Shown piece by piece: positions 1-64,000 of a stretch of 64,000 nt of DNA. The DNA lies in contig NZ_CP047593.1 of assembly GCF_009905215.1 (NCBI RefSeq), positions 2,050,900 through 2,114,899 on the forward strand, read 5' to 3'. The notes beneath the pieces are model-generated. The model was given only the letters and a program-made list of their open reading frames with translations. It searched no databases and was not told the DNA's origin. The position numbers and the translations under genes are program-made. The stretch is from Tichowtungia aerotolerans. Lineage in GTDB: Bacteria > Verrucomicrobiota > Kiritimatiellia > Kiritimatiellales > Tichowtungiaceae. The stretch's first letter is position 1; the number at the start of each line of letters is the position of its first letter.

Positions 1-3
1 ATT

Positions 4-18
4 CGCAGTTGAACTGCG
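4..18. repeat. short perfect inverted repeat at left edge
   Basis: CGCAGTT-G-AACTGCG lies just beyond the stop of the first MinD-like gene, which is read leftward. It may be a small terminator stem or part of a gene outside the window. Only the symmetry is seen. Confidence 0.4.
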
Positions 19-28
19 GACGGTTCGT

Positions 29-898
29 TTACTTCATGTTCTGACATATTTTCTCCCACAAGGTTTTGATTGAGGTTGCTGCGGGTCCATCGTTCCACTC
101 CACGATGCTTCGTGCCTGAATCTGGGCGTGAGTAATGGAGGCGTCGTATGGAATCCGCTCTAAAACAGTTGCTCCGGCCTGAACCGCGGCATCTTCGATG
201 CGCGCGCTCATTTCCGGGTTAATATCCCATTTATTGACGCTGATAAAAGCCGGGATTTTAAAATGTCGCGTCAGTTCGAGCACGCGCAGCAGGTCATGTT
301 TGCCGGAAAGGGTTGGTTCTGTAATTACCAATACGGCGTCGGTTCCGCCGATGGAGGCGATGACCGGGCAGCCGGTTCCGGGCGGGCCATCGATGATCAG
401 CCAGTCCGCTTCGGTCTTTTCCGCGAGCTGTTTCGCCTGTTGTCGCACCGTATTAACCAGTTTGCCTGAATTTTCGGCGGCGATTTCCAGTTTTGCGTGC
501 ACCATCGGTCCGTAGCGGGTGTCCGAGTGGAACCAGTTGCCGCACAGACATTCCGGAAAGTCGATCGCTTTGGCGGGACAGAATTGCACACAGACGCCGC
601 ATCCTTCGCAGGCGAACGGATTGATGCGGAATGTTCCATCCTGTTCGATTACGGCATCGAAGCGGCAGAGTTCCATGCACTGTCCGCATCCGGTGCATTC
701 ATTTTCGCGGATGACGGCTTCGTGCCCGCTGAAAAATTCATGCTGTTCCTGAACATCGGGGTTCAGCAGCAGATACAGATCGGCAGCGTCGACATCGCAG
801 TCTGCCAGTACTGCATTCCGGGCCAATGCTGCAAATGAACCGGTGACGCTGGTTTTTCCGGTTCCGCCTTTTCCGCTGATAATGACCAGTTCCTTCAT
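29..898 (-). CDS. MinD-superfamily P-loop ATPase with inserted 2x[4Fe-4S] ferredoxin domain
   Basis: 289 aa. A deviant Walker A (GKGGTGKT, residues 9-16) opens a MinD/NubP-type fold. Between it and the later IDGPPGTG motif sits a bacterial-ferredoxin insert with two CxxCxxCxxxC sets (Cys 68/71/74/78 and 97/100/103/107). Family knowledge: paired ATPases of this kind accompany NifX-like 'orange protein' (ORP) genes in anaerobes and are thought to handle metal or Fe-S clusters. Its start overlaps the stop of the preceding paralogue (ATGA), so the two are translationally coupled. It is the last visible gene of the operon. The exact substrate is unknown. Confidence 0.9.
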   Translation of the reverse strand: MKELVIISGKGGTGKTSVTGSFAALARNAVLADCDVDAADLYLLLNPDVQEQHEFFSGHEAVIRENECTGCGQCMELCRFDAVIEQDGTFRINPFACEGCGVCVQFCPAKAIDFPECLCGNWFHSDTRYGPMVHAKLEIAAENSGKLVNTVRQQAKQLAEKTEADWLIIDGPPGTGCPVIASIGGTDAVLVITEPTLSGKHDLLRVLELTRHFKIPAFISVNKWDINPEMSARIEDAAVQAGATVLERIPYDASITHAQIQARSIVEWNDGPAATSIKTLWEKICQNMK

Positions 899-1731
899 TG
901 GGAAACCTCCGTCTGGATGCTGCGGATGATGTTGCGGAACCCGGCGTTCAGCGCCGGCTCGGCCTGCAAAAGGCTGTCACCGCGTGAGTAGGCTTTTGCA
1001 ATTTCCCGTGATTCGGGAATCTGCAGCAGAATCGAAATGGTTTCTTCCTCGCAGTAGCGGACAACCCGGTCATCGCCGGCGTCGGAGCGATTGATCACAA
1101 CGCTGAAGGGGAGCCCAAGTTTACGAACGGTTTCCACCGCCAGCTTCAGATCGTTGAGGCCGAACGGAGTGGGCTCGGTGACGAGCACGACAAAATCACA
1201 GCCGGAGACTGCGGTAATCATCGGACAGGACGTCCCGGGCGGAGAATCAATGATGACCGGCAGGTCGGGGGCTGCTTTTTTTGCAGCCCGGATCAGCGGC
1301 GGAGCCATGGCGCAGCCGATCTTCAGGCGGCCTTCGAGCGTTGTGATGGTTCCGCTTTGTCCGCAGCTCAGTTCGCCGATCACTTTGGGGATTTCTGTAA
1401 TGGCATTGGCCGGACAGATTCGAGTGCATCCACCGCAGCTGTGGCACAGTTCCGGAAAAACCATGACCCCTTTGCCTGCGACCGCAATGGCATTATAGGT
1501 GCAAAAACTGCTGCAGGCGCCGCAGCCTGTGCATTTTTCGGCGTCAATGTTCGGCACCGGTATAGTTACGTCTGTCCGGGATTTCAGCCCGGGTTTCAGA
1601 AAGAATGCACTGTTGGGTTCTTCGACGTCGCTATCGATCAGGCAAACTGGAGAGTCAAAAGCCTGAGCCAGCGCAACAGATACGGTGGTTTTGCCGGTGC
1701 CGCCTTTCCCGGATGCTACTGCAATTTTCAT
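895..1731 (-). CDS. MinD-superfamily P-loop ATPase with inserted 2x[4Fe-4S] ferredoxin domain (paralogue)
   Basis: 278 aa from the ATG at 1731. That start is chosen because it overlaps the DUF89 stop as ATGA and puts the P-loop (GKGGTGKT) at residues 8-15; a longer reading frame begins at 1800 but would add 23 unconserved residues. Ferredoxin insert Cys 67/70/73/77 and 96/99/102/106, then a DSPPGTSCP switch-like motif. It is a paralogue of its downstream neighbour, and the pair probably forms a heterodimeric or sequential ATPase module acting with the NifX-like protein of the same operon. Cytoplasmic. Role inferred from family and context. Confidence 0.9.
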   Translation of the reverse strand: MKIAVASGKGGTGKTTVSVALAQAFDSPVCLIDSDVEEPNSAFFLKPGLKSRTDVTIPVPNIDAEKCTGCGACSSFCTYNAIAVAGKGVMVFPELCHSCGGCTRICPANAITEIPKVIGELSCGQSGTITTLEGRLKIGCAMAPPLIRAAKKAAPDLPVIIDSPPGTSCPMITAVSGCDFVVLVTEPTPFGLNDLKLAVETVRKLGLPFSVVINRSDAGDDRVVRYCEEETISILLQIPESREIAKAYSRGDSLLQAEPALNAGFRNIIRSIQTEVSQ

Positions 1732-2585
1732 TGTTTCGCTTTCTCCATCAGAACGTGTGTTCCAAGCGGCTGTCCGGAGGCGTTGGCCACCATGGGACAT
1801 TTTACCTTAAAGAGGAAAAAGATCTGCCGTGGATTTTCGTTGAGGGTTTCGAAATTTCCCTGGCCCTTTGAGATAACCAGATCGGCAGAGTTGAAAAGGG
1901 CGCGGAACTTATCATTGCACTGTTCCAGATCGGTTCCCGGAACATCGTTACCGTTTCCAATGATTGGAACCAGGTCGTGAAGACCCGCAAGGCGGGCATC
2001 TTCTTCGAGGGCATCGTTGAGGATCGGCGCGCCGCGGACCGCCAGCGTTACGCGTTCCGGACCGAGCTGTTCAATCAGCAGCCGGTCAAAAACAATCTCT
2101 CCGGCGTTGTCTCCGAGATAGAGAATGGATTCTGCGTTTTCGACAGCGGTGCGGAATGCGTCAAGGTCGCCTTCGAGCGGCTCTTCGGACGCATGTTCGA
2201 CAGCGCTGAGCACTTCGTTTTCGCTCAGTCCGTTTTTTGCGCCGAGGTCGATGATGTTGCCGGCAATGGCGAAGTGTGCGGCGCTGGTCAGCGGATCGTC
2301 TGATGTTGAAACATCGGCTCGGAGCTTTGGGAGCAAATGCAGCGCCAGTTCGTTATGGGCTTTTTTCTGATCCCGGTAGAGATCGTTTATGCCGGTTTTT
2401 GTTTTCAGCTTTTTATGCAGCCTTTGTGCGATAACCGGCGGAGTGTTGTTCCAGTTTTCGTTGGCCAGGTCCTGAAGGGATTCCCGAAGAATTTCTTCGT
2501 GAACCGCCGGGTCTTCAGAGATCAGGCGGCCGGCATCCAGGATCTGGCGGACAAAACAGGGAAGACAGTCGAGACAGGTTTTCAT
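1728..2585 (-). CDS. DUF89 / ARMT1-like metal-dependent phosphatase family protein
   Basis: 285 aa. The N-terminus has the CLDCLPC cysteine cluster typical of the archaeal/bacterial subgroup of DUF89 (AF1104-like). The core motif YLGDNAGEIVFD (Asp159, Asn160) and the later ISKGQGNFE supply the metal and phosphate-binding residues. Known members are metal-dependent damage-control phosphatases acting on phosphometabolites. The gene starts four bases inside the NifX-like gene end and overlaps the next gene as ATGA, so it belongs to the redox/metal operon. The substrate here cannot be told from sequence. The Cys cluster might bind the metal or cluster handled by the neighbours (inference). Confidence 0.85.
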   Translation of the reverse strand: MKTCLDCLPCFVRQILDAGRLISEDPAVHEEILRESLQDLANENWNNTPPVIAQRLHKKLKTKTGINDLYRDQKKAHNELALHLLPKLRADVSTSDDPLTSAAHFAIAGNIIDLGAKNGLSENEVLSAVEHASEEPLEGDLDAFRTAVENAESILYLGDNAGEIVFDRLLIEQLGPERVTLAVRGAPILNDALEEDARLAGLHDLVPIIGNGNDVPGTDLEQCNDKFRALFNSADLVISKGQGNFETLNENPRQIFFLFKVKCPMVANASGQPLGTHVLMEKAKQ

Positions 2586-2944
2586 GCCCAGTGTCCTTCG
2601 ACATCGGCGCCGGAAGCGGCGGTCAGCTGACCGTTTTTGAAGAGATCGAGTGCGTCCTGAATGGTGGCGGCTTCGGTGTTGTAGACGGCAATGTTCGATG
2701 CACTGAGAATTCGGAACGCTTTGGGGCCGCAGTGGCCGGTGATGACGGCTTTGGCTCCGGTTGATGCAACGTTCTGAGCGGCCTGGATTCCGGCGCCCTG
2801 TGCGGCATTCAGATTCTGTTCGTTCGGTTCATAAGCCGTTTCTCCGGTTTCTGTGTCGAGCACGAGAAAGCCGGGCGCGCGCCCGAAACGGCGGTCGAGG
2901 GCGGCGGACAGGGTCGGTTCTGCTGCGGTAAATGCAATTTTCAT
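2582..2944 (-). CDS. NifX/NifB C-terminal-like (dinitrogenase iron-molybdenum cofactor family) protein, ORP-like
   Basis: 120 aa single-domain protein of the Nitro_FeMo-Co fold: MKIAFTA start, RFGRAPGFLV strand-turn, the conserved VITGHCGPKAF segment with a Cys, and a glycine/alanine-rich end. Relatives include NifX, NafY and the Desulfovibrio orange protein, which bind Mo-containing clusters. No nitrogenase genes are present, so nitrogen fixation is not implied. Its partners in the operon are two MinD/ferredoxin ATPases, the usual ORP company. It overlaps both neighbours by four bases. Confidence 0.88.
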   Translation of the reverse strand: MKIAFTAAEPTLSAALDRRFGRAPGFLVLDTETGETAYEPNEQNLNAAQGAGIQAAQNVASTGAKAVITGHCGPKAFRILSASNIAVYNTEAATIQDALDLFKNGQLTAASGADVEGHWA

Positions 2945-3273
2945 TCGGCCAGTTCCTCCAGAAGACCTGCTGCCAGACTGACGCAGGCAGAGCAGGGCAT
3001 GATGCGGTTTCTTCGAATATCCCGGCAGGCTGCATACCCGCCGGCCTTTTCTTTAAATCGTTCGGTCAGTTGTTCTCTGCGGGGTTCGCCAACCAGTTCG
3101 CGGGCGGCATGCAGTGCGCCGCAAAGCCCTTCGGGGGCCCGTCCGTTCCCTGCTGTGGCGAAGACTTCCGCGTGGATTGATGCGGGATCTTTTCGCTCTT
3201 TCCACGCCAGAGCAACAGACTGTGCACAGTTGCTCTGGCGTGTTTGGAAGTATTCCGAGGCTGTCTCTTGCAT
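2941..3273 (-). CDS. C_GCAxxG_C_C family putative redox-active protein
   Basis: 110 aa. The cysteine pattern fits this small family: an NCAQSV segment near the N-terminus, EGLCGALHAA in the centre (the G-x-CGA core), and paired C-x(n)-C near the C-terminus (AACRDIRRN, then MPCSAC). Members lie beside Fe-S or oxidoreductase genes in anaerobes and probably bind a metal or cluster; no member is well characterised. Start and stop overlap both neighbours, placing it firmly in the operon. No signal peptide, so cytoplasmic. Confidence 0.82.
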   Translation of the reverse strand: MQETASEYFQTRQSNCAQSVALAWKERKDPASIHAEVFATAGNGRAPEGLCGALHAARELVGEPRREQLTERFKEKAGGYAACRDIRRNRIMPCSACVSLAAGLLEELAE

Positions 3274-3569
3274 TATGGCTCTCCGAGTGCTTCAATTTGC
3301 TGTTGAATTTGAGCCATTTGCGCTTTGAGCGCGTCGATCTGAGCCTCTTTGTCCATCGGTTGGGCGGGAGCCTGCGGTGCGTTCCACCATCCGGCAAAGC
3401 ACCGGTTGCGGAATCCGAAGCCCATGCCGCGGCCCATACCACGACCCATTCCGCGGCCGAAGCCGCCACCCATTGCGTATCCGGGTGCGTTGTTGCCGGC
3501 ACAGATTCCCATGCCGCGTCCGGTCATCGGGCCTGCGCCCGCCGGTCCTGTTCTGTCTCCTCCTGGCAT
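3273..3569 (-). CDS. DUF5320 family Gly/Met-rich small protein
   Basis: 98 aa. The start at 3569 follows a textbook Shine-Dalgarno (AAGGAGG, seven bases upstream) and gives the family's MPGGDRTGP opening. A longer in-frame start at 3623 would overlap the DUF134 gene and is rejected. The middle is a GRGMGRGMG-type repeat ending in RCFAGWW, and the C-terminus is a short coiled coil (DALKAQMAQIQQQIEAL). Such proteins are regular companions of NifX-like and DUF134 genes. A metal-binding or scaffold role is guessed from composition only. Confidence 0.82.
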   Translation of the reverse strand: MPGGDRTGPAGAGPMTGRGMGICAGNNAPGYAMGGGFGRGMGRGMGRGMGFGFRNRCFAGWWNAPQAPAQPMDKEAQIDALKAQMAQIQQQIEALGEP

Positions 3570-3570
3570 T

Positions 3571-3864
3571 TTATTGTCCTCCTTCGGATAGTTCTTCAAT
3601 GCCGATGGCTTTGCCCAGCACAAGGGCTTCCGCCACCTTCTTATGTGCCCGTTTCAGAATCAGTCCGAGCGTCTGGCGGGAAACTCCCATTTGCGCTGCG
3701 GCCTGTTCCTGATACATGCCTTCGAGATCGGTCAGGCGGATTGCCTCCAGTTCGTCGGCAGCCAGTTCGACCGTTTCCAGCTCACGCATCGGAATGCCGC
3801 GCGGCTTAAAATAGGTTGAGCCGGCCCGGCATCGGATGTGTCGTTGTATTTGAGGTCTAGGCAT
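3571..3864 (-). CDS. DUF134 family helix-turn-helix DNA-binding protein
   Basis: 97 aa from ATG 3864 (MPRPQIQRHI). The family hallmarks are the GSTYFKPRGIPM segment, then LAADELEAIRLTDLEGMYQEQAA followed by a sigma-70-region-4-like HTH (MGVSRQTLGLILKRAHKKVAEAL). First gene of the seven-gene minus-strand operon, so probably its own regulator. Two palindromes (GGCATGCC on the start codon and TGGCATATGCCA just upstream) look like operator sites. A start at 3900 would translate through these palindromes and is less likely. Confidence 0.85.
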   Translation of the reverse strand: MPRPQIQRHIRCRAGSTYFKPRGIPMRELETVELAADELEAIRLTDLEGMYQEQAAAQMGVSRQTLGLILKRAHKKVAEALVLGKAIGIEELSEGGQ

Positions 3865-3886
3865 GCCAGATAAATGGCATATGCCA
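3860..3886. promoter_or_regulatory. candidate operator: two TGGCAT-based palindromes at DUF134 start
   Basis: GGCATGCC (3860-3867) covers the start codon of the DUF134 gene and TGGCATATGCCA (3875-3886) lies 8 bp upstream; both are perfect palindromes sharing GGCAT. The position suits autorepression of the redox operon. Inference from symmetry and context only. Confidence 0.45.
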
Positions 3887-4045
3887 AAAACAGTGTCCAA
3901 TGGTTTTTGTGATTTTTTTGGTCAGGCGGTTTTGTTTTCCGGGGGCGTCCAGAACGGTCTGCTGTTTTTGAGACATCCGTTGAGGATGGAGGGGACGGTC
4001 ATCAAAAACGTCGGGCCAGATCGTTATCGGGCGTGCGGTGCTGTG

Positions 4046-4441
4046 TTACGACTGAAGAAAGTCCCTGTATTTCATGTCTTCGACCAGAATATGATCGGAC
4101 CACCAGTCGTGAAGGTAGCGGAGCAGTTCTTCCGGAACGTCGTGGAAGCCGAGCATGGTGTGTTTGCAAAGGTCGACGATTTTTTTACGGTAAGCAAGAT
4201 GTTCTTTTTTATGAGCTTTCAGGTCGGGATATTCTACTGTTTTGAGCAGGTTTTCCTCGGTTCGGAAATGGATCTGAGCATACTGGGTCATATTGTGCAG
4301 GATGTCTGATACGGTTTCAGAGGAGGTGGTTACGTCTGGAGTGCCCGTCAGTCTGTTCAGCATCTCAATGAGTTGTCGGTGCTGACGGTCGATTTCCGGA
4401 TGGCCGATGTTAAATTTGTCTGTCCAATTGATCTTTTCCAT
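4046..4441 (-). CDS. bacteriohemerythrin
   Basis: 131 aa, full family length. All seven di-iron ligands are visible: His21 (IDRQH), His58 and Glu62 (HFRTEE), His77 and His81 (HKKEH), His117 and Asp122 (SDHILVED). Such soluble proteins bind O2 reversibly at a non-haem di-iron site and serve oxygen sensing, storage or protection in anaerobes and microaerophiles. The gene stands alone between the NifX/MinD operon and the divergent rsmB. Its position next to an oxygen-sensitive Fe-S module suggests oxygen scavenging (inference). Confidence 0.92.
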   Translation of the reverse strand: MEKINWTDKFNIGHPEIDRQHRQLIEMLNRLTGTPDVTTSSETVSDILHNMTQYAQIHFRTEENLLKTVEYPDLKAHKKEHLAYRKKIVDLCKHTMLGFHDVPEELLRYLHDWWSDHILVEDMKYRDFLQS

Positions 4442-4513
4442 GATGTCGCCTTGCGGGAATAAATTAGTAAAATAATAAATTTATCCTGAAATCAGGGGAG
4501 AAGGAAACCTATA

Positions 4514-5836
4514 ATGGGCTTTCAATCTACGGAAATTTCCGGTTCACTCTCCGCCCCTATGAGAAAAGAAAACAGCAGAGTTGTCGCCGCACGCATTATT
4601 GCCCGCTGGATGGAGAAGGGGGAATTTCCTGATCGTCAGCTGGCGGATGTGAAACAGGATCGCGGTTTTATTACGGAACTGGTTTACGGCGTGGTGCGCC
4701 GCAAGCTGACGCTGGAGTATATCGAGCAGAAGTTTGTGCACCGCCGTCCGGAAAACCTGATTCTGGCCGCCTTGCACGTCGGAGTCTATCAGCTCTGTTT
4801 CATGGATAACGTCGAAGAGTTCGCTGCCATCAACGAGAGCGTCGGCGTAATCAAGGCCAGTCGCCATCGCGATGCCGCCCGTGCGGCGGGGATGGTGAAT
4901 GCGGTTCTGCGCAATGTGCAGGATGAAAAAGAGGCGATTCTGAAAAACCTCGAACGGCAGGACGACGACATCCGCACCTCGCACCCGGAGCCTCTGGTGT
5001 ATCGCTGGCGCAAGCAGTACGGCGAACGCGACACCCGCCGTTTGTGCGAATGGAACAACATTCCGCCGGAAACGATCATTCGCGTGGAAACCACCAAAGT
5101 CACTCCCTCCAATTTCATGAAAGAGCTGGAACTGGCCGGAATCGACGCAAAACCGCATCCTTTCCAATGTTTGGAAACATTTATTACGCTGCCGCGCGGT
5201 GTGCCGGTGTTTAAAGTGCCGGGCTACGACCAAGGCTGGTTCACCGTGCAGGACCCGGCCACTTCAGCATCCGTTGAACTGCTCGACCCGATGCCCGGCG
5301 AGAGTATTCTGGATGCCTGCGCCGCTCCCGGCGGGAAAACCGCTATGATCGCCGGAATGATGGAAGGAGAGGGTGAGCTGGTTGCCATGGATGTGCATGA
5401 TGACCGCCTTGAGACCCTGCGCGATACCGTTAAACGCACCGGATGGAATTTCATTGAAATCGTCAAAGGCGATGCGGGACGGGGATTCCCAGCGTCTGGA
5501 AAAACCTTTGATGCAGTTCTGCTCGATGTTCCCTGCATGAATACCGGCGTGCTGCGCCGCCGGGCCGATGCGCGCTGGCGCTTTACCCGCGACCGCATTG
5601 AAATGCTCAAGAAGACTCAGTGGAAAATTCTTACTGCAATGTCGAAGTCAGTGAAGCCGGGCGGACGGCTGGTTTACAGCACCTGTTCCCTGGAGCAGGA
5701 GGAAAACGAGGAGCTGGTCAGCCGCTGGGTGCGGGAAAATAAAGACTGGCGACTGGCAAAGGCCAAACGTTTGTTTCCTCCGAAATCCGGCACCGACGGC
5801 GCATATGCGGCGCTGCTGGTTCGGGCGCGGGACTGA
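4514..5836 (+). CDS. rsmB: RsmB-type 16S rRNA (cytosine-C5) methyltransferase
   Basis: 440 aa. The N-terminal NusB-like RNA-binding domain (residues about 20-150) is followed by a Nol1/Nop2/Sun Rossmann methyltransferase: DACAAPGGKTA SAM-binding motif, DVPCMNTG (motif IV Cys) and YSTCSLE (catalytic Cys, motif VI). It methylates C967-type cytosines in 16S rRNA. The start at 4514 has GGAGAAGGA upstream; Met at 4559 is an alternative. An exact copy of the dispersed palindrome (5161-5177) is read in frame as FQCLETF in the linker before the catalytic domain, and a looser one near 5485 as FPASGKTF. Confidence 0.93.
   Translation: MGFQSTEISGSLSAPMRKENSRVVAARIIARWMEKGEFPDRQLADVKQDRGFITELVYGVVRRKLTLEYIEQKFVHRRPENLILAALHVGVYQLCFMDNVEEFAAINESVGVIKASRHRDAARAAGMVNAVLRNVQDEKEAILKNLERQDDDIRTSHPEPLVYRWRKQYGERDTRRLCEWNNIPPETIIRVETTKVTPSNFMKELELAGIDAKPHPFQCLETFITLPRGVPVFKVPGYDQGWFTVQDPATSASVELLDPMPGESILDACAAPGGKTAMIAGMMEGEGELVAMDVHDDRLETLRDTVKRTGWNFIEIVKGDAGRGFPASGKTFDAVLLDVPCMNTGVLRRRADARWRFTRDRIEMLKKTQWKILTAMSKSVKPGGRLVYSTCSLEQEENEELVSRWVRENKDWRLAKAKRLFPPKSGTDGAYAALLVRARD
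5161..5177. repeat. dispersed palindrome (TTTCCAANNNTTGGAAA), exact copy inside rsmB
   Basis: TTTCCAATGTTTGGAAA. Read in frame as FQCLE. One of ten copies in the window matching TTCCAANNNTTGGAA exactly. Confidence 0.85.
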
Positions 5837-5937
5837 AATTCAGCGGGTCTGTTCTTGTCTGGTTTTGTTGAGGAATGGTAGCTTGCGCGTTCAATATTTC
5901 AGGTTGTTTCGGCAACCAGTAAACGGGCAGTTTTATC

Positions 5938-6951
5938 ATGCAAAAAGTAGTTTCTGTTTTCTGTTTCATGGCATTGATCGTTTTCCCCGTGATGGGCAAT
6001 ACGGTGCTGGTTTTGTCGAATGGCGACCGACTGAAAGGCGCGGCGGTTCACGAAAAAAACGGTGTGATTCATTTTACCTCTGATGTTCTGGGGAAAATGA
6101 CGCTTCAGAAAAGCCAGGTGAAGGAAATCATCCCCCCGCCGCCGGCAAAAACTCATGCCGCGCAAACGCCCGCCGCTGCTCCCGTCAAACTGGTGGCGGT
6201 TCCTGCGGTAAAAGCCGTGGCAAAGCAGGCGGCTCCCAAAAAGGAGGCTGCGAAAGCCGCGCCGAAGCCGAAAAAATACTGGTCCGGCAATATCGGTGTT
6301 TCTGTGAATACACACCATGCAGAATATCAGCAGCGGGCAGGATCCAACCTGAAACGTTACGAAAAAGACACCGACTACCTTCGGCTGACCACCAAGGTGA
6401 AATGGGACAGAGGCCGGCATCATCTGGAGTGGAACGGCAGTTACGTGTATTCCGAGGTTAATGAAAATAAGAATAATGATCTGTATCGCTGGAGTCAGCG
6501 GTATCGTTGTGATCTGACGGACGAATGGTTCGGGCAGTCGGAAACCTCATACGAACATAACTATTTGCGAATTCTCTCCAAAGAAGTGCAGCAGTTCAGC
6601 GGGCTCGGTTGGCGTCCGGTTAAGCAGCCGCTGCTGACGCTGGATGTTGTGCCGGGAGTCAATTACTATTACCGCGATCAGGCAGACGAGCAGACAGAGG
6701 GGGTCTCTCCCGGATTCCAGCAGAACCTGACCTCAAAACTGAGTCAGGACCTGACTCTTTTTCAGGGATTTACTTATACGGGATATCCCGACCAGTATTA
6801 CTACAAATTTAATGCCGGACTGAATAATCGTCTCATCAAAAACTTGTCGCTGAGGCTGGAGTATAAATATGAGATGGATGCGAATGTGGAGGACGGCGCC
6901 GACCCGTTCAAGCAGCGACAGTTGATCAGCAGTATTCAGTATCGGTTCTAA
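5938..6951 (+). CDS. DUF481-like outer-membrane beta-barrel protein
   Basis: 337 aa. Signal peptide (cleavage probably near FPVMGN), then a small domain opening LSNGDRLKGAAV, typical of proteins that precede DUF481 barrels. An Ala/Pro/Lys-rich linker spans about residues 63-115, and the rest alternates hydrophobic and aromatic residues as beta-hairpins, ending SSIQYRF with the terminal Phe of an outer-membrane barrel. No catalytic motif. Its substrate or role is unknown. It sits alone between rsmB and a methyltransferase gene on the same strand. Confidence 0.8.
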   Translation: MQKVVSVFCFMALIVFPVMGNTVLVLSNGDRLKGAAVHEKNGVIHFTSDVLGKMTLQKSQVKEIIPPPPAKTHAAQTPAAAPVKLVAVPAVKAVAKQAAPKKEAAKAAPKPKKYWSGNIGVSVNTHHAEYQQRAGSNLKRYEKDTDYLRLTTKVKWDRGRHHLEWNGSYVYSEVNENKNNDLYRWSQRYRCDLTDEWFGQSETSYEHNYLRILSKEVQQFSGLGWRPVKQPLLTLDVVPGVNYYYRDQADEQTEGVSPGFQQNLTSKLSQDLTLFQGFTYTGYPDQYYYKFNAGLNNRLIKNLSLRLEYKYEMDANVEDGADPFKQRQLISSIQYRF

Positions 6952-7024
6952 CGACCTTTTCGGGGCGTGAAACCCGCACCTTTTCTCTTTGCGCTGCTGT
7001 GGCTTATATCTATACTGCGCAACT

Positions 7025-7927
7025 ATGAAGGCCTTGGATGTCAACCTCAGGAATGAAGCCGTTCGCTGGCAGGAAAAACTGTTCCGGCGTTCGCTTCGGC
7101 GTCAAACCCGGCTTTGCAAACTCCGGCAGTTGCTCGGCACAACCGCGAATCAGGACTGTCTGGAAATCACTGCCGGGGACGGAGTGATTTCTCAGCAGCT
7201 GCGCCTCGACGGCGGGAACTGGAAAACCATGGTCACCGACTCCGCTGCGCGGGACGCCATGCAGTTTTTTGTAGAACACCCGATCAGCGTCTTTGAGGAC
7301 AATACCATTGATCTGCCCGATCACAGTTTTGACGCGGTGGTGATTGTCGATGCTTTGGAACGGGTGCTTGCTGATCGTGCACTGATTCGGGAATGTCACC
7401 GGGTGCTGCGGCCCGACGGACGGCTGGTGATTACTGCACAGCGCAAACTGCATTTCTGCCTGGGAAGCTGTCCGATCCGGGCCTTGCTGGGACTTTCATG
7501 GCGGCGCAAAGGGATGGCCCGCCCCGGCTACACAACGCGTGAGTTTTTTGATGTGCTCAAGGACGGATTTGACGTGCCGGAAACCATCACTTATTCCACC
7601 TGCTGTGTGGAAGGCCTCGGACTGTTTTGCGAAGCCGCCGCCAATAAACTGGCCGGCGGTCCCTACAATATGCCATCGGTCGACACAGACACGGAGCAGT
7701 TTTATCACTACACCAAACTGTACACGTTCGGCACGGTGGTCTATCCGCTGATGTGGCTGTTTTCAAAAATCGAAAAAGCAATGGGCTGTATCCTGCCCGG
7801 CCACAACATGGCCGCCAAAACCAAACGTCGCGTCTGGCGGGAACGCCGCACTCCGCAGCTGATCGACGGCCGCTCTATCGCCGAAGCCGCCCTCAACACC
7901 AAAATCGGTACTGCCGCACCGTTTTAG
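7025..7927 (+). CDS. class I SAM-dependent methyltransferase (Methyltransf_11-like)
   Basis: 300 aa from ATG 7025; an upstream in-frame ATG at 6989 is less likely. Motif I is weak (CLEITAGDGVIS), followed by DLPDHSFDAVVIVDALERV and the ECHRVLRPDGRLVIT post-motif typical of Methyltransf_11 enzymes. The C-terminal 130 residues contain a hydrophobic stretch (TFGTVVYPLMWLF) that could touch the membrane. The substrate is unknown, perhaps a lipid or quinone precursor. Stop codon is 70 bp before the AIM24-like gene. Confidence 0.8.
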   Translation: MKALDVNLRNEAVRWQEKLFRRSLRRQTRLCKLRQLLGTTANQDCLEITAGDGVISQQLRLDGGNWKTMVTDSAARDAMQFFVEHPISVFEDNTIDLPDHSFDAVVIVDALERVLADRALIRECHRVLRPDGRLVITAQRKLHFCLGSCPIRALLGLSWRRKGMARPGYTTREFFDVLKDGFDVPETITYSTCCVEGLGLFCEAAANKLAGGPYNMPSVDTDTEQFYHYTKLYTFGTVVYPLMWLFSKIEKAMGCILPGHNMAAKTKRRVWRERRTPQLIDGRSIAEAALNTKIGTAAPF

Positions 7928-7997
7928 GATTGGAATGCTGGCGTGATGGATTAATGGAATTGATCCGCGATCGGTGGTCGTGGATTGGGAGAATGCG

Positions 7998-8789
7998 ATG
8001 AACAGTCATGAAGTGGATTACGAAATTCTGGGCGACGACCTTCAGGTGGTGGAGGTGGAACTGGATCCCGGCGAAACGGTGATTGCCGAAGCCGGAGCCA
8101 TGAACTACATGGAAGAGGGTATCGCCTTCGAAGCAAAAATGGGTGACGGCTCCAATCCGAATGAGGGATTCATGGGCAAGCTGATGAGTGTCGGCAAGCG
8201 GGCGCTGACCGGCGAGTCCATTTTTATGACCCACTTCACCAACATTGGTTCCGGCAAAAAACGGGTTTCGTTTTCGGCTCCCTATCCCGGCAAAATTCAG
8301 GCGCTGGACCTGTCACAGATTGGAGGACGGTTTATCTGCCAGAAAGATGCGTTCCTGTGTGCCGCCAAAGGAACGAACGTCAGCATTGCCTTTACCCAGC
8401 GCATGGGGGCGGGATTTTTCGGCGGCGAGGGCTTTATTCTCCAGAAACTGGAAGGCGACGGCATGGCCTTTGTTCATGCCGGTGGAACGATCGTCAGAAA
8501 AGAGCTGGCCGGAGAGTCGCTCAAGGTCGATACCGGCTGCATTGTCGGGTTCAGCGGAAACATCGACTATTCCATCGAACGCGCAGGCAGCCTGAAGTCC
8601 ATGTTCTTCGGTGGCGAAGGGCTGTTCCTTGCCACGCTGCGCGGAACCGGAACCGTTTATCTGCAGAGCCTGCCGTTCTCCCGTCTGTGCGACCGCATTC
8701 TCGCGCACGCTCCCGTTCAGAACAACGGCCGGCGACAGGGCGAAGGCTCCGTGCTCGGTGTTGTCGGCGACCTGATTGGTGGGCGATAA
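7998..8789 (+). CDS. AIM24 / TIGR00266 family protein
   Basis: 263 aa starting at ATG 7998, preceded by GGGAGAA; an upstream in-frame codon at 7974 has no better signal. Family motifs: [16 protein letters not shown], a glycine-rich [20 protein letters not shown], and [18 protein letters not shown]. The fold is a beta-prism made of repeated DUF124-type strands. Function in bacteria is unknown; the yeast mitochondrial relative helps organise the inner membrane. Probably cytoplasmic or membrane-associated. C-terminus ends VVGDLIGGR, a common family ending. Confidence 0.87.
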
Positions 8790-8838
8790 TTGAAACGGTA
8801 CCAGCTGAATTCAGAAAGCGCTGTCCCCTTATCAGATC

Positions 8839-9171
8839 ATGAGTGAAACGATTGGCAAATGTCTCGGAATTCCGATCCGCATTCACGACGACCGGAAGAT
8901 CGTCTGTTGCGACGATCTGGAATTTCCCTGCGGTTGGAAAGAGGGCGACGGGTACTTTCTGGTGCGCCTTTACGAGGGGGTGATCTGTGTGGGCTGGGTC
9001 AACGGAAACCACGAGATGAATATCGAATTCCGCGGCAGCGACCCCGATAACCTCATTCGCGAAGTGACCCGGCAGGACTTTGTCGATAAACCCCATGCCG
9101 CTTACATCGCTGCCGAAATCATGCTTGCCTATCGCTGTCTGGTTGATGGCTCAGAATATGTCCAGCGGTAG
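8839..9171 (+). CDS. DUF4346-like small protein
   Basis: 110 aa. The C-terminal half, KPHAAYIAAEIMLAYRCLVDGSEYVQR, resembles the HAAYLG-EL-KAE-AL-G-Y-Q signature of DUF4346, a domain otherwise fused to pterin-dependent or MtrA-like methyltransferases. The N-terminal half is beta-rich (GYFLVRLYEGVICVGWVN). Here it stands alone with no methyltransferase partner next to it. Recognition is by remembered signature only. An unknown soluble protein is the alternative. Confidence 0.5.
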   Translation: MSETIGKCLGIPIRIHDDRKIVCCDDLEFPCGWKEGDGYFLVRLYEGVICVGWVNGNHEMNIEFRGSDPDNLIREVTRQDFVDKPHAAYIAAEIMLAYRCLVDGSEYVQR

Positions 9172-9180
9172 GGTACAGGG

Positions 9181-9196
9181 TTCCAATGTTTGGAAA
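9181..9196. repeat. dispersed palindrome, exact intergenic copy
   Basis: TTCCAATGTTTGGAAA between two convergent genes, just before a terminator that serves the minus-strand ACT gene. Confidence 0.85.
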
Positions 9197-9211
9197 TTCA
9201 CCGTTGTCTGC

Positions 9212-9246
9212 TGAAAAAAAAGAAGGCGCCCCGCAATCAGCGGGGC
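9212..9246 (-). terminator. intrinsic terminator of the ACT-domain gene
   Basis: Read on the minus strand: GCCCCGC-TGATT-GCGGGGC stem (9228-9246) followed by CGCCTTC and eight T residues. It ends the ACT gene whose stop is at 9255. Confidence 0.85.
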
Positions 9247-9254
9247 AGCCCTGA

Positions 9255-9659
9255 TTATTGGTTGAGCAGAACGAGTGCGCGGTCGTTGTCGTCCGTAGAG
9301 AGCACGGCCAGACAGGTTTCGTCCGAGACCGGAGCGCTGGCGTAGAGATACTGAATGTTCACTCCGCCGTTGCCGATCTTTTCGCAAACCCTGCTCAACA
9401 TGCCTGGGGAGTGTTCCATGGACACTTCCACAGAGTTGACTTCTTCCGGGGCATAGTTATGCGCGCGCAGCGCATCGACTGCCCGGAGATTATCATCGGT
9501 TACCAGCCGGACAACCCCCTTGTTTCCGTCCTCCACCCAAGCTGCCGCCGCCCGAATATTCACGCCTTTATCGGCAACAATCCGGGTGAGCTGCGCCAGA
9601 ATGCCGATATCGTTGAATACGCGGACGGACACCTCCTTGCAGTGTTTTGCGGTGATCAT
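9255..9659 (-). CDS. tandem ACT-domain protein
   Basis: 134 aa made of two ACT domains: residues about 8-65 (EVSVRVFNDIGILAQLTRIV) and 70-134 (NSVEVSMEHSPGMLSRVCEK), each with the glycine turn between first strand and helix. ACT domains bind amino acids as regulatory ligands. Stand-alone pairs like this are usually putative allosteric sensors. No enzymatic domain is attached, so the partner is unknown. It has its own terminator and is divergent from sixA. Confidence 0.85.
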   Translation of the reverse strand: MITAKHCKEVSVRVFNDIGILAQLTRIVADKGVNIRAAAAWVEDGNKGVVRLVTDDNLRAVDALRAHNYAPEEVNSVEVSMEHSPGMLSRVCEKIGNGGVNIQYLYASAPVSDETCLAVLSTDDNDRALVLLNQ

Positions 9660-9829
9660 GCTTCCTCACCTCCCCTTCGGTTACAATTGTCTTCCTGAGG
9701 GGCCGGTTTGTCCAGTCTTGAAATGTCTGTTATGTGCAGAATTCAGGTGCGGGGCGGTCAAATAACGTGATTTTTATGCTGACCCGTTCCCTGGCGGGAT
9801 TACAATCCCAATAGAGGGGAGGGAGAGCT

Positions 9830-10330
9830 ATGAAAACATTGGTTTTAGTTCGACATGGCAAGGCTGCCCACCGTCACGGTGGCGAAGATATAGACCGTCC
9901 ACTTACTCATCGGGGCCGGGCGGATTCTGAGCAGATGGCGGAAAAATTCCATGAACTCGGTGTGCAGGTTCATGCCGTTCTCAGCAGTCCGGCGCTGCGC
10001 GCAGAAACCACCGCGAAATGTTTTGCCGACTGGGCGGTGCTTCCGGTTGGACTCGACGAACGTCTCTACGATGCCGGAGTGCCGGATCTGCTGGATGTCG
10101 TGCAGGGCGCCGAGGATTTCCAGGAAACCATCCTTCTGGTCGGGCATAACCCCGGCATCAGCGAGTTCCTGCGGGTGCTGCTGGATCGTCATCATGGCGA
10201 CATGCCGGCCGCCTCCGTGGCAGTCATCAACTTCGATGTTCCCGAATGGGTGGATGTCGTCGCCGGCAGCGGAGACCTGGAATGGTTTATGGATCCCAAA
10301 ATACTCGAAGCGGAAAACGAAACCGCCTGA
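9830..10330 (+). CDS. sixA: phosphohistidine phosphatase SixA-like (histidine phosphatase superfamily)
   Basis: 166 aa, single domain. The catalytic RHG motif is at residues 8-10 (Arg8, His9) and a second phosphate pocket is in LLVGHNPGISEF. SixA enzymes remove phosphate from His residues of phosphorelay proteins (ArcB, or PTS NPr in E. coli). The window also carries HPr, EIIA-Ntr and a kinase-like protein, all plausible substrates in principle, but none is adjacent. RBS GGGAGGGAGAG precedes the ATG. Confidence 0.85.
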   Translation: MKTLVLVRHGKAAHRHGGEDIDRPLTHRGRADSEQMAEKFHELGVQVHAVLSSPALRAETTAKCFADWAVLPVGLDERLYDAGVPDLLDVVQGAEDFQETILLVGHNPGISEFLRVLLDRHHGDMPAASVAVINFDVPEWVDVVAGSGDLEWFMDPKILEAENETA

Positions 10331-10406
10331 GGGGCTGAGAGTCGACAGAGGAACAGAGGCGCAACAGCATTTCTATGCCTTTTTGTTTCGAATGAGTTTC
10401 CAATGT

Positions 10407-10428
10407 CTTTTGAATCAGAATTCAAAAG
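10407..10428. repeat. inverted repeat between convergent sixA and ald
   Basis: CTTTTGAA-TCAGAA-TTCAAAAG, a perfect 8-bp stem in the gap between convergent genes. It lacks a clear T-tract, so terminator function is only possible. A degraded copy of the dispersed palindrome (TTTCCAATGTC) abuts it. Confidence 0.45.
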
Positions 10429-10436
10429 CCCCTTCG

Positions 10437-11519
10437 TCAGTCAAACGCATTGGCGACTGCGGGACAGGTGATGCGCCCGTCGCGCATATTGAGCGCCGCC
10501 GCACGGCCGGGGCCCTTTGCCAGAAATCCGTCGAGGCCGAGTCCGGCCAGCTCCCGGCACCAGGCGAGCGTTGCGTTGCACAGCGCGTGGCTGCTGGTGC
10601 GGCCGACGGCACCGGGCATGTTGGTGACGCAGTAATGCACCACATTGTCGACAATGTAGACCGGTTTGCTGTGTGTGGTCGGTTTGCTGGTTTCACAGCA
10701 TCCTCCCTGATCGATGCAGACATCGACAATGGCTGCGCCCCGTTCCATTTTTTTTACCAGTGAACGAGGAACCAGCGACGGCGCCTTGGCGCCGGGAATC
10801 AGAACCGCCCCGATGATAAGGTCAGCCTCAAGGGCGTACTGTTCAATGGCATGCGGTTCGCAGTAAATGGTTGTTACATTCGGCGGCATGATTTCGTCGA
10901 GTCGCCGCAGTCGATCGAGGTTGATGTCCATAATCGTCACATTGGCTCCGAGGCCGGCCGCCACATGCGCGGCGTTGCTGCCGACCACACCTCCGCCGAG
11001 GACCAGCACGTTCGCCGGAGCCACCCCGGCCACCCCGCCGAGCAGGATGCCGCGCCCCATCACCGGCCGTTCCAGACACTTGGCTCCTTCCTGAACTGAC
11101 ATTTTTCCCGCCACCTCGCTCATCGGCGTCAGCAGCGGCAGTCCGCCGTGGTCATCCGTCAGCGTTTCATAGGCGACTGCGGAAATGCCGCGGTCCAGGC
11201 ATTGGAATGTCAACTCGCGCGAACTGGCGAAGTGGAAATAGCAGAAGACGATTTGGTTGCGGCGCAGCAGGGCGATTTCTTCGGGCTGCGGCTCCTTTAC
11301 TTTCACGACCATGTCTGCCCGGTCGTAAATGTCGGCGGCAGTATCGACAATCTGTGCGCCGGCCTGCTGGTATTCGTTGTTGGTAAAACCGCTTCCGAGC
11401 CCGGTATCCTTTTCGATCAGAACCGTGTGCCCGTCCTGTGTCAGCAGCTGAACCCCTACCGGGAGCATCGCCGTGCGATATTCGTCCTTCTTGATCTCAC
11501 GCGGAACGCCGATTTTCAT
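10437..11519 (-). CDS. ald: alanine dehydrogenase
   Basis: 360 aa, typical length. N-terminal MKIGVPREIKKDEYRTAMLP, the KVKEPQPEE substrate-binding lysine segment, YFHFASSRELT (catalytic His region), and the NAD-binding LVLGGGVVGSNAAHVAAGLGA Rossmann glycine motif. It interconverts L-alanine and pyruvate plus ammonia with NAD. TFQCLDRGISA replaces the usual helix at residues about 103-113 and contains a FQCL reminiscent of the dispersed palindrome, though the DNA (near 11195-11210) matches only loosely. Monocistronic; RBS GGGAGGCAGAT. Confidence 0.95.
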   Translation of the reverse strand: MKIGVPREIKKDEYRTAMLPVGVQLLTQDGHTVLIEKDTGLGSGFTNNEYQQAGAQIVDTAADIYDRADMVVKVKEPQPEEIALLRRNQIVFCYFHFASSRELTFQCLDRGISAVAYETLTDDHGGLPLLTPMSEVAGKMSVQEGAKCLERPVMGRGILLGGVAGVAPANVLVLGGGVVGSNAAHVAAGLGANVTIMDINLDRLRRLDEIMPPNVTTIYCEPHAIEQYALEADLIIGAVLIPGAKAPSLVPRSLVKKMERGAAIVDVCIDQGGCCETSKPTTHSKPVYIVDNVVHYCVTNMPGAVGRTSSHALCNATLAWCRELAGLGLDGFLAKGPGRAAALNMRDGRITCPAVANAFD

Positions 11520-11592
11520 ATCTGCCTCCCTTCGGTCGCAAGTATAAGCTCCAATGTTTGAAAAGGCTCTTCTGATGTTGTAAGTTTTTTGA

Positions 11593-12477
11593 ATGGCTTT
11601 TGATCCGGCAAAGCATCATCGGCGGTCGATTCGGTTGAAAGGCCACGATTATTCGGGCGGCGGGCTCTATTTCATCACGCTGTGTGCCCATCGCGAATTC
11701 ATTGCAGCGGCGGGGGCGACATGCATGTCGCCCGTACGGGAAATTATTGCGGAAGAATGGATGCGGTGCGGCGAGGTGCGCGATGATGTGTTTCCCGGTG
11801 AATTTGTTGTGATGCCCGATCATTTTCATGGATTGATCAAAATTCGTCCCGGCCAGTCCGAATTAGGACATGTCATCGGTTCATTTAAAGCCGCAGTTTC
11901 ACGGCGAATCCGCGGTAGGGGCGACTCGCAAGTCGCCCTCTCTTCCGACACCGCCCCGAATGTGCGCATCTGGCACCGCAATTATTATGAAATGATCGTC
12001 CGCACGCCCGAAGCCGCCGAAAACATTCGCCAGTACATCCGCATGAACCCGTGGAAATGCATTCAGAATTTTGGCAACGGGCTGCGCGGCATGGGAAACC
12101 CCGCCCTGTGGAATGCCGAAAAACTCGGCGTCCTGTGTTCGCGCGTCGGGGCGGCACGCATGCCGCCCATTCCCGATGCTGCTGTTTATCTCGGCGGCTT
12201 CCATTCCCCGCCCGAAAAGCAAATCCTCGAAGAGCTTCTGAAGCGCCGCGCCAAAATCATCATCTGCCCCGCTTGGGATTTGGGATCTATACGGGCGACA
12301 TGCATGTCGCCCCTGCAAGAAAACCGCCTGCTCATTTTGGAAATGAAAAACCGCGATGGAAATTTGGCTGCCGCCGAAGCCCGCAACCGCTTCGTCATTC
12401 AAAACGCCGACCGCCTCTACACGCCCCTCATCACTCCCGGCGGCATGTTAGACCGGCTCCTGCGGGAGCATGGGTAG
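11593..12477 (+). CDS. REP-associated tyrosine transposase (RAYT, Y1_Tnp / TnpA_REP type)
   Basis: 294 aa. The Y1-transposase core has the HUH motif in VVMPDHFHGLIK (His77, His79) and a catalytic Tyr at about 148 (NIRQYIRMNPWKC). RAYTs act on REP hairpins, which carry a GTAG-type tetranucleotide beside a palindrome. About 130 extra C-terminal residues (AKIIICPAWDLGSI, ENRLLILEM) form a second domain. Four GC-rich hairpins of 20 bp lie in the coding sequence, read as GATCMSPV, RGDSQVAL, GAARMPPIP and RATCMSPL. No other IS genes are near. Core catalytic residues are intact, so the gene may be active. Confidence 0.9.
   Translation: MAFDPAKHHRRSIRLKGHDYSGGGLYFITLCAHREFIAAAGATCMSPVREIIAEEWMRCGEVRDDVFPGEFVVMPDHFHGLIKIRPGQSELGHVIGSFKAAVSRRIRGRGDSQVALSSDTAPNVRIWHRNYYEMIVRTPEAAENIRQYIRMNPWKCIQNFGNGLRGMGNPALWNAEKLGVLCSRVGAARMPPIPDAAVYLGGFHSPPEKQILEELLKRRAKIIICPAWDLGSIRATCMSPLQENRLLILEMKNRDGNLAAAEARNRFVIQNADRLYTPLITPGGMLDRLLREHG
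11714..11733. repeat. REP-like hairpin 1 inside RAYT
   Basis: Perfect 20-bp palindrome GGGCGACATGCATGTCGCCC, identical to hairpin 4; in the other strand it is preceded by GTAC. Confidence 0.85.
11915..11938 (+). repeat. REP-like hairpin 2 inside RAYT, with GTAG head
   Basis: GTAG (11915-11918) then GGGCGACT-CGCA-AGTCGCCC (11919-11938). Confidence 0.85.
12149..12168 (+). repeat. REP-like hairpin 3 inside RAYT
   Basis: GGGCGGCA-CGCA-TGCCGCCC, preceded by GTCGG; same CGCA loop as hairpin 2, with compensating stem changes. Confidence 0.8.
12293..12312 (+). repeat. REP-like hairpin 4 inside RAYT
   Basis: GGGCGACATGCATGTCGCCC, exact repeat of hairpin 1 but in the opposite flank context (ATAC upstream). 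Confidence 0.85.
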
Positions 12478-12505
12478 CCGCAAAAGCGTGCAGAGAACGC
12501 AAAGA

Positions 12506-12521
12506 TTCCAACGTTCGGAAA
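12506..12521. repeat. dispersed palindrome, variant copy
   Basis: TTCCAACGTTCGGAAA. It lies in the 273-bp gap (12478-12750) between the RAYT and the kinase-like gene, in which I see no gene; the centre change C/G keeps the symmetry. Confidence 0.75.
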
Positions 12522-12750
12522 CGTAAACGCGACGTTCTCATCGCGTTGTTCAAGGGAGAGATTCTGCCACAATCTGATCCGGACCGAGCAGAAGAAGAGA
12601 AGGGCAAAACCATTCAGGAGCGCCAGATTCTAAGATTCATTGGCTGACCCCTGCGCTAAAAAGACACAGGCAGGAATAAAAAATGCTTAATAAATAGTCA
12701 TGCTGTTCTCTTTTAGAAGGGAACTTGTTTCAAGCGAGGGGAAACCGTTC

Positions 12751-13431
12751 ATGAAACAAAAAAGAACTGTCTCACTGAAGACGCTTAATGCGGAAATACA
12801 GGCTGAAATTGCAATCGTACTTCTGGCCATTATGCCCGCATTATCGATTTGTTATGTCCTGACTGTTATCAGTAATCCCGGACATCTTGCACCCGGGATG
12901 ATCTTTCTTATTTTTATCCTGACCCTTGGAGTTGCCTTCTCCGGATTCCTGATTCTGCGAAAATATCCAAAGAACATCATAAAGCTCCGCAATTATTTTA
13001 CTGAAATTGCCCAGAAAACACCGCCGGAAAATATCCGGTTGGTTCAGGCCGGCGACTCAGATGACATCCGGTACATTGAAGAAAACTTCAACCGAATGCT
13101 GGCTGAAATGCGCCACCGCATAGAAAAAACAGAAGAGCAGCTTCAGGTGGAACATGAACTGCGGAAAACCATTGATGATCAGCAGAAAGAATTGCAGGGC
13201 ATGATCCGAACTCTGGCCGCGGTTTGCCATCACATCGGTCAGCCGGCCACGGTTCTGCAGATGGAAATGCATCTCTTGATGCAAAAGGCAACCGACGACG
13301 AAGTGATTCAGCGTATCGCGGAGAGCGCGCAGGAAGTGGATCGAATTTCAACTATTCTTCAAAAACTGCAGCGAAGCAGCACATTTATGAGCACGCCCTT
13401 CAGTGGTTCCGAAGATCCGCTCAAAGATTAG
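12751..13431 (+). CDS. membrane protein with histidine-kinase dimerisation (HisKA-like) domain but no ATPase domain
   Basis: 226 aa from ATG 12751; 12700 is an alternative start. Two membrane helices (EIAIVLLAIMPALSICYVL and MIFLIFILTLGVAFSGFLI), a HAMP-like segment with coiled coil (IEENFNRMLAEMRHRIEKTEEQL), and an H-box AAVCHHIGQPATVLQME with the phosphoacceptor-type His. The protein then ends about 40 residues after the dimerisation helices: the N, G1, F and G2 boxes of HATPase_c are missing. It might be a phosphotransfer partner, a regulator or a decayed kinase. No response regulator is adjacent. Confidence 0.7.
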   Translation: MKQKRTVSLKTLNAEIQAEIAIVLLAIMPALSICYVLTVISNPGHLAPGMIFLIFILTLGVAFSGFLILRKYPKNIIKLRNYFTEIAQKTPPENIRLVQAGDSDDIRYIEENFNRMLAEMRHRIEKTEEQLQVEHELRKTIDDQQKELQGMIRTLAAVCHHIGQPATVLQMEMHLLMQKATDDEVIQRIAESAQEVDRISTILQKLQRSSTFMSTPFSGSEDPLKD

Positions 13432-13581
13432 TTAGGTGACGCTCCCTTCACGGGTCAATAGAGGGAAACCAATCGCCACAAAAATCTACAAAGATCCGTG
13501 CACCAGCCTTTTCGTGCCTTTTTGTGTTTTTCGTGGCCAACTCTAATCTGACCCGGTTTCCCTAGGACGTTTGGAAAAACA

Positions 13582-13914
13582 TCAGTTCATCCATGCGTCG
13601 TCATCTTCTTTTGTTTGGAAGAACCCCAACTCAATAAATGCCCATAAACTTCCAATGACCGGAATAAAGTTGATTAAGCACCAAAGCCCAGACTTTCCGC
13701 GATCATGCCATCGTCTTACCTGAGTTGTCCAGAGAGGCCAAAAGGATACAAGATAAACAACAACAAACCATGAGCCCGTTTCTTCTGCTCCATTTAATAC
13801 TGTATCGACTTGTGCTAAAACAAACCAGAGAGCCCAAACACCAATATAAACGCACCACCATTCGCTTCTGGATGCTTCTCCCGTGAAGGTAAATATATTC
13901 AAAAAGGGTTTCAT
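13582..13914 (-). CDS. DUF805 family small membrane protein
   Basis: 110 aa with about three or four membrane helices. Family signatures: FTFTGEASRSEWW near the N-terminus, the central TTQVRRWHDRGKSGLWCLINFIPVIGSLWAFIELGFF, and a short charged tail. DUF805 proteins are small inner-membrane proteins of unknown function. The gene is isolated. Base composition here is more A/T-rich than in the surrounding genes, which together with the 14003 gene hints at a locally different origin. Confidence 0.85.
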   Translation of the reverse strand: MKPFLNIFTFTGEASRSEWWCVYIGVWALWFVLAQVDTVLNGAEETGSWFVVVYLVSFWPLWTTQVRRWHDRGKSGLWCLINFIPVIGSLWAFIELGFFQTKEDDDAWMN

Positions 13915-14002
13915 CTAGATGTCCTTGTAACGGTAAGGAATCTCGCATGAGTTTTTGGATTCCTTTGATTAAAATCCGGTTGTAGGTGCATCGAGCTGCA
14001 AT

Positions 14003-14536
14003 CTACAACTTACTGAAGTCACACAGATATTGTTTTAATTCTTCATTTATTGAGCCTTCTTTTTCATGGGTGAGCATAAAAAAAGACACCACAGTATCTG
14101 CTGACACACGAAGCATACCACGAGTCATGTAAACAAACTCATTTGGTTCCGGATCTGGTTTGTTCGTCGTTTCCTCATCAATCAGGATTCCATAGAACCC
14201 ATATCCTTTTCCTGTCCCAAAATCGAAAGGCTCCAAGGTGATTTCTTTTTTCCCGGCATAGCGAGTAATATCTTTATCCAGTCGCAATAGCATCTTTTCG
14301 ACAGAGTGCTCGTCAATTTGGTCCCTTTGAAAAAACACTTTTAGTACAAAGCTATTGTCTTTTGGGGAGTAACTGAATGTTGCTGTTTTGTTTTCCTCGT
14401 ATTTGAGTTGCTTCATGTTCCATCGAGGCGGGGCAGATATTTTGAAGGTGTCATCTTCAGACATTTGAATCTTAAAATTTTCAGCAGAAACGGTGATGCT
14501 GAATAGAAGCAGAAGACTTGTAATGGTTTTTTTCAT
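14003..14536 (-). CDS. secreted/periplasmic hypothetical protein
   Basis: 177 aa from ATG 14536 (MKKTITSLLLLFSITVSAEN, a clear signal peptide with probable cleavage after SA). The mature part is beta-rich: FKISAPPRWNMKQLKYEENKTATFSY, then KVFFQRDQI and a central GTGKGYGFYGILID. I do not recognise the family. Coding style is A/T-richer than the flanking polA. Nothing in the surroundings gives a role. A longer frame from 14557 adds seven residues and is less likely. Confidence 0.7.
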   Translation of the reverse strand: MKKTITSLLLLFSITVSAENFKIQMSEDDTFKISAPPRWNMKQLKYEENKTATFSYSPKDNSFVLKVFFQRDQIDEHSVEKMLLRLDKDITRYAGKKEITLEPFDFGTGKGYGFYGILIDEETTNKPDPEPNEFVYMTRGMLRVSADTVVSFFMLTHEKEGSINEELKQYLCDFSKL

Positions 14537-14583
14537 AATTCTATTCCTTCGCGTCAATTCGTGTGAATTCGTGGTTCAACTCC

Positions 14584-17379
14584 CTAATGCGCCTGCAGCC
14601 AGTTGTCTCCGGTTCCGCAGTCGACGATGAGGGGGACGCTCAAGGGCAGGGCCTCCTGCATAAGTTTCTGGATTTCGGGGATTAAATCCTGTTCGTCGTT
14701 GTGCAAATCAAACACCAGCTCGTCATGTACTTGTAAGAGAAGCTTGCTTCTTTTGCCGCGCAGCATTTTCTCAATGCGGATCATGGCGATTTTGATGAGG
14801 TCGGCAGCGGAGCCCTGGATGGGGGCGTTGATGGCGTAGCGCTCGGCGGCGGAGCGCACGGTGCCGTTGTTTGAGTTGATGTCGCGGATGTGGCGACGGC
14901 GTCCGGTGATGGTTTCGACGTAGCCTTTGTCCCTGGCTCCGTCGATGAGGCTGTCCATGAACTGTTTAACCGCCGGGTACTGCGCGAAATAGTTTTCGAT
15001 GATTTCAGCGGCTTCTTTGCGCGGGATGCGCAGGCGCTGCGAGAGACCGAAGGCGGAGATGCCGTAGATGATGCCGAAGTTGACCATTTTGGAGCGGCGG
15101 CGCTGCTCCTTGGTGACCTCTTCGGGCGCGACGCCGAAGACGCGCGCGGCGGTGGCGGTGTGAATGTCCGCGCCGTCGATGAAGGCCTGCTTCATGTGTT
15201 CATCGCCGCTGAGGTGCGCCATGATGCGCAGCTCAATCTGCGAGTAGTCGGCGGCCAGCAGCGTGAAGTCATTTGAGGCCGCGACAAAGGCGCGGCGGAT
15301 TTCCTGTCCCTGTTCGGTGCGCACGGGAATGTTCTGAATATTGGGGTCGCTCGAGGCAAGGCGTCCGGTGGTGGTGACCGCCTGATTGAACGAGGTGTGG
15401 ATGCGGCCGGTTTTTTCGCAGATGAATCCGGGCAGGGCGTCGACGTAGGTGCTCTTGAGTTTGGTGGCGGCGCGATAGTCGAGGATGGTCGAGACAATTT
15501 CGTGATCGCCGGCCAGTTTCTGCAGTTCCTCTTCGTTGGTTTTGTACTGCCCGGTTTTTGTCTTTTTCGGTTTTTCAACCAGGTTCATTTCGTCGAACAG
15601 CACTTCGCCGAGCTGCTTGGGAGAGTTGAGGTTGAACTCGTGCCCCGCCAGCTCATAGATGTGTTTTTCGCAGTTTTCAATTTCTCCGGCCAGCCGTCCG
15701 GAGATTTCTTCGAGCGCGGCGGTGTCGAGCGCGATGCCGTTGGCTTCCATTTCGACCAGTACCGGAATCAGCGGGCACTCGATGGTGTCGAGGGACTTCC
15801 TTAAATGCTGTTTTTCGAGCAGCGGTTCCAGAACGTAACGCAGCTGCAGGGTGACGTCTGCATCTTCGCAGGCGTAGTCGCTCAGTTTGTCGAGCGGCAC
15901 GTCGGTCATATGGAGCTGTTCTTTTTTCTTCTCCCCGATCAACGTGGTGATTGACACGGGGGCGTACTGCAGAAAACTTCCGGCGAGGCGGTCCAGCCCG
16001 TGCCTCTGGTCGGGATCGAGCAGGTAGTGCGCGAGCATGGTGTCGAACAGCGGGCCTTTCACCTCAACACCCGCTTCGCGCAGCATGGCGATGTCGAATT
16101 TGAGATTGTGCCCGGTCTTTTCGATTTCCTCGTTTCCAAAGACCGCTTTGAACGGCTCAAGCGCTTTGCGGGTTTCTTCGTCGTCCGGCGGCAGCGTCAC
16201 ATACCACGCTTCGTGAGGCTGGATGGCGAACGACATTCCAATCAGCCGGTCCATACGCGGATCGAGTCCGGTTGTTTCCGTATCAAAACAGAAGCTTGAA
16301 GCTTCACCCATTTTTTTTGCTAACGCGGCCCGGTCTTCGGCCGTGCTGACCAAATGGTAGCGATGTTTGACATCGTCGATGGTTTTGTAGACCGGCTCCT
16401 CTTTTGCCGGTGCGGCAGGCGTGTTGGCTGCCGCGAAGGCGAACAGGTCGCCCTGGCCACCGGTGTCGGCGGGGGCGGCGTAGCCCGCGCCCGGAGCGGG
16501 CGGCGGGGTTTTGCCGAACAGCCGTTTGGAAAAGGCTGTGAATTCAAATTCCGCGAAGAGGGCGGTCAGTTTTTCTTCATCCAATTCGTTGCGGACGAGG
16601 CTGTCCGGCGTTTCGTCAATCGGTACGTTGGTGTGAATGGTGACCAGCCGTTTGCAGAGCCGGGCGCGTTCTTTGTTTTCTTCGACCTTCTCCTTCTGCT
16701 TGCCCTTCAGCTCGTCGGTATGTTCGAGCAGGTTTTCCAGTGAGCCGTACTGCGCGATCAGCTTTTGCGCCGTTTTGGGGCCGATTCCGGGAATGCCGGG
16801 AATATTGTCGGCGGTGTCGCCCGCCATGCCGAGAATATCGATGACCTGATCGACTTTTTCGATGCCCCACTGCTCGAGCACCTGTTCCACGCCGAGCACT
16901 TCGGGATCAGCGCCTTTCTTGGCGGGCTTCATCATAAACGTGTGGTCGTCGACGAGCTGGGCGTAGTCCTTGTCCGGCGTGACCATGGTTGTGTCGAATC
17001 CTTCCTGTTCGGCGCGGCGGGCGAGGGTGCCGATGATGTCGTCAGCTTCATAACCCTGTTTGGTCAGTACGGGGATATTGAACGCTTCAAGAAATTCCCT
17101 GATTGCCGGGACGGCGGCGCGGATTTCCTCCGGCGTCTCTTCGCGCTGAGCTTTGTACTCCGGATACTCGTCGTGGCGAAAGGTTGGACCGGAGACGTCG
17201 AAAGCCACTGCGATATGAGTTGGTTCATGTTTCTCGATGATTTCCAGCAGGGCATTCAGAAATCCAAAAACCGCCGAAACATTGCGTCCTTTGGAGTTGA
17301 TCATCGGGTTGCGCATGAAGGCGAAGTAGGAGCGGTACACCAGCGCCATCCCGTCGAGAAGAAAAAGTTTTTTAGCCAT
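14584..17379 (-). CDS. polA: DNA polymerase I
   Basis: 931 aa, full-length three-domain enzyme. The 5'-3' exonuclease (LFLLDGMALVYRSYFAF start, DIIGTLARRAE, GIPGIGPKTAQKL) spans about 1-290. The 3'-5' proofreading domain keeps its DxE residues (FCFDTETTGLD), unlike many degenerate copies. Polymerase motifs are A (AADYSQIELRIMAH), B (RRSKMVNFGIIYG) and C (LLLQVHDELVFD). It works in Okazaki-fragment processing and repair. No in-frame dispersed palindrome was seen in this long gene, in contrast to tilS or DUF2851. Confidence 0.97.
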   Translation of the reverse strand: MAKKLFLLDGMALVYRSYFAFMRNPMINSKGRNVSAVFGFLNALLEIIEKHEPTHIAVAFDVSGPTFRHDEYPEYKAQREETPEEIRAAVPAIREFLEAFNIPVLTKQGYEADDIIGTLARRAEQEGFDTTMVTPDKDYAQLVDDHTFMMKPAKKGADPEVLGVEQVLEQWGIEKVDQVIDILGMAGDTADNIPGIPGIGPKTAQKLIAQYGSLENLLEHTDELKGKQKEKVEENKERARLCKRLVTIHTNVPIDETPDSLVRNELDEEKLTALFAEFEFTAFSKRLFGKTPPPAPGAGYAAPADTGGQGDLFAFAAANTPAAPAKEEPVYKTIDDVKHRYHLVSTAEDRAALAKKMGEASSFCFDTETTGLDPRMDRLIGMSFAIQPHEAWYVTLPPDDEETRKALEPFKAVFGNEEIEKTGHNLKFDIAMLREAGVEVKGPLFDTMLAHYLLDPDQRHGLDRLAGSFLQYAPVSITTLIGEKKKEQLHMTDVPLDKLSDYACEDADVTLQLRYVLEPLLEKQHLRKSLDTIECPLIPVLVEMEANGIALDTAALEEISGRLAGEIENCEKHIYELAGHEFNLNSPKQLGEVLFDEMNLVEKPKKTKTGQYKTNEEELQKLAGDHEIVSTILDYRAATKLKSTYVDALPGFICEKTGRIHTSFNQAVTTTGRLASSDPNIQNIPVRTEQGQEIRRAFVAASNDFTLLAADYSQIELRIMAHLSGDEHMKQAFIDGADIHTATAARVFGVAPEEVTKEQRRRSKMVNFGIIYGISAFGLSQRLRIPRKEAAEIIENYFAQYPAVKQFMDSLIDGARDKGYVETITGRRRHIRDINSNNGTVRSAAERYAINAPIQGSAADLIKIAMIRIEKMLRGKRSKLLLQVHDELVFDLHNDEQDLIPEIQKLMQEALPLSVPLIVDCGTGDNWLQAH

Positions 17380-17457
17380 ACGCGGCAGACTACAGGAAAA
17401 CTGTTAACCGCGAAAGAACGCAACGTCCTGTATGTCAGATGCTGACAGATCCCGTTA

Positions 17458-17476
17458 TTTTCCAAAGATTGGAAAA
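17458..17476. repeat. dispersed palindrome, exact intergenic copy
   Basis: TTTTCCAAAGATTGGAAAA, centre AGA, between the ZIP gene stop and the polA start. Confidence 0.85.
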
Positions 17477-17478
17477 AA

Positions 17479-18189
17479 TCATCCAATCAGTTTCTGGCCG
17501 AGCATGCCGACGATGAAGCCTAGGACGGCTCCGAGCGGCGGCAGCCAGTGGTGGCGGTATTTGGCCTGCGGGGCGATGTCCTGGAAGATGAGATAGAGAA
17601 TACCGCCTGCGGCAAAGACCATGATGCCGGCGGTGACGGGCAGTTTTTCCCGCAGAAAGAAGTAGCCGAGCAGGGCGGCGGCGGGACCGAGAAAGCTGAT
17701 CAAAAACATCTGCCAGAGGATCATGGCAGTGCGACCGGTGTTTTCCTTGAGTTCGCGGTAGGCGTTGAAGCCTTCGGGAAGGTTCTGTGCGCCGATGAAC
17801 AGGGCCAGCAGAATACCCAGCCGGTGATCGTGCGCGAACACGGCACCGAGCGCGATGGCTTCGGGAATAAAGTCCGACAGCATGGCGGTGAATTGAGCCT
17901 TGGAGCCTCCGGAGCGGCTGAGCAGAATATCCAGCAGGCAGAAGGCCGCTCCGCCGAGTCCGAACAGCAGGCCGAGCATGGGGGCAGAGAGCGTTTCAAT
18001 GCCGTGCGGAACCAGTGCGAAGGCGACCGCCGCCACGAGGATGCCGCCGCCGAAGGCGACAATGCCGCGAAACAGTTCTTTTTTTCGGACGCCTTCCGGG
18101 ATCCGTTCAACGCGGGCAATGACCGCCCCGATAAAAGAAGCAAATCCGGCGACCCATGAATACAGCATGATGTCGATAATCTGGTTCAT
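17479..18189 (-). CDS. ZIP-family divalent metal transporter
   Basis: 236 aa, about eight membrane helices. The ZIP metal-binding helices are visible: SDFIPEAIALGAVFAHD and the helix with QNLPEGFNAYREL, matching the HNxPEG motif with Gln in place of the first His. The loop between helices 3 and 4 is short. ZIP proteins bring Zn, Fe or Mn into the cytoplasm. The stop is flanked by one exact dispersed palindrome and the region upstream of the start by another. Confidence 0.85.
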   Translation of the reverse strand: MNQIIDIMLYSWVAGFASFIGAVIARVERIPEGVRKKELFRGIVAFGGGILVAAVAFALVPHGIETLSAPMLGLLFGLGGAAFCLLDILLSRSGGSKAQFTAMLSDFIPEAIALGAVFAHDHRLGILLALFIGAQNLPEGFNAYRELKENTGRTAMILWQMFLISFLGPAAALLGYFFLREKLPVTAGIMVFAAGGILYLIFQDIAPQAKYRHHWLPPLGAVLGFIVGMLGQKLIG

Positions 18190-18205
18190 GCCGGAAGTTT
18201 AGCGG

Positions 18206-18224
18206 TTTTTCCAAATCTTGGAAA
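18206..18224. repeat. dispersed palindrome, exact intergenic copy
   Basis: TTTTTCCAAATCTTGGAAA, centre ATC, in the 78-bp gap upstream of the ZIP gene. Confidence 0.85.
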
Positions 18225-18267
18225 CATTTCTTCTCTGAGTGTGGAAAACCCATGCTGCGGAAGCGGT

Positions 18268-19953
18268 TCAGCAGAACATGTTGGCGAGCAATCCGGAGCC
18301 CATGGTCTGGAGGTCTTCCATTTTCTGTGTGGCATCGAGCAGGTCGGAGAGAGAGAGCAGTTCTTCGGTGAGCATGAGGCGCACGAGTGTCTGGTGTTCC
18401 TCCGCAGCATTGATGTGCAGCTTGTTGCCGTCTTCAATCATCACGAACATGATGTCGTCTTTGCGGACCTGATAGGTGAGCTGTTCGGTATGCAGGCGGT
18501 TGACGTAGAATTCTTCGTTGCGCAGGGCGCGTACAAAGCGGCCGAGCAGAAATTCGGTGATGTCATGAGTCGGAAACTCGAGATCGATGGAATCGACATC
18601 TTCTGAGCTGCCGGCCATTTCCTTGCGCAGGCCGGATTCTCCGTTGAAGGATTTTACGAGCAGCGGCGGGGCGAGCATGGTGGTGACGACGGTCATCATG
18701 ATGGCGACGCCGAAAGTTCCCTGATCGATGATTCCGGCAGCCAGTCCGATCCCGGCGACGATGAGGGCGACTTCGCCGCGCGGCAGCATGCCGAGGCCGA
18801 TGCGCAGAGCGCCGCGCATGTTAAAACGCATGGCCCAGGCGGGCAGTCCGCACCCGGCGACTTTTGAGACGACCGCCAGCAGGGAGTAGACGGCTCCGAA
18901 CAGCAGAACCGGCTTCATGGCCGCGAAGTCGACCATCATGCCCATGACGCAGAAGAAGATGGGAACGAGAATGTTATTAACGCCTTCGAGATGTTCTTCG
19001 ATTTCGTGAGCCAGATCGGTACGGGAGAGCGCAAGGCCCATGATATAGGCGCCGATGATCATGGCGAGGCCGGCCATCTCGGCGAGGCCGGCCAGCAGCA
19101 TGGCCAGACCAAAACAGATGGCCACCATGATTTCCTTGGATTTAAACTGCTTGATGGCGGCGGTGATTTTCCGGGCAAAGGCCAGTCCGAGGGCCGTGAC
19201 GAGCACAAAGAACCCAATGGCTTTGGCGGCGATGATGCCGATCTCGCCCCAGTTGACGGACCCGCCGCTCATGCTGACTTTTGCCATTCCCATGACAATG
19301 GCGAGCGCAACAATGCCGAAGACATCGTCGAATACTGCGCCAGCCAGTATCGTAACGCCCTCCGGTGAGGCCATTTTCCGCTTTTCAGCCAGGATTCGGG
19401 CGGTGATGCCGACGGAGGTGGCGACCGAAATGACGCCGAGGAAGAGGGCGGCAGGATCCATGAAGTTATGAATGCCGTTACCCGGCCACAGGACTGCGGT
19501 GAGATCGCCAATGACAAAGGCGGTGAGCAGTCCTCCAAGGCCGACCACGGAACCGACCACGGAGTAGCGCAGGAAGGCGGCGATGTCGGTTTCAAGTCCG
19601 GCCAGAAAGAGCAGGATAATGGAAGCGAGGGTGGCGATCCCGTAGAGTTCGGCGGAGGCGGCGAAACCGGCGTGTTCGGTGAAGACCGGACCAAAGTCGG
19701 GCAGAACGATTTTTGAACCGAGAGCGTAAGGGCCGATGAGCATGCCGGAGGCGAGCTCTCCGAGTACGGAGGGCATCTTCAGGAAACGCTGGGAGAGATA
19801 GCCACCGACTTTGGCCACGATAATAATGATGGCGAGCTGAATGATCAGGAGCATCATCATGTGTGTGATGCCCTGACCGGATCCCTCCGCGGTGTGAGCG
19901 ACGGCTTCTGCGGCCTGATGAACGGTGTGCAGTACGACGTTGGTGGTGTCCAT
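18268..19953 (-). CDS. monovalent cation:proton antiporter (CPA2 / KefB-like)
   Basis: 561 aa. About twelve membrane helices: PSVLGELASGMLIGPYALG (helix 2), the LAGLETDI segment and DVFGIVALAIVMG (the acidic helix 5 region of CPA2 exchangers). A cytosolic tail of about 130 residues lacks a clear TrkA-N nucleotide-binding motif. It exchanges Na+ or K+ for H+ across the inner membrane. It lies 12 bp after an EIIA-Ntr gene in the same operon, suggesting control of ion flux by PTS phosphorylation state (inference). Confidence 0.88.
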   Translation of the reverse strand: MDTTNVVLHTVHQAAEAVAHTAEGSGQGITHMMMLLIIQLAIIIIVAKVGGYLSQRFLKMPSVLGELASGMLIGPYALGSKIVLPDFGPVFTEHAGFAASAELYGIATLASIILLFLAGLETDIAAFLRYSVVGSVVGLGGLLTAFVIGDLTAVLWPGNGIHNFMDPAALFLGVISVATSVGITARILAEKRKMASPEGVTILAGAVFDDVFGIVALAIVMGMAKVSMSGGSVNWGEIGIIAAKAIGFFVLVTALGLAFARKITAAIKQFKSKEIMVAICFGLAMLLAGLAEMAGLAMIIGAYIMGLALSRTDLAHEIEEHLEGVNNILVPIFFCVMGMMVDFAAMKPVLLFGAVYSLLAVVSKVAGCGLPAWAMRFNMRGALRIGLGMLPRGEVALIVAGIGLAAGIIDQGTFGVAIMMTVVTTMLAPPLLVKSFNGESGLRKEMAGSSEDVDSIDLEFPTHDITEFLLGRFVRALRNEEFYVNRLHTEQLTYQVRKDDIMFVMIEDGNKLHINAAEEHQTLVRLMLTEELLSLSDLLDATQKMEDLQTMGSGLLANMFC

Positions 19954-19965
19954 GGTGTGAGGCTC

Positions 19966-20412
19966 CTAGGCAGTCAGAATGTTGAATATTTCATCAACGG
20001 TCCTGGCCTTTGTCAGTTGTTCCCGCAACTGCGGATCCCCGAGCAGTTTGCTGATTTCTGCAAGGAACTGGATATGCGGGCCGGTGCGGTTTGCTGGGGA
20101 CAGGGTCAGGATAAAGATGGAGCTGGGCTGTCCGTCCAATGCATCAAAGTCGATTCCTTCGGGTTTGATTGCAATGACGGCTTCCAGATGGTCGACGGAA
20201 TCGGTTTTGCCATGCGGGATGGCAATGCCGTTCTGCATGCCGGTGGACATCTTCTGTTCGCGTGTCAGCACTGCTTTTAAAGCGGTTTCTCGGTCTTTTA
20301 TTTTTCCGGATTGTTCTAAAAGATCGATAATTTCTTCAATTACAGCCGGTTTGGTCTCCGCTTTTAAATGCGGAAGAATTAAATCCTTGGTTAGTACCTT
20401 TTTAAGGTTCAT
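19966..20412 (-). CDS. ptsN: PTS EIIA-Ntr / fructose-type EIIA domain protein
   Basis: 148 aa from ATG 20412 with GGGGAGAG upstream; a start 60 bases further out has no signal. PTS_EIIA_2 features: LTREQKMSTGMQNGIAIPHGKTDSV carrying the phosphorylatable His in IPHGK, then FILTLSPANRTGPHIQFLAEISKLL with the second active-site His. No sugar permease domain is attached or near, so it is regulatory. HPr is at 55 kb; no EI or HPr kinase is in the window. Cotranscribed with the antiporter. Confidence 0.87.
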   Translation of the reverse strand: MNLKKVLTKDLILPHLKAETKPAVIEEIIDLLEQSGKIKDRETALKAVLTREQKMSTGMQNGIAIPHGKTDSVDHLEAVIAIKPEGIDFDALDGQPSSIFILTLSPANRTGPHIQFLAEISKLLGDPQLREQLTKARTVDEIFNILTA

Positions 20413-20518
20413 GAACGTTCTCTCCCCTAAAAATGAAACCATGCATTCTGATGCCCTGCCGGAATCGGTCAATTAAAAACCCGATAAAAAACACCGGTCG
20501 ATTTCACGAATCGCCTGC

Positions 20519-20607
20519 TATACTTAATTATTATCGCATTTCACCTTGCGCTGCTTTTTTAATTGGAGTAACAATCACCCCATGAATTGGGGCCTTTCGA
20601 AGAGGCC
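20519..20607 (+). promoter_or_regulatory. HU promoter -10 candidate and structured leader
   Basis: TATACT (20519-20524) is a good -10 without a clear -35. The leader contains two tandem hairpins: CCCC-ATGAATT-GGGG (20578-20592) and GGCCT...AGGCC (20591-20607) sharing two G residues, so the two structures are mutually exclusive at that junction. Could be autoregulatory; inference only. Confidence 0.4.
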
Positions 20608-20645
20608 GTAGTAATTAGAAACAACTGCAATAGGAGAATCCAGTT

Positions 20646-20927
20646 ATGGCAAAAGCAGCAACCAAGTCACAGATCATCGCTCAAATCGCTGAAGATGCAG
20701 AGATCAGCAAAGTACAGGCGAAAGCTGCGGTCGAGTCCCTCGTCGCTCAGGCATACAAAGGTGCCAAAGACGGTTTTACGATCCCGGGTGTTGGTAAACT
20801 GGTTAAAGTGAAACGCAAAGCTCGCATGGGCCGCAATCCTGCTACTGGCGAAACGATCAAAATTCCTGCAAAAACGGTTCTCAAGTTCCGTATTGCTAAA
20901 GCCGCTAAAGACGCGATTCTCGGCTAA
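20646..20927 (+). CDS. HU-family DNA-binding protein
   Basis: 93 aa. N-terminal helix pair (KSQIIAQIAEDAEISKVQAKAAVESL), the IPGVGKLVKVKRKARMGRNPATGE arm with the Pro at its tip, and the closing IPAKTVLKFRIAKAAKDA, all diagnostic of HU/IHF. A histone-like dimer that bends DNA and compacts the nucleoid. RBS AGGAG sits upstream. Single-gene unit with a structured leader and a strong terminator, as expected for an abundant protein. Codon use looks strongly biased, fitting high expression. Confidence 0.95.
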   Translation: MAKAATKSQIIAQIAEDAEISKVQAKAAVESLVAQAYKGAKDGFTIPGVGKLVKVKRKARMGRNPATGETIKIPAKTVLKFRIAKAAKDAILG

Positions 20928-20940
20928 TCGTTTCTGTGAA

Positions 20941-20973
20941 AACAACCGTTTCTTCGGAAACGGTTGTTTTTTT
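20941..20973 (+). terminator. intrinsic terminator of the HU gene
   Basis: AACAACCGTTTC-TTCG-GAAACGGTTGTT followed by T residues. Twelve-bp perfect stem closed by a stable UUCG tetraloop, 13 bp after the stop. Confidence 0.92.
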
Positions 20974-21012
20974 CAGTTGAATTAATCCGGATATCCGGAT
21001 AGACAGATATTT

Positions 21013-21900
21013 ATGAATATTGCTCAACAACTCAACGCCTCCGCTCGACCGCTGATTTCTGTGGAGTTCTTTCCTCCGAAGACCGGGACAGGACTGGCCG
21101 GGTTTGATTTGGCCGCTCAGGAGCTGACCGGCCTGAATCCGGATTTTGTTTCAGTGACCTGTGGAGCAGGGGGCTCTGCCGCGGGCCCGACTCTGGATAT
21201 CTGCCGTCAGCTGGATGGACTTGGTTACAAATCGGTGGTTCCGCACTGTACCTGTGTTGGAATGTCCCGGGCCGACCTGGAACAAACCTCGGATGCCATT
21301 GTTGCGCAGGGCCTTACTCACATTATGGCGCTGCGCGGGGATCCGCCGAAAGGTCAGACTCATTTTACGCCGGCCGCGGATGGATTCCGGTATGCGTCGG
21401 AACTGGTTGCTTTTTTGAAGGAGCGGCATCCCGGCCTGTGCCTTGGCGTAGCCGGCTATCCGGAAAAGCACCCGGAAGCGCCCAGCATTGAGGAAGATAT
21501 TCGTCACCTGAAAGAAAAGGTGGATGCCGGAGCCGATTTTATTACCACGCAGCTTTTTTTAGACAACGATGTGTATTTTGATTTTGTCGCCCGCTGCCGG
21601 GCGGAAGGGATTACCATTCCGATTCTGCCCGGCCTGCTTCCGGTGACTTCGCTGGAGCAGATCAACCGGATGCGCGCATTCTGTGATTTCCATGTTCCGG
21701 AAAAGCTGAAACACGACCTGGACGCAGCGCAGGATCGGCCGGCCAAAGCGGAGCGGATCGGCCTGTACTGGGCAATTGAACAGATTTCGGAATTGATTGA
21801 AGGCGGTGCGCCGGGCATACATCTTTATTTGCTGAATAAGTCCCGGACGGCTTTTTATCCGGAACTGTTCGCCTGCCTTTCCCGTGTGCGCGGGCAGTAA
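21013..21900 (+). CDS. metF: 5,10-methylenetetrahydrofolate reductase
   Basis: 295 aa TIM-barrel flavoprotein. SVEFFPPKTGTG at the N-terminus holds the catalytic Glu; the core shows FVSVTCGAGGS, IMALRGDPPKG and GADFITTQLFLDNDVYF. It reduces methylene-THF to methyl-THF, giving the methyl group for methionine synthesis. It stands 26 bp before metY on the same strand, so the pair forms a methionine operon: carbon donor plus homocysteine producer. No S-box, SAM or cobalamin riboswitch is apparent in the short upstream gap. Confidence 0.95.
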   Translation: MNIAQQLNASARPLISVEFFPPKTGTGLAGFDLAAQELTGLNPDFVSVTCGAGGSAAGPTLDICRQLDGLGYKSVVPHCTCVGMSRADLEQTSDAIVAQGLTHIMALRGDPPKGQTHFTPAADGFRYASELVAFLKERHPGLCLGVAGYPEKHPEAPSIEEDIRHLKEKVDAGADFITTQLFLDNDVYFDFVARCRAEGITIPILPGLLPVTSLEQINRMRAFCDFHVPEKLKHDLDAAQDRPAKAERIGLYWAIEQISELIEGGAPGIHLYLLNKSRTAFYPELFACLSRVRGQ

Positions 21901-21926
21901 ACCCGAATAGTAGGATCAGAAAAACG

Positions 21927-23210
21927 ATGAGCGATAAAAACTGGAAACTGGAAACAAACGCCGTACAGGCAGGCTGGGAGCCCAAAAACGGGGAGCCGCG
22001 CGTTCTGCCGATTTATCAGAGTACAACCTATAAATATGACACCGCCCACGCAGTGGCCCAGCTGTTCGATCTCGAAGCAGAGGGGCACATGTATTCGCGA
22101 ATCAGCAATCCGACGGTAGAGGCCTTCGAGAAAAAAATGGCGGCGCTCGAGGGCGGCGTCGCTGCGGTGGGAACTTCCGCCGGACAGACCGCGTCCATGA
22201 TTTCCATTACCAATATCTGTTCCGCAGGCGAGCATTTTATTGCCGCCGGAAAACTGTATGGCGGCACCGTGGCTCTGTTCACGAACACGCTCAAAAAAAT
22301 GGGCATCGAAGTGACACTGGTCAACCAGGAGCTGCCGCTCGAGGAGCTCAAGACGTATTTTAAACCCAACACTAAAGGTATTTTTGCAGAGACGATTGCC
22401 AATCCGGCAATGGATATTCTGGATTTCGATAAGTTCTCTGCGCTGGCCAAAGAGATGGGCGTCCCGCTTATCGTCGACAATACCTTTGCTACGCCATATC
22501 TGTGCCGTCCGCTGGAGCTGGGCGCAAACATTGTTGTGCATTCTTCGACCAAATACATCGACGGGCACGCGACCAGTGTTGGAGGCGTCATCATCGACGG
22601 TGGAAATTTTGACTGGGCCAACGGTAAATATCCTGAAATGACCGAGCCCGACCCGAGCTATCATGGCGTGGTTTACACCGAGCAGTTCGGAGACGCCGCC
22701 TATGCGGTGAAAGCGCGGGTCCAGTGGATTCGCGATGTCGGCTCCTACATGAGTCCTATGAACGCGTTCCTGTCAAATCTCGGTCTCGAAACACTTCACG
22801 TCCGCATGCCGCGCCACTGTGAAAACGCGCAGAAGCTGGCTGAATTCCTGAGCGCCCATCCGAAAGTCGGCTGGGTCAACTATCCGGGTCTGTCTGATCA
22901 TCCGCATCATGACCGGGCACAGAAATATCTGCGCGACGGCGGTTGCAGCGGTGTACTCACCTTTGGGGTCAAAGGCGGAGCCGCCGAAGGCGAGAAAGTC
23001 ATGAATTCGCTCAGGCTTGCTGCGATTGTGGTGCATGTGGCCGATGTGCGCACCGGAGTCCTGCACCCGGCGAGCATGACGCATCGCCAGCTGACGGCCG
23101 AAGAACAGATTGCCGCCGGCGTTACTCCGGACCTCATTCGCGTGACCGTTGGAATTGAAAACATCGACGATATCATCGCTGATTTTGATCAGGCTCTTCA
23201 GCAGATCTGA
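21927..23210 (+). CDS. metY: O-acetylhomoserine sulfhydrylase (PLP-dependent)
   Basis: 427 aa Cys/Met-metabolism PLP enzyme. Opening ETNAVQAGWEP, YSRISNPTVEAFEKKMAALEGG substrate pocket, and the PLP lysine in VVHSSTKYIDGHATSVGG. The long MetY-specific insert (YHGVVYTEQFGDAAYAVKARV) separates it from MetB/MetC. It makes homocysteine from O-acetylhomoserine and sulfide. Cotranscribed with metF. The gene is followed by a terminator whose loop holds a copy of the dispersed palindrome. Confidence 0.95.
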   Translation: MSDKNWKLETNAVQAGWEPKNGEPRVLPIYQSTTYKYDTAHAVAQLFDLEAEGHMYSRISNPTVEAFEKKMAALEGGVAAVGTSAGQTASMISITNICSAGEHFIAAGKLYGGTVALFTNTLKKMGIEVTLVNQELPLEELKTYFKPNTKGIFAETIANPAMDILDFDKFSALAKEMGVPLIVDNTFATPYLCRPLELGANIVVHSSTKYIDGHATSVGGVIIDGGNFDWANGKYPEMTEPDPSYHGVVYTEQFGDAAYAVKARVQWIRDVGSYMSPMNAFLSNLGLETLHVRMPRHCENAQKLAEFLSAHPKVGWVNYPGLSDHPHHDRAQKYLRDGGCSGVLTFGVKGGAAEGEKVMNSLRLAAIVVHVADVRTGVLHPASMTHRQLTAEEQIAAGVTPDLIRVTVGIENIDDIIADFDQALQQI

Positions 23211-23242
23211 TCAGCCGAAAAAAGTTCCAGACCCTGGACAAA

Positions 23243-23284
23243 AAGAACCGGCTGTTTTCCAATTTCTGGAAGCTGCCGGTTCTT
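23243..23284. terminator. bidirectional terminator with a dispersed palindrome in its loop
   Basis: Stem AAGAACCGGC...GCCGGTTCTT; the loop contains TTTTCCAATTTCTGGAA (23255-23271). T-rich on both strands, it separates the convergent metY and cytochrome genes. Confidence 0.85.
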
Positions 23285-23307
23285 CTGTTTCCGTCGTTCG
23301 ATTTGAA

Positions 23308-25749
23308 TCAGGGTTTCTCAACCCTGACTTTGAAGAATGCCTGATCGATTGTATTGGTTTCATAGAGAACCATTTCTTCGTCTTCGCCTGTCATTTCATA
23401 GATCAGGTTGCTCCAGATTCCGTCAACCAGATTGGTGGTAAAGCTCAGGGTATAGGTTCGGGCGTAATACGCCGGGAAACTCAGCCCGGGCATTCCGCCG
23501 TTATACAGTGTTGTAATCCGGAATACGGATTCCTCATCGTCGGGATTGGTCAGAGCGATATATTCATCGTAGTTGCTGCTGCCGTCACCATCATCATCCG
23601 CCAGCGGGTTGGCGTTGGTCGGTCCGCCGAAGTACTGCTCTTCCCAGTAGGCGGGAATGCCGTCGAGGTCGTCGTCGGAGACATCCATCTGCACAAAGGT
23701 ATTGGTCATTAAGACCGGCGCGGCTCCGGGGACATTTTTGTTATAGTCCCAAAGCTGCCAGATGGTGTTTCCCCATGCGGCGAGGCCGGAGAACCAGGGA
23801 TCGGACTGGGCAATGTAGGCAGGATCTCCGCCGGCGCCCGTGCCGGAGAGTGTACCGCCGGTTCCGTTGATTTCGTCGCGCAGGAATTCAATAAATTCGC
23901 GGCTGGTGGTCTGGTAGTACAGCCCGGCCGTGATGCGTTCGGTTCCGAACGGCAGTTCGACGGACACTTCATCGTATCCGCCTTCATACTCTGCCTGAGT
24001 ATAGAAGTTGCTGACGGAATAGAAACCGGTATCGGAACGGCCGTGCCAGACCGGCTCGCAGAGTCGGGCCGCCGCGTTTGTGATGTCGAAACCCTGCGGC
24101 AGAATCCGATTGTCTTTATAGCGGTGAGTGGCCAGTGCCATATGGAACGATTCATCGACCCCCAGAATTGTGCTCGCCTGATGAACCTCGTAGACGAGTT
24201 CGTCGCGATACTCTTCCCACGGATTCAGCTCGGGGCTGTTGGGAGAGTAACCCTCATCAAGTCCTTTCAGTGTGCCGACGGTGTAGTCGTAAGGGTTGAT
24301 TTCGTAGATCACATCATTGCCCACATAGGCCTTGATGTTCAGGAACATGCGGCGGCCTTCCGGGTAGCCGGAGATCAGTTTGTGCCCCGTATGGTTTTGG
24401 AGGCGCAGCGTAAACGTCCGGTTGGAAATCGAGTAGGTCTCGTGAATCATGGAAATGGATTCCTGAAGCATTTGTCCCGAACGGTTGACGGTTTCAAGCA
24501 GGATGACCGGATCAAGCGGTGTGCCCTGCGAGAAATCGAGGGTCAGGATTTCCGGCCCCTGACCCAGCAGTGCCTCATTGGTGGGGCTGTAATTGAGCGA
24601 GGTGGGAACCGTGCTTGCCAGAATGTACGGAACCCAAAGGTTGCCGCCTATCATTCGATGCTGCGGAACCCCGCTGAGAGGGTGCGCGACCGATTCGCCG
24701 GGGCGAACAACGCCTCCTTTTGCCGCGGCGGCTCCATCAATGTCGCGAAAGTGGCAGTCCTGGCAGGTGGCAATTTCGTTGCCGGCGTGCGAGGTGCTGA
24801 ACACATCCGGCGCGTACGGTCCGGTGCCGGTCATGCCGCCGATACGTCCGTAGCCTGAAAGCATAAACTCGGAGAACGTGCGTTCGACATGTGCATAGCT
24901 GTAGGCTGGTTGCGTTTCTGAGGGCAGCGGCGCGTTGGTGTCAGCTCCGTAGTTGACCAGCGCCGGATTGGAAATGTCGTGGCAGGTTCCGCACATATAT
25001 TTGCTTTTATGGTATCGGCTGTAGAGCATGTCGTGCTTGGCGTTGGCATCTGCGAACGGGGCGCGCTTTCCGTCGGAAATTCCCGTTGTGTGGGTAACCA
25101 GAAACATGTGGCCGCCGCCGTTTTCAGTGTAGCCGCCGGCGAGCGGAATGTTGTTCGAGAAAAAACCGGTTCCGTTGAAAAAGGTGATGGCCGCCGCCGC
25201 TTCGGCGTCTGCGCTTCGGGTGGCATCGATGGTGCTCTGGAGGTCGATGGCTTCATCCCAGTAGTTGGTCCAGTCGTTTCCTTCGCGCGTTCCGCCATAA
25301 GTGGACTGATAAAACGGATCGTAGAGGTAGTGGCAGATTTTACAGCTGACTCCATCATAATCTTCGCCGCGCATCTCTGCGCAGTTGACCGGATCGGACC
25401 GGCCGTCCAGCCAGCCCTGCGGAAAGTGGCAGCGCACACAGATATCGGCGGCGTTGGGGGTGCCCAGCGCATAGACCGCGTCCTGTGCCGCAACGGTCAG
25501 TCCGGCCCAGAAGAGGGGGTCGCGAGAGGCCTGTGCCATCATCGAGCCCTTCCATTGCTCCATTTCATATTGTCCGCCCGCATGACAGCTCAGGCACTGT
25601 TTGTCGGATTCGAGACCAACGACCTGTCCGGGCTGGGTGCCGGGCATCCGCACGACGGGGTCGTCAGTAACCGGCAGAGGCGTCCATGCTGATGCCGAGA
25701 AAAACAGAAGAAAAATGATTATCCATCCTGTAAGGAAAAGTTTTTTCAT
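23308..25749 (-). CDS. secreted multihaem c-type cytochrome with C-terminal calcium-binding repeats
   Basis: 813 aa from ATG 25749 (MKKLFLTGWIIIFLLFFSASA signal peptide). Five CxxCH haem sites are seen: CLSCH, CVRCH, CKICH, CGTCH and CQDCH, all in the first half, as in cytochrome c554-like domains. The second half is beta-rich, then a thrombospondin type-3-like segment (SDDDLDGIPAYWEEQYFG, ADDDGDGSSNYDEY) typical of large secreted proteins in this bacterial group. Probably periplasmic or outer-surface electron transfer; redox partner unknown. It begins 297 bp from the beta-helix gene stop, with a gene remnant between. Confidence 0.85.
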   Translation of the reverse strand: MKKLFLTGWIIIFLLFFSASAWTPLPVTDDPVVRMPGTQPGQVVGLESDKQCLSCHAGGQYEMEQWKGSMMAQASRDPLFWAGLTVAAQDAVYALGTPNAADICVRCHFPQGWLDGRSDPVNCAEMRGEDYDGVSCKICHYLYDPFYQSTYGGTREGNDWTNYWDEAIDLQSTIDATRSADAEAAAAITFFNGTGFFSNNIPLAGGYTENGGGHMFLVTHTTGISDGKRAPFADANAKHDMLYSRYHKSKYMCGTCHDISNPALVNYGADTNAPLPSETQPAYSYAHVERTFSEFMLSGYGRIGGMTGTGPYAPDVFSTSHAGNEIATCQDCHFRDIDGAAAAKGGVVRPGESVAHPLSGVPQHRMIGGNLWVPYILASTVPTSLNYSPTNEALLGQGPEILTLDFSQGTPLDPVILLETVNRSGQMLQESISMIHETYSISNRTFTLRLQNHTGHKLISGYPEGRRMFLNIKAYVGNDVIYEINPYDYTVGTLKGLDEGYSPNSPELNPWEEYRDELVYEVHQASTILGVDESFHMALATHRYKDNRILPQGFDITNAAARLCEPVWHGRSDTGFYSVSNFYTQAEYEGGYDEVSVELPFGTERITAGLYYQTTSREFIEFLRDEINGTGGTLSGTGAGGDPAYIAQSDPWFSGLAAWGNTIWQLWDYNKNVPGAAPVLMTNTFVQMDVSDDDLDGIPAYWEEQYFGGPTNANPLADDDGDGSSNYDEYIALTNPDDEESVFRITTLYNGGMPGLSFPAYYARTYTLSFTTNLVDGIWSNLIYEMTGEDEEMVLYETNTIDQAFFKVRVEKP

Positions 25750-25859
25750 GAACACCCCCGCAATTAGCTGAAGTATATAAAAATTTGATTCAGCCATAAA
25801 GACGTATTTGTGTTTGATTCGATCTTAGCCGGTGAGAGGGATTCGGTAAAATTGCTGCT

Positions 25860-25996
25860 TCAGATCGGCGGGATTTTCAGTAGGGGTTCCGCGTCGTTTG
25901 GGATGGTGTAGGCCAGATATTTCGCCCGGTCGCGATTTTCAAGGATTGGAAAATCGCCCATTCCCTGTCGTCGGCGAAGCTCCATGCATAGGAGAT
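25860..25996 (-). pseudogene. C-terminal remnant of an unidentified protein, frameshifted inside a degraded palindrome
   Basis: Minus-strand reading gives ISYAWSFADDREWAIFQS then, after a frame change, ENRDRAKYLAYTIPNDAEPLLKI and a stop at 25860. The frame break falls exactly in a dispersed palindrome that has lost one G (TTTTCAAGGATTGGAAAA, 25936-25953 on the plus strand). Restoring that base makes one continuous tail containing FQSLE. The tail resembles the end of a secreted enzyme but I cannot name it. Nothing recognisable precedes it. It fills much of the 297-bp gap between the cytochrome and beta-helix genes. Confidence 0.55.
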
Positions 25997-26046
25997 TTAT
26001 TCTGAACATTCGCGGTTGGCCCGGGTGTGAAGGTGCGTGCCCGCGT

Positions 26047-27618
26047 TTACCTGTTTTTCACATGTACGTCTTTGAAAAGTACGGGATTTTTACTGGTGCG
26101 GAGCGGCTCACCGCTTGCGGTTGTGACGTTTTTAAGGATGACTTCGCGTGTTTTGATGTAGGGATGTTTTTCCTCGGTTCCAGTCTTGCTCACGCGAGGA
26201 TTGAAGTCTGCAAAAATTGTTGGGCCGTCGTACTTCTTCGGGTGACGGGAATCATCAATGTGCAGGGTGTCAATGACGATTCGCTCCGGCATATAGCAGG
26301 TGTATCCGAAGTTATGCTGCCCGTCATTCCTGCCGCCGATCAGGCTGGCGTTGACGGCTCTGCCGCCTGCCGGTACAAACACGCAGTCGCGAATGATGAT
26401 GTCTCCCTGCCACGTACTTCCGTAGTCGCTGCGCAGGTTGATGAATGTTTTGCCGTAAACGGTTGTATTCTCCACAAGGAATGTTCCGCTGCCGATGGCG
26501 TTGATGCCCATGTGGCCCAGCGTTGAATTCCGGATTGTCGCATTGGCCACACCCATGTGGGCATCGAACCGCGACAGGCTGCAGTGCTCGAGCCGGAGGT
26601 TTTTACTGTAGTTCGATGCCATGATTCCCCAATACTTGCGATCCTTAATATCATTGAACTGGCTGCAGTTCTCAAACGTCACGTTCAGGCCGCGATTGAC
26701 GTGAATATCATAGCTTCCCATGGACACGGGTTTGCCCGCGCTGCCGATGGTCCGATACGTCTTGTGCCCGCTCAGTATCGTATTCTGAATCTTCACATTG
26801 GCGCAGTTGCCGATGTTGATGAAACCGGCGTAAGGGGCTCCATGATCTTTTTCGCCGATGATGCGGTGCTCAAGGCCGTCGACAACTACATTGGAACGCC
26901 GGATCGCGATTCCCCGGGAGTAATACGTATATTTCGACTCTGCTTGATTGGCGATGGTGGTGAAGCGGCCGCCGGTGATTGTCAAGGGCGCCGCATCCAT
27001 CGGATACGCAGAAAGATCGGAGATTTGATCAAAGTCCCATGCAATCGGGGTGTTTGCATCGATATAACCGTTTTTGTTGACGGCAAACACTTCGGTCTGC
27101 GATTTGCCGCTGTTTTGGTTCAGCCCCCGGCGGATGAACTGTTTGACGCTGGAGTCCGTTACATGAATGAAGCAGTTTTGAGGCAGGCTCGCTTCGATCC
27201 TTCGTTGCCCTCGTTTGAGGGCAGTGACCCCCTGCAGGTTGACCGGCTCCAGCATGGAGCGGATCTCAAAGATATGAGCGTAGCGCTTTTCAACGTTGGT
27301 ATCGTCGATGATGAATTTGGCCGCACCAAAGTCGGTGTCGGTCTGAATGATTACCGTGTTGTTCTGCCCCCCGATATAATACGTTGCGTCATCGTTCGCT
27401 TTGACGTGTACCCCGTGCTGATTGGCAAATGCATGTGCTTTAGCAATCGCCGCAATGTCATCTGTTTTGCCGTCTCCCTGAGCCCCGAAATCCTCATAGT
27501 GAACAACATGCCTGTCTCCCTCGTTTTCACGGGTCAGGTCTGTCCCGGAAAAAACGCACGGGCTGTGCCAGGCACAGGCCAGAGTCGCGATCACAATAAC
27601 GTCAAATGTCTTTATCAT
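26047..27618 (-). CDS. secreted right-handed parallel beta-helix protein (pectate-lyase-like)
   Basis: 523 aa from ATG 27618 (MIKTFDVIVIATLACAWHS signal peptide). The Pectate_lyase_3-type opening YEDFGAQGDGKTDDIAAIAKAHAFA is followed by repeated coils with strand-turn patterns (GITGGRF-like, FENCSQFNDI, IRNSTLGHMGINAIGSGTFLVENTTVYG). Proteins of this fold are polysaccharide lyases, hydrolases or epimerases; no catalytic residues can be assigned with certainty. It fits a carbohydrate-degrading lifestyle. The longer frame from 27690 runs past the signal sequence and is not used. Confidence 0.75.
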   Translation of the reverse strand: MIKTFDVIVIATLACAWHSPCVFSGTDLTRENEGDRHVVHYEDFGAQGDGKTDDIAAIAKAHAFANQHGVHVKANDDATYYIGGQNNTVIIQTDTDFGAAKFIIDDTNVEKRYAHIFEIRSMLEPVNLQGVTALKRGQRRIEASLPQNCFIHVTDSSVKQFIRRGLNQNSGKSQTEVFAVNKNGYIDANTPIAWDFDQISDLSAYPMDAAPLTITGGRFTTIANQAESKYTYYSRGIAIRRSNVVVDGLEHRIIGEKDHGAPYAGFINIGNCANVKIQNTILSGHKTYRTIGSAGKPVSMGSYDIHVNRGLNVTFENCSQFNDIKDRKYWGIMASNYSKNLRLEHCSLSRFDAHMGVANATIRNSTLGHMGINAIGSGTFLVENTTVYGKTFINLRSDYGSTWQGDIIIRDCVFVPAGGRAVNASLIGGRNDGQHNFGYTCYMPERIVIDTLHIDDSRHPKKYDGPTIFADFNPRVSKTGTEEKHPYIKTREVILKNVTTASGEPLRTSKNPVLFKDVHVKNR

Positions 27619-27803
27619 CGATTTTCCGTAAGCTGATATAAGCCCTTGTTTGAATCGGAAAAATCTACCCGGTAAATATTTTATTGTCAAATTTGGCCGA
27701 AAAGCCGCCGGGAACGATTCGTCGATACTTCGGCCATGCCAGAGCCTGTTTTTTTCAAAAGCAATAACTGGTAAAAACTGGAAAAAAGAGGATAAATGGC
27801 GGG

Positions 27804-27971
27804 ATGAAAGTTACAGCACTTCTACTGATTTTGACGGCAATGCTCATGGGCGGGTGTTCAACGCCTACATATGAAGACGGTACGCCTCGTGAATATTCTG
27901 ATATGCCGTGGAGTACTCCGGCCACGTGGGAAGGTTCCGTCGGTATTCCCGGTATGAGCGGATATGAGTAA
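27804..27971 (+). CDS. small lipoprotein
   Basis: 55 aa. MKVTALLLILTAMLMGGCS is a clear lipoprotein signal with lipobox LMGGC (lipidated Cys18), leaving a 38-residue mature peptide that ends VGIPGMSGYE and contains TPATWEGS. Preceded by an AAAGAGGATAAATGGCGGG region supplying a weak RBS. No homologue comes to mind. The hairpin after the stop supports a real transcript. Short, so confidence is moderate. Confidence 0.65.
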   Translation: MKVTALLLILTAMLMGGCSTPTYEDGTPREYSDMPWSTPATWEGSVGIPGMSGYE

Positions 27972-27985
27972 GGGATGAGGATGAG

Positions 27986-28021
27986 AGGCACGAGGCAGTA
28001 AAGATCTGTTGCCTCGTGCCT
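27986..28021. terminator. terminator-like hairpin between convergent lipoprotein and asd genes
   Basis: AGGCACGAGGCA / TGCCTCGTGCCT, a 12-bp perfect stem with a loop of about 12 bases; no strong T-tract. Confidence 0.6.
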
Positions 28022-28026
28022 TCCGC

Positions 28027-29133
28027 CTAACCTTGCAGAATGCGCAGCATTCGGCGCAGTGGTTCGGCCGCGCCCCACAGCAGCTGGTCGCCGACCGTGA
28101 AGGCGCTCAAATATTCCGGGCCCATTTTCATTTTGCGGATGCGTCCGACCGGAACGGTCAGTGTTCCGGAAATGGCAGCCGGAGTCAGGCGCGCGAGCGA
28201 ATCCTCTTTATTGTTGTCAACCACATCGACCCATTCGTTGTCGTTGCGCAGGATGTCCATGATTTCTTCCACGGCGACATCTTTGGTCAGTTTGATGGTC
28301 AGCGCCTGGGAGTGGGAACGCATTGCGCCGATGCGTACGCAGATTCCGTCGATCGGAACCGCCGGATCGTTTTTCAGAATCTTGTTGGTCTCAACGCAGC
28401 CCTTCCATTCTTCCTTGGTCTGACCGTCGTCGACGGCTTTGTCGATCCACGGAATCAGCGAGCCGGCCAGCGGTGCGCCGAAGCGTTCGGTTGGGAAGTC
28501 CTCGGCACTGAACTGAGCGGTTACTTTGCGGTCGATTTCGAGAATAGCGGAGGAGGGGGTCGCCAGCTCATTGGCCACGCAGCCGTTGAGTGAGCCCATC
28601 TGGCAAAGCAGCTCGCGCATATTCTGTGCACCCGCGCCGGAGGCCGCCTGATAGGTCATGGAGGAAACCCATTCGACAAGGCCTGCTTTAAACAGACCGC
28701 CGATAGCCATCAGCATCAGGCTGACGGTGCAGTTCCCGCCGATAAAATCTTTTTTGCCGTCGGCCAGTGCTTTTTCGATGACCGGGCTGTTGACCGGGTC
28801 GAGCACGATGACTGCCTGTTCGGCCATGCGCAGGGTGGAGGCTGCGTCGATCCAGTAGCCGTTCCAGCCGCTGTCGCGCAGCTTGCCGTGCACTTCGGTG
28901 GTGTAGTCGCCGCCCTGGCAGGTGACGATTGCATCCATCCTGCTGAGTTCGTCCACATTAAATGCATCCAGCAGTACCGATTCGCCTTTTCCGACGTTCG
29001 GTGCGGCCTGGCCGGCCTGTGAGGTGGTGAAGAATACCGGGTTGATATGTTCAAAATCATTTTCTGCCCGCATGCGTTCCATCAGAACGGAACCCACCAT
29101 GCCTCGCCATCCAATAAATCCAACTGTCATCAT
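28027..29133 (-). CDS. asd: aspartate-semialdehyde dehydrogenase
   Basis: 368 aa from ATG 29133, seven bases after [24 protein letters not shown] is the NADP-binding loop, [15 protein letters not shown] holds the catalytic Cys, and a conserved [16 protein letters not shown] segment contains the active-site His region. The sequence is of the gamma-proteobacterial type rather than the shorter Gram-positive type. It reduces aspartyl phosphate to the semialdehyde, feeding lysine/diaminopimelate, threonine and methionine. The methionine genes metF-metY are 5 kb away. Confidence 0.95.
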
Positions 29134-29207
29134 TTCATTTCCCTCCGGAAAGATTTTCAAAAGGCGGGAACGGTATTTGATTTAAAAATGAAACACAAGC
29201 CGCTATT

Positions 29208-30113
29208 GTGATCCGAATGTTTAAGATATTTCCCTTTTTAGCTGAGATGGCTCCGCAGGGCGGCATGTTCTGGGACTACAGTCGGCCCCCTCATGGTGCG
29301 GTTCTTGCGGGACTGTTTTTTCTGCTGATCCTGACCATCGGGGTTGTGCTGGATTTCGGATTGGTCGTCTATTTCATGAAACGGCCGCCCCGTTTGAAGG
29401 ACTGGAGCGAAACACTCCGAAAGCGCGCCATGCCGGGCAAGCTGATCCTGATTCTTGTGCTGACGCTGATCGCAATGTATGTAGCCTGTTCTCTGTCGTA
29501 CAGCGCTCTTTTCCCTTCTGTTTACGAGCCGGAACCGGTAACCCTTATTTTCCAGGGCCTGTTTTTCAACCTGCCCGCGGCAATCATCATTGCCGGAATT
29601 TTTATTCACCGCCGGATTTCGCGTCGCGAGCAGGATGCGGTCAGTTGGCGGCGTACTCCGGCCATGATCGGGCTTTCTGTCCTGTTCTATCTGGCGGCCA
29701 TCCCGCTCCTCTGGTTCTACAGCATGCTTTACCAGGTGTTTCTCTATCAGCTCGGATACGATTTCTACCTGCAGGATGTCGCACAGATTTTCCTGGCGCC
29801 CGCAACGCCGCTCGTGCGCGCAGCGATGTTTTGCACCGCCATCATTCTAGCACCGCTCTTTGAAGAATTTCTGTTCCGCGGCATCCTGCTGCCGTGGGCG
29901 GTCCGCCGCGCCGGTTTCTGGCCGGGCATTATCGTGACTTCGCTGATTTTTTCCGGAATGCATTTCCACCTGCCGTCTTTTTTACCGCTGTTTCTGCTTT
30001 CGGCATTCTTCAGTGTTGTCTATGCCCGAACCCGTTCCCTGCTGGTGCCGATCGGGATGCATGCCTGTTTCAATGCGGTGACCGTTGTTCTGCTTTTGCT
30101 CACCGGTGGTTGA
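29208..30113 (+). CDS. CPBP family intramembrane metalloprotease
   Basis: 301 aa, or 298 if the ATG at 29217 is used instead of GTG 29208. About eight membrane helices. Abi/CPBP motifs in order: LFEEFLFRGILLPW (the EExxxR pair), FSGMHFHLPSF (second-motif His) and GMHACFNAVTV (HxxxN). The family contains prenyl-protein-type proteases and phage or bacteriocin resistance proteins. No bacteriocin genes are nearby. Divergent from asd with a short shared upstream region. Confidence 0.87.
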   Translation: MIRMFKIFPFLAEMAPQGGMFWDYSRPPHGAVLAGLFFLLILTIGVVLDFGLVVYFMKRPPRLKDWSETLRKRAMPGKLILILVLTLIAMYVACSLSYSALFPSVYEPEPVTLIFQGLFFNLPAAIIIAGIFIHRRISRREQDAVSWRRTPAMIGLSVLFYLAAIPLLWFYSMLYQVFLYQLGYDFYLQDVAQIFLAPATPLVRAAMFCTAIILAPLFEEFLFRGILLPWAVRRAGFWPGIIVTSLIFSGMHFHLPSFLPLFLLSAFFSVVYARTRSLLVPIGMHACFNAVTVVLLLLTGG

Positions 30114-30126
30114 CAGGCAACTCCCT

Positions 30127-30651
30127 TTACAGACGGTTGTTTATGATTGATCGGTCCGCTGTTGCGCCGTTGTACTCTTCATCTGTAACCGGCCCAAACC
30201 ACTCGGCGGGGCCCAGATGTACCTGGGTGCTCATGCCGATGTGAACGAATTCGCTGTCCGGGGCGGCTCCATGCCAGTGGTTGACATTCGGTGGAATTGC
30301 GACAACGTCGCCTTTCCCGAGCTGTCGTGCCGGGTGTCCTTTTTCCTGGTAGCAGCCCCGGCCTTCCGTGCAGAGCAGGATCTGGCCGCCGGGATGAGAG
30401 TGCCAATAGGTTCGGGCGGAGGGCTCAAAGGTGACGTTGTACACCTGCGTATCGAAGGCTTGGTCTTCATCTGTGTGCAGCATGTTGACCCACGCCGTAT
30501 TGCTGAAGAATTCTTTGGGTCCTGGGTCGCCTTTGGCGAAGACAGCTTTGTTGTTCATTGTGTGTTCTCCTTTCAGATTGCTGCATGAGCAGAGAGTGAT
30601 CATGAGTGTGGACAGCATGCCTGCATGGATCAGTGTGCGGTTGATTCTCAT
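30127..30651 (-). CDS. cupin-domain protein with possible lipoprotein leader
   Basis: 174 aa from 30651 or 143 aa from 30558. Cupin motif 1 (YWHSHPGGQILLCTEGRG) and motif 2 (GDVVAIPPNVNHWHGAAPDS) supply the His metal ligands; this arrangement is found in quercetinase/mandelonitrile-lyase-like single cupins. The longer form opens with a signal and lipobox-like CSC, the shorter with MNNKAVFAKGDPGP, and each start has its own AAAGGAGAA ribosome site. Cotranscribed 16 bp after the iron alcohol dehydrogenase, hinting at a shared oxidative or aldehyde-related role. Confidence 0.85.
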   Translation of the reverse strand: MRINRTLIHAGMLSTLMITLCSCSNLKGEHTMNNKAVFAKGDPGPKEFFSNTAWVNMLHTDEDQAFDTQVYNVTFEPSARTYWHSHPGGQILLCTEGRGCYQEKGHPARQLGKGDVVAIPPNVNHWHGAAPDSEFVHIGMSTQVHLGPAEWFGPVTDEEYNGATADRSIINNRL

Positions 30652-30667
30652 GGTTGCTTCTCCTTTA

Positions 30668-31858
30668 TTACAGAGCGGCTTTGAGTACGTCGATGATGTC
30701 CTGCTCGCTCATGAGCGGAACACCGGGCAGGTTGCCGTTTCCGTCGTTGATGATGCGCAGGGTTTCTTTGGCGTAGGTTTCGATGAGTTTGTCGTCGATG
30801 CCCAGTTCAGAAAACCGTGTCGGGCAGCCGATTGATTTCAGGAATGTTTCGAAGCGGTCGATGCCGGCCAGCGCGCAGTCCAGATCATCCGGACCGTTGG
30901 ATTTCAGTCCGAAGATCCGTTCAGAAAACTGTACGAATTTGGCGGTATTTGTTTTTGCGGCAAAGCGCATCCATGCCGGATTGATGATTGCCAGTCCGGC
31001 GGCATGCGTGATGTCGTGATATGCCGACACGGTGTGCTCCATCATGTGCACGGGATATCCCGTGCTTCCGCCTCCGGCCTGCACCCATCCGTTGAGCGCC
31101 AGCGTGGCCGCCCACTGCACCTGTTCGCGGGCTTCGAGATCGGAACCGTCGGCAATGGCTTTCGGGCCGTACTCCATCGCGGTCAGAATCACACCTTCGG
31201 CAAAGCGGTCCTGAATCGGCGTGGTGTCCGTGCTGTTCAGATAGCCTTCGGTTACGTGTGTGATCAGGTCGCAGACGCCGTATGATGTCTGGTTTTTCGG
31301 AACGCTCAGGGTCAGTTCCGGATCCAGCAGGGCGGCTTTGGGATACAGACAGTCGGCCTTGACGAACGATTTTTCCTGCGTGTCCTCGTTGGAAATCACT
31401 GCGCCGTTGTTCGCCTCGGAACCGGTGGCCGCGAGGGTCGGGATGGTGATGAGCGGCAGCGCTTCGGTCGGAACGTGTACGTTTTCCTGACCGTGGAAAA
31501 TCATGTCCCACGGATCGCCGTCGTATAAAACGGATGCCGCAATCACTTTGGATGCATCCATGGTGCTTCCGCCGCCCAGCGCGACGACGACATCGCAGTC
31601 ATTTTCGCGGGCAATGGTTGCGCCGCGTTTTACGGATGTGATTTTCGGGTTGGGCTCAACGCCGGCGCATTCGAAAACGGAGAGTCCGGCGGCCTCAAGG
31701 CTTTTAACAGCCCGGTCGAATGTTCCGCTGCGTTTAACGCTGCCGCCGCCGGTAACCAGCAGGGCGCGCTTGCCGTATTTTGCTGTCACTTCGCCCAGTC
31801 GGGAAATGCTGCCTGCACCGAAAGTAAGCTGAGTGGGATTGTAATAGTCGAACCTCAT
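30668..31858 (-). CDS. iron-containing alcohol dehydrogenase (YqhD/BDH-like)
   Basis: 396 aa. NAD(P)-binding GGGSTMDASKVIAA and the metal-binding helix region HMMEHTVSAYHDITHAAGLAI with the conserved His residues; also EANNGAVIS, common in the butanol-dehydrogenase/YqhD subgroup. It probably reduces aldehydes with NADPH. Divergently placed from an AraC-type regulator 203 bp away, the same arrangement as E. coli yqhC-yqhD, and followed by a cupin gene. Regulation by that activator in response to aldehydes is inferred from synteny. Confidence 0.92.
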   Translation of the reverse strand: MRFDYYNPTQLTFGAGSISRLGEVTAKYGKRALLVTGGGSVKRSGTFDRAVKSLEAAGLSVFECAGVEPNPKITSVKRGATIARENDCDVVVALGGGSTMDASKVIAASVLYDGDPWDMIFHGQENVHVPTEALPLITIPTLAATGSEANNGAVISNEDTQEKSFVKADCLYPKAALLDPELTLSVPKNQTSYGVCDLITHVTEGYLNSTDTTPIQDRFAEGVILTAMEYGPKAIADGSDLEAREQVQWAATLALNGWVQAGGGSTGYPVHMMEHTVSAYHDITHAAGLAIINPAWMRFAAKTNTAKFVQFSERIFGLKSNGPDDLDCALAGIDRFETFLKSIGCPTRFSELGIDDKLIETYAKETLRIINDGNGNLPGVPLMSEQDIIDVLKAAL

Positions 31859-32061
31859 AATGTGTCCTTTCTTTTTCTTCAGGCATTGTCCGGTTGCATG
31901 ATCGCCTGCTTTGATTGACGCCGTTTACTTTACTGAACCGACCTGGAAAAGTGGTAGAACGATCCTGTCAAAAAATTGCCTAAAACTATTGGCAGTAAAA
32001 TTTGTGAATATTTGTTGGGTGGTGTATTTTATGTCCAAAACAAGCTTCAGACGGTTTGGTT

Positions 32062-32991
32062 ATGAGAAATATGGTTAAAAAATCAGGGGCTGATCTTGAA
32101 CCGGCTCTGGGTGAACTTGTTGCGGCGATTGCCCGATCAACCGAGCGGGGCGAGAAAAACGAGACTGCGGTTCCCGGCCTTTCTCTGTTTCGGAGCGAAA
32201 CGAAGACCGAGCCGCTCAGTGGCATGTATGAGCCCAGTATTTGTGTGGTGGCGCAGGGGGCCAAGCGCGTTGTGCTCGGCAAAGAGACCTACATTTATGA
32301 CGCCTATCACTTTCTGCTTTCCTCGGTTCACCTGCCGACCACTTTTCAGGTGATCGAGGCAAATCCCGAAAAACCTTATCTGGGCCTGCGGCTGGACCTC
32401 GACCTGCGCGAAGTGGCACAGATGCTGGTCGACAGCAGCCTTCCGGCTCCGCGCACGCAGCAGTCCGGCCGCGGCATGGCTGTCGGCAAAATGACGCTTC
32501 CGCTGACGGATGCGTTCCAGCGGCTGGTTCGCCTGCTGGAGAATAAAGAGGATATTCCGATTCTCGCGCCGAACATTCAGCGCGAAATTATCTATCGTCT
32601 GCTCACCGGCGACCAGGGCGCCCGTCTTCGTCAGATGGCGTCTGCGGGAAGCCAAAGCCATCAGATTTCCCGGGCCGTCGAATGGCTGCAGCAAAGCTAC
32701 ATGGAACCGTTGCGGATTGATGATCTGGCACAACGCGCCGGAATGAGCACCTCAACCTTCCATCATCACTTCCGTGAAACGACGGCGCTCAGTCCGCTTC
32801 AATACCAGAAACAGCTGCGGTTGCGCGAAGCCCGTCGACTGATGCTTATGGAGCAGATGGACGCCGCCAATGCCGGGTTTCAGGTTGGCTACGAAAGTCC
32901 CTCCCAGTTCAGTCGGGAATACAGCCGCCTGTTCGGCGCTCCGCCTGCACGCGATATTAAAAAACTGCAGGAGTCGGCGACCTTTGCGTGA
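32062..32991 (+). CDS. AraC-family transcriptional regulator with AraC_N domain (YqhC-like)
   Basis: 309 aa. The N-terminal ligand domain (EPSICVVAQGAKRVVLGKETYIYDAYHFLLSSVHLP) is the AraC_N type (PF06719). The C-terminus has two HTHs: LRIDDLAQRAGMSTSTFHHHFRETTALSPLQYQKQLRLREARRL, then AGFQVGYESPSQFSREYSRLFG. Its E. coli counterpart YqhC activates the aldehyde reductase yqhD. The divergent iron alcohol dehydrogenase is therefore the probable target. Confidence 0.92.
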   Translation: MRNMVKKSGADLEPALGELVAAIARSTERGEKNETAVPGLSLFRSETKTEPLSGMYEPSICVVAQGAKRVVLGKETYIYDAYHFLLSSVHLPTTFQVIEANPEKPYLGLRLDLDLREVAQMLVDSSLPAPRTQQSGRGMAVGKMTLPLTDAFQRLVRLLENKEDIPILAPNIQREIIYRLLTGDQGARLRQMASAGSQSHQISRAVEWLQQSYMEPLRIDDLAQRAGMSTSTFHHHFRETTALSPLQYQKQLRLREARRLMLMEQMDAANAGFQVGYESPSQFSREYSRLFGAPPARDIKKLQESATFA

Positions 32992-33040
32992 CGCTCTGGT
33001 TTCCCGTGGATTGGGAATAATCCCAAAAATTGCCTGAATT

Positions 33041-33090
33041 TTTTCCAGACATTGGAAACCGGATGCAGTAGGTTTCCCAGCCTTTGGAAA
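33041..33090. repeat. two near copies of the dispersed palindrome in tandem
   Basis: TTTTCCAGACATTGGAAA (33041-33058) and TTTCCCAGCCTTTGGAAA (33073-33090), spaced 14 bp, in the gap before the hexokinase gene. A separate small hairpin TTGGGA-ATAA-TCCCAA lies at 33011-33026. Confidence 0.75.
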
Positions 33091-33152
33091 ACGAGCGGAT
33101 TCGCTTCCCCTGAGCGGTCCATTCATGAATTTGATTTTGAAAGGGTTTGGTT

Positions 33153-34364
33153 GTGAGAGACTTTATTGACGGATTGGGTTTGAGTGCACATCAGTATGAC
33201 ACCGCATCACTGATGCAGTCGTTTTTTTCTGAGATGGACAAAGGTCTGGCCAACGAAGAGAGCTCGTTGGCAATGCTCCATGCCTATCTGAGCGTCAGCA
33301 AGGAAATTGCAAAAAACCGGAAAGTCATTGTTGTCGATGCCGGCGGAACGAATTTGCGCGTCGGAACCGCGATGTTTGACGATGCCGGCTCGCTTCAGAT
33401 TGAGAATTTTGAAAAAAGCGGAATGATCGGCCTCTCGGGGCGGGTATCGAAGTCGGAGTTTTTTGAGACACTTGCTGACCGGATTATGCCGGTGGTTAAC
33501 GAGTCCGACAGCATTGGGTTCTGCTTTTCGTATGCCTGCGAAATTCAGCCGAATCGTGACGGGCTGCTGCTGCACTGGACCAAGGGTGTTGATGCACCGG
33601 AAGTGGTCGGCTGCATGATCGGCGAAGAGCTTAACCGCGTGTTTGAAGCGCGCGGCATCGCGCGTAAAAAGATTGTACTGCTCAACGATACCGTCGCCAC
33701 GCTGCTGGCAGGTGTGTCCGAAGGGGCGGCGCGCGGCGCGAAAGGCTATGTCGGCTTCATTCTCGGAACCGGAACCAACACCGCAACGCTTGAAAAAGGC
33801 GAGGTGATTAATGTCGAGTCCGGCGGGTTTGATAAGCTGCCGGTTGCCGATATCGACCGTGAAGTGGATGAGGCCTCCAGCAATTGCGGCCAGCAGATTC
33901 TTGAAAAAATGATTTCCGGGACCTACCTCGGCCCGCTCACGCTCGCTGCCCTCAAAAAAGTTCCGCTTTCTGAAAGCGGCCGGCAGGCTCTCGAAGAGAT
34001 GCACGATCTGCATCTGATTCAGATTGATAATTTCGCCGCGCAAAACGGGCGCGACATCGGGCCGCTGGCCGATGAGCGTTTTTCGGAGGAAGACGAAGAG
34101 ATGATCCGCAAGCTGTTCGCGGCCGTTGTGACGCGCGCGGCGCATTTAAGTGCTGTGAACCTGGCGGCCGCCGCCATTCGCAACGGCACGTCGCCCGTCT
34201 GCATCAATCTCGACGGCTCCACCTATTTTAAAACCTTCGGCCTGCGCCCTCAGGTTGAAGTCGAACTGAAAAAACTTCTCAGCGAGGCGGAAGTCGACTA
34301 TTTCTGTGTGCATGTCGACGACGCCCCGATTGTCGGTGCGGCCATCGCCGCGCTCAGCTGCTGA
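33153..34364 (+). CDS. hexokinase of the eukaryote-type family
   Basis: 403 aa from GTG 33153, with AAAGGG seven bases upstream. Motifs in order match eukaryotic hexokinases: VVDAGGTNLRVG (phosphate 1), SIGFCFSYACE, LHWTKGVDAPEVVG, LLNDTVATLLAG (catalytic Asp), FILGTGTNTATLE (phosphate 2) and VESGGFD. Bacterial glucokinases (ROK or Glk) look different, so this type is unusual in bacteria. It phosphorylates glucose or related hexoses with ATP in the cytoplasm. It is 24 bp from serS and probably cotranscribed. Confidence 0.9.
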   Translation: MRDFIDGLGLSAHQYDTASLMQSFFSEMDKGLANEESSLAMLHAYLSVSKEIAKNRKVIVVDAGGTNLRVGTAMFDDAGSLQIENFEKSGMIGLSGRVSKSEFFETLADRIMPVVNESDSIGFCFSYACEIQPNRDGLLLHWTKGVDAPEVVGCMIGEELNRVFEARGIARKKIVLLNDTVATLLAGVSEGAARGAKGYVGFILGTGTNTATLEKGEVINVESGGFDKLPVADIDREVDEASSNCGQQILEKMISGTYLGPLTLAALKKVPLSESGRQALEEMHDLHLIQIDNFAAQNGRDIGPLADERFSEEDEEMIRKLFAAVVTRAAHLSAVNLAAAAIRNGTSPVCINLDGSTYFKTFGLRPQVEVELKKLLSEAEVDYFCVHVDDAPIVGAAIAALSC

Positions 34365-34388
34365 TTTTGTAATTTGAAAGGAACGCTC

Positions 34389-35660
34389 ATGCTCGATATT
34401 AAATTCATTCGCGAAAATCCGGACGCCGTAAAACAGGCGCTTGTCAACCGCAAGGCCGAAGCCGATGTGGACGGACTGCTTGAACTCGATCAGTTGCGCC
34501 GCGCCGCCATTACCGAAGCCGAAGAGCTCAAAACGGAACGCAATGCGGCATCGAAAGCCATCGGCGGCCTGATGAAAGACGGGAAGAAGGACGAAGCCGA
34601 AGCCGCCAAGGAAGAGGTTCGTAAAATCGGCGACCGCATTTCCGTCCTCGATGAGCAGGTGCGTGAGCTGGATGAAAAAATCGCGAACATTGTTTTGTTC
34701 ATTCCCAATATGCCCTCGGAAACAACTCCGGTCGGCGCGTCTGAAGAGGACAATCCGGTTCTGCGCAGTTTCGGCGAGATCAAAGAATTCGATTTTGAAG
34801 TCAAGCCGCACTGGGACATCTGCGAAGAACTCAAACTGGTCGATTTTGAGCGCGGTTCAAAAATCACCGGTTCCGGCTTCCCCGTCTACACCGGGCAGGG
34901 CGCCAGACTGCAGCGCGCGCTCATTCAGTTTATGCTCGACCTGCACACCACGGAACACGGATATACCGAAGTGGAACCTCCGTTTGTCTGCAATGCCGCC
35001 TCCATGACCGGCACCGGACAGCTGCCGAAGTTTGCGGAAGACATGTACTACATCAGCACCGACGAACTCTATCCGGTTCCGACTGCCGAAGTGCCGGTCA
35101 CCAATCTCTATCGCGAAGAGATCATCGACGTGGAAGAGCCGGTTAAACTGACTGCCTACACTCCGTGCTTCCGCCGCGAAGCCGGCGCTGCCGGTTCCAC
35201 CAACCGCGGACTGCTTCGCCTGCACCAGTTCGACAAAGTCGAAATGGTCAACTTCGTAAAACCGGAACAGTCGGCCGCCCAGCACGAAATCCTCGTCGGC
35301 GAAGCGGAAAAAGTTCTCCAGAAACTCGGACTGCACTACCGCGTCATCGAACTCTGCACCGCCGATCTCGGCTTCTCCGCCGCCAAATGCTACGATATCG
35401 AGCTCTGGGCCCCCGGCGTCGAACGCTGGCTCGAAGTTTCGTCCGTCAGTAACTTCAGCGACTACCAGGCCCGCCGCGCGCGCATCCGCTGCCGCTACGA
35501 AAACGGCAAACCGCAGTTCGTTCACACCCTGAACGGATCCGGTGTTGCTCTTCCGCGCCTCGTCGTCGCCATCATCGAAAACAACCAGAACGCCGACGGA
35601 ACCGTCACCGTCCCCGAAGCCCTCCGCCCCTACATGGGCGGCCTCGAAAAATTAGGGTAA
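34389..35660 (+). CDS. serS: seryl-tRNA synthetase
   Basis: 423 aa from ATG 34389 ([10 protein letters not shown]). The N-terminal helical arm (residues about 30-100) binds tRNA-Ser; the class II catalytic core shows motif 1 region ([21 protein letters not shown]), motif 2 ([28 protein letters not shown]-like, here TPCFRREAG) and motif 3 ([18 protein letters not shown]). Charges tRNA-Ser with serine. Starts 24 bp after the hexokinase and is followed by a REPIN and a terminator. Confidence 0.97.
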   Translation: [423 protein letters not shown]

Positions 35661-35666
35661 AGTTTG

Positions 35667-35746
35667 TAGGGCTGGAACGGTTGAAAACCTTCCAGCCGTT
35701 TCCCGTCATGGGCGGCGGGAAGGCCGTTGGCCATTCCCGCCCTACA
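35667..35746. repeat. REPIN A: two GTAG-headed hairpins in inverted orientation
   Basis: Left REP: GTAG then GGCTGGAA...TTCCAGCC (35671-35698). Right REP: GGCGGGAA...TTCCCGCC then CTAC (35715-35746). Lies 6 bp after the serS stop. Layout equals the REPIN form known for RAYT systems. Confidence 0.8.
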
Positions 35747-35769
35747 GCACAAGGCGCAGAGTCAAAAAG

Positions 35770-35806
35770 AAAAGCCCCGGTTCCAACGTTTGGACTCGAG
35801 GCTTTT
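35770..35806. terminator. bidirectional terminator built on a dispersed palindrome
   Basis: AAAAGCC...GGCTTTT arms enclose TTCCAACGTTTGGACT (35781-35796), a variant of the dispersed palindrome, between serS and the convergent zinc-ribbon gene. Confidence 0.75.
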
Positions 35807-35869
35807 ATATTGAACGATCTGAGTCACAGTTTTTCCATTTCGCGCGCGGGATGATAAATATTTGAGCAT

Positions 35870-36460
35870 TCATTGGTTCGGTAGCTCTTGTTTCCATTCA
35901 TTGGTGCGGAGTTTACGTTGGATTTCTCGGCTGATCCATTCCTCAAGTTGCCCAGTTTCCATCTCGATATTGCTACTAGAGAAGCCGCACTTATCACAAT
36001 GAAATTGTGTTGAATATCCATATCCTGAAGAGCAGGGACGCAACTGCATATCGCAGTGTGGGCAGAATGTTGAAATACGGTAAGGTTGGAAATCAGAATC
36101 CATTCGCCACCGCCAGACAAGACCGTGAAAATGGTCGGTTGTGTAACTGAGCGGTGAGGCTTTGGCTACATCAGTTGCCAAAGACTGTAAAGCCTGTCTT
36201 ATGGCTCGCGAGAGCAGAAGAATGATGATGGCGAGCACTGCATAGACAAGCCACCATGGAACGGAAGCTGTCGACCCTAGATGGGCTTTGAATGCGAGAA
36301 TGATTTGCCATAACCATTTGAAAACCACGATAGCCATATTGCGCATAGGTTTTACTATAGCAATGATAAGGGTTGCGATGAGTGTAGCAACGACACTATT
36401 CCGGATACTATGATCTGTCTTTTTCATTTGCTCTGCCAACTTAATGGACGAAATTCGCAT
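35870..36460 (-). CDS. membrane protein with C-terminal zinc-ribbon
   Basis: 196 aa (185 aa if Met at 36427 is the start; neither has a good RBS). Two membrane helices (SVVATLIATLIIAIV and WWLVYAVLAIIILLLS) are followed by a soluble tail with CPHC and CDKC knuckles (FCPHCDMQLRP, FHCDKCGF), a treble-clef zinc-ribbon. Family not recognised. A/T-richer than surrounding genes and flanked by REP elements on both sides, so possibly a recent acquisition. Confidence 0.7.
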   Translation of the reverse strand: MRISSIKLAEQMKKTDHSIRNSVVATLIATLIIAIVKPMRNMAIVVFKWLWQIILAFKAHLGSTASVPWWLVYAVLAIIILLLSRAIRQALQSLATDVAKASPLSYTTDHFHGLVWRWRMDSDFQPYRISTFCPHCDMQLRPCSSGYGYSTQFHCDKCGFSSSNIEMETGQLEEWISREIQRKLRTNEWKQELPNQ

Positions 36461-36562
36461 TTTCGAAATATTAGTGTAGTCGGAATTGCGGTTCTTGGAA
36501 ATGAAAAATACCTTGAGTTGTGCTTTTTAAGTTTTGGTGGTGCCGGTTGGCAGTTCTGGATT

Positions 36563-36610
36563 GTAGAGGCGGCTTCCAGCCGCTGGCCAGAGGCAGGATG
36601 CCTCTTCTAC
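36563..36610. repeat. REPIN B: compact GTAG hairpin pair
   Basis: GTAG (36563-36566), GCGGC-TTCCA-GCCGC (36569-36583), then AGAGGCA-GGA-TGCCTCT (36589-36605) and CTAC (36607-36610). Lies in the 419-bp gene-free stretch 36461-36879 before tilS, which otherwise holds only repeats. Confidence 0.8.
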
Positions 36611-36778
36611 TAAAGACTCAGTGCCTCAGAGGGCTCTGTGGTGAATTTTTCCAAAGGCGATTTGGACGACCAGCGAATCATGAAATCTACGAATCAGGAT
36701 TCCGGAAATCTGTTCATTCGTAAATTTTATCCATTTGCTGGTGAAATTTTTGATTGCGACTGTGCCTCACTAACCCCG

Positions 36779-36811
36779 AACGCTGTCCCCTGCGGGGTTC
36801 AGCGTTGCTAC
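36779..36811 (-). repeat. REP C: single GTAG-headed hairpin
   Basis: On the minus strand: GTAG, CA, then AACGCTG-aa-CCCC-gca-GGGG-a-CAGCGTT. Same GTAGCAACG head as the right arm of REPIN E. Confidence 0.75.
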
Positions 36812-36837
36812 ATCGAATGCGGGTAATCTACTACTTT

Positions 36838-36872
36838 TGATTCGTGCGAATTCGTGTCCATTCGTGGTTAAA
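36838..36872 (+). repeat. ATTCGTG direct-repeat track upstream of tilS
   Basis: ATTCGTG occurs three times at 10-11 bp spacing (ATTCGTGCGA, ATTCGTGTCC, ATTCGTGGTT). Similar tracks occur at 14551-14580 and, looser, 13490-13545. Confidence 0.6.
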
Positions 36873-36879
36873 TAAACCA

Positions 36880-38301
36880 GTGAATCTGATCGAAAAAGTT
36901 AAAGCGGCAATTGAACGGGAGAATCTGATTCCCGAAGGGACTCGCGTAATTGTCGGCGTGTCCGGCGGGGCGGATTCCGTCGCGCTGCTGCACATCCTTC
37001 ATCGGCTCGGATTCAACATCATTGCCGCGCATCTCAATCACGGCATTCGCGGGTCGGAGGCCGATGCTGACGAGCAGTTCGTTAAAGACCTCTGCGCAAA
37101 GCTTAATGTCGAATGCATTACGCAGAAAATCGATGTTCCCGCGCTCGCCCAGGAAAAAGGCATCTCGCTCGAAATGGCCGCCCGCGAAGCACGGCATGAG
37201 TTTTTCAGGTCACAGGTCGAAGGTCAAAAGTCGAAGGGCGTGGTGGCTTTGGCACATCACGCTGATGATCAGCTCGAAACTTTCTTTCTGCGCGCTGCGC
37301 GTGGAACCGGCCTGACCGGTTTGGGTGGCATGAGAAGTTTCCAATGTTTGGAAAACACAGATGCCGCGTCCACGTCGTGTCATGTTGTAGGACAAGCTTC
37401 TCTGTATTCAGAGAGCTTGTGTTTGTCGGATAAACAGCCGCAGAACATACGCTCCCTTCAGGAAGCGCGTCCTACAATTCAATTAATGCTGATTCGTCCA
37501 ATGCTTGGAATTCGTAAGAATGAGATTTTCCAATGGTTAGAGACAAATAAGGGTGCAGGCTCAGCCTGCTTTCAATGGTTGGAAAACGAGGAGTTCGAAT
37601 GGCGGGAAGACGCGAGCAACAGCGACGAAACGATTCCGCGCAATCTGGTGCGGCATCAGATTCTTCCGACCCTTGGAAAAATCAATGCGCGCGCCGCGGA
37701 AAATATTCTGCGCACGATGGAGATCCTGCGCGATGAAGAGGATCATCCGGAAACTGCCGCTGTGCGCCGCGCCGCGCGCGATCGACTCATCGAATTCGGT
37801 GTGAACCCGACCTTTGATGCCGTTGAGCAGTTCATTGAGTTTTCTCAGAAGACCGACGGGACCTCGTTTCTTGATCTCGAAGGGGTTCGTTTGATTAACG
37901 AATATGGGACACTGCGTGTCAGTACAGAGGATTTTTCAACCCTTGGAAAAATCAGAATGGAAGAGGGCGTTGGAATTCTGCGTGGCAAATGGGAGGCGTC
38001 GGTTTCGCTTGAACAAATTGCCGGCCGCGAAGTGACCGTGCGCACGCCGCGTCCCGGCGACCGGATGAATCCGTACGGCATGGACGGTTCCAAAAAGCTT
38101 CAGGATATTTTTACTGATCTGAAAATCCCGCTCGCGCAGCGCGCCAATTGGCCCGTCGTTGAGTGCGGCGGTGAGATCATCTGGCTGCCCGGCTATCGCA
38201 TTGCCCGCGGCTGGGAACTCGTTTCTGACGATGAACCCGCACTGTATTTGTTTTTTGGTAACGCCGGAGGCAATTCGAATGTAGTATCGCTTACCCGATA
38301 G
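36880..38301 (+). CDS. tilS: tRNA(Ile)-lysidine synthetase TilS, expanded by in-frame repeats
   Basis: 473 aa from GTG 36880. PP-loop VIVGVSGGADSVALLHIL, then AAHLNHGIRG, HHADDQLETFFLR, and TGLGGM before the family's RPLLGIRK equivalent (RPMLGIRKNEIF). Between GGM and RPML about 50 extra residues appear, encoded by an exact dispersed palindrome (FQCLEN) and a REPIN. Just after come FQWLETNKG and FQWLENEE, two more palindrome copies, before the conserved WREDASN. The C-terminal TilS domain is intact (DRMNPYGMDGSKKLQDIFTDLKIP). The enzyme makes lysidine at C34 of tRNA-Ile. The REPIN E supplies the last codons. Confidence 0.92.
   Translation: MNLIEKVKAAIERENLIPEGTRVIVGVSGGADSVALLHILHRLGFNIIAAHLNHGIRGSEADADEQFVKDLCAKLNVECITQKIDVPALAQEKGISLEMAAREARHEFFRSQVEGQKSKGVVALAHHADDQLETFFLRAARGTGLTGLGGMRSFQCLENTDAASTSCHVVGQASLYSESLCLSDKQPQNIRSLQEARPTIQLMLIRPMLGIRKNEIFQWLETNKGAGSACFQWLENEEFEWREDASNSDETIPRNLVRHQILPTLGKINARAAENILRTMEILRDEEDHPETAAVRRAARDRLIEFGVNPTFDAVEQFIEFSQKTDGTSFLDLEGVRLINEYGTLRVSTEDFSTLGKIRMEEGVGILRGKWEASVSLEQIAGREVTVRTPRPGDRMNPYGMDGSKKLQDIFTDLKIPLAQRANWPVVECGGEIIWLPGYRIARGWELVSDDEPALYLFFGNAGGNSNVVSLTR
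37338..37355. repeat. dispersed palindrome, exact copy inside tilS
   Basis: TTTCCAATGTTTGGAAAA, read as FQCLEN. Confidence 0.85.
37387..37475. repeat. REPIN D inserted in frame in tilS
   Basis: GTAG (37387-37390) with hairpin ACAAGCTTCTCTG-TATT-CAGAGAGCTTGT, then a second hairpin (GCTCCCTTCAGGAAGCG) ending GTCCTAC (37469-37475). It encodes roughly residues 170-199 of TilS with no stop. Confidence 0.75.
37526..37586. repeat. two near copies of the dispersed palindrome in tilS
   Basis: TTTTCCAATGGTTAGAGA from 37526 and CTTTCAATGGTTGGAAAA at 37569-37586, read as FQWLET and FQWLEN, a tandem expansion. Looser relatives follow at 37664-37680 and 37932-37951. Confidence 0.7.
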
Positions 38302-38358
38302 GGAAGCGATGTTCTGGCCGGAACGCTTCCCTCCCGTTGGTCGGGTAAACGTTGCTAC
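38281..38358. repeat. REPIN E overlapping the tilS stop codon
   Basis: GTAG (38281-38284) to CTAC (38355-38358), nested arms CGCTTACCCGA/TCGGGTAAACG and GGGAAGCG/CGCTTCCC. It supplies the last seven codons and stop of tilS and the whole tilS-tsaD gap. Confidence 0.8.
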
Positions 38359-38386
38359 ATAAGTTTCCTCCAGAAAAACTGCGCGC

Positions 38387-39445
38387 CTATGCAATAGACC
38401 AGTTGGTGAGGGAGAGGTTGGGGTTAACGTCGTCCGGTGAGTTGAAAGGAAGGCCTGCCTGCAGCTTAATGGCGGCGGCTCCGGCGATCATGGCGGCGTT
38501 ATCGGTGCAGAGTCTGGGTGACGACAGTTTAAGCGGAATGCCGGTTTTTTCAGAGAGTGCGGCGAGCTTTTCGCGCAGCGGGCGGTTGAGCGATACACCG
38601 CCGGCGCACGCGAAGGAGGCGCAATTATATTTTTTGAGTGCGCGTTCCATGCGCTTGGTCAGCGCATCGGCAACCGCTTCCTGATAGCTGGCGGTGACAT
38701 CGCGTTTTTCATCCTCGTCTTCCAGAGCAGAGGGATGTTTTTGAAGATGATAGAGCAGGGCGGTTTTGAGTCCGCTGAAACTGAAGCAGAGCTTGCGGTC
38801 GAAGGAGAAGGGCCAGTCGCCGCCGGCGTTGTCGAGCCCGCGCGGGAAGCGCACGGCGTTCGGGTTGCCGCCTTCGGCGAATTTCTGGACGGCGGGGCCG
38901 CCGGGATAGCCGAGTCCGAGCAGGGTGGAGCCCTTGTCGAGCGCTTCGCCGGCTGCGTCGTCGATGGTCTGGCCGATGACTTCGTAATGTCCCGGTTCTT
39001 TGATGTAGACGAGGCGGGTGTCGCCGCCGGAAACCATGAGGGTGAGCATGGGGAAGCATCCATCGAGCACCGGCGGTTCGTCGCCGAGGAAGACAGAGTA
39101 GATGTGGCCTTCGTGGTGGTTCATCCCCATCAGCGGCAGATCGAGGCTTTGGCTGAGTGCCCGCGCGGCGGAGTAGCCGATCAGCAGGGAGCTGGCGAGT
39201 CCGGGGCCATAAGTGACCGCGATGCCATCGAGGTCATCGAAGGTGCAGCCGGCTTCTGTAAGCGCCTGTTCGATGATGCCCGGCATTTTTTTGACGTGAT
39301 CGCGCGAGGCGATCTCCGGCACAACGCCGCCGTAGGGCGCGTGCTTGGCAATCTGCGAATAAATGGCGTTGGCCTTCACCGCGCCGTCTATCACAACGGC
39401 AGCGGCGGTTTCGTCACATGAGCTTTCGATGCCTAGAATAATCAT
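38387..39445 (-). CDS. tsaD: tRNA N6-adenosine threonylcarbamoyltransferase TsaD
   Basis: 352 aa from ATG 39445 (MIILGIESSCDETAAAVV, the family opening). GMNHHEGHIYSV holds the HxxxH iron ligands; MLTLMVSGGDTRLV and GYPGGPAVQKFAEGG are ASKHA nucleotide-binding parts. It transfers threonylcarbamoyl to A37 of ANN-decoding tRNAs, with TsaB/TsaE (not in this window). Convergent with tilS, another tRNA-modification gene. Confidence 0.96.
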   Translation of the reverse strand: MIILGIESSCDETAAAVVIDGAVKANAIYSQIAKHAPYGGVVPEIASRDHVKKMPGIIEQALTEAGCTFDDLDGIAVTYGPGLASSLLIGYSAARALSQSLDLPLMGMNHHEGHIYSVFLGDEPPVLDGCFPMLTLMVSGGDTRLVYIKEPGHYEVIGQTIDDAAGEALDKGSTLLGLGYPGGPAVQKFAEGGNPNAVRFPRGLDNAGGDWPFSFDRKLCFSFSGLKTALLYHLQKHPSALEDEDEKRDVTASYQEAVADALTKRMERALKKYNCASFACAGGVSLNRPLREKLAALSEKTGIPLKLSSPRLCTDNAAMIAGAAAIKLQAGLPFNSPDDVNPNLSLTNWSIA

Positions 39446-39554
39446 TGTTTGTGGTTCCGTTGCTCGCAAGGTGTTATTACGCCTAAGCCGTTTCTCTTTG
39501 TGTCCTGGCGACGAGAGCGAGAAACGAGCGGGCGAGCGATAATATATTGTTCGG

Positions 39555-40784
39555 TTATTTCGTCCATTCCTGCGAGATGATCATTCCTTTGAGCGCGCCG
39601 ATGGCGGCGTCGAGCTGTACGTCCCGGATTTCGGGTTCTTCCGGCAGGAATTCATCTTCTTCGTTTTTCCGTTCTTTTTGTGTGCGCAGCAGGAACAGGT
39701 CTTCCGGAGACATTTTAACGATGTAGTCCGGCTCAATGCCGTGTTCGTGGATTACCCGTTCGCTGGGGGTGTAATATTTGGCGGTGGTCAGCTTTATGGC
39801 GGAGCCGTCTTCGAGAGGCAGGATGCTTTGGACCGATCCTTTGCCGAATGTTTTTTCGCCGACGAGCATTGCGCGTTTGTGATCCTGCAAGGCTCCCGAC
39901 ACGATTTCCGCGGCGCTGGCGCTTCCGCCGTTCACGAGAATAACCATCGGAAAGTCTTTGGCGGTGTAGTGAGTGAGTCCGGAGGATTCATACCGCTGTC
40001 CGTCCTGAGAGCTATTGCGGCCTTTGGTGAATACAATCAGCTCGCCGCGCGGCAGAAACAGTTCGGTGACTTCTGCGGCGGCGCTGAGCAGTCCGCCGGG
40101 ATTGCCGCGCAGGTCCAGTACGAGGCCGGTCATGCCTTCGGAGCTCAGCTTTTCGAGCTGTTCTTTGAGATGCAGGCCGGTTGGTTCGTTGAATTGAGTG
40201 ATGCGGATGTAGCCGATCCAGTCTTCGATCATTGCAGCGTCTTTCACGCTGGCGACGTCAATTTCTTCGCGCACGATCGTGATTTCGTCTGTTTTATGGT
40301 TCGAGGGGCGCAGGGTTTTGATTTTAACTTCAGTGCCCGGTTCGCCGCGCATCAGCTTGACAGACTCGGAAAGGGAGAGCTCGCGGGTTTCTTTGCCGTT
40401 GATTTCAATGATGATATCGCCGGAAAGAATGCCGGCTCGAAAGCCGGGGGTATCCTCCATTGGAGAAACAACGGTCAGCAGTCCGTCTTTCATGCTGATC
40501 ACAATGCCGATGCCGCCGAAGCTTCCGGAGGTATCGTCCTTTAGGTCCGTATAGCTTTCTTCGTCGAGGAAAACGCTGTAGGGGTCCAGTTCCTGAAGCA
40601 TGCCGGAGAGCGCGTGGTGGATGAGTGTGTCATAGCCCGCCTCCTCCGTGTCCACATAGCTGCGGTGCACTTCCTCGAGAACTTTTGTGAAAAGGGCGAT
40701 GGCTTCGTAGGCATTGGTCAGTGGTTCAGCGGCCTGCAGTCCAAGGCTGCTGATCAATACGGCAAAGAAAATCTTCAACTTCAT
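39555..40784 (-). CDS. S41-family C-terminal processing peptidase (CtpA-like)
   Basis: 409 aa from ATG 40784, RBS GCAGGAGA. Signal peptide (LKIFFAVLISSLGLQAAE), N-terminal helical part, PDZ domain about 85-165 (SFGGIGIVISMKDGLLTVVSPMEDTPGFRAGILSGD), then the protease core: LDLRGNPGGLLSAAAEV and the Ser/Lys dyad in NGGSASAAEIVSGAL and LVGEKTFGKGSVQ. Periplasmic protease that trims C-termini or degrades misfolded envelope proteins. Monocistronic. Confidence 0.93.
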   Translation of the reverse strand: MKLKIFFAVLISSLGLQAAEPLTNAYEAIALFTKVLEEVHRSYVDTEEAGYDTLIHHALSGMLQELDPYSVFLDEESYTDLKDDTSGSFGGIGIVISMKDGLLTVVSPMEDTPGFRAGILSGDIIIEINGKETRELSLSESVKLMRGEPGTEVKIKTLRPSNHKTDEITIVREEIDVASVKDAAMIEDWIGYIRITQFNEPTGLHLKEQLEKLSSEGMTGLVLDLRGNPGGLLSAAAEVTELFLPRGELIVFTKGRNSSQDGQRYESSGLTHYTAKDFPMVILVNGGSASAAEIVSGALQDHKRAMLVGEKTFGKGSVQSILPLEDGSAIKLTTAKYYTPSERVIHEHGIEPDYIVKMSPEDLFLLRTQKERKNEEDEFLPEEPEIRDVQLDAAIGALKGMIISQEWTK

Positions 40785-40827
40785 GCTGTTTCTCCTGCAA
40801 AAGATGCTCAAACAGCCTATCGGAAAA

Positions 40828-40844
40828 GTTGCAATGTTTGGAAG
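40828..40844. repeat. degraded dispersed palindrome copies upstream of S41 gene
   Basis: GTTGCAATGTTTGGAAG (40828-40844) and a half-copy TTTTCCAAAG near 40867 lie in the gap upstream of the S41 peptidase gene. Confidence 0.5.
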
Positions 40845-40945
40845 CCGGAAGTTCCGGTGACCGATAGTTTTCCAAAGTGCGGAGGTTTTGATCGAACTTA
40901 CAGGAAGTTCATCTGTTTGGGTATATCCAGGTTGAACAGGATGTC

Positions 40946-41572
40946 TCAGAGAATATATTCAGCCCAGATGTTCTGGAGTTTGCGGATTTCCACTTCCGGC
41001 TCAGGACTCTGCATAATCGCGCGCACAGCGCAGTAGTTAACTGCGCCCGCCTGAAGAATCTCTGCCAGATTGGTTCCGTCAATTCCGCCGAGCACGACGT
41101 GTGGAAGCGGTGTTGATTTGGCGATGGCGCCGGCACGTTCTACGCCGAGATCGGGGTCGGCGATGGCTTTGGTCGGCGTCGGGAAGATGGGGCCGATGCC
41201 GATATAGTCCGGTTTCTGATCAATTGCGGTTTCGGCCTGCTTTTCGCTGTGCGTCGAAAGGCCGAAAATCTTTCCGGGCACGTTCCAGATTTTACGGGCC
41301 TCGGCCAGCGACATGTCGCCCTGGCCGAGATGCACGCCGTCGGCGTCGACCTCTTTGGCGATCGTGACGTCATCATTGACGATGAACAGGCTGTCTGTGC
41401 CGCGCGTCACTTCGCGGACTTTCCAGGCTTCGGAAACAATCTCATCGCGCGTCGCGTTCTTCATCCGCAGCTGAATAAACGGCACACCGCAGCGTACACC
41501 GGCCCGCGCGCATTCTTCGTATCCGACGACCGGATTGGTCATCACCATGTAGAGTCCATAAGAAATTTTCAT
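40946..41572 (-). CDS. thiE: thiamine-phosphate synthase
   Basis: 208 aa from ATG 41572 (MKISYGLYMV). A frame open from 41815 contains REP-derived sequence and is rejected. TIM barrel: VPFIQLRMKNATRDEI (pyrophosphate region), ADGVHLGQGDMSLAEARKI, and YIGIGPIFPTPTK with LGGIDGTN. It couples HMP-PP and the thiazole phosphate to give thiamine phosphate. It is about 2.4 kb from the riboswitch-controlled thiSGH operon but in a separate unit, with no riboswitch of its own visible. Confidence 0.93.
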   Translation of the reverse strand: MKISYGLYMVMTNPVVGYEECARAGVRCGVPFIQLRMKNATRDEIVSEAWKVREVTRGTDSLFIVNDDVTIAKEVDADGVHLGQGDMSLAEARKIWNVPGKIFGLSTHSEKQAETAIDQKPDYIGIGPIFPTPTKAIADPDLGVERAGAIAKSTPLPHVVLGGIDGTNLAEILQAGAVNYCAVRAIMQSPEPEVEIRKLQNIWAEYIL

Positions 41573-41690
41573 GTTGGAGAGCATACAGATTTTATTGGCC
41601 GTGAAAAGCGCCCGAAAGCGAAGCGATAGATAATTTTCGAATGCAAATAATGAACATAGTGAATGGTTCAAATGCGCAAAAGTGGACGAG

Positions 41691-41731
41691 GTAGGCTGGA
41701 AGCCTGCGATACGTACCGCAGGCTTCCAGCC
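41691..41731 (+). repeat. REP F: GTAG with a 15-bp perfect hairpin
   Basis: GTAG, then GGCTGGAAGCCTGCG (41694-41708) and its exact complement CGCAGGCTTCCAGCC (41717-41731). In the 241-bp gap between thiE and the FGE-like gene; no other feature is seen in that gap. Confidence 0.85.
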
Positions 41732-41813
41732 TGCTTCGGAAATATGGCACCGCTTGACTCGCTTGCGAAGAATAGTCAATAATGCAGAACTTTTTTTCGT
41801 ATTTGGAGGAAAC

Positions 41814-43496
41814 ATGAAACAGATTAAAATAATCGGGCTTGCGGTTCTTCTGCTGGCGAGCAGTGCACTGGCAGAAAATCTGATTCTGGATGAAGAATTC
41901 GGCCTAGCTGAAAAGGTCGAGATCCAATCCTATAACGGTAAGAAGAAAACCGTGAAAGTGAAAATCGGCACCGAATATATTTCCCGATCCCTTGATTCGT
42001 TTCCTAAGACCGCCCGGAAGGAAATCATGGCATGGGTGGCTGATGAGAATTTTTTATCTTCATCTACGCTACGTATTGAGGTCGATGAAGATGTATGGCA
42101 TCAGGAATTTAAGCCGGATTCTCGCGGAATGGGTACTCATACTTATGGGGAAGTCCAACGGATTTCTTATATCGTGCGTTTGGAGAATAGAGGATTCGTA
42201 GCAATTGATAACGTCCAAGTTGAATGTCAGGTTTTTTACGAGGCAACGGAAGGTGATCGGGAAGAAAAGCGAAAAATCGTGTTGGGTGGAGCTCTGGATG
42301 TTTTGCCTGAGAAGGATAAGGTGTTCAGAAGCAAGAGGGTCAAATTACGTGATTTGAAAATTGTAAATCCTGATTACAGGACGGAAGACACTATCTATTA
42401 TGGGGAAAAAACTGTTTACCTTCAGGATGAATTGAGGGGGGTGCTGTTTGTTATTCGTCGCACAGATCGAAATGGGGCGGAGGTGTCGAGAGAGCTTGAA
42501 AAAGGCAATCCTCCAGATGCTCTAGAGACGTCCAGTTTTATACTCTTTCAGGAGCCGGAGGATCTAAAGGCTGTTGCTGAAAAGGTAAAGCAGAAAGAAC
42601 TCAAGGCAGCTTCGGGAATGGTGATGGTTCCCGGTGGAAAGTTGTTAAGGGAGAGAAATGAGATCACCTTGGACTCATTTTGGATTGGCAGTCATGAAGT
42701 AACCCAAAGTGAAATTGTTAAGGTTTACAATAACGGGTTGGAGGCTCGGGAAATAGACGGGGAGGGCGGCATGCGGGGAGACTTTTGGGTTTCTTTGTCT
42801 CATGGCGGGGATGGTCTGATTCGGAGGACTTCAGAGTCTGCCCCCTTATGGAACGGAGTGTTTTATGCAGAAAATAGAGATAAAATTGAAAAGTCGCTCG
42901 GTGCAAAGTACCTCCCTGTGATTAAAAGCACGTGGTATGGCGCGGTTTATTACTGTAACGCGAAGTCAAAGGAAGAAGGATTGACGCCGTGCTATACAAA
43001 AGATGGTAAAGAGTGGGTTTGCGATTTTTCAGCGAATGGATATCGCTTGCCCACAGAGGCTGAATGGGAATATGCGGCTAGGGGAGGAGCCTCCGGCCAT
43101 TTTAAGGATTATTCAGGGAGTGATAATCTGGATGAAGTCGGGTGGTATGAGGGAAATTGTGAGGAAGGTGTGGAGCCTCAGAGGGCTCATCACGCAGAGC
43201 CAAACCACACTCATAATGTTGGTGACAAACGTCCAAATGAGCTGGGTTTATATGATATGAGTGGAAATGCTCCAGAATGGTGTAATGACTGGTACGGAGA
43301 TTATCCCCGTAGGCCGCAGCCCAATCCTGTAGGGTGTGAGATGCCAAGGAAGAGAAAAGAGCAGTTGCGCGTTATCCGAGGTGGAGGTTGGAATAGTTCG
43401 GAGGAAGAATGCCGTGTGTCCACTCGTTCAAAAGGTCATCCAGAAGAAGATACTGCCGGTTTCCGTGTTGTACGGGCAGTTTTTTCCGATGAGTAA
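41814..43496 (+). CDS. secreted formylglycine-generating-enzyme (SUMF1)-like protein
   Basis: 560 aa from ATG 41814, RBS TTTGGAGGAAAC. Signal peptide (IKIIGLAVLLLASSALAEN), an uncharacterised N-terminal domain to about 265, then a FGE-sulfatase domain: MVMVPGGK, DSFWIGSHEVTQ, GYRLPTEAEWEYAARGG, ELGLYDMSGNAPEWCNDWYG, RVIRGGGWNS and a GFRVVR end. True FGEs convert sulfatase Cys to formylglycine; the active-site Cys residues cannot be confirmed here. An odd insert (EGVEPQRAHHAEPNHTHN) coincides with an inverted repeat at 43168-43210. Confidence 0.82.
   Translation: MKQIKIIGLAVLLLASSALAENLILDEEFGLAEKVEIQSYNGKKKTVKVKIGTEYISRSLDSFPKTARKEIMAWVADENFLSSSTLRIEVDEDVWHQEFKPDSRGMGTHTYGEVQRISYIVRLENRGFVAIDNVQVECQVFYEATEGDREEKRKIVLGGALDVLPEKDKVFRSKRVKLRDLKIVNPDYRTEDTIYYGEKTVYLQDELRGVLFVIRRTDRNGAEVSRELEKGNPPDALETSSFILFQEPEDLKAVAEKVKQKELKAASGMVMVPGGKLLRERNEITLDSFWIGSHEVTQSEIVKVYNNGLEAREIDGEGGMRGDFWVSLSHGGDGLIRRTSESAPLWNGVFYAENRDKIEKSLGAKYLPVIKSTWYGAVYYCNAKSKEEGLTPCYTKDGKEWVCDFSANGYRLPTEAEWEYAARGGASGHFKDYSGSDNLDEVGWYEGNCEEGVEPQRAHHAEPNHTHNVGDKRPNELGLYDMSGNAPEWCNDWYGDYPRRPQPNPVGCEMPRKRKEQLRVIRGGGWNSSEEECRVSTRSKGHPEEDTAGFRVVRAVFSDE
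43168..43210. repeat. inverted repeat inside the FGE-like gene, sharing 14 bp with 36623-36636
   Basis: GTGTGG (43168-43173) and CCACAC (43205-43210) flank GAGCC-TCAGAG-GGCTC. GCCTCAGAGGGCTC (43175-43188) recurs exactly at 36623-36636 between genes. Confidence 0.6.
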
Positions 43497-43497
43497 T

Positions 43498-43932
43498 CTA
43501 GAGTTGAATGAGTGCGTAGTCGGCTGTGGCGGTGGCGCATTCGGTTTTGCCGGAATGCAGGGTGATGCTTAGGCGGGCGCGGCTGCGTTGTCTGGTCTGA
43601 AGGTCGTTTTGAATGCGCTCGAGTTCCGGTTTTCTGAGTTCGACGGATGCGCGCAGGTCCTGTTTGGCGGGGCGGGCGTATTTGATTTCGCTCGCAACGA
43701 CCATGATGTCCGGCTCGAGTTCGCACTTTCGGAGCTGTACGGTTAAAAGGCTCCATCCCGCAAGTGTCAGCAACGAAGCGATGCTGCCGGCAAAGGCGGT
43801 TCCTTTGTCGTTGCAGTTGCGCTCAAACGGAGCGCTGAGCTCAATCCCGTTTTTCCAATGTTTGGAAACGGTGATGCCCATCGCCCGCGCGGGCGGGATT
43901 TTTGCAAACAGACTGTTTATTTCGGGATGCAT
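43498..43932 (-). CDS. YiiD C-terminal-type hotdog thioesterase
   Basis: 144 aa. Hotdog pattern ELSAPFERNCNDKGTAFAGSIASLLTLAGWSLL, with the N-x-x-D and GTAFAGS helix of the YiiD_C thioesterase group (PF09500), followed by strand-rich ASEIKYARPAKQDLRASVEL. It probably hydrolyses acyl-CoA or acyl-ACP. It starts two bases after thiH stops, so it is the last gene of the thiamine riboswitch operon, an unexpected partner. An exact dispersed palindrome (43851-43868) is read as SKHWKNG near residue 25. Confidence 0.8.
   Translation of the reverse strand: MHPEINSLFAKIPPARAMGITVSKHWKNGIELSAPFERNCNDKGTAFAGSIASLLTLAGWSLLTVQLRKCELEPDIMVVASEIKYARPAKQDLRASVELRKPELERIQNDLQTRQRSRARLSITLHSGKTECATATADYALIQL
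43851..43868. repeat. dispersed palindrome, exact copy inside the thioesterase gene
   Basis: TTTTCCAATGTTTGGAAA; here read in a different phase (HWKN), not FQxLE. Confidence 0.85.
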
Positions 43933-43934
43933 GC

Positions 43935-45065
43935 TTAACGATACGTTGAATCCCAGTTTTTGAAGACCGGTTCCAGGTCTTTGGAACGGAGCATGTCGCA
44001 GAATTCGTGCAGGCCGCGGGCATCGCTGACGTCGAACTGGCCTTCTTCGGAGCCTGCGTCGCCGTAGCCGCCGACAGTGGTTTTGCTGGCGATGCTCATT
44101 TTGGAAATGCCGAGCCCGGCCATGCCGTCGCGGAAGGCGGCGCCTTCGCGGGTGGAGAGCACGAGCGGGACATCCGGCAGGCAGATGCGGAACGCGAAGA
44201 TGATCTGCGCGAGCATTTTCTCATCGACCGGGTAGGGGGCATCAAATCCGCCGACTTCGTTGCGGATGCGCGGGAAGGAGATGGTGAGGCCTGCCTGCCA
44301 GTAGGTTTTCTGCAGGTGGCGGGCGTGGCGGTAGAGCGCGAGCATGTCGTACTGCGGGTCGGAGAGGCCGAGCAGCGCGCCGAGCCCGGCGAAGCGCAGT
44401 CCGCCGGACAGCGCGCGCGCCGGAGCTTCGAGGCGGTTGAGCATGTCTTTTTTTGGGCCCCAGCGGTGCATGAGGTCGTAGGTTTCAGGATGATAGGTTT
44501 CCTGATACATCGTGACGCTGGTTGCGCCGGCCTCCGCCAGAATCCGGTATTCCTCTTCGGCCATCGGGAAGACCTCGATGGCGACGTTATGGAATTTCTG
44601 AGCTGCAATCCGGACGCAGTCGCGCAGGTAATCCACGTCGGCCTTGGGGCAACGTTCGCCGGTCAGCAGCAACACTTCCTCAAACCCCATCGCTTTGATG
44701 GCGTCGAGCTCCTTGGCAACAGAGGTGTAATCCAGCGCGTGGCGCTCGGTTTGCCGGTCGGAAGCAAAGCCGCAGTAGGCGCATCCTCCGGAACACCAGC
44801 TCGACAGGTAGAGCGGAACGTAGAGCTGAACAGTGCGGCCGAAGTGGCGGCGGGTCAGCGCCTGGGCGCGTGCGGCCATCGGTTCGAGAAATTCAGCCGC
44901 AGCCGGCGAGAGCAGGGCGGCGAGGGTTTCTTCGTTCGGGCTTTCGGTTCCGAGCGCATGGCGGACATCGGCGGCAGTGTGAGATTGTTCGAGCCATGGC
45001 GTGGGATCGAGCCAGTCTGGCAGGGTGGCGGTGGTGGGGTAGGGGGTGTCGATGACAGTATTCAT
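43935..45065 (-). CDS. thiH: 2-iminoacetate synthase ThiH (radical SAM)
   Basis: 376 aa. The radical-SAM cluster motif is CSGGCAYCGF (CxxxCxxC), followed by the MGFEEVLLLTGE and EVFPMAEEEYR segments and the TTVGGYGDAGSEEGQFDVSD C-terminal region. It cleaves tyrosine to dehydroglycine, the N-C-C unit of the thiazole, as in anaerobes; aerobes often use ThiO instead. It follows thiG by three bases and precedes the thioesterase by two. Confidence 0.95.
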   Translation of the reverse strand: MNTVIDTPYPTTATLPDWLDPTPWLEQSHTAADVRHALGTESPNEETLAALLSPAAAEFLEPMAARAQALTRRHFGRTVQLYVPLYLSSWCSGGCAYCGFASDRQTERHALDYTSVAKELDAIKAMGFEEVLLLTGERCPKADVDYLRDCVRIAAQKFHNVAIEVFPMAEEEYRILAEAGATSVTMYQETYHPETYDLMHRWGPKKDMLNRLEAPARALSGGLRFAGLGALLGLSDPQYDMLALYRHARHLQKTYWQAGLTISFPRIRNEVGGFDAPYPVDEKMLAQIIFAFRICLPDVPLVLSTREGAAFRDGMAGLGISKMSIASKTTVGGYGDAGSEEGQFDVSDARGLHEFCDMLRSKDLEPVFKNWDSTYR

Positions 45066-45068
45066 TGT

Positions 45069-45833
45069 TTAACCGAGGAAGGAGGTGAGAGGGCTGGTGG
45101 CGATGGCAATATCGGATTTCGGCATGAGGCCGGCGTTGCGGGCCGTGCGGCCGGTTTCGACGCCCATGGCGAATGCTTTTGCCATTCCGGCGGGATCTTT
45201 GGCCGCGGCAATGGCGGAATTGACGAGGCAGGCATCGCAGCCCATTTCCATGGCGCGTGCGGCTTCGGATGGTGCGCGGAGACCGGCATCGACAATCACG
45301 GGAATGTTGCTGTCGCGGATGATCAGTTTGATCATGTCCGCGGTGGAGAGGCCTCCGCCGGAGCCGATCGCTGCGCCAAGCGGCATGACGGCCGCGCAGC
45401 CGGCGTCTTCGAGTCTTTTGGCGAGGACGGGATCGGCCGGAATGTAGGGCAGAACGATGAAGCCGTCGGCGGCCAGCTCCTTGGCGGCTGCGTAGGTCTC
45501 GATCGGGTCGGGCATCAAATGGTGCGGATTGGGATGGATCTCCACCTTTACGAACGGGCTTCCGCTCAGTTCGCGACCGAGCTGCGCGGCACGCACGGCT
45601 TCCTTGGCGTTCATGGCACCTGAGGTGTTGGGCATCAGTTTGACGTTTTTAAGCTGAGCAAGCGGCGCGCACAGGTCATCATCCGGCTTGTCCTGGTTAA
45701 AGCGGCGCAGGGCTACGGTCACCAGTTCGGTGCCGGACGCTTCAATGGCGCGGATCATGGTTTCGGTGTCCGAAAATTTTCCGGTTCCGAGAATCAGGTG
45801 AGAGTTGAATTCAATATTTCCGAGTTTGAGCAT
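45069..45833 (-). CDS. thiG: thiazole synthase ThiG
   Basis: 254 aa TIM barrel. [12 protein letters not shown] at the N-terminus, [59 protein letters not shown] and [33 protein letters not shown]. It forms thiazole phosphate from DXP, ThiS thiocarboxylate and dehydroglycine. Its ATG overlaps the thiS stop (TAATG). Part of the TPP-riboswitch operon. Confidence 0.96.
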
Positions 45834-46033
45834 TATCCGCCTCCTACAAATGTGAGTACTTCAACGGCGTCGCCGTTGTTGAGTTTGAACGTTTTCCAAT
45901 CCCTGGAAAAAATGATGTTACTGTTGACGGTGACGGCCGAGTGTTCTGGCGTCGCGCCCAGTTCGCCCAGCAGGGCGATTACCGATCCGTTACCGGTGTG
46001 TTCGTGGCTTTTGCCGTTAATTGTCAGATTCAT
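45833..46033 (-). CDS. thiS: sulfur carrier protein ThiS
   Basis: 66 aa from ATG 46033 with GGAG seven bases upstream. Ubiquitin-like beta-grasp: [46 protein letters not shown] ending in the required Gly-Gly. The conserved VVPR-W segment is replaced by FSRDWKTFK, which is encoded by a copy of the dispersed palindrome (45892-45910, TTTTCCAATCCCTGGAAAA). First gene of the riboswitch-controlled operon. Confidence 0.92.
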
Positions 46034-46051
46034 AAAAATCTCCATTTCTAT

Positions 46052-46138
46052 GAATGGAATGCTGGAATGTTGGATTGCCGGATGAATGGGAAGTTTTGCT
46101 TCTCCAGTCCAGGAATCCAAATATTCAATATTCCATTC
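46052..46138. repeat. nested imperfect inverted repeat in the thi leader
   Basis: GAATGGAAT/ATTCCATTC (46052-46060, 46130-46138) encloses TGGATT/AATCCA. It lies between the riboswitch terminator and thiS. GGAATGCTGG within it also occurs at about 7932. Confidence 0.55.
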
Positions 46139-46160
46139 TACCGCGTTCCTCCTGGAACGC

Positions 46161-46191
46161 AAAAAACTCCCGGCGCATCGCGACGGGAGTT
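46161..46191 (-). terminator. riboswitch expression-platform terminator
   Basis: On the minus strand AACTCCCG-loop-CGGGAGTT followed by a T-run, 12 bp after the TPP aptamer. Typical transcription attenuation layout. Confidence 0.85.
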
Positions 46192-46203
46192 GTATCGACA
46201 TGT

Positions 46204-46290
46204 CACTCCCTTTCGCCGGTACTAGCCGGATCAGGTTCTGCGGGTATTATCTCAGCGCGTTTACCATGTGGTAACCGGCACCCCGGGAAC
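46204..46290 (-). ncRNA. TPP (THI-element) riboswitch
   Basis: On the minus strand the conserved blocks appear in order: GGGGTGCC, CTGAGATAATACCCG, GAACCTGATCCGG, and the closing AAAGGGAG. These are the pyrimidine- and pyrophosphate-sensing helices of the TPP aptamer. It precedes a rho-independent terminator and the thiS-thiG-thiH-thioesterase operon, so TPP should switch the operon off. Confidence 0.95.
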
Positions 46291-46351
46291 GGAGAAAGAG
46301 CATGCCAGCAGGGGCCGAAAATGAATAGGTAAAAAAAATAAATATTTTTTG

Positions 46352-46379
46352 TTGCGCCGTGAGCCGAGTCTGCTATCTT
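46352..46379 (+). promoter_or_regulatory. promoter candidate for tRNA-Glu
   Basis: TTGCGC (46352-46357), 16-bp spacer, TGC-TATCTT (46374-46379) extended -10; 20 bp before the mature tRNA 5' end. Confidence 0.5.
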
Positions 46380-46399
46380 GCTCCCTCGCTTTTGACGGA

Positions 46400-46474
46400 G
46401 GCCCCTTCGTTCAGCGGTTAGGACTCCAGGTTTTCATCCTGGCAACACGGGTTCGATTCCCGTAGGGGTCACCA
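46400..46474 (+). tRNA. tRNA-Glu (anticodon UUC)
   Basis: Acceptor GGCCCCT pairs with AGGGGTC; D-arm GTTCAGCGGTTAGGAC; anticodon stem CCAGG with loop TTTTCAT gives anticodon TTC; T-arm ACGGGTTCGATTCCCGT. The 3' CCA is encoded. Seventy-five bases including CCA. No other tRNA is adjacent. Confidence 0.96.
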
Positions 46475-46527
46475 ACTTTTTTGACAGCCACTTCGAGTGA
46501 TCGGAGTGGTTTTTTTGTGCTTTTCTG

Positions 46528-46546
46528 TTTTCCAGTGTTTGGAAAA
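46528..46546. repeat. dispersed palindrome, variant between tRNA-Glu and HIT gene
   Basis: TTTTCCAGTGTTTGGAAAA. Confidence 0.75.
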
Positions 46547-46574
46547 CCCAACCGGTTCCGTTTAGAATACATGC

Positions 46575-46988
46575 ATGAATATTTTTGAGAAAATTGTGAA
46601 TCGCGAGATTCCGGCGACCATTGTTTATGAAGATCAGGATACGCTGGCATTTATGGATATCGGCCCGATTATTAAAGGCCATGTGCTGGTGATTCCAAAA
46701 ACCTGCTATGATCCGATCACGGAAACGCCCGATGAGGTTCTGTGTAAGCTGATCCGGGTGGCAAAGCAGGTCGCTTCGGCGCAGATGAACGTTTTGGGGG
46801 CCGATGGTGTCAATATTATCCAGAACAACGGAAAGACTGCCGGGCAGGAAGTGCCGCATCTTCATTTCCATGTGATTCCGCGCTTCGAAAACGATGGCCA
46901 CCACTGGAACTGGAATGCCAAATGCTACGATAATCCGGAAGAAATGGAGCAATTGGCGGAAAAAATTCGAAAAGGGCTCTCTGAATGA
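46575..46988 (+). CDS. HIT-family nucleotide hydrolase (HinT-like)
   Basis: 137 aa. IFEKIVNREIPATIVYEDQDTLAFMDIGPIIKGHVLVIPK is the HinT-type front half, and EVPHLHFHVIPRF carries the histidine triad HxHxH. Enzymes of this group cleave phosphoramidate or acyl-adenylate bonds of AMP. An extra tail (HHWNWNAKCYDNPEEMEQLAEKI) is as seen in several bacterial members. The stop overlaps the next gene as ATGA, so the two are coupled. Confidence 0.92.
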   Translation: MNIFEKIVNREIPATIVYEDQDTLAFMDIGPIIKGHVLVIPKTCYDPITETPDEVLCKLIRVAKQVASAQMNVLGADGVNIIQNNGKTAGQEVPHLHFHVIPRFENDGHHWNWNAKCYDNPEEMEQLAEKIRKGLSE

Positions 46989-47371
46989 ACCAAACGGATC
47001 CATCTGAAATTCTGAAGGATATCCTGAATCGCGATTTGCGATATGCGGAGGAAGCGTACGCATTTATCCGCGCGGGACTGGATTTTACGGTTCGGCGGCT
47101 CGATAAGCCGCGTCATGTGGACGGACGGGAGCTGCTGGACGGTATTCGTGAGTTTGCACTGAAAGAGTTCGGTCCAATGAGTAAAACCGTCTTGGCAGGA
47201 TGGGGAATCACCTGTACTGAGGATGTCGGCGAGATTGTCTTCAATATGGTGGAAACCGGACTGCTTGGGAAAACGGATGAAGACAGCCGCGAGGATTTTG
47301 CCAACGGCTACGATTTTGAGGACGCCTTTCGTCGGCCGTTTCTGCCGGCGGAGCATCATTCGATGTCCTGA
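46985..47371 (+). CDS. Minf_1886 family protein (Verrucomicrobia/Planctomycetes-restricted)
   Basis: 128 aa. ILKDILNRDLRYAEEAYAFIRAGLDFTVRRL, HVDGRELLDGIREFALKEFGPMSKTVLAGWGI and EDVGEIVFNMVETGLL match a small conserved family whose members are almost all from Verrucomicrobia and Planctomycetes. Function unknown. No signal peptide or membrane helix. Its coupling to a HIT gene and the taxonomic restriction are the useful facts. Convergent with upp, the stops being adjacent. Confidence 0.8.
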   Translation: MNQTDPSEILKDILNRDLRYAEEAYAFIRAGLDFTVRRLDKPRHVDGRELLDGIREFALKEFGPMSKTVLAGWGITCTEDVGEIVFNMVETGLLGKTDEDSREDFANGYDFEDAFRRPFLPAEHHSMS

Positions 47372-47998
47372 TCAGCTGAGCGTGTTGAAAATCCGGTCTC
47401 CGGCATCACCGAGGCCCGGCAGGATATAAGCAGCGTTATTGAGCCCCCGATCGATTCCGCAGACAAAGATCGGCACGTCCGGATGCTTTTTCCGGACGCG
47501 GGCGATGCCTTCCGGTGCCGCAATAATGGACAGCATCCGGATATCGCTGGCACCCCATTTCTTGATCATATTGATGCTTTCGGAGGCGGAACCCCCGGTT
47601 GCCAGCATGGGGTCGAGTACGAACACAACATCCGGCGGACTGCTTGAAAATTTCTGGTAGTATTCCACCGGCTGAAGGGTTTCTTCGTCGCGATAAAATC
47701 CCAGATGCCAGACCTCGGCGGTTGGCAGCAGGTCGAGCAGGGCATCGGTCATTCCCAGTCCGGCCCGCAGGATCGGAACCAGGCCGATGCGGCTGGAAAG
47801 CACTTTCCCGTCCATCGGTTCAAGCGGGGTTTCGATCTGTTTGGTTTTCAGCGGCAGATCCCGGCAGACCTGTTCCGCCAGCAGTATCGCCAGCCGCCGG
47901 ACCTGCGCGCGGAAGATATGCGGCGAAGTCCGACTGTCGCGCAGGTGAGTCAGGTGATGCTGAACCAGCGGATGATTGAGCTCAGTGACTGTTCCCAT
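47372..47998 (-). CDS. upp: uracil phosphoribosyltransferase
   Basis: 208 aa. LVPILRAGLGMTDALLDLLP, the PRPP-binding FVLDPMLATGGSASESI, and the C-terminal uracil-binding FVCGIDRGLNNAAYILPGLGDAGDRIFNT. It salvages uracil to UMP. It lies nine bases downstream of rny on the minus strand and is probably cotranscribed, linking RNA decay to base salvage (inference). Confidence 0.96.
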   Translation of the reverse strand: MGTVTELNHPLVQHHLTHLRDSRTSPHIFRAQVRRLAILLAEQVCRDLPLKTKQIETPLEPMDGKVLSSRIGLVPILRAGLGMTDALLDLLPTAEVWHLGFYRDEETLQPVEYYQKFSSSPPDVVFVLDPMLATGGSASESINMIKKWGASDIRMLSIIAAPEGIARVRKKHPDVPIFVCGIDRGLNNAAYILPGLGDAGDRIFNTLS

Positions 47999-48007
47999 GG
48001 CGGCTCC

Positions 48008-49579
48008 TTATTTGGCGTATTCGATGGCTCGGGTTTCCCGGATAACGGTGACTTTGACCTGTCCTGGATACCTCACCTCGTTCTGGACGGTATTTGCAAT
48101 TTCCCGGGCCAGGACCAGCGCACGGTTGTCGTCGACCTGTTTGCCTTCAACAATGACGCGCAATTCGCGACCGGCCTGAATGGCATAGCTCTTGTCGACG
48201 CCTTTGAAGGATTTTGCAATTTTCTCCATTTTGTCGAGGCGTTCGAGGTAGAGGTCGGTCGAGTCAAGGCGGGCCCCGGGGCGTGCTGCTGTAATGGCAT
48301 CCGCAGCCGCGGCGAGCACAGCATACACGCTGTTCTTTTCAACATCATCGTGATGCGCCGCAACGGCATTGTAGACGATGGGTTCTTCGCCGTATTTCCG
48401 AAGCAGGTTGGCGCCGATAACTGCGTGAGAACCTTCCACTTCATGGTCAACAGCTTTCCCGAGGTCGTGGAATACTCCGACCCGTTTGGCGGTTGAAACA
48501 TCCAGATCAAGGTCCGCGGCCATCATGGCCATCAGTGAGGCCATTTCAACAGAATGTTCGAGTACATTCTGTTTGTAGCTTGTGCGGTATTTCAGGCGGC
48601 CGAGAATCTTGACCAGTTCCGGATCTACGCCGGAAATTCCCAGGTTATACAAAGCGTCTTCGCCGGCCTGTCGAATCAGCTCATTGATTTCAGAACGGAC
48701 TTTTTCAAGCGTCTGTTCAATGCTGGCCGGATGGATCCGGCCGTCTTCCAGCAGCCGTTCAAGGGCCACGCGGGCCACTTCGCGACGAACCGGATCGTAG
48801 CTTGAAAGCAGAACCACGCCGGGGGTTTCGTCAATAATCAGGTTGACGCCCGACTCGGTTTCAAAAGAGCGGATGTTTCGTCCTTCTTTGCCGATGATGC
48901 GACCTTTCATATCGTCGGATGGCAGTTGCACCTGCGTTGTCGTGATATTGGATACATGTTCGCCGGCGTAGCGTTCAATCGCCGAGCAGACGATTTCTCG
49001 GGCCTGAGCGCGGGCCTGTTCATGAGCGGTTTTCTGCTGGTGACGGATCAATCCGCTGATTTCCCCTTCCAGCTCGGTCTCCATCTGCTCCATAATGATT
49101 TTTCGGGCGTCATCCTTTGAAAAATCGGCGATTTCCTGAATCCGCTGATTTTCTTGCGCAATCCGTTCGTCGAGCACTTTCTTCTGCTCAATGATCGTTT
49201 CCTGCTGTTCTTCCGCTTTGTCCAGCTTCTCGCTCAGCGTACGGTCTTTGGTTTCCAGCAGTTCGAGTTTGCGGGAAATATCCTTTTCCCGGGCAACCAC
49301 GCGATCTTCGAGCTCAATAATGCTCTGCCGCTTTTTGTCGAGGCTGTGTTCGGCCTTTTCCCGTGCAGCCAGCACTTCTTCGCGGGCCTTCACTTCGGCT
49401 TCGTGCTCAATAGCTTTTGCCTTCTTTTCAGCCTCATCGAGAATGATTTTTCCTCGCTGGCTGGCTGCCATGGCATTGGTACGGGTGATGAAGGCGTGAA
49501 AAAAGAAGCCGAGCACCATAAAGCCGATGCTGAGAAGAAGGCTCTGAATTTCACTCCACCAGATTTGCATGCTGTCCAT
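48008..49579 (-). CDS. rny: ribonuclease Y
   Basis: 523 aa, standard length. N-terminal membrane anchor (IQSLLLSIGFMVLGFFFHAFI), long coiled coil about 40-200, KH domain about 210-275 (GRIIGKEGRNIRSFETESGVNLIIDETPG) and HD domain (HSVEMASLMAMMAADLDLDVSTAKRVGVFHDLGKAVDHE). Membrane-bound endoribonuclease that starts mRNA decay. Typical of Gram-positives and several other phyla, including this group. Confidence 0.96.
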   Translation of the reverse strand: MDSMQIWWSEIQSLLLSIGFMVLGFFFHAFITRTNAMAASQRGKIILDEAEKKAKAIEHEAEVKAREEVLAAREKAEHSLDKKRQSIIELEDRVVAREKDISRKLELLETKDRTLSEKLDKAEEQQETIIEQKKVLDERIAQENQRIQEIADFSKDDARKIIMEQMETELEGEISGLIRHQQKTAHEQARAQAREIVCSAIERYAGEHVSNITTTQVQLPSDDMKGRIIGKEGRNIRSFETESGVNLIIDETPGVVLLSSYDPVRREVARVALERLLEDGRIHPASIEQTLEKVRSEINELIRQAGEDALYNLGISGVDPELVKILGRLKYRTSYKQNVLEHSVEMASLMAMMAADLDLDVSTAKRVGVFHDLGKAVDHEVEGSHAVIGANLLRKYGEEPIVYNAVAAHHDDVEKNSVYAVLAAAADAITAARPGARLDSTDLYLERLDKMEKIAKSFKGVDKSYAIQAGRELRVIVEGKQVDDNRALVLAREIANTVQNEVRYPGQVKVTVIRETRAIEYAK

Positions 49580-49645
49580 TTGAATTCCTTCGTTTCAAAG
49601 TTTTTATTTTCGTGTCTTTAACATAGCTCCGACAAAGGCTCATGT

Positions 49646-50191
49646 CTAACCGTTCATCGCAAATTTAAGAATTTCCGAGTCTGTAACCAGAAAGTCCATT
49701 CGGCAGTCGTGCGGCTCGGCCGGGATTTTTTTCAATATTTGGAAAGAAAAGCAGACCGCAACGCGAATGGCGCGGTACTGTGGCAACAGCCGGTCGTAGA
49801 ATCCGCCGCCGCGGCCCAGCCGGTTTCCGCTGCAGTCAAAGGCGATGCCGGGGACCAGAATCAGGTCGATCTCATCCGGTCCGGCCCAGACTGGATGTTC
49901 CGGCTCCGGAATGCCGAACTTTCCCTTTTTGAGCTCCGGCATGTATTGGGCCATCCGGTACGTTGCGATCGTCTCATCGAACGCCGGAATAAAAAACTGA
50001 TGGTCCGGGTCTTGAAAAAGGGGTGTGACGTCGACTTCGTCCGGCAGTGGCATATAGGTTCCGATTGTTTTTGTCTGCTGGAAAATCTCCAGAGACTGGA
50101 CATTTTTAAGCGCCGCGCCGCTCGGTTTTTCCAATGTTTGGAAACTTTTTTTGCGCGCGGCGATTTGCGCGCGGATTTGGTCCTTTGTCAT
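49646..50191 (-). CDS. fau: 5-formyltetrahydrofolate cyclo-ligase
   Basis: 181 aa. TIGTYMPLPDEVDVTPLF, then the ATP-binding IDLILVPGIAFDCSGNRLGRGGGFYDRLL. It converts 5-formyl-THF to methenyl-THF. Start overlaps the rarA stop (ATGA). Two palindrome copies are in frame: an exact one at 50128-50144 (KKSFQTLEKPS) in the N-terminal helix and a near one at 49728-49746 (SFQILKK). The same gene (ygfA) lies beside 6S RNA in proteobacteria, as it nearly does here. Confidence 0.93.
   Translation of the reverse strand: MTKDQIRAQIAARKKSFQTLEKPSGAALKNVQSLEIFQQTKTIGTYMPLPDEVDVTPLFQDPDHQFFIPAFDETIATYRMAQYMPELKKGKFGIPEPEHPVWAGPDEIDLILVPGIAFDCSGNRLGRGGGFYDRLLPQYRAIRVAVCFSFQILKKIPAEPHDCRMDFLVTDSEILKFAMNG
50128..50144. 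repeat. dispersed palindrome, exact copy inside fau
   Basis: TTTCCAATGTTTGGAAA, read on the minus strand as SFQTLEK. Confidence 0.85.
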
Positions 50192-51516
50192 GTTCGCTTT
50201 TTCCTCAATGACTTCCAGAAGGCCAGCCGTTTGCCGATCGTTTCTTCGTATCCCTGATCGGTTGGCGTGTAGTAGACCTTGTCAGTCGGAACATATTCCT
50301 GATCGACAAAGTGCCCTTTGCCGTTGTGGGCATACTGATATCCGGAGTGTCCCAGCTCTTTGGCCCCTTTGTAGTGCCCGTCGCGCAGATGCTTTGGAAC
50401 GGGCAGGGTGCGTCCGTTTTCAACGTCAGCGAGCGCGGTGTCTATCGCCAGATAGCTCGCGTTGCTTTTTGGAGCGCAGGCCAGATAGGTCGTTGCCTGC
50501 GCCAGAATAATGCGTCCCTCCGGCATGCCGACAAATTCGACCGCCTGCATGGCCGAGGTTGCCAGCGTCAGTCCGCGCGGGTCGGCATTGCCGATGTCTT
50601 CCGAAGCCAGAATCACCAGTCGGCGGGCAATAAAACGCGGGTCTTCGCCGGCATAAATCATTTTGGCCAGCCAGTAGACTGCCGCGTCCGGATCGGAGCC
50701 GCGCACGCTTTTGATGAAGGCTGAAATCGTGTCGTAGTGCTCGTCCTCGTCATGGTCGTACGAAACGGCCTTTTTCTGTACCGATTCTTCGATCTCATGT
50801 TTGGTGAGCCGGACGATTCCGTCCTCGTCGGGCGGCGTGGTCAACGCCGCGATCTCCAGCGCGTTGAGCGAACGGCGCGCATCGCCTTCGCAGACATTTG
50901 CCAGGTGGTCGAGCGCTTCTTCGTCGACGGTGACCAGTTCATTCAGCCCTGCCGGATGTTCCAGTGCCCGTCTCAGCACCTCTTTGATCGACTCCTGACT
51001 CAGCGGGTTGAGCTGGAAAATCTGCGAGCGTGAGTTGAGCGGCGTGTTGATGAAAAAGAACGGGTTGTGCGTCGTTGCGCCGATCAGAATGATGTCGCCG
51101 TTTTCGACGTAGGGAAGCAGCACGTCCTGCTGGGATTTGTTGAAGCGGTGGATTTCGTCGATGAACAGGATCGTGTCCTGTTTGTGGATTTTTTTCCACG
51201 TTTCGGCCGCCTGCAGGATTTTGCGCAGAATCGCTACATTGGCCAGTACGCCGCTGGTGCGCTCAAAGCGGCGGTCGGTTGCCAGTGCGATAACTTCCGC
51301 CAGCGAGGTTTTGCCGCAGCCGGGCGGGCCGTAAAGAATGATGCTCGAAATGCGGTCGGCTTCGATCGCGCGGCGCAGCAGTTTGCCGCGGCCGAGAATA
51401 TGGTCCTGTCCGATAATGTCATCCAGCGATCGCGGACGCATTCGCGCCGCCAGTGGAGCAGTGCCGGCGCCTGGCTTTGGTTTGTTTGAATTGTCGCTTT
51501 CTTTAAACAAGTTCAT
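50188..51516 (-). CDS. rarA: replication-associated recombination protein RarA (MgsA)
   Basis: 442 aa AAA+ clamp-loader-like ATPase. Walker A YGPPGCGKTSLAEVIA, Walker B ILFIDEIHRFNKSQQDVLLP, sensor 1 LIGATTHNPFFF, and the tetramerisation tail (YQYAHNGKGHFVDQEYVP). It acts at stalled replication forks. Tight operon with fau. In Bacillus the equivalent gene lies beside a 6S RNA gene, and here the 6S candidate is about 1 kb upstream. Confidence 0.95.
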   Translation of the reverse strand: MNLFKESDNSNKPKPGAGTAPLAARMRPRSLDDIIGQDHILGRGKLLRRAIEADRISSIILYGPPGCGKTSLAEVIALATDRRFERTSGVLANVAILRKILQAAETWKKIHKQDTILFIDEIHRFNKSQQDVLLPYVENGDIILIGATTHNPFFFINTPLNSRSQIFQLNPLSQESIKEVLRRALEHPAGLNELVTVDEEALDHLANVCEGDARRSLNALEIAALTTPPDEDGIVRLTKHEIEESVQKKAVSYDHDEDEHYDTISAFIKSVRGSDPDAAVYWLAKMIYAGEDPRFIARRLVILASEDIGNADPRGLTLATSAMQAVEFVGMPEGRIILAQATTYLACAPKSNASYLAIDTALADVENGRTLPVPKHLRDGHYKGAKELGHSGYQYAHNGKGHFVDQEYVPTDKVYYTPTDQGYEETIGKRLAFWKSLRKKRT

Positions 51517-51577
51517 TTTATAAAAAGTATTATGCTGTACGTGTTTGTGTGTGTTCGATGTGAAATGGTTGCGAAAT

Positions 51578-52463
51578 ATGAAAAAGATAATTTATCTGCT
51601 GGGTGTTGTTTTACAATGGGGTGCGCTCGGTTTTTCTGATGATACTGTATCCTTAAATGTTACTTCGGGTCATGCAGAAATCTCTATTCCGTCCATAAAG
51701 GATTGGCAGTACACCATTGAGTGTTCGGAAGATCTGAGAAACTGGACTCCCGTGGAGAAAGAAATTTTTGGAGCGGGGGCCGAGATTGTTTGTACAAATA
51801 GGGTGGAAAGGCTGTCTTGTCAGTTCTATCGCGCCATGCGCTCATCAGAATTCACGGTTTCGTTTGAAAATACGATTTTTCAGATCGGAAACCAGTGGTT
51901 ATACGACGTGTATGAAAATTGCCGACGGCAATGTCAGCAGTTATCAGGAACTGGAGCGGGTAGACCGAATTTCGTCCAAAAACGGCTATAGCGTGGCGGA
52001 GCTGGCTCTTTACAGCAATTCAACGCATTGGGTTGAAACGGAGTATCTTCTTCATGAAGCGGACGGGGTTTTTGGTGTTGGGTATAAAAATGAGGTTGAA
52101 GGGGAGGTGTTTTATAGCGAACCTGATCCATCACCGATTAACAGTTTCACTCCAGGGGTTCAAAGTGCTCCGCAAACTCTGCCGGCCCCTGAGTCAGGGT
52201 TCAGCACGTTGTCTGTGGTATCAACGGCTTATATTGATTATTCTGCAGTGACTGTCCCTGCGGGATCGTTTCCTGTTACGGTTCGTTTCGATGAAACCGC
52301 GACAGGCTCATATTTAGGGTATTCTTTTACGATCGAAAGCAAAGCGTGGTATGCCAAGGATGTTGGAGAGATAAAACACACAAGTACAGTAACGTTTGAT
52401 GATCCCCAGATTGGACAGCTGGGGTATGGGTCCCGGACACTGCGGTCCTATTCCATTCCATAA
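51578..52463 (+). pseudogene. secreted protein gene broken by a frameshift near 51915
   Basis: ATG 51578 opens a signal peptide (MKKIIYLLGVVLQWGALGFS) and a frame that runs to FQIGNQWLYDV, then drifts into a short out-of-frame tail ending at 51991. From 51914 another frame continues sensibly (MKIADGNVSSYQELERVD ... SYSIP, stop 52463). Loss of an AT from a TATATG would explain the break. The first part includes SEDLRNWTPVEKEIFGAG, a segment common in secreted proteins of this group. Could be a genuine pseudogene or a sequencing error. No slippery heptamer for programmed shifting was seen. It separates rarA from the 6S RNA candidate. Confidence 0.75.
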
Positions 52464-52468
52464 AAAAA

Positions 52469-52492
52469 GCCATTCCGAAATTTCGGAATGGC
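52469..52492 (-). terminator. intrinsic terminator, perfect 24-bp palindrome
   Basis: GCCATTCCGAAA/TTTCGGAATGGC followed on the minus strand by seven T residues. It lies just after the 6S RNA candidate and the convergent broken gene. Its core CCGAAATTTCGG is not the dispersed palindrome. Confidence 0.85.
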
Positions 52493-52495
52493 TGT

Positions 52496-52691
52496 AAAAA
52501 GAGCCCAAACCCGGTGAAGCGCATTTCTGAACCCAGTAATACTAGGTGGGTGCCCTCTTGAACGGTCGAACATTCGGCCGAACCGTCCCAAGCTCCCTTT
52601 ATTTAATGCTTAACGGATCAGAAAATATAGCTTCATAATCCGGGTGGGCAAATTTTTAAAAGAACAGTCGTGGAGCTCCTTTCGCTCCTCT
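52496..52691 (-). ncRNA. ssrS: 6S RNA candidate
   Basis: About 195 nt on the minus strand. The ends fold into a long closing helix: GCCCA-CCCGG (from 52649) with CCGGG-TT-TGGGC (ending about 52502), then GAAGC/GCTTC, then TTTCTGATCC/GGGTTCAGAAA. A central loop follows, with GTTAAGCATTAAATAAAGG on one side and CACCCACCTAGTATTACT on the other, and a terminal hairpin CTTG..ACGGT/ACCGT..CAAG. This single hairpin with a large central bubble is the 6S architecture that mimics an open promoter. A T-run follows the 3' end. Nearby rarA and fau are classic 6S neighbours. Confidence 0.75.
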
Positions 52692-52697
52692 GAAAGT

Positions 52698-52726
52698 ATA
52701 GTACTCCTGACAGAATACCCGGTCAA
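52698..52726 (-). promoter_or_regulatory. sigma-70-type promoter for the 6S candidate
   Basis: Minus strand: TTGACC (52726-52721), 17-bp spacer, TACTAT (52703-52698). It lies immediately after the pheT stop, placing the RNA start near 52691. Confidence 0.7.
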
Positions 52727-52728
52727 GG

Positions 52729-55122
52729 TCAGCTTTCGCGGATCGCGGCACCGGTCGCCTTGCAGACGCGTTGCCCGGCCGCTTCATGGAACTTGTTGAC
52801 CTTGTCGTCGGTCAGCGTTCCCTTTGGCGAGCGATAAACAAAGCTGTATGCCATGCTCTTCTTACCTTTCTCAAGCGACTTGCCGCGGAAGATGTCGAAC
52901 AGTTCAACTTTTTCCAGCTCGGCGGGTGCACCGCCGTTGATCGCTTTGATGATTTCTTCGTGCCGGACGGCTTCGTCGACAATGAAGGCGAAGTCGCGTT
53001 CGGTCGCCGGATAGAGCGGAATATCCTGGACGGTTCCGGTTTTCCAGATATTGGAAATCAGCGGGTCGAGATTGAGTTCGGCTGCGGCAACCGGATCATT
53101 CAGGCGCCATTCTTTTCGGGCGTTGGAATTAATCAGCCCGATCACGCCGATTTCGGTTTTGCCGTTCATTACTTTCAGCGCACGGCCCTCTTCAAAGGCG
53201 CCGTGTTTTTCCAGGGGCTGGAATTTCACTTTGGTGACCTTCTGGGCGATCAGCAGCTGTTCCGTCAGTCCTTTGAGCCACAGGAAAATTTCTTCTTCGC
53301 TGACGGCGCGCATCGAGTCGAGCGCAGCGCGGCCGGGCGTTCCCATTACGCCGAGGCAGACCTTTTCGGTTTGTTGCGCACCTTTGCTGAAGGTCCGTCC
53401 GATTTCAAAAAAGACGGCGTTGTTGATCTGGCGCGATTTGTTGCGCCCGAGGCTTTCAACCATTTGCGGGATCAGAGAGGTGCGCAGCACAGACTGTTCG
53501 GCGCTGATCGGATGCGGCAGCTCTTCGCGGTCATCGCTTTTGCCGAACAGGTCGAGCAGCGGATGGTTGACCAGGGTGTAATTCATAATTTCGCGTGCGC
53601 CGAGTCCGGCCAGGTTTTTGCGGCAGGCGGTGATGGCACGGACGCGATCGTCGTGTGCGCCGGCCACGACCTGCGCGGTCGGCAGCTTTTCAGGAATTTT
53701 ATCGACGCCGTACATGCGGGCGACTTCCTCGATCATGTCGACTTCGCGGACAAGATCGTCACGGAAAGTCGGGATTTCAAGCGTTGCGCCTTCGTCGTCG
53801 CTGGAGAGAATGACCATTTCCAATGTCTGGAAGATTTTCTTCATTTCATCGACGGGTACGTCGAGGCCGATCAGCTTGCAGATGTTGGCCCATTTGACAG
53901 AAACCTGGTTTTTGGTTTTCGGTGCCGGGTAGGCATCAACGACGCCTGCGCAGAGGTCGGCTTCGGCCAGCTCGGCCATCAGCGCGGCGGCGCGGCGGCT
54001 GGCCCATTCGACGGTATCGGCGTTGACGCCTCTCTGGAAGCGGTAGGAGCTGTCGGTGAAGTGTCCGAGCGCTTTGGCGGTGTGGCGAATGCCGGACTGC
54101 TCAAACGTGGCTGCTTCAAGCAGGACGGTTGAGGTGTCGTCTTTGATTTCCGTGTTTGCGCCGCCCATAACGCCGGCGAGCGCAACCGCTTTTTCAGGGT
54201 CGGCGATAACGAGCATTTCATCCGTCAGTTCGCGCTCTTCATCGTCGAGCGTGGTGAACGTTTCGCCGGCCTCGGCACGGCGGACGATAATTTTACCGTC
54301 TTTGACCAGATGGTAATCAAACGCATGCAGTGGGTGGCCGGTTTCGAGCATCACATAGTTGGTGATGTCGACGAGGTTGCTGATGGCGCGGATACCGCAG
54401 GCTTCGAGGCGCGCGACCATCCAGTCGGGCGACGGACCGACTTTTGCGTTTTTAAGCACGCGGGCGGTATAACGGGGACAGCGCTCGGCGTCCTGAATAT
54501 CCACAGAGATGAGAGACTCAGCCGTTTCGGTGCTTTCTTTGAGTTCGATGGACGGCATTCTGAGTTCAGCGCCATAGATGGCAGCGACTTCGCGGGCGAT
54601 GCCGATGATGCTCAGGCAGTCCGGACGATTCGGGGTGATTTCGAGTTCGAAAACGGTTTCCGGCGGCGGCATCAGGTTTGCAAACGGTGTGCCGGGTGCG
54701 AGGTCCGCATTAAGAACCATCAGGCCGGCGTGGTCATTGCCAAGGCCGAGTTCGTCCTTGGCGCAGAGCATGCCCATGGAGACTTCGCCGCGGATTTTGG
54801 CTTTTTTGAGCGTAAACCCGCCGGGCAGGGTGGTGCCGACCGGGGCGAACGGATATTTTCCGTCGACTTCGACATTCGGTGCGCCGCAGACCACGCGCAT
54901 TGTTTCATCTGCGCCGTATTCGACGGTGCAGAGCCGCAGTTTGTCGGCGTTTGGGTGAGGTTCAATCGCTTTGATTTCTCCAACCACGACGCCTTCAAAG
55001 GTGCCGCCGATGGTCTCAATATTTTCGACTTCCAGCCCGGCAAAGGTCAGTTTGTCGGACAGTCCCTCAATTGTATCTTCAAAATCTACCAGCTCTTTCA
55101 GCCAGCTGAGCGGGAATTTCAT
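52729..55122 (-). CDS. pheT: phenylalanyl-tRNA synthetase beta subunit
   Basis: 797 aa. N-terminal tRNA-binding EMAP domain (GVVVGEIKAIEPHPNADKLRLC), B3/B4 editing region, B5 (TNYVMLETGHPLHAFDYHLV), and the C-terminal anticodon-binding FDX-ACB domain (ERDFAFIVDEAVRHEEI). Works with PheS, not in this window; pheT is usually next to pheS, so the split is notable. In-frame palindrome relatives: TTTCCAATGTCTGGAA (53817-53832, IFQTLEMV), TTTTCCAGATATTGGAAA (53040-53057, SNIWKTG) and a looser KFQPLEKHG (about 53206). Confidence 0.96.
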   Translation of the reverse strand: MKFPLSWLKELVDFEDTIEGLSDKLTFAGLEVENIETIGGTFEGVVVGEIKAIEPHPNADKLRLCTVEYGADETMRVVCGAPNVEVDGKYPFAPVGTTLPGGFTLKKAKIRGEVSMGMLCAKDELGLGNDHAGLMVLNADLAPGTPFANLMPPPETVFELEITPNRPDCLSIIGIAREVAAIYGAELRMPSIELKESTETAESLISVDIQDAERCPRYTARVLKNAKVGPSPDWMVARLEACGIRAISNLVDITNYVMLETGHPLHAFDYHLVKDGKIIVRRAEAGETFTTLDDEERELTDEMLVIADPEKAVALAGVMGGANTEIKDDTSTVLLEAATFEQSGIRHTAKALGHFTDSSYRFQRGVNADTVEWASRRAAALMAELAEADLCAGVVDAYPAPKTKNQVSVKWANICKLIGLDVPVDEMKKIFQTLEMVILSSDDEGATLEIPTFRDDLVREVDMIEEVARMYGVDKIPEKLPTAQVVAGAHDDRVRAITACRKNLAGLGAREIMNYTLVNHPLLDLFGKSDDREELPHPISAEQSVLRTSLIPQMVESLGRNKSRQINNAVFFEIGRTFSKGAQQTEKVCLGVMGTPGRAALDSMRAVSEEEIFLWLKGLTEQLLIAQKVTKVKFQPLEKHGAFEEGRALKVMNGKTEIGVIGLINSNARKEWRLNDPVAAAELNLDPLISNIWKTGTVQDIPLYPATERDFAFIVDEAVRHEEIIKAINGGAPAELEKVELFDIFRGKSLEKGKKSMAYSFVYRSPKGTLTDDKVNKFHEAAGQRVCKATGAAIRES

Positions 55123-55223
55123 AATTGCAAAGCTCCGTTATTCTTGGCTATCTTTTCCGTTTAAGTCGAGCGAGGTTGTATACCCGACGCGACCCGTTTG
55201 GCACAAGCAAGAAGGGACAGGGA

Positions 55224-55508
55224 ATGGTAGAGCGCAAAGCGGTTATTAAAAATGAAGCCGGTATTCATTGTCGTCCCACAGCCGTAATTACACAAGAGGC
55301 CGCGAAGGTCGATGCTGTGATCATGATTCTCTCTCCCGGTGGAACCTGTCAGCTTGGATCGGCTCTCGATCTGATGATGCTCGGCCTTTCGCAGGGTACG
55401 CTGGTCAATATCCAGGTTGAGGGCCCGGATGAAGAGCAGGTGGCCGATCAGTTCAGGGAACTGTTTGAAACCGAATTTGATTTCCCGAATGCGGGACTGG
55501 GTGGTTAA
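55224..55508 (+). CDS. HPr-family phosphocarrier protein
   Basis: 94 aa from ATG 55224 (MVERKAVIKNEAGIHCRP). Catalytic His15 lies in GIHCRP where most HPr proteins have GLHARP. The usual regulatory Ser46 region is replaced by PGGTCQLGSALDLMMLG, so control by HPr kinase is doubtful. Fold length fits HPr. With the EIIA-Ntr gene at 20 kb it points to a regulatory PTS. No EI gene is in the window. RBS AGGGACAGGGA precedes the start. Confidence 0.88.
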   Translation: MVERKAVIKNEAGIHCRPTAVITQEAAKVDAVIMILSPGGTCQLGSALDLMMLGLSQGTLVNIQVEGPDEEQVADQFRELFETEFDFPNAGLGG

Positions 55509-55643
55509 CTCTGATTCTTGGCCGTTTTATATCGATAGATCGGGTGTTTGTTTAAGTTAACAGTCCCATGCATTTAAATGTACGGGATAAAAATCTGACA
55601 CTGCTGTGTTTGAAAGAAAATTAATCTCTGATAGAAACAGCTC

Positions 55644-57005
55644 ATGTTTTATCGGTCTTCCGAGGTGAAAGAGGAGTTGTTTCCCGGTGCAGCAGGCTAT
55701 CGGCGTATCTGCCGGTCGAATGAACTGCGGGAAGGGCCGGGGTATTATTTTCCATACAGTGAACGGCATGTGCAGGCACTGTGGTTTGATGACTCCCTGC
55801 GCCCCTCGGCATTGAAAACCTCCCTTGGCGAACCGGTGGCTGTGGAGAGCCCCGGTCGCTGGAATCTGGAAGCAGGACCTGATTTTCGAGGTGCTGTCCT
55901 GCTGGTTGGCCGTGAGCGGCGACGTGTCGCGGGCGACGCAGAGATTCACATTTTTTCCAGTGATTGGAAAAACCACGGGCATCATACCGATTCGCGTTAT
56001 GATGACGTTCGGTTTCACATCACCTGGTTTGCCGGGCCGGTCAACCCTTCTCAGTTTCCTCCCGGAACAGTGCATATCTCGCTGAGTGATCAATGCGCCA
56101 TCAACCTGGACAGCATCGATGTGACGGCGTATCCCTACGGCGAGCCGCGGGCGAGTTCGCACTTTCCAATGTCTGGAAAAAGACCGGATGAGATTTCCCA
56201 AACCCTGGAAAATGCCGGAATGGAGAGGATGAGACAGAAGGCGCTGCGTCTTGCATGGCTGATGCAGGAGCGCGGCGAGGCGCAGGCGGTCTATGAAGAA
56301 ACTGCGGCAGCGCTGGGCTACAAGAACAATAAGGTATCGTTTCGAAAATTGGCCCAGACGATGCCGTTGTCGGCTTTGGCTCGCTATGGTGATGATTGGG
56401 AGACGGTGTATGCGGTATTGCTTGGGATTTCCGGCCTGCTTCCGAAGCAGCCGGGTGCAAAGTGGAGCACGGAATCCAAAGCGTATTTTCGGTCATTATG
56501 GGATTGCTGGTGGCATGAAGAGCATTGCTGGGAAGATGTTATCCGCATGAATCGCAGCGACTGGAACTTTTCCGGGGTGCGCCCGCTCAATCACCCGGTT
56601 CGCCGTTTGTGTGTTTTGGCGCAATGGGTGTCCGGTGGTTTTTTCCAATGTTTGGAAGAAAAGAGCGTTTGTTCTGAAACGGCTTTCCAAGCCTTGGAAA
56701 AAAGCTTCTGGAATCAGCGCATTGGATGGACCGGCAAGGAAAAGAAGACAGAGCTGATCGGAAAAGGGCGATTACAGGCGATTGAGCTGAATGTGTTTGT
56801 TCCTTATCGATTGGCCAAAGGTGAGGGATCAGCGTTGGGGAAGCTTCCGGCGGAGTCGATGAACAGCGTGATTAAGGAGGCGGCTTACATTTTGTTTGGA
56901 CCGGACCATTCTTCCAGGCTTTATCGATCGGCGATGGCCAGGCAGGGGCTTTTGCAGATTCACAGCGATTTTATTCTGCCCGGACGGATTTCAGAGCTTG
57001 GCTGA
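55644..57005 (+). CDS. DUF2851 family protein carrying five palindrome copies
   Basis: 453 aa. Family pattern: NELREGPGYYF start, the RWNLEAGPDFRGAVLLVG segment, GDAEIHIFSSDW, HGHHTDSRYDDVRFHITWF, and the later VYAVLLGISGLLP. DUF2851 proteins are common in Bacteroidetes and related groups; function unknown. Five copies of the dispersed palindrome lie in frame at 55953, 56163, 56194, 56641 and 56684, read as FSSDWKN, FPMSGKR, SQTLENA, FQCLEEK and FQALEK, showing all three reading phases. Confidence 0.85.
   Translation: MFYRSSEVKEELFPGAAGYRRICRSNELREGPGYYFPYSERHVQALWFDDSLRPSALKTSLGEPVAVESPGRWNLEAGPDFRGAVLLVGRERRRVAGDAEIHIFSSDWKNHGHHTDSRYDDVRFHITWFAGPVNPSQFPPGTVHISLSDQCAINLDSIDVTAYPYGEPRASSHFPMSGKRPDEISQTLENAGMERMRQKALRLAWLMQERGEAQAVYEETAAALGYKNNKVSFRKLAQTMPLSALARYGDDWETVYAVLLGISGLLPKQPGAKWSTESKAYFRSLWDCWWHEEHCWEDVIRMNRSDWNFSGVRPLNHPVRRLCVLAQWVSGGFFQCLEEKSVCSETAFQALEKSFWNQRIGWTGKEKKTELIGKGRLQAIELNVFVPYRLAKGEGSALGKLPAESMNSVIKEAAYILFGPDHSSRLYRSAMARQGLLQIHSDFILPGRISELG
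55953..55971. repeat. dispersed palindrome, variant in DUF2851
   Basis: TTTTCCAGTGATTGGAAAA. Confidence 0.75.
56163..56212. repeat. two palindrome variants in DUF2851
   Basis: TTTCCAATGTCTGGAAA (56163-56179) and TTTCCCAAACCCTGGAAAA (56194-56212), 14 bp apart as in the pair at 33041-33090. Confidence 0.75.
56641..56701. repeat. two exact palindromes in DUF2851
   Basis: TTTTCCAATGTTTGGAAG (56641-56658) and TTTCCAAGCCTTGGAAAA (56684-56701), both matching TTCCAANNNTTGGAA and in the FQxLE phase. Confidence 0.85.
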
Positions 57006-57024
57006 TTGAGAATGAGATCTCCGT

Positions 57025-57399
57025 CTATTTTTTCAGCCAGAATCTTGCGTTTTCGATTGCGCCGAACAGTTTAACTTTTGCTCCGCGGTCCCGGGTTGCG
57101 GTTTCCACAAACTTGAGCAGATCTCGTGTTTCGTCTTCGATTTTTCGTCCGAAAATGGCGATCCTGCAATTCAGCAGTCGGCAGAGGAGAGGCAGGCGAT
57201 CGATGAGTTCAAAACAATGATCCATGGAAATCCGGTCCGCATTGAGCGAACACTCAAGAAGAATGGCGCGAGGCCGGTGTCCGTGCGAAATCTCAACAAC
57301 CTGATGCCAGACCAGCAGAGTATCCGGATTGTTCAGTATCCCGCTGACAGTGATATGCAGCACGTCATCTTGATATGAATGTGAGATCTGATACGACAT
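57025..57399 (-). CDS. STAS-like domain protein
   Basis: 124 aa. Alternating strands and helices: DDVLHITVSGILNNPDTLLVWHQVVE, then AILLECSLNADRISMDHCFELIDRLP, RIAIFGRKIEDETRDLLKFVETATRDRG and a final VKLFGAIENARFWL. This is the pattern of SpoIIAA/STAS-like single-domain proteins that bind partners rather than catalyse. No phosphorylatable Ser motif is obvious. The family is uncertain. Confidence 0.6.
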   Translation of the reverse strand: MSYQISHSYQDDVLHITVSGILNNPDTLLVWHQVVEISHGHRPRAILLECSLNADRISMDHCFELIDRLPLLCRLLNCRIAIFGRKIEDETRDLLKFVETATRDRGAKVKLFGAIENARFWLKK

Positions 57400-57469
57400 T
57401 GCACAAACTTATTAATGAAAAGCGATGGACAATAATGTGTAACCTTAATCTTTGAAAGCAAAAAAATAA

Positions 57470-57497
57470 ATAAAAAAATCTCTCTTTTTCGAGAAGT
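57470..57497 (-). terminator. weak intrinsic terminator upstream of the STAS-like gene
   Basis: Minus strand TTCTC-GAAAAA-GAGAG followed by T7 and further T-rich sequence. It lies in the 251-bp gap between ppnP and the STAS-like gene. A second hairpin (57577-57614) is upstream of it. Confidence 0.5.
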
Positions 57498-57576
57498 TTT
57501 TTGCCGCCCTTTTTTGTTCGATTGGAGGAGACGTTTCTGCGTACTTAGAGTGAGGCTTCTTTTGCTAAAACAACAC

Positions 57577-57614
57577 AACGGCACCCTACGACTGTAAGTC
57601 GCGGCGATGCCGTT
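57577..57614. repeat. imperfect hairpin with internal GTAG
   Basis: AACGGCA...TGCCGTT arms with inner CGACT/AGTCG. On the minus strand GTAGGGTGCCGTT occurs in the right arm, but the GTAG is not at the element end as in the other REPs. Confidence 0.5.
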
Positions 57615-57650
57615 GAATCACTTTGAAAAACAGCGACGGTTGTTATGGTA

Positions 57651-57965
57651 TTATTTTACGTACGAACAGCAGTAATCAGCCAACACAGGAACTTTCAGTC
57701 TGAATGAGCTGTTTGCTGGGACTTTGAAGGATGTTCCTTCCTGATAGGTTTTCCACTCGGTTTCGCCGGCGATGAGCACGGTCATTTCACCTCCGAGCAT
57801 TTCCATGATTTCTGCGGCGTCGGTGTTGAACTCATAGTCGCCTGCCAGCATCACGCCGAGCGTTTTTTTAGTGCCGTCTTCAAACAGGACGGCTCGGCTG
57901 GTGACTTTGCCATCAAAGTAGACGTTGGCTTTTTTGATGACGGTTACGTTTTTTAATTCGGACAT
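57651..57965 (-). CDS. ppnP: pyrimidine/purine nucleoside phosphorylase PpnP
   Basis: 104 aa single cupin of the DUF1255 family: [29 protein letters not shown], then [14 protein letters not shown] and [20 protein letters not shown]. coli PpnP phosphorolyses many nucleosides. Complete length. Likely a salvage enzyme, matching upp and deoC elsewhere in the window, although not in one operon with them. Confidence 0.92.
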
Positions 57966-58099
57966 GTTTGCTCCTGGGTTCGTGAAAACCTCCGTTTTCC
58001 CGAATGGATTGTCAAAGCGATTTCACAAGAGGTGCCGCATTCAGATTGCTTCAGTCGGAACAGATTTGTAGCCTATGGAAAACTGGAGATGTCATTAAA

Positions 58100-58927
58100 A
58101 TGAAGACGATAGGTTGTTGGATCAGAATTGTACTGTTGGGAGTGTTTGGATTTTCTTTGGTCACGGGAGCTGCGCCGCGGATCGAGAAAAATATTTTTTA
58201 TCCGAATATTTCAGTGGAACAGGCGGATACTTTGCAGACTGAACGGTGTCGGCTGGATGTGTATGTTCCGGAAGGCGCCGAGGCTCTTCCTGTTGTGGTC
58301 TGGTTTCATGGCGGCGGAATGAAAACCGGTGATAAATATTTTCCAAATGGTTTGCAGGGGAAAAACGTAATCATTGTTGCGGTCAATTATCGTTTGTCCC
58401 CAAAAGTGAAATGCCCGGTTTACATCCAGGATGCTGCCGCTGCGGTGGCGTGGACGTTCAAAAATATTGAACAGTATGGCGGCGACCCGGAGAAAATTTT
58501 TGTATCTGGGTTTTCAGCGGGCGGTTACCTGACGGCGATGGTGGGGATCGATCCTCAATGGCTGGGAGCGCATGGCATCCGGACCACGCAGCTCGCTGGA
58601 ATTGCTCCGATTAGCGGCATGATGTCCACTCACTTCACCGTTCGCTCGGAGCGCGGCGATACATCCAAAATTCCGGTGATTGATGAGTTCGCGCCGATTC
58701 AGCACTGCACGAAAGATGCGCCGCCGGTTTTGTTTATCACTGGCGATCGAAATAAGGATTGGCCGGGTCGCATGGAAGAAAACCAGCTAATGGCCAAAAC
58801 GCTCAAGATCGTTGGGCATCCCGATGTGACCATCTATGAACTTGAAGGGCTCGGCCACAGCGGGGGACAGGAAATTGCTGCCTGTCCAATTTTCCTTGAA
58901 TGGATTCAGCAGCACCTCGGCGACTGA
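58100..58927 (+). CDS. secreted alpha/beta-hydrolase (carboxylesterase-like)
   Basis: 275 aa from ATG 58100 with a signal peptide (IRIVLLGVFGFSLVTGAAP). LPVVVWFHGGGMKTG is the oxyanion-hole HGGG motif; the nucleophile elbow is VSGFSAGGYL (GFSAGG), and the catalytic His is in LEGLGHSGG. BD-FAE/esterase-lipase type, probably removing acetyl or feruloyl groups from polysaccharides outside the cytoplasm (inference). A frame open from 58004 has no signal and is not used. Confidence 0.88.
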   Translation: MKTIGCWIRIVLLGVFGFSLVTGAAPRIEKNIFYPNISVEQADTLQTERCRLDVYVPEGAEALPVVVWFHGGGMKTGDKYFPNGLQGKNVIIVAVNYRLSPKVKCPVYIQDAAAAVAWTFKNIEQYGGDPEKIFVSGFSAGGYLTAMVGIDPQWLGAHGIRTTQLAGIAPISGMMSTHFTVRSERGDTSKIPVIDEFAPIQHCTKDAPPVLFITGDRNKDWPGRMEENQLMAKTLKIVGHPDVTIYELEGLGHSGGQEIAACPIFLEWIQQHLGD

Positions 58928-58935
58928 TGCTTCCG

Positions 58936-60123
58936 CTATGATTCGCTCAGTCGCTTTTGTTCTTCGGCGTTGAGCAGGGCGTGGGCCTCGCGCAGGATGC
59001 CGGGGATTTCCTTAGCAAACGGGCTGTTCTCCAAAAAGGGCTTCAATGCCTCATCATCCACGTTTGCAGCCTTTTGCCCCGGGAACCAGTGTTCGGCGTT
59101 GCCGAGCAGGTTGTAGCGCATTTTTCCGAAATCGACCATGTCGAGTCCTTTGGCGAATGTCCACAGCCGCAGAATTTCGGGAATGTTGATATCGCCGGGC
59201 GTGTCGATCTGGCGCGGCAGGCCTTTGTGCCAGTGGTGGACCCAGTCGGCGCCGAGTGTTTTTTCCAAACATTGGACAAGCTGCTGTTCGATTTTTTCAA
59301 CCATTGGAAGTTTTTCTTCCAAATCCTGGACGGCGGCGACGTGCTCGACGAAGTCGGACGGGCGTGACGGGCCGATGGATAGCGTGTGAACCTCAGGGCG
59401 GCGCAGGCAGTAGAGGTCGTTGAACTGGATCGGTGTAAGCGGCTGGCAGGCTTCGATCAGCTTCACGGGCGGTTGGTAGAGCATGCCGCCTTTGTCGACC
59501 GGGCTGATGATGAAGACGCCCATGTCCTGTCTGGTTGCGGCTTCGACCGGTGCCCAGTTGACGGGGTGATAGACGAAGTACCAGTGCAGGTTAACGTATT
59601 CGAAGAGGCCGGTTTCGATGGCTTTGACGACGGTGTCCGGCGGCCCGTGGGTGGAAAAGCCGATGTGCCGGCAGCGGCCTTCTTTTTTGAGCTGCTGAAG
59701 CGCGGGCATGCTTTTGAGTGCTTTTTCGAGTGTTTCGTCGTTGTTGATTCCGTGAATGGAAAGTAAATCGACATATTCGAGCTTCAATGCGCTCATGGAC
59801 GTTTCGAATGCTTCCAGGAATTCCGCGGGCGAATCCTTGGGGCCGACCTTGGTCTGGATGATCATTTCGTCGCGCGGGAGTGTCGGCAGGAGTTTGCCGA
59901 GCTGGTATTCGGAGGTGCCGTAGCCGCGGGCGGTTTCGATGTGACTGACGCCGAGGTCGAGCGCGTAGCGAATGCAGGCTTCGAGGTTTTTCTGGTTGTC
60001 CTCGGTGACGGAGTCGCGGTCTTTTGTTTCATCGTTCCAGCTCTGCTGGTAGCGCATTCCGCCGCAGGTGATGACGGGCATTTGCAGTTCGGTTTTTCCG
60101 AATCGGCGTGTTGGTACAGACAT
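58936..60123 (-). CDS. aldo/keto reductase with Fe-S-less C-terminal extension
   Basis: 395 aa, longer than the standard 320. TIM-barrel motifs: PVITCGGMRYQQSW, LGVSHIETARGYGTSEYQLGKLL (active-site Asp/Tyr region), IIQTKVGPKDSP, YVDLLSIHGIN. A helical C-terminus of about 100 residues follows, without the CxxC cluster seen in similar AKRs. Three palindrome-like tracts near 59261-59331 encode VQCLEKTL, LPMVEK and VQDLEEKL. It reads two bases after the AEC transporter gene, so they are one operon. Confidence 0.88.
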   Translation of the reverse strand: MSVPTRRFGKTELQMPVITCGGMRYQQSWNDETKDRDSVTEDNQKNLEACIRYALDLGVSHIETARGYGTSEYQLGKLLPTLPRDEMIIQTKVGPKDSPAEFLEAFETSMSALKLEYVDLLSIHGINNDETLEKALKSMPALQQLKKEGRCRHIGFSTHGPPDTVVKAIETGLFEYVNLHWYFVYHPVNWAPVEAATRQDMGVFIISPVDKGGMLYQPPVKLIEACQPLTPIQFNDLYCLRRPEVHTLSIGPSRPSDFVEHVAAVQDLEEKLPMVEKIEQQLVQCLEKTLGADWVHHWHKGLPRQIDTPGDINIPEILRLWTFAKGLDMVDFGKMRYNLLGNAEHWFPGQKAANVDDEALKPFLENSPFAKEIPGILREAHALLNAEEQKRLSES

Positions 60124-60125
60124 GG

Positions 60126-61061
60126 TTAACTTCCTAAAGCGATAATAATACTTAATGAAATAGCGGAAAGCAAAGTGCTGACCACGATAATGTGTCCGGC
60201 GAGGTCGCGGTCGCTGTCGAAAATGTCGGCCATCACAAAGCTGGCTACGGCAGTGGGGCAGGCGAGATAGATCAGCAGAATCTGACGGTTGAGGGGCGAC
60301 AGGCCGAGCAGACGCGCGAGCCCGAACCCGATCAGCGGCTGGATGAATACTTTGATGGCGGATGAAAGGAAAGACAGCGGCAGTCCCCGGTTCAGTCCTT
60401 TAAAGGAGAGAGAGGTGCCGATACTCAGCAGCGCCAGTGCGAGTGCAGAATTGCCCAGCGTTGCGAGAGAACGTCCGATGGCCGAAGGAAAATGAAAACC
60501 CACCATGTTCAACAGAATTGCTGCGGCGCACGAGACGAGCAGCGGATTGGTTAGAAGCTGTTTACAGAACAGGGCGGCTGTGGCCACAGGACGGCGTTTT
60601 TCCCGGCTGCCGTATGCCAGCAGAACGGTGATCGAAAAAATGTTGTAGAATACAATCGCCGGGGCGAGAGCGATGGTGGCCAAGGCTTCGATGCGCGGGG
60701 CGGTTTCGCTCATCGAATAAAGAATAACCGGCAGGCCGACAAAGGCATTGTTGGCGCGCGAGCTTCCCTGAACAAACGCACCGGACTGCCGGCGGTTGAG
60801 TCCCAGCAGTTTGGCCATCACGATGCCGACGATCGCGGAGCAGATGGTGGAGGTAATCAGTAGAAACGAGATGCGCGAAACTTCGTTTGCGCTGAAGGTT
60901 GCATTGGTGATCTTGTTCAGCAGCAGGGCCGGCAGGGCGATCCAGTAGGTAAGGCGGTTGAGGTTGCGTCCCAGATCGGCACTGAAAAAAGACGCCCGGG
61001 TCAGCGCCTTGCCCAAGGCGATGATCAGAAAGACCGGGATGAGACTGTTCAGCACGTGCAT
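60126..61061 (-). CDS. AEC family (auxin efflux carrier-type) transporter
   Basis: 311 aa from Met at 61061 (VLNSLIPVFLIIALGKAL), or 315 from 61073. About ten membrane helices; the inverted-repeat halves and the family's GSSRANNAFVGLPVILY segment (N-x-x-F/G-P) are seen, with a second CPTAVASFVMAD segment near the C-terminus. Such carriers export or import small organic acids. The substrate is unknown; operon partner is the aldo/keto reductase. Confidence 0.87.
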   Translation of the reverse strand: MHVLNSLIPVFLIIALGKALTRASFFSADLGRNLNRLTYWIALPALLLNKITNATFSANEVSRISFLLITSTICSAIVGIVMAKLLGLNRRQSGAFVQGSSRANNAFVGLPVILYSMSETAPRIEALATIALAPAIVFYNIFSITVLLAYGSREKRRPVATAALFCKQLLTNPLLVSCAAAILLNMVGFHFPSAIGRSLATLGNSALALALLSIGTSLSFKGLNRGLPLSFLSSAIKVFIQPLIGFGLARLLGLSPLNRQILLIYLACPTAVASFVMADIFDSDRDLAGHIIVVSTLLSAISLSIIIALGS

Positions 61062-61135
61062 GCCGGCAACCATAAGAAATCCGGTTTCGGAAAAGCAACG
61101 CTTATACTCGCTTTAACTCGGTTCAAAGAATGAAC

Positions 61136-61152
61136 TTTCCAATGATTGGAAA
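61136..61152. repeat. dispersed palindrome, exact copy upstream of deoC
   Basis: TTTCCAATGATTGGAAA between the divergent AEC transporter and deoC genes. Confidence 0.85.
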
Positions 61153-61190
61153 AAATCCGAAGCTGATTTGGAAGAACCTTGGAGGAAAAA

Positions 61191-61874
61191 ATGAGTCGAC
61201 CGATCTGCCGAACTTTTGATGCCGCTGTGCTTGTTCCGGAAATGTCCCGTGAGGAAGCCGGGAATGCGATAAAAACCTGCGTTGCGATTCATGCATACAG
61301 TGCATGTGTTCGCCCTTGTGACATCGAATTGGCTCAGCAGATCTGCGCCGGCAGCAATACCAAAGTTTGTGTTGTGCTCGGTTTTCCGCACGGCGTTCAG
61401 CTTTCTGCATCCAAAGTCGACGAAGCAAAACGCTATGTGGAAATGGGCGTGCATGAAATCGATATGGTTGCCAACTACGGCTGGGTTCGATCTGGTATGT
61501 GGGACGAGGTGAGAGCGGATATTGCTGCGGTGTCCGCGGTTACGAAGTCAGCTGGAACACCGCTGAAAGTGATTTTTGAAACGTCCTGTCTGAATGCAGA
61601 TAAAATCCGAAAACTGACCGAGGTTTGTATCGAAGCCGGAGCCGATTTTGTGAAAACCTCGACCGGTTTCAACGGCGCGGGTGCACAGGAAGAGGATGTG
61701 AAGCTGATGCTCGAAATAGCGGACGGACGCATCAAGGTGAAGGCGTCCGGCGGCATCCGCGACGCGGAACGCGCCCAGATGTTTATCGATATGGGTGTGC
61801 ACCGCCTCGGGGTTAACTGGTCGTCCAGCGCCGCAATTTGCGCGGGTGGACAAGCCGAAGGATCCGGCTATTAG
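61191..61874 (+). CDS. deoC: deoxyribose-phosphate aldolase
   Basis: 227 aa from ATG 61191, RBS GGAGG seven bases upstream. TIM barrel: ACVRPCDIELAQ, VCVVLGFPHGVQLSASKVDEA, the Schiff-base Lys in GADFVKTSTGFNGAGA, and the second Lys in IKVKASGGIRD. It splits deoxyribose 5-phosphate to acetaldehyde and glyceraldehyde 3-phosphate. Complete and separate from other salvage genes. Confidence 0.95.
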   Translation: MSRPICRTFDAAVLVPEMSREEAGNAIKTCVAIHAYSACVRPCDIELAQQICAGSNTKVCVVLGFPHGVQLSASKVDEAKRYVEMGVHEIDMVANYGWVRSGMWDEVRADIAAVSAVTKSAGTPLKVIFETSCLNADKIRKLTEVCIEAGADFVKTSTGFNGAGAQEEDVKLMLEIADGRIKVKASGGIRDAERAQMFIDMGVHRLGVNWSSSAAICAGGQAEGSGY

Positions 61875-62134
61875 GTAGATCAAAACAATGATTTCCTATG
61901 AAAATTTTGCCTGATGCCCTTTCTTTGCCTGGAATTTTAGAAGCGCATCTTCTTTTCGCCTGATGATCAGTTTTTATTAAGCGGCTTTTATTGATTGACC
62001 AGAGGCGGTAGCATGAGAATGTTCTCCATGAGCGGGCGGCACGGCTTAATGTGAATTTTTTTTTTACTTTTTAAGTCAAGCTGGCCTGCCGGACAGTACG
62101 GTACGCATTAAGTGAGTTGACTGAAAGCAAGCCG
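61875..62134. other. gene-free stretch upstream of the PIG-L gene
   Basis: 260 bp, A/T-rich, with a T-run around 62056. A weak TTGACC-N17-AATGTT promoter-like pair lies near 61996-62024. I see no gene or strong structure. Confidence 0.4.
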
Positions 62135-64000
62135 ATGGTCAAAAAAGGCATACTACTGAGCATGTTGCTGGCTGCGATATGTCATAGTGATCCGGTCGAT
62201 GGACTGGATGGGATGGCCGGCAGCAGCACCATGGACGAGATCGAGGACTGGTTCGTCGTTACAGGATCCGTTCAATCTGTCACCAACGGTTATGGGGCTG
62301 TTGGTATGATCTCAGCAGCCGGCAGCAACAGTCTCTGGACGGCTGAGTATGTTTCGAGCGATGTCCTTCAGACCAATGCGGTGTATGGACTGGCTGTGCG
62401 GGCCGGGAACTGGAGTTCCAACCCGGGGAGCGGGACGGTCTTCGCCATCGCGATCGGATATTACGATAGCGAATGGCACGAACTGACCAACAAGACGTTT
62501 ACGGGCGGGACCGCAGGGGAAATTACGCCGACGATCAACGGTTCCTATGAAACCCTGGTGTTTACGAATGAGCTGGCTGTTTTCGCCAACGTTGCTGTTC
62601 GGGTCGGCCGCACCGGAACCTCCGGAAGCTGGGGCGGATTTGATACTGTCTCTTTGACGATCCTGCAAAGTGACTCCGATGGCGATGGATTGCCGGATCG
62701 GTGGGAATTCGATTATGGGCTCAACCCGAATGATGGCGGGACCTTCAACTTCGATGACGGAGACCTTGGGGATCCTGACGATGATGGACTTCAAAACCAT
62801 CAGGAGTATTCCCTGGGCAGCGATCCGCTGGTCGACGAATGGAAGTCTCGTCCCGAAAAGGCCCGGTTGATGGTGATTAATGCCCACCCGGACGATGAAG
62901 CAATTTTCTTTGGCGGTGCGATTCCATATTACACGCAGGTTCGGCAGCTACCCACAATAGTCATTTCCATGACCAGCGGACTTGTCAGTGAAACGGAAAT
63001 ACACGAAGCCGAATTTCGCTCTGCCTGCTGGGCCTACGGACTGCGTAACCAGCCTGTATTCGCTCGTTTCTATAATAATGTATGGAACGCATCCCTCGAT
63101 GAGACCTGGGATACCTGGGCCGATGGTGTGCTCGATGGAGACGACATCACTGAAGGGCAGGCATTGGCCGCGGAAACGCTGACCTACTGGATTCGGCGGT
63201 ATCAGCCGGACGTCGTAGTAACGCATGATCTGGAGGGGGAATATGGTCACTCCGACCACATAGCGACCGCCATTACAGCCACCAATGCTGTGCAACTCGC
63301 AGCCGATACCAACTATGTGGATGGCCTTCAGCCATGGCAGGTGAAAAAGCTGTATCTGCATATGTATCCAACCAACCAGCTGTTTCATGATTTCTGGCAG
63401 GATGTAAGCATTGATACCAATGCCGACGCCACAGCTGATATAACGCCAATGGATGCCGCCGATATCGGGCTCGCCTTTCACGTTTACCAAGGGACTCCAA
63501 CGAATGCATCGACGGTATATGCAGTCAATGAAACCTCCGATGCCGGATGGGAGCCGTATCCCAGTGAATGGTGGGGACTGGTGTCGAGCACCGTTGGCGC
63601 CGATACCGCGACCAGCTTCACTGCGCCCGATGCCGATAACGTAGAGATCTCGTATGTCGGATGGGCCCGCGGTGACTTCTTTGAACACATTACCGTCTTT
63701 GCCGACAGCGATTACGACCAGCTTCCAGACGATTGGGAGCTTGCTCACTTTCCCAGTTTGGAGGCCGCCGATCCGGATGCCGATCCGGACGGGGACGGGC
63801 TGGACAACGCCGCGGAGTTCGGCGCCGGAACCAATCCGGCCCTGAGCGACACCGACGGCGACAGCTTTAATGACGGCCTGGAAGTGATCAACGGCGGGGA
63901 CCCCCTGGTTAGCGACCTTTGGCGCATTGATTATATCCGGGACAACGGAGCCGATTACGACCTGTATTCATCGAATGCCGTGCTGGACCTCAGCATCGGG
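62135..64000 (+). CDS. secreted PIG-L family deacetylase with DxDxDG repeats (truncated by window end)
   Basis: At least 622 aa, open to the right edge. A short N-terminal hydrophobic stretch (GILLSMLLAAICHS) suggests a signal. About residues 35-185 form a beta-sandwich-like domain (YGAVGMISAAGSNSLWTAEY). A thrombospondin-type calcium segment (SDSDGDGLPDRWEFDYGL) leads to the PIG-L domain: the metal motif AHPDDEAIFFGG and later THDLEGEYGHSDH with the third His ligand. A second DxDxDG block (DPDADPDGDGLDNAAEFG) follows. It probably removes N-acetyl groups from sugars outside the cell. Confidence 0.85.
   Translation, partial: MVKKGILLSMLLAAICHSDPVDGLDGMAGSSTMDEIEDWFVVTGSVQSVTNGYGAVGMISAAGSNSLWTAEYVSSDVLQTNAVYGLAVRAGNWSSNPGSGTVFAIAIGYYDSEWHELTNKTFTGGTAGEITPTINGSYETLVFTNELAVFANVAVRVGRTGTSGSWGGFDTVSLTILQSDSDGDGLPDRWEFDYGLNPNDGGTFNFDDGDLGDPDDDGLQNHQEYSLGSDPLVDEWKSRPEKARLMVINAHPDDEAIFFGGAIPYYTQVRQLPTIVISMTSGLVSETEIHEAEFRSACWAYGLRNQPVFARFYNNVWNASLDETWDTWADGVLDGDDITEGQALAAETLTYWIRRYQPDVVVTHDLEGEYGHSDHIATAITATNAVQLAADTNYVDGLQPWQVKKLYLHMYPTNQLFHDFWQDVSIDTNADATADITPMDAADIGLAFHVYQGTPTNASTVYAVNETSDAGWEPYPSEWWGLVSSTVGADTATSFTAPDADNVEISYVGWARGDFFEHITVFADSDYDQLPDDWELAHFPSLEAADPDADPDGDGLDNAAEFGAGTNPALSDTDGDSFNDGLEVINGGDPLVSDLWRIDYIRDNGADYDLYSSNAVLDLSIG

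Follow-up and report, generated by a model that had tools for sequence, protein, structure and literature searches.

In-frame REP-like hairpins in the gene of a RAYT–DprA-like fusion protein from Tichowtungia aerotolerans

The gene considered here lies within a 64-kb window, the whole stretch of Tichowtungia aerotolerans DNA that was analysed, and the host genome itself is complete in one contig of 3,882,676 bp. From its modelled structure, the 294-residue product is best described as a fusion of a REP-associated transposase (RAYT, or TnpA_REP) with a DprA-like domain. As a first-pass annotation of the DNA had claimed, REP-like hairpins lie in the reading frame of the transposase gene itself: four perfect hairpins, each with an 8-bp stem and a 4-nt loop, all in-frame inside the one ORF. 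The features of the locus are as follows.

11593..12477, + strand: RAYT (TnpA_REP)–DprA-like fusion gene; ORF of 294 amino acids, assigned from Pfam, NCBIfam and the 4ER8 fold
11714..11733, − strand: hairpin 1; site 1 loop, residues 40–46 (GATCMSP); head GTAC on the minus strand; loop in the AlphaFold2 model
11821..11829, + strand: HUH motif H77-F78-H79; H77 and H79 invariant; aligned with HMH of 4ER8
11919..11938, + strand: hairpin 2; site 2, HUH–Tyr interval, residues 108–115 (RGDSQVAL); head GTAG
12034..12036, + strand: probable catalytic tyrosine Y148; invariant; aligned with the DYIYINP motif of 4ER8
12055..12474, + strand: DprA/Smf-like Rossmann domain, residues 155–294; VIA-align Z 12–15; stand-alone homologues
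12149..12168, + strand: hairpin 3; site 3, DprA-like domain, residues 185–191; no head (GTCG); loop 183–197
12293..12312, + strand: hairpin 4; site 4, DprA-like domain, residues 232–239 (RATCMSP); head ATAC

The ORF product matches Pfam Y1_Tnp above the cut-off (1.4e-6) and NCBIfam REP_Tyr_transpos at 2.3e-18, although the score of the latter, 66.5 bits, does not reach the curated cut-off of 80. The AlphaFold2 model (mean pLDDT 83) comprises a HUH domain and a C-terminal Rossmann domain, the first of which matches the fold of E. coli TnpA_REP (4ER8) in structure comparison. The HUH and Tyr residues are intact, as the annotation had it, in that H77, H79 and Y148 are invariant among 38 aligned homologues. 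From the alignment with 4ER8, the catalytic tyrosine is most likely Y148 and not the YY at 131–132, its counterpart in the E. coli DYIYINP motif being the residue which we take to be the nucleophile Y115. The host genome holds one RAYT of this family, together with other Y1 transposase genes. No close relative was found on plasmids or viral contigs, nor in phages, where there was one weak N-terminal match.

The C-terminal half is best matched by fold. Residues 155–294 of the model align with ShosA (8ZVA) at a VIA-align Z of 15.1 and 2.2 Å over 139 residues, and with the DprA proteins of S. pneumoniae (3UQZ) and H. pylori (4LJR) at Z 12.4 and 12.2, respectively. Like DprA/Smf and ShosA, therefore, this half has a Rossmann fold, and unlike them its sequence stays below the Pfam cut-off; the domain alone gives no convincing Pfam match. 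Stand-alone homologues of ~145–160 amino acids occur in Kiritimatiellales (L232, L233, L234, L236 and L238) and match Pfam DNA_processg_A at 1e-4, also below the cut-off. It is because of the fold match together with these stand-alone intermediates that the C-terminal half is identified as DprA-like. Its CSR and RNR sequences resemble what we take to be the GSR and RNR motifs of DprA and, by analogy, it may bind single-stranded DNA; a separate, true DprA is encoded elsewhere in the host genome. As far as searched, the fusion is confined to Kiritimatiellota and a few MAGs, the full-length family having been found by genome scan in Pontiella and relatives and in a few MAGs under other names. A typical Kiritimatiellota RAYT–DprA also occurs in a MAG labelled Deltaproteobacteria (L103), through mis-binning or transfer.

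Hairpins 1 and 4 are one and the same self-complementary 20-mer, GGGCGACATGCATGTCGCCC, an identity which the first-pass annotation had already recognised. It had further described the other two, GGGCGACTCGCAAGTCGCCC (hairpin 2) and GGGCGGCACGCATGCCGCCC (hairpin 3), as having the same stem with a CGCA loop; the loop is indeed common to both, but the stems are unlike (GACT/AGTC versus GGCA/TGCC), and both are unlike the stem of the 20-mer. Allowing up to three mismatches, the 20-mer is found four times in the 64 kb against 0.01 expected from shuffles, and each hairpin, as a single-stranded DNA 24-mer, folds at −9.3 to −11.5 kcal/mol (z −3.9 to −4.9). A canonical GTAG head stands on only one of the four, as had been observed, and this counts against an explanation in which the hairpins are cognate substrates. 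In the AlphaFold2 model all four fall in loops or at loop edges, hairpin 2 in a low-confidence loop (109–126) and hairpin 4 just before and into a short helix (235–242). Hairpins 3 and 4 lie inside the DprA-like domain, and they hardly lengthen it.

Within the host genome the class is confined to this gene. The pattern GGGCGRCN6GYCGCCC has four matches in the 3,882,676 bp, all of them in the RAYT gene, and the reversed control pattern has none. A covariance model (R1) built from 27 RAYT hairpins gives seven matches at E<0.05 across the genome, all on the four hairpins, on one or both strands, and none outside the gene. A REPtron arrangement, with REPs of the class flanking the gene, is thus not seen outside the ORF, and the runaway insertion that had been suggested is contradicted by a genomic complement of four copies in a single gene. 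A further, second class of REP-like element in this genome has a 5-nt loop, GGGCANNCCTYGTGGNTGCCC; four copies of it (at 697984, 700016, 2581741 and 2582224 of the genome) stand in two similar prophages, near the genes for portal, protease and major head protein, and one variant, at 711099, stands ~11 kb from one prophage pair of copies. The idea that this is the same class as the RAYT hairpins was rejected, since stem and loop both differ.

The association of hairpins with RAYT genes extends to the relatives. Matches by tblastn, including weak ones to other Y1 proteins, were obtained in 35 of the 43 Kiritimatiellales genomes examined, and 41 of the 100 distinct R1 matches across the 43 genomes fall in RAYT genes, which make up 0.03% of the DNA and in which 0.03 matches would be expected. 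This corresponds to a ~1,300-fold enrichment, a figure biased upward by the derivation of the model from RAYT hairpins, and it fits the self-targeting proposed in the first-pass annotation. Another 54 of the 100 matches lie elsewhere. At 79 RAYT loci selected by their protein, 61 kb of RAYT ORFs contain 136 GGGC-hairpins and 375 kb of flank contain 42, or 2.21/kb against 0.11/kb, a 20-fold difference in density. Outside Kiritimatiellota, 13 of a sample of 15 RAYT loci (Thermus, Geobacteraceae, Gallionella, Elainella and others) have an in-frame hairpin, each with its own sequence, at about the same loop between HUH and Tyr, and in seven cases it is repeated exactly or nearly just outside the gene. 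Related RAYTs without the hairpins, for which a search had been suggested, also exist: several homologues, including L104, L111, L116 and L130, have the hairpin absent or decayed, and the number per gene ranges from 0 to 5, at varying sites.

Some of the matches outside RAYT genes are in-frame in other genes. In hydF, a hydrogenase maturase gene named from sequence, a GGGCGAC hairpin occupies one loop in three Pontiellaceae genomes (L249, L252 and L253) and is decayed in a fourth (L250); the copies that carry it are two residues longer than most hairpin-less genes, and it is missing from most relatives, the host genome included. A type I restriction HsdR-like gene likewise has in-frame hairpins (1946–1965 in L069; 235–254 and 1243–1262 in L082), one of them at a position that two genomes roughly share.

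In the alignment of 38 genes, 88 of 89 hairpins are located in five loops that separate conserved blocks, the remaining one lying outside them. Site 1 follows the first strand and site 0 the HUH motif, site 2 lies in the HUH–Tyr interval, and the C-terminal half contains sites 3 and 4. Each hairpin adds ~10–12 amino acids at sites 1 and 2 and ~2–3 at site 3, the median length at site 4 being unchanged; in the host gene, hairpins 3 and 4 coincide with an equal number of other codons in the nearest homologue. Since sites 3 and 4 are of nearly equal length with or without a hairpin, plain insertion does not explain them, and either replacement or an ancient, decayed hairpin is needed. ERAAFAPGVRE, a sequence common at site 4, resembles the translation of a decayed hairpin. 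A candidate for one-step replacement is provided by L020 and L022, which are 90% identical and differ by about seven bases within one hairpin, the flanks being identical and the length unchanged. Comparison of the loci yielded no case of a hairpin insertion with an empty counterpart at strain level.

The way in which the copies vary bears on what they are. Stem pairs covary, with 99.1% paired and 18 double-changed cells against 4.2 in shuffles, and hairpins are on average 1.43 apart within a gene but 4.17 apart when different genes are compared site by site (permutation P 2e-4, in a test that controls the shared ancestry of genes only partly). The hairpins of site 2 occur in both orientations and must therefore reflect more than one event. 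Within RAYT genes, hairpins also occur as head-to-head doublets and as in-frame tandem arrays, the latter running to three to five units in L099/L051 (Pontiella sulfatireligans), L108, L125 and L121. That the hairpins are fixed conserved codons, shared with unrelated RAYTs that lack matching REPs, was considered and rejected on the pairwise covariation, the gene-specific sequences (in many cases the same as those of REPs close by the gene) and the greater likeness of copies within a gene.

The phenomenon itself, presumed unusual in the first-pass annotation, is real and is already published: subclass 2.4, equivalent to RAYT group 4 of Bertels (PMC6006769), has tnpA_REP genes containing REPs that keep the frame, most of them in the HUH–Tyr interval (Quentin et al. 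2018, PMC6006769). The host RAYT resembles this subclass in its in-frame REP between HUH and Tyr (hairpin 2), and further points of likeness are REPs whose stem starts with three G-C pairs at its base and the occurrence of some 'double-foot' REPs (PMC6006769). In contrast, subclass 2.4 proteins have no C-terminal extension of the core and REPs flank their genes (PMC6006769), whereas the host RAYT has a 140-residue DprA-like domain, no flanking REPs, and hairpins in that domain also. E. coli TnpA_REP and REPtrons are similar in the HUH/Y1 fold and in GTAG-headed hairpin substrates; E. coli REPs, however, are extragenic, numerous and bulged, and the E. coli enzyme is without a DprA domain. Rickettsia palindromic elements sit in varied genes and are not known to have a dedicated RAYT. 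They and the intragenic REPs of Opitutus terrae (PMC3733652) are comparable as palindromes in-frame inside protein genes, and differ in that the main gene to harbour hairpins here is that of the transposase. In the openly accessible article texts that were searched, no description was found of a DprA fusion of a RAYT or of REPs in such a domain, nor of a genome with one REP class confined to the RAYT gene. What looks new, then, is the RAYT–DprA fusion and the presence of hairpins in its DprA-like domain.

The explanation which we favour, and to which we give a little better than an even chance, is that the hairpins are REPs of the RAYT–DprA's own class which have settled, and been retained, in tolerant loops of the gene that encodes it. 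By analogy with E. coli and other TnpA_REP enzymes, the protein would recognise single-stranded hairpins with a GTA(G/C) foot, cut beside them and rejoin the strands. New copies would then arise near or in the RAYT gene, made by the RAYT itself with a cis bias, either through insertion or through site-to-site copying within the gene. Only copies that are in-frame and in a loop would survive, leaving the protein unharmed, and such renewal would keep the hairpins of one gene alike and those of different species different. Although cutting and joining of REPs by TnpA_REP takes place in vitro, we are aware of no case in which a REP was seen to transpose. Single-stranded REPs are recognised by the enzymes from E. 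coli, S. maltophilia and Marinomonas, which cleave at an adjacent CT (or CA); strand rejoining is reported, and the GTAG foot helps to choose the cut (PMC8266576). With a GTAC foot, cleavage by the S. maltophilia enzyme is abolished, which counts against the favoured explanation, and the Marinomonas cut is redirected to GA or GT (PMC8266576). It is because GTAC and GTAG are the main feet among RAYT hairpins, and because of this published role of the foot (PMC8266576), that the hairpins are taken as cognate REPs.

Alternatively, the gene could have come from a REP-rich genome with REPs already inside it, nothing having moved in the host. The absence of other copies in the host genome and of REPs adjoining the gene would agree with such a transfer, as would the differing neighbourhood (no adjoining gene is common to relatives' loci) and a closest homologue of 76% identity. 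Yet the gene does not stand out from the window in GC or GC3, none of the relatives searched is rich in REPs either (up to ~13 exact copies per genome), and perfect stems, two of them identical, speak against long decay, such that we regard this history as unlikely.

A regulatory role, in which selection has kept the hairpins because the RAYT, by binding them in its gene or mRNA, limits its own expression, would account for the recurrence of in-frame hairpins at the HUH–Tyr loop in many phyla, each of its own class, for stems kept paired by double changes, and for an mRNA that folds better than shuffles (z −4.0), hairpins 1 and 4 pairing at long range. The variability in number and site is, however, too great for a fixed operator, homologues with absent or decayed hairpins are at odds with it, none of the four host hairpins overlaps the start region, and the same hairpins occur in unrelated genes. 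Autoregulation is accordingly rated as quite unlikely. Somewhat more doubtful again is the suggestion of self-archiving, namely that the fusion writes its hairpin class over, and not only between, the codons of its own surface loops, the gene having become the last substrate reservoir after genomic REPs died out. Unbiased insertion followed by biased loss, with REPs landing anywhere and RAYT loops being unusually tolerant, is very improbable since, although it suits the loop positions, the in-frame hairpins of hydF, hsdR and other genes, and the intragenic REPs published for many genes (Di Nocera et al. 2013, PMC3733652), intergenic DNA should tolerate REPs at least as well and holds no copy in the host genome.

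How REPs spread is an unsolved problem. With own-class REPs in the RAYT gene, enzyme and substrate stand in one sequence, and the species-matched pairs would thereby constitute a natural record of their co-change and a compact system for testing it. The fused DprA-like domain, in turn, suggests a link between the processing of REPs and the handling of incoming or replicating single-stranded DNA.
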